In this document: positions 1 to 12,996 of the stretch, in pieces | Position numbering within the stretch: position 1 is the first letter of the stretch | Layout of the letters: the number at the start of each line of letters is the position of its first letter | NCBI GenBank assembly: GCA_002429965.1 | Contig: DJBG01000117.1 | Location: 34,177-47,172, forward strand | Direction of reading: 5' to 3' | Length of the DNA: 12,996 nucleotides | Origin: Hungatella sp. UBA5982 | GTDB lineage: Bacteria; Bacillota; Clostridia; Lachnospirales; Lachnospiraceae | Notes under the pieces: generated by a model | What the model saw: only the letters and a program-made list of their open reading frames with translations | Told to the model about the DNA's origin: nothing | The model's database searches: none | Made by a program: the position numbers and the translations under genes

Positions 1-1275
1 TTTACCTACTTGCGAATCCACTCCGTAGCTGCCTTGGTGCAGCTCAACAATTTTTTTTACAATAGACAGTCCAAGACCGGTTCCTGTGATCGCACGTTTA
101 TGCCTTTTATCAATTTTATAATATCTGTCCCAAATGTAAGACAGATTATCCTTGCCAATGCCCTCACCATGATCTTCCACTTCAATTCTGACCAGTTCGT
201 TTATGATTTTTTGCCGAATGATAATAGTCAAATCGTTTGTGCTGTAATGAATTGCGTTCGTCAGCAAATTATAGATTGCCTGTGTTATTTTAACTTCATC
301 CGCATTTACGAAGACCTCCTCGTCATGTTCGAAAACAAGGCTGTAATTTTCTTTTTTAACCAAGTCGGCAATTCTGCTAACGGTTTTATCAATGCTTTCA
401 GTAATATTATAGACTGCCGTGTTTAGCTCCATTGTGCCGGTTTCCAATCGGGAGACATCAAGAATATCATTTACTAAAGAGGAAAGCCGCTGGGTTTCAT
501 CCATGATCGTCTGTGTTTCTTCCGAAGTGATTTCATCAGGGAAATCATGCATCATTTCAGCATGGCTATATATTAGAGCAAGAGGAGTTCTCAAATCATG
601 GGAGATATTAGCCATAAGTTCGCGCCTTAACCGTTCCACCTTTGAAAGTTCCGAAGCAGAATGATTCAATGTATCCGATAATTCATGGATTTCTCTGTAG
701 CCCTTACCTGAAAAATGAATATCATAGTTTCCAGTTGCCAGAATTTTTGCGCTCTTATTCAGTTTTTCAATCGGTTTTGAAACGGTTTTTGCAATGATAA
801 ATGCCAGAACAATGGATAAAACAAACATAATGCCAGTAACATAATACAACTGAACTTTTATCGTAGAAATCGTTGCGTTGACAGGAGATATAATTGCATA
901 AAAAGTAAGCGAGACGGTTCTGCCATCAGACGTGACAAAATTTCTTATTTCGGTTATTGCCTGCCGCATTTGAGGTCTGTTATCAGGGTTTGGCCTGTTA
1001 TCGGGATTTGGCCTGTTTGGCGGTATGAAATCATGTGACGGAGTCACAAGTATTTCCGAATCGTCGGCAAGCTGCATTATAATTTGATTGAGATTGGGAT
1101 TGTCAATATTTTTTTCTATCAAAGCAATCGCGTTGTTTATTTCTTTTCTTCGAATATTTTCATACATTTTACTTAGAAATACTGTTTCAAACAGCCATAA
1201 AACAACAAGAAGCAACGCGCAGAAACCAAGTAAAAAGATAAAGATTTTCCACATTAACCGCTGTGATTTTTTCAT
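1..1275 (-). CDS. Sensor histidine kinase, partial (C-terminal end beyond the left edge)
   Basis: Membrane histidine kinase, presumably the partner of the response regulator just upstream. 425 residues are visible. Seen in order: TM1 at about 10-30; an extracytoplasmic loop of about 110 residues with a duplicated RPNPDN element at about 88-101; TM2 at about 142-163; HAMP at about 163-215; a HisKA box with phosphoacceptor His226 in ISHDLRTP; then an ATPase domain with N box (ITQAIYNLLTNAIHYS), G1 (DHGEGIG) and G2 (GTGLGLSIVKKIVE). Only the last strand of the ATPase domain should be missing, and the reading frame is open at position 1. The ATG at 1275 lies 3 nt after the regulator stop, with GAGGG inside the regulator's last codons as ribosome binding site, so the two genes are co-transcribed and probably translationally coupled. 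The short sensor domain matches no named fold I recognise; the signal is unknown. Family assignment is firm, the physiological role is not. Confidence 0.95.
   Translation of the reverse strand, partial: MKKSQRLMWKIFIFLLGFCALLLVVLWLFETVFLSKMYENIRRKEINNAIALIEKNIDNPNLNQIIMQLADDSEILVTPSHDFIPPNRPNPDNRPNPDNRPQMRQAITEIRNFVTSDGRTVSLTFYAIISPVNATISTIKVQLYYVTGIMFVLSIVLAFIIAKTVSKPIEKLNKSAKILATGNYDIHFSGKGYREIHELSDTLNHSASELSKVERLRRELMANISHDLRTPLALIYSHAEMMHDFPDEITSEETQTIMDETQRLSSLVNDILDVSRLETGTMELNTAVYNITESIDKTVSRIADLVKKENYSLVFEHDEEVFVNADEVKITQAIYNLLTNAIHYSTNDLTIIIRQKIINELVRIEVEDHGEGIGKDNLSYIWDRYYKIDKRHKRAITGTGLGLSIVKKIVELHQGSYGVDSQVGK
979..1014. repeat. Two tandem 18-bp repeats in the kinase sensor loop
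   Basis: Two adjacent 18-bp copies (979-996 and 997-1014) differ at two positions and encode a repeated Arg-Pro-Asn-Pro-Asp-Asn element in the extracytoplasmic loop of the histidine kinase. A third, partial copy continues as RP. This looks like a small in-frame duplication in a likely flexible segment. No function is claimed. Confidence 0.8.
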
Positions 1276-1278
1276 ATG

Positions 1279-1965
1279 CTAGCCCTCGAACCGATAACCT
1301 AATCCCCGTAAAGTAGTAATAAACTTTGCATAAGGGCCTAAGGATTTTCTCAGTAACTTCATGTGTGTATCCAGCGTCCGGTCATCGCCGTAATAATCAA
1401 ATCCCCATACTTCTGTGAGAATTTTTTCGCGTGGAACAGCGATGTTTTTATTTCGAATCAAGAAGAATAGCAGATCATATTCTTTTGGGGCAAGATTTGC
1501 AAGAATGCCGTCAATTGAAACCTTATAGGCGGTTAAATCTGCTTCAAATCCCTCTTTTCGGAATATGACATGTCCATTGTCATTATCACTTGCAGCCGCG
1601 TTTTTCTGTGTTCTGCGCAGGATAGCATTTACACGCATCATGATCTCCTTAGAAGAAAAAGGCTTAACTACATAATCGTCAATGCCAACCTCAAACCCTA
1701 AAACCTTGTCATATTCCTCCCCCCGTGCTGATAGCATAATAACGGGAGTATCTAATGTTTTTCTGATTTCTTTTACCGCTGAAAAGCCATCCAGTTCCGG
1801 CATCATAATATCCATTATAATGATGTCAAAGGATTCCTTGCGGCAGGCCTCAACAGCTTCCATTCCGTCAGCTGCTTCAACAACCTCATGTCCTTCAAAG
1901 ACCGCATATCTTTTAAGTACGGTTCTAAGTCCGCTTTCATCGTCACAAACCAATATTTTTGCCAT
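1279..1965 (-). CDS. OmpR-family DNA-binding response regulator
   Basis: Two-component transcription regulator of 228 residues, the normal length for the OmpR/PhoB family. The receiver domain (about 1-115) has acidic residues Asp8/Asp9, phosphoacceptor Asp52 (IIIMDIMMPELDG), Ser79 and Lys101 (VVKPF). A C-terminal winged helix (about 130-228) ends in the typical RGLGYRFEG, with the recognition region DDRTLDTHMKLLRKSL. The ATG at 1965 has AAGGTGG 7-8 nt upstream. A separate extended -10 promoter precedes it, and the cognate kinase follows after 3 nt. OmpR-type regulators bind tandem direct repeats with about 11-bp period. Exactly such repeats occur in front of the two upstream transcription units (5429-5466 and 6391-6439), so those are its likely targets; that link is inference. 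The specific regulon name is not recognisable from sequence. Confidence 0.97.
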   Translation of the reverse strand: MAKILVCDDESGLRTVLKRYAVFEGHEVVEAADGMEAVEACRKESFDIIIMDIMMPELDGFSAVKEIRKTLDTPVIMLSARGEEYDKVLGFEVGIDDYVVKPFSSKEIMMRVNAILRRTQKNAAASDNDNGHVIFRKEGFEADLTAYKVSIDGILANLAPKEYDLLFFLIRNKNIAVPREKILTEVWGFDYYGDDRTLDTHMKLLRKSLGPYAKFITTLRGLGYRFEG

Positions 1966-1989
1966 AGTTTCACCACCTTGTTATCCATA

Positions 1990-2018
1990 ATTATAGCATG
2001 AAAGCAAATGAGTAGCCA
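1990..2018 (-). promoter_or_regulatory. Extended -10 promoter of the response regulator-kinase pair
   Basis: On the minus strand TGCTATAAT is a perfect extended -10 (hexamer 1990-1995, TG at 1997-1998). A weak -35 (TGGCTA, 2013-2018) lies 17 bp upstream. Transcription would begin near 1983, giving a leader of about 18 nt before the regulator ATG at 1965. It lies just downstream of the hairpin at the end of the CotH operon, so the two-component genes can be expressed independently. Confidence 0.65.
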
Positions 2019-2026
2019 GTACAAGG

Positions 2027-2048
2027 GGCTGAAGGATTGCCTTCAGCC
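2027..2048 (-). terminator. Hairpin after the CotH gene, possible weak terminator
   Basis: Perfect 9-bp inverted repeat (GGCTGAAGG / CCTTCAGCC) with a 4-nt loop, 12 nt past the CotH stop. In the minus-strand transcript it is followed by CCUUGUACUGG, a poor U tract. It may therefore be a weak or partial terminator, or a 3'-end stabilising hairpin, with some read-through into the response regulator gene. On the plus strand the downstream sequence is richer in T, but no plus-strand gene ends here. Confidence 0.5.
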
Positions 2049-2060
2049 GTTTGTATTTTA

Positions 2061-3998
2061 TCAGTAGGTTTTTTTGGCTCTCATTATGAATATGATTGCT
2101 CCGGTTAGAAGTATAAGTGATACAAATACACTCACCGCATATGTTGGATCTAATGTGTTTGCGGAGGCAGCCTTACTTTGCTGGTTAGCTGCGTTCCCGC
2201 CGGGCATCCTGTTTGTCATTTCCGCCGCCTGCGTAATTTGTTCTTCTGTCAAGCCCAATTCCAAAAGCTGTTTTTTAACCTCATCACTTATCACCCCGCC
2301 ATTTTCCTGCAAGATAGGCATGGCTTTCTGGATAAGCTCCCGATCCATACCTCCCATACCACCGAAGCCGCCTTCACCCCGGTCTCCTTCACCCCGGTTG
2401 CCTCCGCCCATCATACTGCCCAATGCGGACAGATTAATACCGGAAGCATCAATTAACGCATCCTTCTCTGAATTTTGTCCATCTGTCGTTGAAGGAATGG
2501 TTCCGTTAAGCTGCCCGTCAATACTCTGAGCACGAAGGGTTCCCAGTTCAATAAAGACCGGAAGAGATGCTTCATATTCTTCGTATGTGGCAAAGGCGGA
2601 AACATCGTTTTTAACATAGTTATTGATTTTTGCGTCTAAATCCATTACAGTTTCCGCAAAAACACCGCTTACAAAATAACCATCCACGATCTGTCGCAGG
2701 TATTCATGGTATTTATCCTTATATTCCGGAACTTCAAGCAATTTATTAATGAGGGGGCGGTCTTCCATGCTTACACCGCTGACTGGTGTGTCGATGGGGA
2801 AGTTTACAACGTCACTGGCGCTATCACTCTGGAATCCGCCAAAGGCAAGACCGTAATCCCAAGGCAAAACAGTAATTTTTCCATCGCGTTCATAAATGTA
2901 ATAATTTTGCGCCATACCAGATGTATAGCTGTCAAGATTTACAACCACCGTATGTGCTGCCAGATAGCGAAGAATTTCGTCCACATCAAAATACTGCTCC
3001 AGATTTGTTCCTTCATTTAAGTTTTTTATTGCGGTAATAACACGCTGTTTGTCTTTATCGGAGTTCTTAAGAAATTGGGCATTGTTAAATATTGAACTAT
3101 AACTGCTTATATTATCATCAACATAAACAAGATCTCCGCCGCCGCGTCCGCCCATACCGTCCATTGGAAAACCACCCATACCGCCGTTTTGGTTATCCGG
3201 TTCTTCCAGTTGGGCACCAGCATCATCGCTATCCGGCTGCCCCTGATTACCTTGCCGGCTTTGCCCGCCGGCGTCCTGCTGTCCATTAGTGCTGCTTTCT
3301 GGGTTTTCTTGATTATTTGGTGCAGCTCCATTTTGTCCGGCATCATTTTCTGCGAAGTTTTCGCCTTGACCCATTGTGGTTTTGACGCTGTAGAGCTGTC
3401 CGCCGGATGTATCATAAACCCTGTCAAGAAAAGATTTTTCGTACCGTTCCAATGCCAGGCAGAAGCCGAAATCTTCTCCATTAACTGTTACGCTGGCATA
3501 ATTCATAAGCGGTGTTTCCACACCTATATATTTCATAATGTCGTATGACAGATAATCTTTCATATAGGTGGTATCACCCAATAGGTTGTTAATGCAAAAG
3601 TTGTCCAGCCCATAACATGTCTGCCCTTTCACATAATAATTAAATTTAAAATTAATGCTATAACGGTCACTGTCGTCCATACTGACTACCTGTGACAAGC
3701 TTGAATTGCCTTTTGTGCGTATACCGACTGTATTAAATAATTCGCCGTTTATGACTAAATCCGCTGAAATGTATTCTTTTTCTATGGCGTTGTCAAGCAT
3801 TTCCTGCCACTCATTTTCATCGACACGTATATCTATCGTAAGGATCTCATCCCCAAACAGCTTTGATTCGTAGTCCATCACCTTTTTATTTTGATTCACT
3901 CCGGCGGCATAAACGATCATGACACAGGCGAACAGCGACAAGCAAACAAGCAGTGCCGTGATTTTTGCTATATGTTTGCTGGTTATCATTGCCTTCAC
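2061..3998 (-). CDS. CotH-type kinase family protein, membrane-anchored
   Basis: 645 residues. An N-terminal signal or anchor segment (about 10-32) is followed by a CotH kinase domain (about 45-480) on the outer face of the membrane, a Gly/Met-rich segment (about 527-552), a helical segment (about 553-595) and a C-terminal TM helix (about 617-639) ending in RAKKTY. CotH proteins are atypical protein kinases, first known from spore-coat assembly. Landmarks seen are RTKGNSS (94-100), LERYEKSFL (183-191), NLDSYTSGMAQNYYIYE (354-370) and LPWDYGLAFGG with Asp381, the probable metal or catalytic aspartate. A hydrophilic Gln/Asn/Gly/Pro-rich stretch (about 209-288) is inserted inside the kinase domain. 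Last gene of the VTC-DUF4956-CotH operon, 21 nt after DUF4956. Nothing here points to sporulation; a surface phosphorylation role in the envelope module is inferred. The substrate is unknown. Confidence 0.9.
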   Translation of the reverse strand: MKAMITSKHIAKITALLVCLSLFACVMIVYAAGVNQNKKVMDYESKLFGDEILTIDIRVDENEWQEMLDNAIEKEYISADLVINGELFNTVGIRTKGNSSLSQVVSMDDSDRYSINFKFNYYVKGQTCYGLDNFCINNLLGDTTYMKDYLSYDIMKYIGVETPLMNYASVTVNGEDFGFCLALERYEKSFLDRVYDTSGGQLYSVKTTMGQGENFAENDAGQNGAAPNNQENPESSTNGQQDAGGQSRQGNQGQPDSDDAGAQLEEPDNQNGGMGGFPMDGMGGRGGGDLVYVDDNISSYSSIFNNAQFLKNSDKDKQRVITAIKNLNEGTNLEQYFDVDEILRYLAAHTVVVNLDSYTSGMAQNYYIYERDGKITVLPWDYGLAFGGFQSDSASDVVNFPIDTPVSGVSMEDRPLINKLLEVPEYKDKYHEYLRQIVDGYFVSGVFAETVMDLDAKINNYVKNDVSAFATYEEYEASLPVFIELGTLRAQSIDGQLNGTIPSTTDGQNSEKDALIDASGINLSALGSMMGGGNRGEGDRGEGGFGGMGGMDRELIQKAMPILQENGGVISDEVKKQLLELGLTEEQITQAAEMTNRMPGGNAANQQSKAASANTLDPTYAVSVFVSLILLTGAIIFIMRAKKTY

Positions 3999-4019
3999 CT
4001 CCCATCTGTATTTTTCTCA

Positions 4020-4688
4020 TTACATATAATAATCGCCATTATAGCTAACAAGGACTGCATTTGAAACACCGTTTATAGTAAGCAGATCATTAACGAATTT
4101 CACTGAGGAATCTTTGAGGCGAACCTCAACAGTCAGCTCAATGCCGTTTCTTGACACGTTCTTGGATTTGACAAGATGCTTTTTCGTATGGTTTTTAAGC
4201 ATTGATGTTGATTGGGTTTCGGCATTCTCATCATCGCAGTTTATTACCACTACATAAGGAGTATCTGCAGATTTCCTGTTGACAAACACAAACAGGACGA
4301 GACCTATAGCAATGGAACCTATTACGGCAAGGGGAATTAAACCTGCGCCGACAATGATACCTGTGGTAATGGACCAGAACAGATATACGAGGTCAAGCGG
4401 TTCCTTTACAACCGTACGGAAACGGACAATGGATAGTGCGCCCACCATACCCAGCGACGTAATTAGGTTTGAAGATACTGCCAATATAACAAGCGTTGTG
4501 ATTAAGTCCATTGCAATCAGGGTAATACCGAAAGATGAGGAGTACATGACACCTATGTAGGTCTTTTTATATACCATGAAAATAAACAAACCAATCACAA
4601 ATGAAATACCTAAAGCAGCTATAATATCCGTTATGGAAAATGAAGCAGCCTTATTGAGGAAGGTGAAATTCAACAGTTGATCTAACAT
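4020..4688 (-). CDS. DUF4956 domain-containing membrane protein
   Basis: Integral membrane protein of 222 residues. Hydrophobic segments lie at about 21-40, 54-74, 100-118 and 119-137. The signature between them, GALSIVRFRTVVKEPLDL then YLFWSITTG (about 83-110), is characteristic of DUF4956. The C-terminal part (about 143-222) is soluble, with alternating strands and helices, possibly a ferredoxin-like or ACT-like fold. I chose the ATG at 4688 because AAAGGAG ends 8 nt before it; the in-frame GTG at 4697 overlaps that ribosome binding site and is unlikely to be used. The gene sits 19 nt after the VTC gene and 21 nt before CotH. DUF4956 proteins often accompany VTC-domain proteins. A role as membrane partner or channel for a polymerase product is speculation, and the biochemical function is not established to my knowledge. 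Confidence 0.9.
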   Translation of the reverse strand: MLDQLLNFTFLNKAASFSITDIIAALGISFVIGLFIFMVYKKTYIGVMYSSSFGITLIAMDLITTLVILAVSSNLITSLGMVGALSIVRFRTVVKEPLDLVYLFWSITTGIIVGAGLIPLAVIGSIAIGLVLFVFVNRKSADTPYVVVINCDDENAETQSTSMLKNHTKKHLVKSKNVSRNGIELTVEVRLKDSSVKFVNDLLTINGVSNAVLVSYNGDYYM

Positions 4689-4707
4689 AATTAACACTCC
4701 TTTTTAT

Positions 4708-5382
4708 TTATATAAGTCTTGATACTACATATTTGGAAAATTCAGTCTCGTTCCTGCTATCTACCCGAACCAGCTGACGAATGATTTCAGGGATAAAACC
4801 ATCATATTTTATTTCAAGCACTATGGCGCTTGCTGCCGGAATTGTAACAAGCTCCGGGTTAAATAAGCCGCTTACATTGTTTGAAGTTCGGATGTTACTG
4901 TCAAATGTTATACGGACATTACCGGCATGATAGACATAAGTTTCTCTTTTATAGTCCACAATCGTTCGAGGCCGCAAGTTCTGATAGTGCATTTTTGTAT
5001 ATAGTTCCATCAGCAATTCCTGACCGCTTTCTTTCAATAATCCCCAATTTCCGGCCAGTATACCTTCGCATTGCTCTACGGTTATTGGTGCGTTTTTTTT
5101 GTAACATAACCTGTTTGCTTTACTCTTTTTTTCAAGCCTGATAAATGAAGGGTCATCGTTATAAAACCGGATTCTGAATTTTTCTCGTCTGCTGGCCCCG
5201 GACAGCTTTTCGACCACTGCTTTGTCCGCGTAATTGTCGAAATACAGGCTCCTGATTATATAGGAACCATCATCCAATGCATTCTCGTCAAATTTTGCAA
5301 TGTGTCTTAGCCTAGACGATAACTGCATATAGTCAGAATAATTGATATTCAATTTATGTTCGTGCCTTCCTTTTTCATCCAT
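4708..5382 (-). CDS. VTC-domain protein (polyphosphate polymerase-like)
   Basis: 224-residue soluble protein that is essentially one VTC domain, the tunnel-shaped fold of the yeast Vtc4 polyphosphate polymerase (triphosphate tunnel superfamily). The basic and acidic tunnel residues typical of the family are visible: RHEHK (6-10), RSLYFDN (44-50), REKFRIRFYN (66-75), RLEKKSK (82-88), RPRTIVDYKRETYV (137-150), RITFD (157-161), LEIKYDG (189-195) and a final FSKYVV (215-220). It is at the short end for such proteins but has all the core elements. The start at 5382 has a near-ideal AGGAGGTG 6-8 nt upstream. First gene of a three-gene operon behind a promoter with 11-bp-spaced TTCAG repeats. Catalysis (ATP to polyphosphate, metal-dependent) follows from the family; a non-catalytic phosphate-binding role cannot be excluded. 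Confidence 0.88.
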   Translation of the reverse strand: MDEKGRHEHKLNINYSDYMQLSSRLRHIAKFDENALDDGSYIIRSLYFDNYADKAVVEKLSGASRREKFRIRFYNDDPSFIRLEKKSKANRLCYKKNAPITVEQCEGILAGNWGLLKESGQELLMELYTKMHYQNLRPRTIVDYKRETYVYHAGNVRITFDSNIRTSNNVSGLFNPELVTIPAASAIVLEIKYDGFIPEIIRQLVRVDSRNETEFSKYVVSRLI

Positions 5383-5414
5383 GTTCTCACCTCCTAACTA
5401 CTGATGAGTAATAT

Positions 5415-5466
5415 GTTATAGTGTTTGACTGAATTTCACTTGTCGCCTGTCTGAACTTTATCTGAA
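5415..5466 (-). promoter_or_regulatory. Promoter region of the VTC operon with TTCAG direct repeats
   Basis: On the minus strand TTCAG occurs at 5462-5466, 5451-5455 and 5429-5433, with starts 11 and 22 bp apart, so all lie on one DNA face. The first two (GTTCAGATAAAGTTCAGAC) form a compact tandem site. A -10-like TATAAC lies at 5415-5420, with no recognisable -35, which fits a promoter needing an activator. The same pentamer array precedes the repeat-protein gene, and the neighbouring OmpR-family regulator is the likely binder. The copy at 5429 may be incidental, because the other two already sit about 31 bp from the -10, as in the sister promoter. Confidence 0.65.
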
Positions 5467-5522
5467 CTTTTTGTCCCCAACCATAGCGATGACAAACTAT
5501 ATTAAATCATCTGATGAACATG

Positions 5523-5554
5523 AAAAAACAGAGCACAATATATTGCGCCCTGTT
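5523..5554 (-). terminator. Rho-independent terminator of the repeat-protein gene
   Basis: Minus-strand RNA forms a 12-bp stem (5543-5554 with 5527-5538, including two G-U pairs) with a UAUA loop, followed by a run of six U at 5523-5528 that partly overlaps the stem end. It starts 15 nt after the stop of the secreted repeat-protein gene and separates that gene from the VTC operon. Confidence 0.85.
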
Positions 5555-5569
5555 TGATTTTACATCTTA

Positions 5570-6274
5570 CTAAATCTCCGTAGTGTCTTCTGTTTTATTG
5601 CCATGAAATCCACCTCGGCCAATACCGGAAATCTCGGGATTCTTGCCCTCGGCAATATCATTCAAAGCCTGGTCATACTGCTCTTGTGTGATGTTGCCAT
5701 CAGCAAGCAGCTGTGCTAATTTTTCCTTCATCTTTGATTGCATTTCCGCTTTTTGTTCCTCGGTTATTTCAGGCCTGTTCTTTTCGCCGGACTCGTCTCT
5801 GTCTCTTCCGGGCATTTCAGGAGTTTTGCCCTCGGCAAGATCACTCATAGCCTGGTCATACTGCTCCTGCGTGATTTTGCCGTCAGCAAGGAGTTGTGCG
5901 AATCTTTCCTTCATCTTTGATTGCATTTCCGCTTTCTGCTCTTCGGTCAATTCGGTACTGTCATTTTCACCGTATCCGCCTCGGCCTCTGTCGAACATTT
6001 CGGGCATTTTACCCTCGGCAATATCACTCATAGCCTGATCATACTGCTCCTGTGTGATTTTGCCGTCTGCAAGGAATTGTGCTAATTTTTCTTTCATCTG
6101 TGATTCGATTTCTTCAAATGATAATTTGGTTTTCTCTAAGCTGGTTGTAACAGCAGAAACGTTTGTTTTCAATGTACTCGTTGTATTTGTGTTTGCAGCG
6201 AATGCGGTGACTCCCGATGCTGCTAATAAGCCTACGGCCATTACTGTAGAAGCGACAACAGCGATTTTTTTCAT
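5570..6274 (-). CDS. Secreted protein with three 61-residue helical repeats
   Basis: 234 residues. A clear signal peptide (basic MKK, hydrophobic core about 4-20, probable cleavage after the TAFA region near 26-28) precedes three repeats with an exact period of 61 residues, at about 53-95, 111-156 and 172-217. Each contains a segment like EMQSKMKEKLAQLLADGKIT followed by QEQYDQAMSDIAEGK, then a charged Gly/Arg-rich linker. The LLADGKITQEQYD turn between two helices resembles SHOCT-type helical hairpins; I infer this and do not recognise a named family for the whole protein. The start at 6274 was chosen because AAAGGA ends 8 nt upstream; 6277 is an adjacent alternative. It lacks an LPXTG motif, lipobox or C-terminal anchor, so it should be released or bound non-covalently. 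It has its own promoter with five 11-bp-spaced TTCAG-like sites and its own terminator. Function unknown. Confidence 0.88.
   Translation of the reverse strand: MKKIAVVASTVMAVGLLAASGVTAFAANTNTTSTLKTNVSAVTTSLEKTKLSFEEIESQMKEKLAQFLADGKITQEQYDQAMSDIAEGKMPEMFDRGRGGYGENDSTELTEEQKAEMQSKMKERFAQLLADGKITQEQYDQAMSDLAEGKTPEMPGRDRDESGEKNRPEITEEQKAEMQSKMKEKLAQLLADGNITQEQYDQALNDIAEGKNPEISGIGRGGFHGNKTEDTTEI
5627..6118. repeat. Three in-frame 183-bp repeats within the secreted-protein gene
   Basis: The landmark GCCCTCGGC or ACCCTCGGC begins at 5645, 5828 and 6011 on the plus strand, giving a period of exactly 183 bp (61 codons). The core of each unit, around the LADGKITQEQYD coding segment, is nearly identical in DNA, while the linkers between cores have diverged. 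This indicates internal duplication, and copy number could vary between strains by recombination. Confidence 0.9.
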
Positions 6275-6352
6275 CATTAACATCCTTTCATTTTTATACG
6301 TTTGACGTGACAACAGGTATGGATTTTTCTCTCCTTTCTTTTTTCTGTCTAT

Positions 6353-6439
6353 ATCATAAATCACTTATTTGAATTACCAATGTTTGGCAGCTGATTATTT
6401 GCTGAATTTGTGCTGAACATTTGTTGAACTTGCACTGAA
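6353..6439 (-). promoter_or_regulatory. Promoter and five-fold 11-bp direct-repeat operator of the repeat-protein gene
   Basis: Read on the minus strand, pentamers TTCAG, TTCAA, TTCAG, TTCAG and ATCAG begin at 6439, 6428, 6417, 6406 and 6395, each exactly 11 bp from the next; the six intervening bases are A-rich and variable. Downstream are a -35-like TTGGTA (6375-6380), a 16-bp spacer and a -10-like TATGAT (6353-6358). The array ends 10 bp upstream of the -35, a typical activator position. Tandem 11-bp repeats are the usual binding form of OmpR/PhoB-family regulators, and such a regulator is encoded at 1279-1965. Confidence 0.72.
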
Positions 6440-6494
6440 TATTTTTCGGTGTATGCACGTTCGTGAGGGTGCTGCCCCGGGTACATAAAGATAA

Positions 6495-6540
6495 TTGGAC
6501 TAAGCAAAAAACCAAAAGTTTAAGGTTTCACTTAGTCCAA
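6495..6540 (-). terminator. Hairpin after the YesN-type regulator gene, probable terminator
   Basis: A perfect 10-bp inverted repeat (TTGGACTAAG / CTTAGTCCAA) lies 21 nt past the regulator stop. Its 26-nt interior can form a second short stem (AAACC with GGTTT). On the minus strand it is followed by UUAUCUUUAUG, a modest U tract. It is the most likely end of the sensor-regulator operon. No plus-strand gene ends here, although the plus-strand flank is T-rich too. Confidence 0.55.
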
Positions 6541-6561
6541 GATTTTGTTTTGATCATTATT

Positions 6562-8064
6562 TTATTTTTTACGCAGCAAATGATCCTTCGGAGAATATCC
6601 AAACATTTTTTTAAAACGTTTGCTATAATAAAAAGCATCTGTATATCCTACCAGTTCCGCAATGTCCGATATCTTATATTGATTGGATTCCAATAATATC
6701 TTAGAGGCTTCCATACGTATCATGGTGATATACTGAAGCAGGGATTCATTATTTACTTTTTTAAAGACACTGCCCAAATAGGAAGGGTTTAATTGAAATA
6801 AGTTCGCAAGCCGTGTTACGGTTAATTCTGGATCGGAATAATGTTCATCAATATATGCAATGATTTTATTGCTTAAGGAGAGGTCGGAAGGGATGGTTAC
6901 ATTTTCAGTCATGCATAACCGCCCAAATGCAAGAATGGTACTTTTAACCTGGTTCAGCCGATATTCTTCATCAATGATCTGGGAGGCAGATTCAGCCGGA
7001 TTGTGGCTGAATTCTACCTGGCCGCTATAATGGATATGATAAGTAGTAAAAAATTCCGTAACGATTAAGTATAGGTACTTCACATCGTGTGTTTCTTCTA
7101 CTGGCTGAAACAGGCTTTGGATATAAGCTTCCAGCCCCTTTGGATCCTTGCTGTTTAAATAATATAGAATCGTTTGTCTTACTTTAGATAAATCAGCGGA
7201 TCTATTTTCCCAGGTAAGTTCTTCTGTCAGGATAAGCTTTGATTCAGGATTAAAATACCGGTGGTTGAGGGCGTGAAGATTTTTTTTATAATCAGGCAGC
7301 CAGGATTCTGTCAATGGGATACAGTCTCCAAGCACTAAAAATGTGTAGGAACGGCTTTCTGGCATATCGTTTTCCAAAGCTTCTTTTAACTGCTGCCTTT
7401 CCTCTTTCTTATGAAGGAAAAATTGTATGGTGTAGGCATAATCCAATTCCTTAAAATATTCACAGTCCAGTCCATGACGGCGAATCTTAGCTACCAGTTC
7501 TGAAATAAAGTCTTCATTTTCTTCATAGATAAAAGCACCTAAATAAAGGGTGTAATCATAAGCTGATACCTCAGGATATCTGGCAGTTAATTGTTCAATG
7601 CTTTGACAACCATTTAATACATTGGATAGAAACGTGCATTTTTCAAAGTGATAATACTTTTGAATTTGTTTCTGTTGTTTTTTTAACAATTCTATTTTTT
7701 CTTTGGTATCCTTTAAAACAGCGGTTAAGGTAGAAGCGTCTACAGGCTTTAACAGATAATCCATAACACCGAACCGCATCGCAGAGCGTGCATATTCAAA
7801 GTCATTATAGCCAGATAATAGAATAATTTTGGTGGAAGGGTAATTCCTGTATACAGATTCCGCCACCTCAATTCCATTCATACGGGGCATTTTTATATCC
7901 AGCAGGATAAGGTCAACCGGATGCTTTTTTAATAACTCAAGAACTTCTAATCCGTTTTCGGCTTCCCCTATATAATGAATGGCTAGTTCTTCCTGTGGAA
8001 TGATTTTGATAATTCGCTGTCTGATAAAGTACTCGTCATCAGCAATTATAATATTAAGTGGCAT
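6562..8064 (-). CDS. YesN-type AraC-family response regulator
   Basis: Two-component transcription factor of 500 residues, normal for the YesN type. The N-terminal receiver domain has Asp9/Asp10, phosphoacceptor Asp56 (LILLDIKMPRMNG), Ser84 and Lys106 (YLLKPVD). A long middle region (about 130-390) has no clear motif. A C-terminal AraC double helix-turn-helix (about 400-500) contains LTVTRLANLFQLNPSYLGSV and ISDIAELVGYTDAFYYSKRF, ending near FGYSPKDH. I chose the ATG at 8064 rather than the in-frame ATG at 8088 because a perfect AAGGAGG lies 9 nt before 8064; the upstream reading would encode that ribosome binding site as protein. It overlaps the 3' end of the kinase gene by 11 bp, implying translational coupling. 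The likely target is the divergent sugar ABC operon. Its role in sugar sensing is inferred from context. Confidence 0.95.
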   Translation of the reverse strand: MPLNIIIADDEYFIRQRIIKIIPQEELAIHYIGEAENGLEVLELLKKHPVDLILLDIKMPRMNGIEVAESVYRNYPSTKIILLSGYNDFEYARSAMRFGVMDYLLKPVDASTLTAVLKDTKEKIELLKKQQKQIQKYYHFEKCTFLSNVLNGCQSIEQLTARYPEVSAYDYTLYLGAFIYEENEDFISELVAKIRRHGLDCEYFKELDYAYTIQFFLHKKEERQQLKEALENDMPESRSYTFLVLGDCIPLTESWLPDYKKNLHALNHRYFNPESKLILTEELTWENRSADLSKVRQTILYYLNSKDPKGLEAYIQSLFQPVEETHDVKYLYLIVTEFFTTYHIHYSGQVEFSHNPAESASQIIDEEYRLNQVKSTILAFGRLCMTENVTIPSDLSLSNKIIAYIDEHYSDPELTVTRLANLFQLNPSYLGSVFKKVNNESLLQYITMIRMEASKILLESNQYKISDIAELVGYTDAFYYSKRFKKMFGYSPKDHLLRKK

Positions 8065-9775
8065 CAGTGGATACCTCCTTTTTTCCAATGGTTATGGTAG
8101 AGATACAGCCGCCCTGAGGGTGATTGGCAATGGTAAGCCCATATTCGCTGCCGTAATAGAGTTGGATTCTCTGGTGAATATTTTTGATGCCAAAATGAGT
8201 ATTACCTATAGTCCATATGCTTTCATAATTCTCTTCCCTGATTCCGATTCCGTTATCCCGGATGGTGAATAAAATGGAATCAGGAGTTTCAGTTACAAGA
8301 ATATCTAATTGACCTTTTCCATTCAGCTCTTTGATTCCGTGATAGATACTGTTTTCCACGATGGGCTGCAATAAGAGCTTGAGGCAGGGATAGCCTGATA
8401 TTCTGGAATCACAGTTGATATGAAAGTCAAACCTGTTAAAGTATCTTACTCTCATGATTCTTAGATATGCTTCTGTAATCGCCAGTTCCTCCTTAACCGT
8501 AATGTGGGTATGACCGTTGCTTAGCCCCTGACGGTAAAACGCAGAAAGATTCATGACCAGGTCAATGAGAGTCTCCTTTTCATCTAATTCTGCAAGAGAA
8601 CAGATATTGTCCAGAGTATTATATAAAAAATGTGGGTTTACCTGCTGCTGAAGCAGGTCCAGGGCTACTTTATTCTTCATTTTTTCTGAATTCAGTAAAT
8701 CATTCTTTAACTTTTTCTGCGCAATAATCATGCTGTTGAATTCCTCGAATAGAAGACCGATATCACTATCGTTATAAGACTCATTGAATGGAATCCATTC
8801 CCCCTCCTTTACCCTCTGGGTATGAGAGATCAGCTGGTAGATCGGAGAGGTAATTGTACGGGATACTTTACGGGAGACATTAAGACAGGCAATAATGCAG
8901 AGCAGGGCCATAATAATGGATATTCCCAAGGTGGTAAAGGTTGGTTGTAAAAAATAGAGCAGATTGATTTCGTTGACGAGATACCAGTTCAGCGCAGGAA
9001 AATGTTCAGAAAAAATAATCGTGCTCATAGTCAGCTTGTAATTGCTCCTGTTGATGTGGTTAAGCTTCTTAATATTTTCATAGCGCCTCATTAATGGAAT
9101 GGAACCATCTGAGCTTTGTACATTGCCATCTGAGTCTACAATAAAAAGCCTGCTGAAGTTACTTACATTATCTTTATAGATATCTGAAATAGTACTTTCG
9201 GGAATGGCGATTTCCACATACCCAAGCATGGTACCTGTGGAGCTGCTGTAAAACGGCAGCATGAGAGACAGGACATGTATCTCTGTGTCACGCTCCTTAT
9301 TGGAGTATTTTATCTCTGGTATCCAGATTTTCCGGTCAGAAGCAGAAGTATCCCGAAAATTTAATGGATAGGGATATATTTCCGTGGTAGCAATCAGCGC
9401 ATGTTCCGGTGAGTAGATACTGACAGAATGAATAAAGGGAGTAGACTGGATGATATGATTGATCTCGGTTTTCAGATTCATCTGGTCGATGGCATTAAAC
9501 TCCTTGTTATTGTTATTAAATTTAGATACAATGGCCTGTACGCTCTTATCCGTTATAATGGTTTTGGAATAGTTATTAACAGATGCGAGATAATAATCTA
9601 ACTGATTGGAAATATAATCCAGCTGCCTGACAGCAGAATTAGTCTCTAATGCCAGAGTATGTTTATAAAATACGACAGAAGTACTGATCAATAATATTAT
9701 AATGAATAACAGCAGCGTCTGAAACATAGACCGGAAAAATCTCGAATTAATAGAAGTTATTTTTTGAGCCTTCAT
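8054..9775 (-). CDS. YesM-type sensor histidine kinase
   Basis: 573-residue membrane sensor kinase. TM1 lies at about 18-37, followed by a large extracytoplasmic sensor region (about 38-275, probably dCache-like), TM2 at about 280-298 and HAMP at about 299-352. Then comes a His_kinase domain of the LytS/YesM type with phosphoacceptor His382 in QQQVNPHFLYNTLDNI, and a C-terminal ATPase domain with N box (LLQPIVENSIYHGI) and G1 (IRDNGIGI). The ATG at 9775 has AAGGGA 6 nt upstream. It is first in a two-gene operon with the YesN-type regulator and divergent from a sugar-binding lipoprotein. Such kinases usually respond to an extracellular oligosaccharide, directly or via the loaded binding protein. 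The ligand cannot be told from sequence. Confidence 0.95.
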   Translation of the reverse strand: MKAQKITSINSRFFRSMFQTLLLFIIILLISTSVVFYKHTLALETNSAVRQLDYISNQLDYYLASVNNYSKTIITDKSVQAIVSKFNNNNKEFNAIDQMNLKTEINHIIQSTPFIHSVSIYSPEHALIATTEIYPYPLNFRDTSASDRKIWIPEIKYSNKERDTEIHVLSLMLPFYSSSTGTMLGYVEIAIPESTISDIYKDNVSNFSRLFIVDSDGNVQSSDGSIPLMRRYENIKKLNHINRSNYKLTMSTIIFSEHFPALNWYLVNEINLLYFLQPTFTTLGISIIMALLCIIACLNVSRKVSRTITSPIYQLISHTQRVKEGEWIPFNESYNDSDIGLLFEEFNSMIIAQKKLKNDLLNSEKMKNKVALDLLQQQVNPHFLYNTLDNICSLAELDEKETLIDLVMNLSAFYRQGLSNGHTHITVKEELAITEAYLRIMRVRYFNRFDFHINCDSRISGYPCLKLLLQPIVENSIYHGIKELNGKGQLDILVTETPDSILFTIRDNGIGIREENYESIWTIGNTHFGIKNIHQRIQLYYGSEYGLTIANHPQGGCISTITIGKKEVSTDAT

Positions 9776-9838
9776 ATGGATTCCCTTCTGTATGCAATGC
9801 GTTGTCTTGGCTTCATGGAAGACTTAAATATAACAGTA

Positions 9839-9867
9839 ATATTAGTACGTTTTATTGGCTGTGTCCA
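9839..9867 (-). promoter_or_regulatory. Probable promoter of the sensor kinase operon
   Basis: On the minus strand there is a -35 TGGACA (9862-9867), a 17-bp spacer and a -10 TAATAT (9839-9844). The -35 matches consensus at five of six positions and the -10 at four. Transcription would start near 9832, leaving a leader of about 57 nt. The -35 lies between the arms of the 9-bp inverted repeat at 9850-9897. Confidence 0.5.
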
Positions 9868-9897
9868 TATTGAATTTGTGTAAATAAACCAATAAAA
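9850..9897. promoter_or_regulatory. 9-bp inverted repeat in the divergent promoter region, candidate operator
   Basis: Perfect arms TTTTATTGG (9850-9858) and CCAATAAAA (9889-9897) are separated by 30 bp. The arms bracket the kinase -35. A smaller palindrome, ATGTA-5 bp-TACAT (9918-9932), lies between this element and the importer promoter. The AraC-type regulator encoded next door is an obvious candidate binder, but its site preference is unknown; this is inference. Confidence 0.4.
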
Positions 9898-9951
9898 GGC
9901 TGATTTTGAAAAGTGACATGTAAAATATACATAAAAACTATAAAATGACCA

Positions 9952-9980
9952 TTCATTGTATGGTGCTATTTTCCTATAAT
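9952..9980 (+). promoter_or_regulatory. Probable promoter of the sugar ABC importer operon
   Basis: A perfect -10 TATAAT lies at 9975-9980, with a weak -35 (TTCATT, 9952-9957) 17 bp upstream. The leader would be about 44 nt and includes the AAGGAGG of the binding-protein gene. The poor -35 is consistent with dependence on an activator. Confidence 0.55.
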
Positions 9981-10030
9981 AGGATTGTGAAGAGGAAGAA
10001 TATCTGAAATAATAAGGAGGAAACAAAATT

Positions 10031-11356
10031 ATGAAAATAAAAAAAGTGATGGCTCTTTCATTGGCAGGCATACTGAGTTTTTCTATGCTGACTGCCTGCG
10101 GGTCTAAAACAGACAGCAAAAGCAAGGAGTCAGATGATGAAAAGGTTACAATCAGACTTTTAACAAGAATGGCTGGAACCTCAACTCAAGTAGGCATTTA
10201 TAACGATATCTTGAATGAATTTAAAAGTAAACATCCAGAAGTGACCATTATTGACGACTCCCAGGGTGATGAATCGGCATTTAATAATATCCTGACGACT
10301 GATATTGCTTCCGGAACCATGGCTAACATCTTCCGAATCCAAGGTGTTGCAAATCTTTCCGACTATATCGATAATGGCTTATTATTAAATCTTCAGCCAT
10401 ATCTTGATGCAGATAAAGAATGGAGTAGTGGTTTTACGGAGGGTTCCCTTTCCTATTATCAGGTACCGGGACATGAAGGCACCTATGCAATTCCAATGGA
10501 ATCCGGCCTGATTGGTGTTTATTATAATGAAATGCTTTTTAAGGAAGCAGGAATTGAAAAATTCCCCGAGACCTGGGAACAGCTGTTAGATGCAATTGCA
10601 AAGTTCAAAGAAAACGGAATTATCCCAATTGCTATGGGAGCCCAGTCAACTTATATGGCGGGTCATTTACATGACCAGATCTTCTACAAATGGATGGGAA
10701 CAGAAGCAGCAAAATTATTGGGAAACAGAGAGATGAAGTGGACGGATGAGGGCGTCGTAAAGACATTACAGTTTGAAAAAGATTTAATTGATGCAGGTGC
10801 CTTTGATCCAAGTGCTGCAGGTATCACAGATAATATTGCTTTAACTCAATTTCAGCAGGGGGAAGCTGCAATGGTGATTACCGGACCTTGGAACATCAGT
10901 ACATTTACAGATAAATCAGCCACTCCTGTGTCAGATAATATTAAGGTTGCAAAGTTTCCCTATTTTGAAGAAAAACCTGAATTCAAAAATCAGGATATGC
11001 AGATCCTGAGTCCTTACATGGTAAGCGGTAAATTAGAAGGAAAAGAATTAGACTTGACGATTGAATTATTAAAAATGCTAACCGGTAAAGAAGCAGCTAA
11101 GAGATTTGCAGAAGAAGCGGCTTTCTTGATTCCAAGAACCGATCTGGATTTGGATAAGTCAAAATGTACCGACTTATTTATCCAGAATGTAGAGATTGGA
11201 GGAACTTCTGAGGGCATCGGTGTTGACGTATTCGACTTTGATCCTTTGACTTCCATGCAGGATAGAACAAGAAATTCAATTGTAAGCTTATTTACAGGGG
11301 CCTCTGCCCAGGATGCAGCATCAGTAATCCAGGCTGAGATTGATAATGCAAAATAA
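10031..11356 (+). CDS. Extracellular sugar-binding lipoprotein of an ABC importer (family 1 type)
   Basis: 441-residue substrate-binding protein. A lipoprotein signal peptide has lipobox LTAC, with Cys23 as the predicted lipidated residue, then a Ser/Lys/Asp-rich linker (about 24-40). The mature fold has hallmarks of bacterial family 1 carbohydrate-binding proteins: a first strand VTIRLLTRM, GLIGVYYNEMLFKEAGI near 160, PETWEQLLDAIAKFKENG near 180, and QFQQGEAAMVITGPWNIS near 275-292. The ATG at 10031 is preceded by AAGGAGG with a 10-nt gap. It is first in the importer operon, ahead of two permeases, and divergent from a YesM/YesN pair. It would deliver a mono- or oligosaccharide to the permeases on the outer membrane face. 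The exact sugar cannot be predicted. Confidence 0.95.
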   Translation: MKIKKVMALSLAGILSFSMLTACGSKTDSKSKESDDEKVTIRLLTRMAGTSTQVGIYNDILNEFKSKHPEVTIIDDSQGDESAFNNILTTDIASGTMANIFRIQGVANLSDYIDNGLLLNLQPYLDADKEWSSGFTEGSLSYYQVPGHEGTYAIPMESGLIGVYYNEMLFKEAGIEKFPETWEQLLDAIAKFKENGIIPIAMGAQSTYMAGHLHDQIFYKWMGTEAAKLLGNREMKWTDEGVVKTLQFEKDLIDAGAFDPSAAGITDNIALTQFQQGEAAMVITGPWNISTFTDKSATPVSDNIKVAKFPYFEEKPEFKNQDMQILSPYMVSGKLEGKELDLTIELLKMLTGKEAAKRFAEEAAFLIPRTDLDLDKSKCTDLFIQNVEIGGTSEGIGVDVFDFDPLTSMQDRTRNSIVSLFTGASAQDAASVIQAEIDNAK

Positions 11357-11363
11357 ATAATCT

Positions 11364-11460
11364 GGAATTTCAGAATTCATTTCTAAATATATGTAGATAT
11401 TTCTAACTATATTTGATATTGAATTATGAAATTCCTTTTCATTATAAGGAGGAATTTCAT
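11364..11460 (+). promoter_or_regulatory. Alternative RNA pairing region before the first permease gene
   Basis: The 103-nt gap between binding protein and permease holds three complementary segments: A GGAATTTCA (11364-11372), B ATGAAATTCC (11426-11435) and C GGAATTTCAT (11451-11460). B pairs perfectly with C over 10 bp with a 15-nt loop, covering the last two bases of the AGGAGG (11447-11452) and reaching the first base of the start codon. B can instead pair with A over 9 bp, freeing the ribosome binding site. A small hairpin (AAATAT/ATATTT) lies between A and B. No U-tract terminator is seen. The layout could lower permease translation relative to the binding protein; this is inferred from pairing alone. 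Confidence 0.45.
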
Positions 11461-12344
11461 TGATAACATTAAAAAACAGAAAAGTAAAAGTGTACATAGC
11501 ACTGTTTTTGCTGCCGGCATTGATCGTATATCTTTTATTTCAAATTGTACCTTTAATTCTGGCGTTTTACTTTTCACTGGTTGAGTGGAATGGTATCTCG
11601 GGTGCGGCTCTTAAATTTGTTGGACTTAAAAATTATATCGATGCATTTCATAACGCGGACTTTTTACTTTCCATTAAAAATATGGTGAAAATGGTATTCT
11701 TCAGCGTATTATTCCATACGCCCATTGCTTTATTAACGGCAGTTGCAATTAATACCAAATGTAAAGGGTACCGGGCATTTAAAGCTCTATTTTTTGTGCC
11801 TACGGTTTTTCCGTTAACTTCCGTTGGTTTGATGTGGTACTTTGTGTTCATGCCCACCGGTTCTCTCAATGCTTTGTTAAAGAACATCGGTCTGGCCGAC
11901 CGGGTAGTTCCCTGGCTGGTGGATCCTGCAACTGCAATGAATACCATTGTATTTGTTAATATATGGGCTGGTATCGGCTACTATATGGTCATTCTCCTCG
12001 CAGGACTTACGACAATTTCAGATGAGCTATATGAGGCAGCCTCTATTGACGGAGCTACTGCCGTTCATAAGTTCTTTGAGATCACGGTTCCTATGTTAAA
12101 ATCTACAATCTCCATGTGCATTTTAATGGATATTATCGGCTCTGTTAAAGTTTTTGACCTGGTATTTGCAATGACCGGCGGAGGGCCAAACGTTCTGACA
12201 AATCTTCCTACAACTTTAATGTACAATGAGGCATTTAAATACAGCCATTATGGACTTGGGAGCGCTATAGGCATTATTATTCTGATTGCCTGCCTGGCAG
12301 GAACATTAGGAAGTAATTTTATAATGTCCCGTAAACACGATTAA
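11460..12344 (+). CDS. Carbohydrate ABC transporter permease, MalF/UgpA type
   Basis: 294-residue membrane permease with about six hydrophobic segments (first at about 12-40). The cytoplasmic EAA loop, YEAASIDGATAVHKFFEITV (about 191-210), contacts the ATPase subunit. Length fits the family without the extra N-terminal part of enteric MalF. It starts with TTG at 11460, preceded by AGGAGG with a 7-nt gap; the gene reads MITLKNRK from there. The ribosome binding site lies partly in a hairpin (11426-11460). It forms the translocation path with the second permease, 12 nt downstream. Substrate specificity is unknown. Confidence 0.95.
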   Translation: MITLKNRKVKVYIALFLLPALIVYLLFQIVPLILAFYFSLVEWNGISGAALKFVGLKNYIDAFHNADFLLSIKNMVKMVFFSVLFHTPIALLTAVAINTKCKGYRAFKALFFVPTVFPLTSVGLMWYFVFMPTGSLNALLKNIGLADRVVPWLVDPATAMNTIVFVNIWAGIGYYMVILLAGLTTISDELYEAASIDGATAVHKFFEITVPMLKSTISMCILMDIIGSVKVFDLVFAMTGGGPNVLTNLPTTLMYNEAFKYSHYGLGSAIGIIILIACLAGTLGSNFIMSRKHD

Positions 12345-12356
12345 GGGAGGAAAGCT

Positions 12357-12996
12357 ATGAAAATAACAGAATCAAAGAGCAAGCTTGGTAAAGTCATCAT
12401 GTACTTATATCTGCTGGTAATGACAGTGGTATTTGCCATGCCAATGGTTTTTACCTTATTATCCTCTGTGAAAACAAAGCTTGAAATCTTTTCAGACCCA
12501 TTTGCGCTGCCCAAGGTACCGCAGTTTGTCAATTATATCGTAGCCTGGAAAGAAGCCAATATGAGCCGGTATTTTATCAACAGTATCCTGCAGGCCGGCG
12601 CTACTGTTATTATATTGGCAATTATGGCTTCCATGGCGGCATATGTTTTATCCAGGTTCGATTTTAAAGGGAATAAGTTTCTGCTTTTATTCTTTACCGT
12701 AGGAATGATGGTTCCCATGCATACGGTATTGGTGCCTGTTGCTTATATCATAGGTGCCTTGAACTTAAAAAATAATATACTGGCCCTGATTCTAATCTAC
12801 GTATCCTTTAGTCTTCCTTTTAGTATTCTTGTAATGACTAATTTTATGAAAGGCGTCAATCGTTCTCTGGAGGAAGCGGCAGTAATCGATGGTGCAACGT
12901 ATTTCCAGGTATACAGGCTGGTGATACTCCCACTTTGTATTCCTGCATTATCTACTATTTCAATCTTTAATTTTTTATCGTCCTGGAATAATATTT
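12357..12996 (+). CDS. Carbohydrate ABC transporter permease, MalG/UgpE type, partial (cut at right edge)
   Basis: 213 complete codons are visible from the ATG at 12357, and the frame is open at the right edge. GGGAGG lies 6 nt upstream, immediately after the stop of the first permease. Hydrophobic segments lie at about 13-36, 75-98, 107-130 and 140-162. The EAA loop LEEAAVIDGATYFQVYRLVI is at about 171-190, followed by LPLCIPAL and the typical FNFLSSWNN. Family members are about 270-300 residues, so roughly 60-80 residues are missing. It pairs with the first permease to form the importer channel. No ATPase gene is present in the window. Confidence 0.93.
   Translation, partial: MKITESKSKLGKVIMYLYLLVMTVVFAMPMVFTLLSSVKTKLEIFSDPFALPKVPQFVNYIVAWKEANMSRYFINSILQAGATVIILAIMASMAAYVLSRFDFKGNKFLLLFFTVGMMVPMHTVLVPVAYIIGALNLKNNILALILIYVSFSLPFSILVMTNFMKGVNRSLEEAAVIDGATYFQVYRLVILPLCIPALSTISIFNFLSSWNNI

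What the first reader, a model, noticed from the sequence alone, without database searches (positions are those of the whole stretch)
6391..6439. Five TTCAG-like sites at exact 11-bp spacing, shared with the VTC operon promoter
On the minus strand the pentamers TTCAG, TTCAA, TTCAG, TTCAG and ATCAG recur every 11 bp directly upstream of the repeat-protein promoter. A second set with the same pentamer (5429, 5451, 5462; spacing 22 and 11) precedes the VTC operon. Regular 11-bp direct repeats are the known binding form of OmpR/PhoB-family regulators, and one is encoded in the same cluster. In both promoters the array begins about 31-33 bp from the -10 (taking 5451 as the proximal site). The two units therefore look like one regulon, with five sites for the secreted protein against two or three for the operon, possibly giving graded responses.
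Basis: partly seen in the sequence, partly recalled or inferred. Interest (0 to 1): 0.75.

Follow-up and report, generated by a model that had tools for sequence, protein, structure and literature searches.

The report
Operator ladder of a clostridial regulator
Short DNA words repeated every 11 bases before two promoters look like docking sites of a neighbouring switch protein, and the same sites recur beside this switch in related bacteria, so they probably mark one small cell-surface control circuit.

Summary
Aligned on the -10 hexamers, the two minus-strand promoters carry 11-bp ladders in one register: VTC TTCAG/TTCAG/GACAA/TTCAG, 10 bp, TAACAT; repeat protein the same four-site core (TTCAG/ATCAG/AACAT/TTCAA, 10 bp, TATGAT) plus three upstream sites. 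Related genomes tie the ladder to the OmpR-type response regulator at 1279-1965. In 15 of 15 further genomes with an orthologue at least 77% identical, one ladder lies before the VTC operon (12), a Cthe_2159-VTC operon (1) or the regulator (2); around diverged regulators (63-72%) it was found in 1 of 20. In six relatives lacking this VTC operon, the regulator stands divergent from a secreted DUF2680 protein and both promoters carry the core. Best explanation: tandem regulator molecules bind each ladder in place of a -35 element, as for CiaR and PhoB-type regulators. Targets look envelope-related: VTC/DUF4956/CotH, regulator and kinase, secreted helical repeat proteins and, in some relatives, HtrA proteases and Cthe_2159 proteins. 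Binding, signal and graded response are untested. A new regulon of a known kind.

The parts
6353..6358 (-). -10 hexamer TATGAT of the repeat-protein promoter, 10 bp after the proximal half-site
   Evidence: same gap and hexamer in the six DUF2680 promoters
6369..6406 (-). Four-site operator core of the repeat-protein promoter: TTCAG 6406-6402, ATCAG 6395-6391, AACAT 6384-6380 (weak), TTCAA 6373-6369
   Evidence: 18 of 20 letters; half-site order nearly identical to six DUF2680 promoters
6413..6439 (-). Upstream extension of the ladder: TTCAG 6417-6413, TTCAA 6428-6424, TTCAG 6439-6435
   Evidence: the two inner sites are kept in L001 and L114, the distal one is not
5429..5466 (-). Four-site operator of the VTC promoter: TTCAG 5466-5462, TTCAG 5455-5451, GACAA 5444-5440 (weak), TTCAG 5433-5429
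   Evidence: 20 of 20 letters; conserved before VTC in relatives
5413..5418 (-). -10 hexamer TAACAT of the VTC promoter, 10 bp after the proximal half-site
   Evidence: no -35 at 16-18 bp
5570..6274 (-). Secreted repeat protein (234 aa), three helical-hairpin repeats, SHOCT-like
   Evidence: low-confidence model with three helix pairs
5526..5555 (-). Terminator-like hairpin after the repeat-protein gene
4708..5382 (-). VTC domain protein (polyphosphate polymerase type)
   Evidence: PF09359
4020..4697 (-). DUF4956 membrane protein
   Evidence: PF16316
2061..3998 (-). CotH kinase-family protein
   Evidence: PF08757
1990..2048 (-). CotH-regulator gap: hairpin 2048-2027 and extended -10 TATAAT 1995-1990; no operator (best score 12 of 20)
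1279..1965 (-). OmpR-type response regulator, the proposed binder of both ladders
   Evidence: PF00072 and PF00486; co-occurrence with the operator
1..1275 (-). Histidine kinase, its C-terminal end cut by the window edge

Best explanation
The ladders are arrays of half-sites for the response regulator encoded at 1279-1965. Phosphorylated regulator molecules bind head to tail, one per 11-bp step; the proximal pair ends 10 bp before the -10 hexamer and stands in for the missing -35 element, so both transcription units are activated together. The regulator and its kinase lie downstream of the VTC operon genes, so the circuit probably feeds back on itself. The repeat-protein promoter has the same four-site core extended by up to three half-sites, which should favour cooperative filling. 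The regulon serves the cell envelope, and a secreted helical repeat protein is a recurring member in this genus. Shown: site positions, register, -10 distance, conservation, co-occurrence with orthologues of the regulator, lack of a -35 at the VTC promoters. Inferred: binding, activation rather than repression, cooperativity, operon structure, feedback, envelope role. Unknown: the signal.
For: Regulator has receiver and Trans_reg_C domains. VTC operator conserved: 15 of 69 other VTC loci with enough upstream DNA score 16 or more of 20 (null of 700 sequences: 99th percentile 14, maximum 16), half-site letters kept while spacers vary. Search by regulator instead of VTC: 15 of 15 new genomes with an orthologue of 77% or more hold one operator of 18-20 in the region taken, 0 in Markov copies, against 1 of 20 regions around 63-72% regulators. 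Six genomes without this VTC operon: operator before the regulator and before the divergent DUF2680 gene, 12 of 12 promoters at 16-19. Recognition helix nearly unchanged in orthologues of 71% or more. No -35: 12 of 13 VTC promoters match TTGACA at 3 of 6 or fewer. Published geometry of this regulator family: direct repeats (PMC4832192), 11-nt units (PMC4415409), ten bp to the -10 for CiaR (PMC3091779).
Against: No binding or expression data. L003 has the regulator at 80% but no operator before its VTC gene, though its genome has one before a second VTC operon. L019 scores 17, but its genome shows no regulator match at E 1e-60, and L008 and L014 (19 and 20) show only 61-62% regulators; these are incomplete assemblies or different regulators. 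In L274 no kinase ORF lies beside the regulator. Ladders with TTCAG half-sites precede another secreted protein in genomes lacking this regulator, so the pentamer alone is not specific. The repeat protein is in 2 of 17 genomes tested. One further 16-point hit in L269 fits no promoter. The six genomes are close kin.
Confidence: 0.85

Rival explanations
1. The ladders are bound by a different OmpR-family regulator of the genome, and the cluster's regulator only travels with the VTC operon.
For: The same genus uses very similar ladders (TTCACA type, and TTCAG/TTCAG/RTCAC type) in genomes without this regulator; L008, L014 and L019 have the operator but no close orthologue found in incomplete assemblies.
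Against: In six genomes without this VTC operon the operator sits at the regulator itself, and 15 of 15 against 1 of 20 follows regulator identity.
Confidence: 0.09
2. The neighbouring AraC-type response regulator (6562-8088) controls the repeat-protein promoter.
For: It is the neighbouring gene.
Against: In G305 the AraC-regulator side is kept (91% identity over 1,533 bp) while the window stretch from about 75 to 6369 has no match and only a relic operator without a clear -10 remains. The same core recurs beside the OmpR-type regulator in six genomes.
Confidence: 0.02
3. Chance periodicity of an AT-rich intergenic region.
For: With any pentamer and spacings 8-13 allowed, 6 of 2000 random sequences do as well for the repeat-protein ladder.
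Against: 0 of 2000 at 11 bp for either promoter; conservation across genomes.
Confidence: 0.01

Closest known systems
CiaR/CiaRH of streptococci, with CiaX in S. mutans
   Same: Direct repeat at 11 bp, last repeat ten bp before the -10, final G important, htrA in the regulon, autoregulation, and in S. mutans a third component with a calcium-binding domain (PMC3091779 passages; PMC8317062 passages).
   Different: Half-site TTTAAG against GTTCAG here; recognition helix VVEVYVSKVRKKL against TLDTHMKLLRKSL; four in-register half-sites here; no small RNA target found for this regulator; targets here are VTC/DUF4956/CotH and helical repeat proteins.
PhoB/PhoP and M. tuberculosis PhoP or RegX3 type regulators
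   Same: Direct repeats in 11-nt units, tandem binding, tighter binding to three or four repeats (PMC4415409 and PMC4832192, passages and one section). S. coelicolor PHO motif GTTCACC is close to GTTCAG. RegX3 is the best PDB match.
   Different: No NCBIfam equivalog cut-off met by the 25 best of 99 models; no phosphate genes seen among the targets.
CssR (secretion stress, B. subtilis)
   Same: OmpR-type regulator with a TTCA-containing box and htrA targets (PMC6749698 passage and listing).
   Different: Canonical box TTTTCACA; CssR sequence was not compared here.
VTC/DUF4956/CotH accessory genes of Gram-positive Pel clusters
   Same: Same three protein types together (PMC7112168, passages).
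   Different: No Pel genes were seen in the window; the passages shown do not mention this operator.

Membership tests
OmpR/PhoB-family response regulator | Receiver domain plus Trans_reg_C winged helix | tested here: met
   PF00072 and PF00486 above cut-off
OmpR/PhoB-family operator | Direct-repeat half-sites about 11 bp apart near the -35 region | tested here: met
OmpR/PhoB-family operator | Bound by the phosphorylated regulator | not testable with these tools
   needs a footprint or gel shift
CiaR regulon | 11-bp repeat spacing and ten bp to the -10 | tested here: met
   against PMC3091779
CiaR regulon | Half-site TTTAAG | tested here: not met
   TTCAG in 27, 27 and 26 of 29 operators at sites 1, 2 and 4
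CiaR regulon | Recognition helix VVEVYVSKVRKKL | tested here: not met
   TLDTHMKLLRKSL (CiaR helix)
PhoB/PhoP (Pho regulon) | NCBIfam equivalog score for PhoB | tested here: not met
   186.5 of 270 and 181.5 of 296.2 bits
PhoB/PhoP (Pho regulon) | Response to phosphate starvation | not testable with these tools
   needs expression data
CssR | TTTTCACA box | tested here: not met
   half-site is GTTCAG (box from PMC6749698)
CpxP/Spy (LTXXQ) secreted regulators | Match to the LTXXQ Pfam model (PF07813, number recalled) | tested here: not met
   not among the Pfam matches of the window protein or of the six DUF2680 proteins; the low-confidence model found no PDB match at E up to 0.001
CiaX | Secreted calcium-binding third component acting on the kinase | not tested
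   analogy only; review passage

The most novel reading that the evidence does not exclude
A three-component envelope-sensing system of Clostridia: regulator, kinase and a secreted helical-hairpin protein (SHOCT-like or DUF2680) that is a recurring, strongly controlled partner and feeds back on the kinase outside the cell, as CiaX or CpxP do elsewhere; the VTC/DUF4956/CotH operon is a removable output module.
Probability: 0.3. Interest if true: 0.7.

Novelty: new member of a known kind. Interest (0 to 1): 0.52.

Why it matters
VTC-DUF4956-CotH operons recur in Clostridia (many of the loci) and I found no account of what they are for. This finding gives one group of them a specific regulator, a readable operator that predicted their control in new genomes, and companions (HtrA proteases, Cthe_2159 proteins, secreted repeat proteins) that point to an envelope response. 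It also shows regulator and operator moving together while VTC operons beside other regulators lack this operator, so the function of the module can be tested through its switch.

Tried and rejected
Strict TTCAG-N6-TTCAG as a regulon finder: in L. celerecrescens (G001) it gives 16 genome-wide matches against 3 for the reversed pattern. 3 of 16 are the VTC and repeat-protein promoters; of the other 13, 11 lie inside ORFs, one precedes a secreted-protein gene (L096) and one is unclear (L091). The pattern alone is too loose.

TTCAG 0/11/33 in 299 genomes of the family: 9 genomes hit, only G001 at the VTC place known to me. L099 has a four-site array with no regulator gene or sensible promoter beside it; the other seven hits were not followed.

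TTCACA ladders as part of this regulon: rejected. They occur in 25 of 25 genus genomes, the regulator at 75% or more in 9 of 25.

(16 genomes, up to 1 mismatch) also gave many one-mismatch hits that are inside genes or were not followed; I read 30 of its hits as loci.

Repeat-protein fold: mean pLDDT 57, no PDB match at E up to 0.001. The repeat protein is in 2 of 17 genomes tested and 8 of 391 of the class at E 1e-12, one of them L. celerecrescens, so it is not universal. Three of its distant relatives (in G685, G500, G720) have TTAAC ladders of the same geometry, seen by eye and not tested against chance.

Sister regulators (60-72%): 20 of 74 places looked at, neighbourhoods only. Relaxed TTCA ladders stand at some (8 hits against 0 in one Markov copy); not pursued.

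A generic test (identical pentamers, spacings 9-13, gaps 5-15) on 56 other VTC promoters showed a small excess at 11 bp; few cases. Rfam: two tRNA matches only in 7 sources.

Full report
WHAT IS THERE. The minus strand of the window carries, in order of transcription, a secreted repeat protein (5570-6274), then VTC (4708-5382), DUF4956 (4020-4697), CotH (2061-3998), an OmpR-type response regulator (1279-1965) and a histidine kinase (1-1275, cut by the window edge). The nearest named VTC homologues, 99% identical, are from Lacrimispora and Lachnoclostridium records. The pentamers are at the stated places and beyond chance. VTC: TTCAG 5466, TTCAG 5455, GACAA 5444, TTCAG 5433, N10, TAACAT. Repeat protein: TTCAG 6406, ATCAG 6395, AACAT 6384, TTCAA 6373, N10, TATGAT, preceded by TTCAG 6417, TTCAA 6428, TTCAG 6439.

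CONSERVATION OF THE VTC OPERATOR. A genome scan with an alignment of 22 VTC proteins gave 72 loci. With a score of 20 letters (three TTCAG, CA of the third site, and T, A, T of the -10), 69 of 72 had at least 100 bp held upstream; 15 of these 69 and the window scored 16 or more (11 of the 16 at 20); 700 random sequences had a 99th percentile of 14 and a maximum of 16. The letters between half-sites vary. Of the 15 loci, 9 encode the regulator at 71% or more in the same stretch, L005 a 58% one, and 5 (L008, L009, L010, L014, L019) none within the DNA held; the genome of L010 has it at 80% with a stop inside, those of L008, L009 and L014 have 61-66% relatives, and that of L019 has none at E 1e-60. 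L013 (16, equal to the null maximum) and L019 (17) are the weak end. VTC operons next to other regulators (28-36% identical) lack the operator. Against the pattern: L003 has the regulator at 80% but no operator before its VTC gene; its genome has one before a second VTC operon. L017 could not be scored (55 bp held).

TESTS BY THE REGULATOR. With the operator fixed, I searched by the regulator instead. In the genus group 9 of 25 genomes have it at 75% or more; 3 carry the VTC operon of this type, 6 do not, and 3 of those 6 have a diverged VTC operon (46-47%) beside another regulator. In the 6 the regulator stands divergent from a 262-266-aa secreted protein that passes the DUF2680 cut-off, and both promoters carry the four-site ladder: 12 of 12 promoters at 16-19 of 20, besides one stray 16 in L269. 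A kinase ORF follows the regulator in 5 of 6; none is listed in L274. The DUF2680 operators read TTCAG/ATCAG/AACAT/GTCAA, N10, TATGAT (second site AACAG in one), nearly letter for letter the half-sites of the window's repeat-protein core. These six are close kin, not six independent events. In the order and class searches (392 and 391 genomes) 15 further genomes have the regulator at 77% or more; the regions around all 15 hold exactly one operator each, at 18-20: before VTC in 12, before a Cthe_2159-VTC-DUF4956-regulator-kinase operon in 1 (L297), before the regulator in 2 (L293, L301; L293 lacks a good -10). Of 74 places with 60-72% regulators I took 20; one had the operator (L309). One Markov copy of all 470,689 bases gave none. 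Only neighbourhoods were scanned.

OTHER TARGETS. A pattern search with up to one mismatch on 16 genomes found, besides VTC: a second VTC operon with a Cthe_2159 gene in G325, and two HtrA-type proteases in G324. In Anoxynatronum buryatiense (L009) looser TTCA ladders precede the regulator and a Cthe_2159 gene next to the kinase. An HtrA gene follows VTC in L010. With sister regulators, HtrA-regulator-kinase occurs in L313 and L320, in L320 with VTC-DUF4956-CotH behind it. In L. celerecrescens the supported targets are the VTC operon and the repeat protein. In G305 the AraC-regulator side, a 73-bp piece of the kinase end and a relic repeat-protein operator remain while the window stretch between has no match, so the cluster was probably lost as a unit.

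MECHANISM. OmpR/PhoB regulators bind direct repeats as tandem dimers, and three or four repeats bind M. tuberculosis PhoP more tightly than two (PMC4832192, passages and one section). PHO boxes are two 11-nucleotide units (PMC4415409, passages). For CiaR the distance from the last repeat to the -10 is ten (PMC3091779, passages). The VTC promoters lack a -35: 12 of 13 match TTGACA at 3 of 6 or fewer, L012 at 4. The economical reading is that regulator tandems recruit polymerase in place of a -35. In the window the regulator and kinase lie downstream of CotH with a hairpin and an extended -10 between, so read-through feedback plus basal expression is likely but inferred.

THE SECRETED PARTNER. 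The repeat protein is rare (2 of 17 genomes), but a DUF2680 protein holds its place and its operator type in six relatives. Regulators of about 50% identity sit beside a small secreted DUF2680 protein in L182 and a similar sub-threshold protein in L183, and three distant relatives of the repeat protein have TTAAC ladders of the same geometry. This makes a feedback or sensing role plausible, as for CiaX of S. mutans (review PMC8317062, passages; the primary paper is not held). It is not shown.

LITERATURE. Searches listed no paper that I recognised as describing this regulon or an operator for VTC/DUF4956/CotH operons; the library holds open-licence papers only. The Pel-cluster paper (PMC7112168, passages) describes the protein trio as accessory genes; the C. 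perfringens paper (PMC2879425, passages) lists VTC and CotH genes together.

VERDICT. The graded-response idea is untested, and the distal site that makes five is not conserved.

Noticed in passing
L206-L208, L210, L211 (L209 diverged); 25 of 25 genus genomes: Intergenic elements, 2-5 per genome, with another ladder (TTCAC/TTCAC/ATCAA/GTCAC, N10, TATATT), no long gene behind, and a conserved hairpin with CTCC-rich tail and T-run about 100 bp on: possibly a family of regulator-controlled small RNAs like streptococcal csRNAs; no Rfam match.
   Followed up: partly
L096, L244, L245, L247, L251-L253, L255, L258, L259, L262, L264: A ladder TTCAG/TTCAG/RTCAC/NNCA before a gene for a 363-375-aa secreted protein (SLH-like by recall, not tested) in genomes with and without this regulator; another regulator must use it.
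   Followed up: partly
L004, L021, L032, L071 upstream of VTC: VTC operons beside other regulators show TTYAAG-N5-TTYAAG about 10 bp before a -10, the CiaR form; seen by eye in L032 and L071.
   Followed up: partly
L246 (G305) 1432-3054: Relic of the locus: 73 bp of the kinase end next to 46 bp of the repeat-protein operator and the AraC-regulator side.
   Followed up: partly
L018: A VTC/DUF4956 pair 58-68% identical on a contig titled Candidatus Bathycorpusculum, an archaeon by name: transfer or mis-binning.
   Followed up: no
window 6562-12344: AraC-type response regulator, sensor kinase, solute-binding protein and permease: looks like an ordinary ABC sugar-type transporter with its two-component system.
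   Followed up: no
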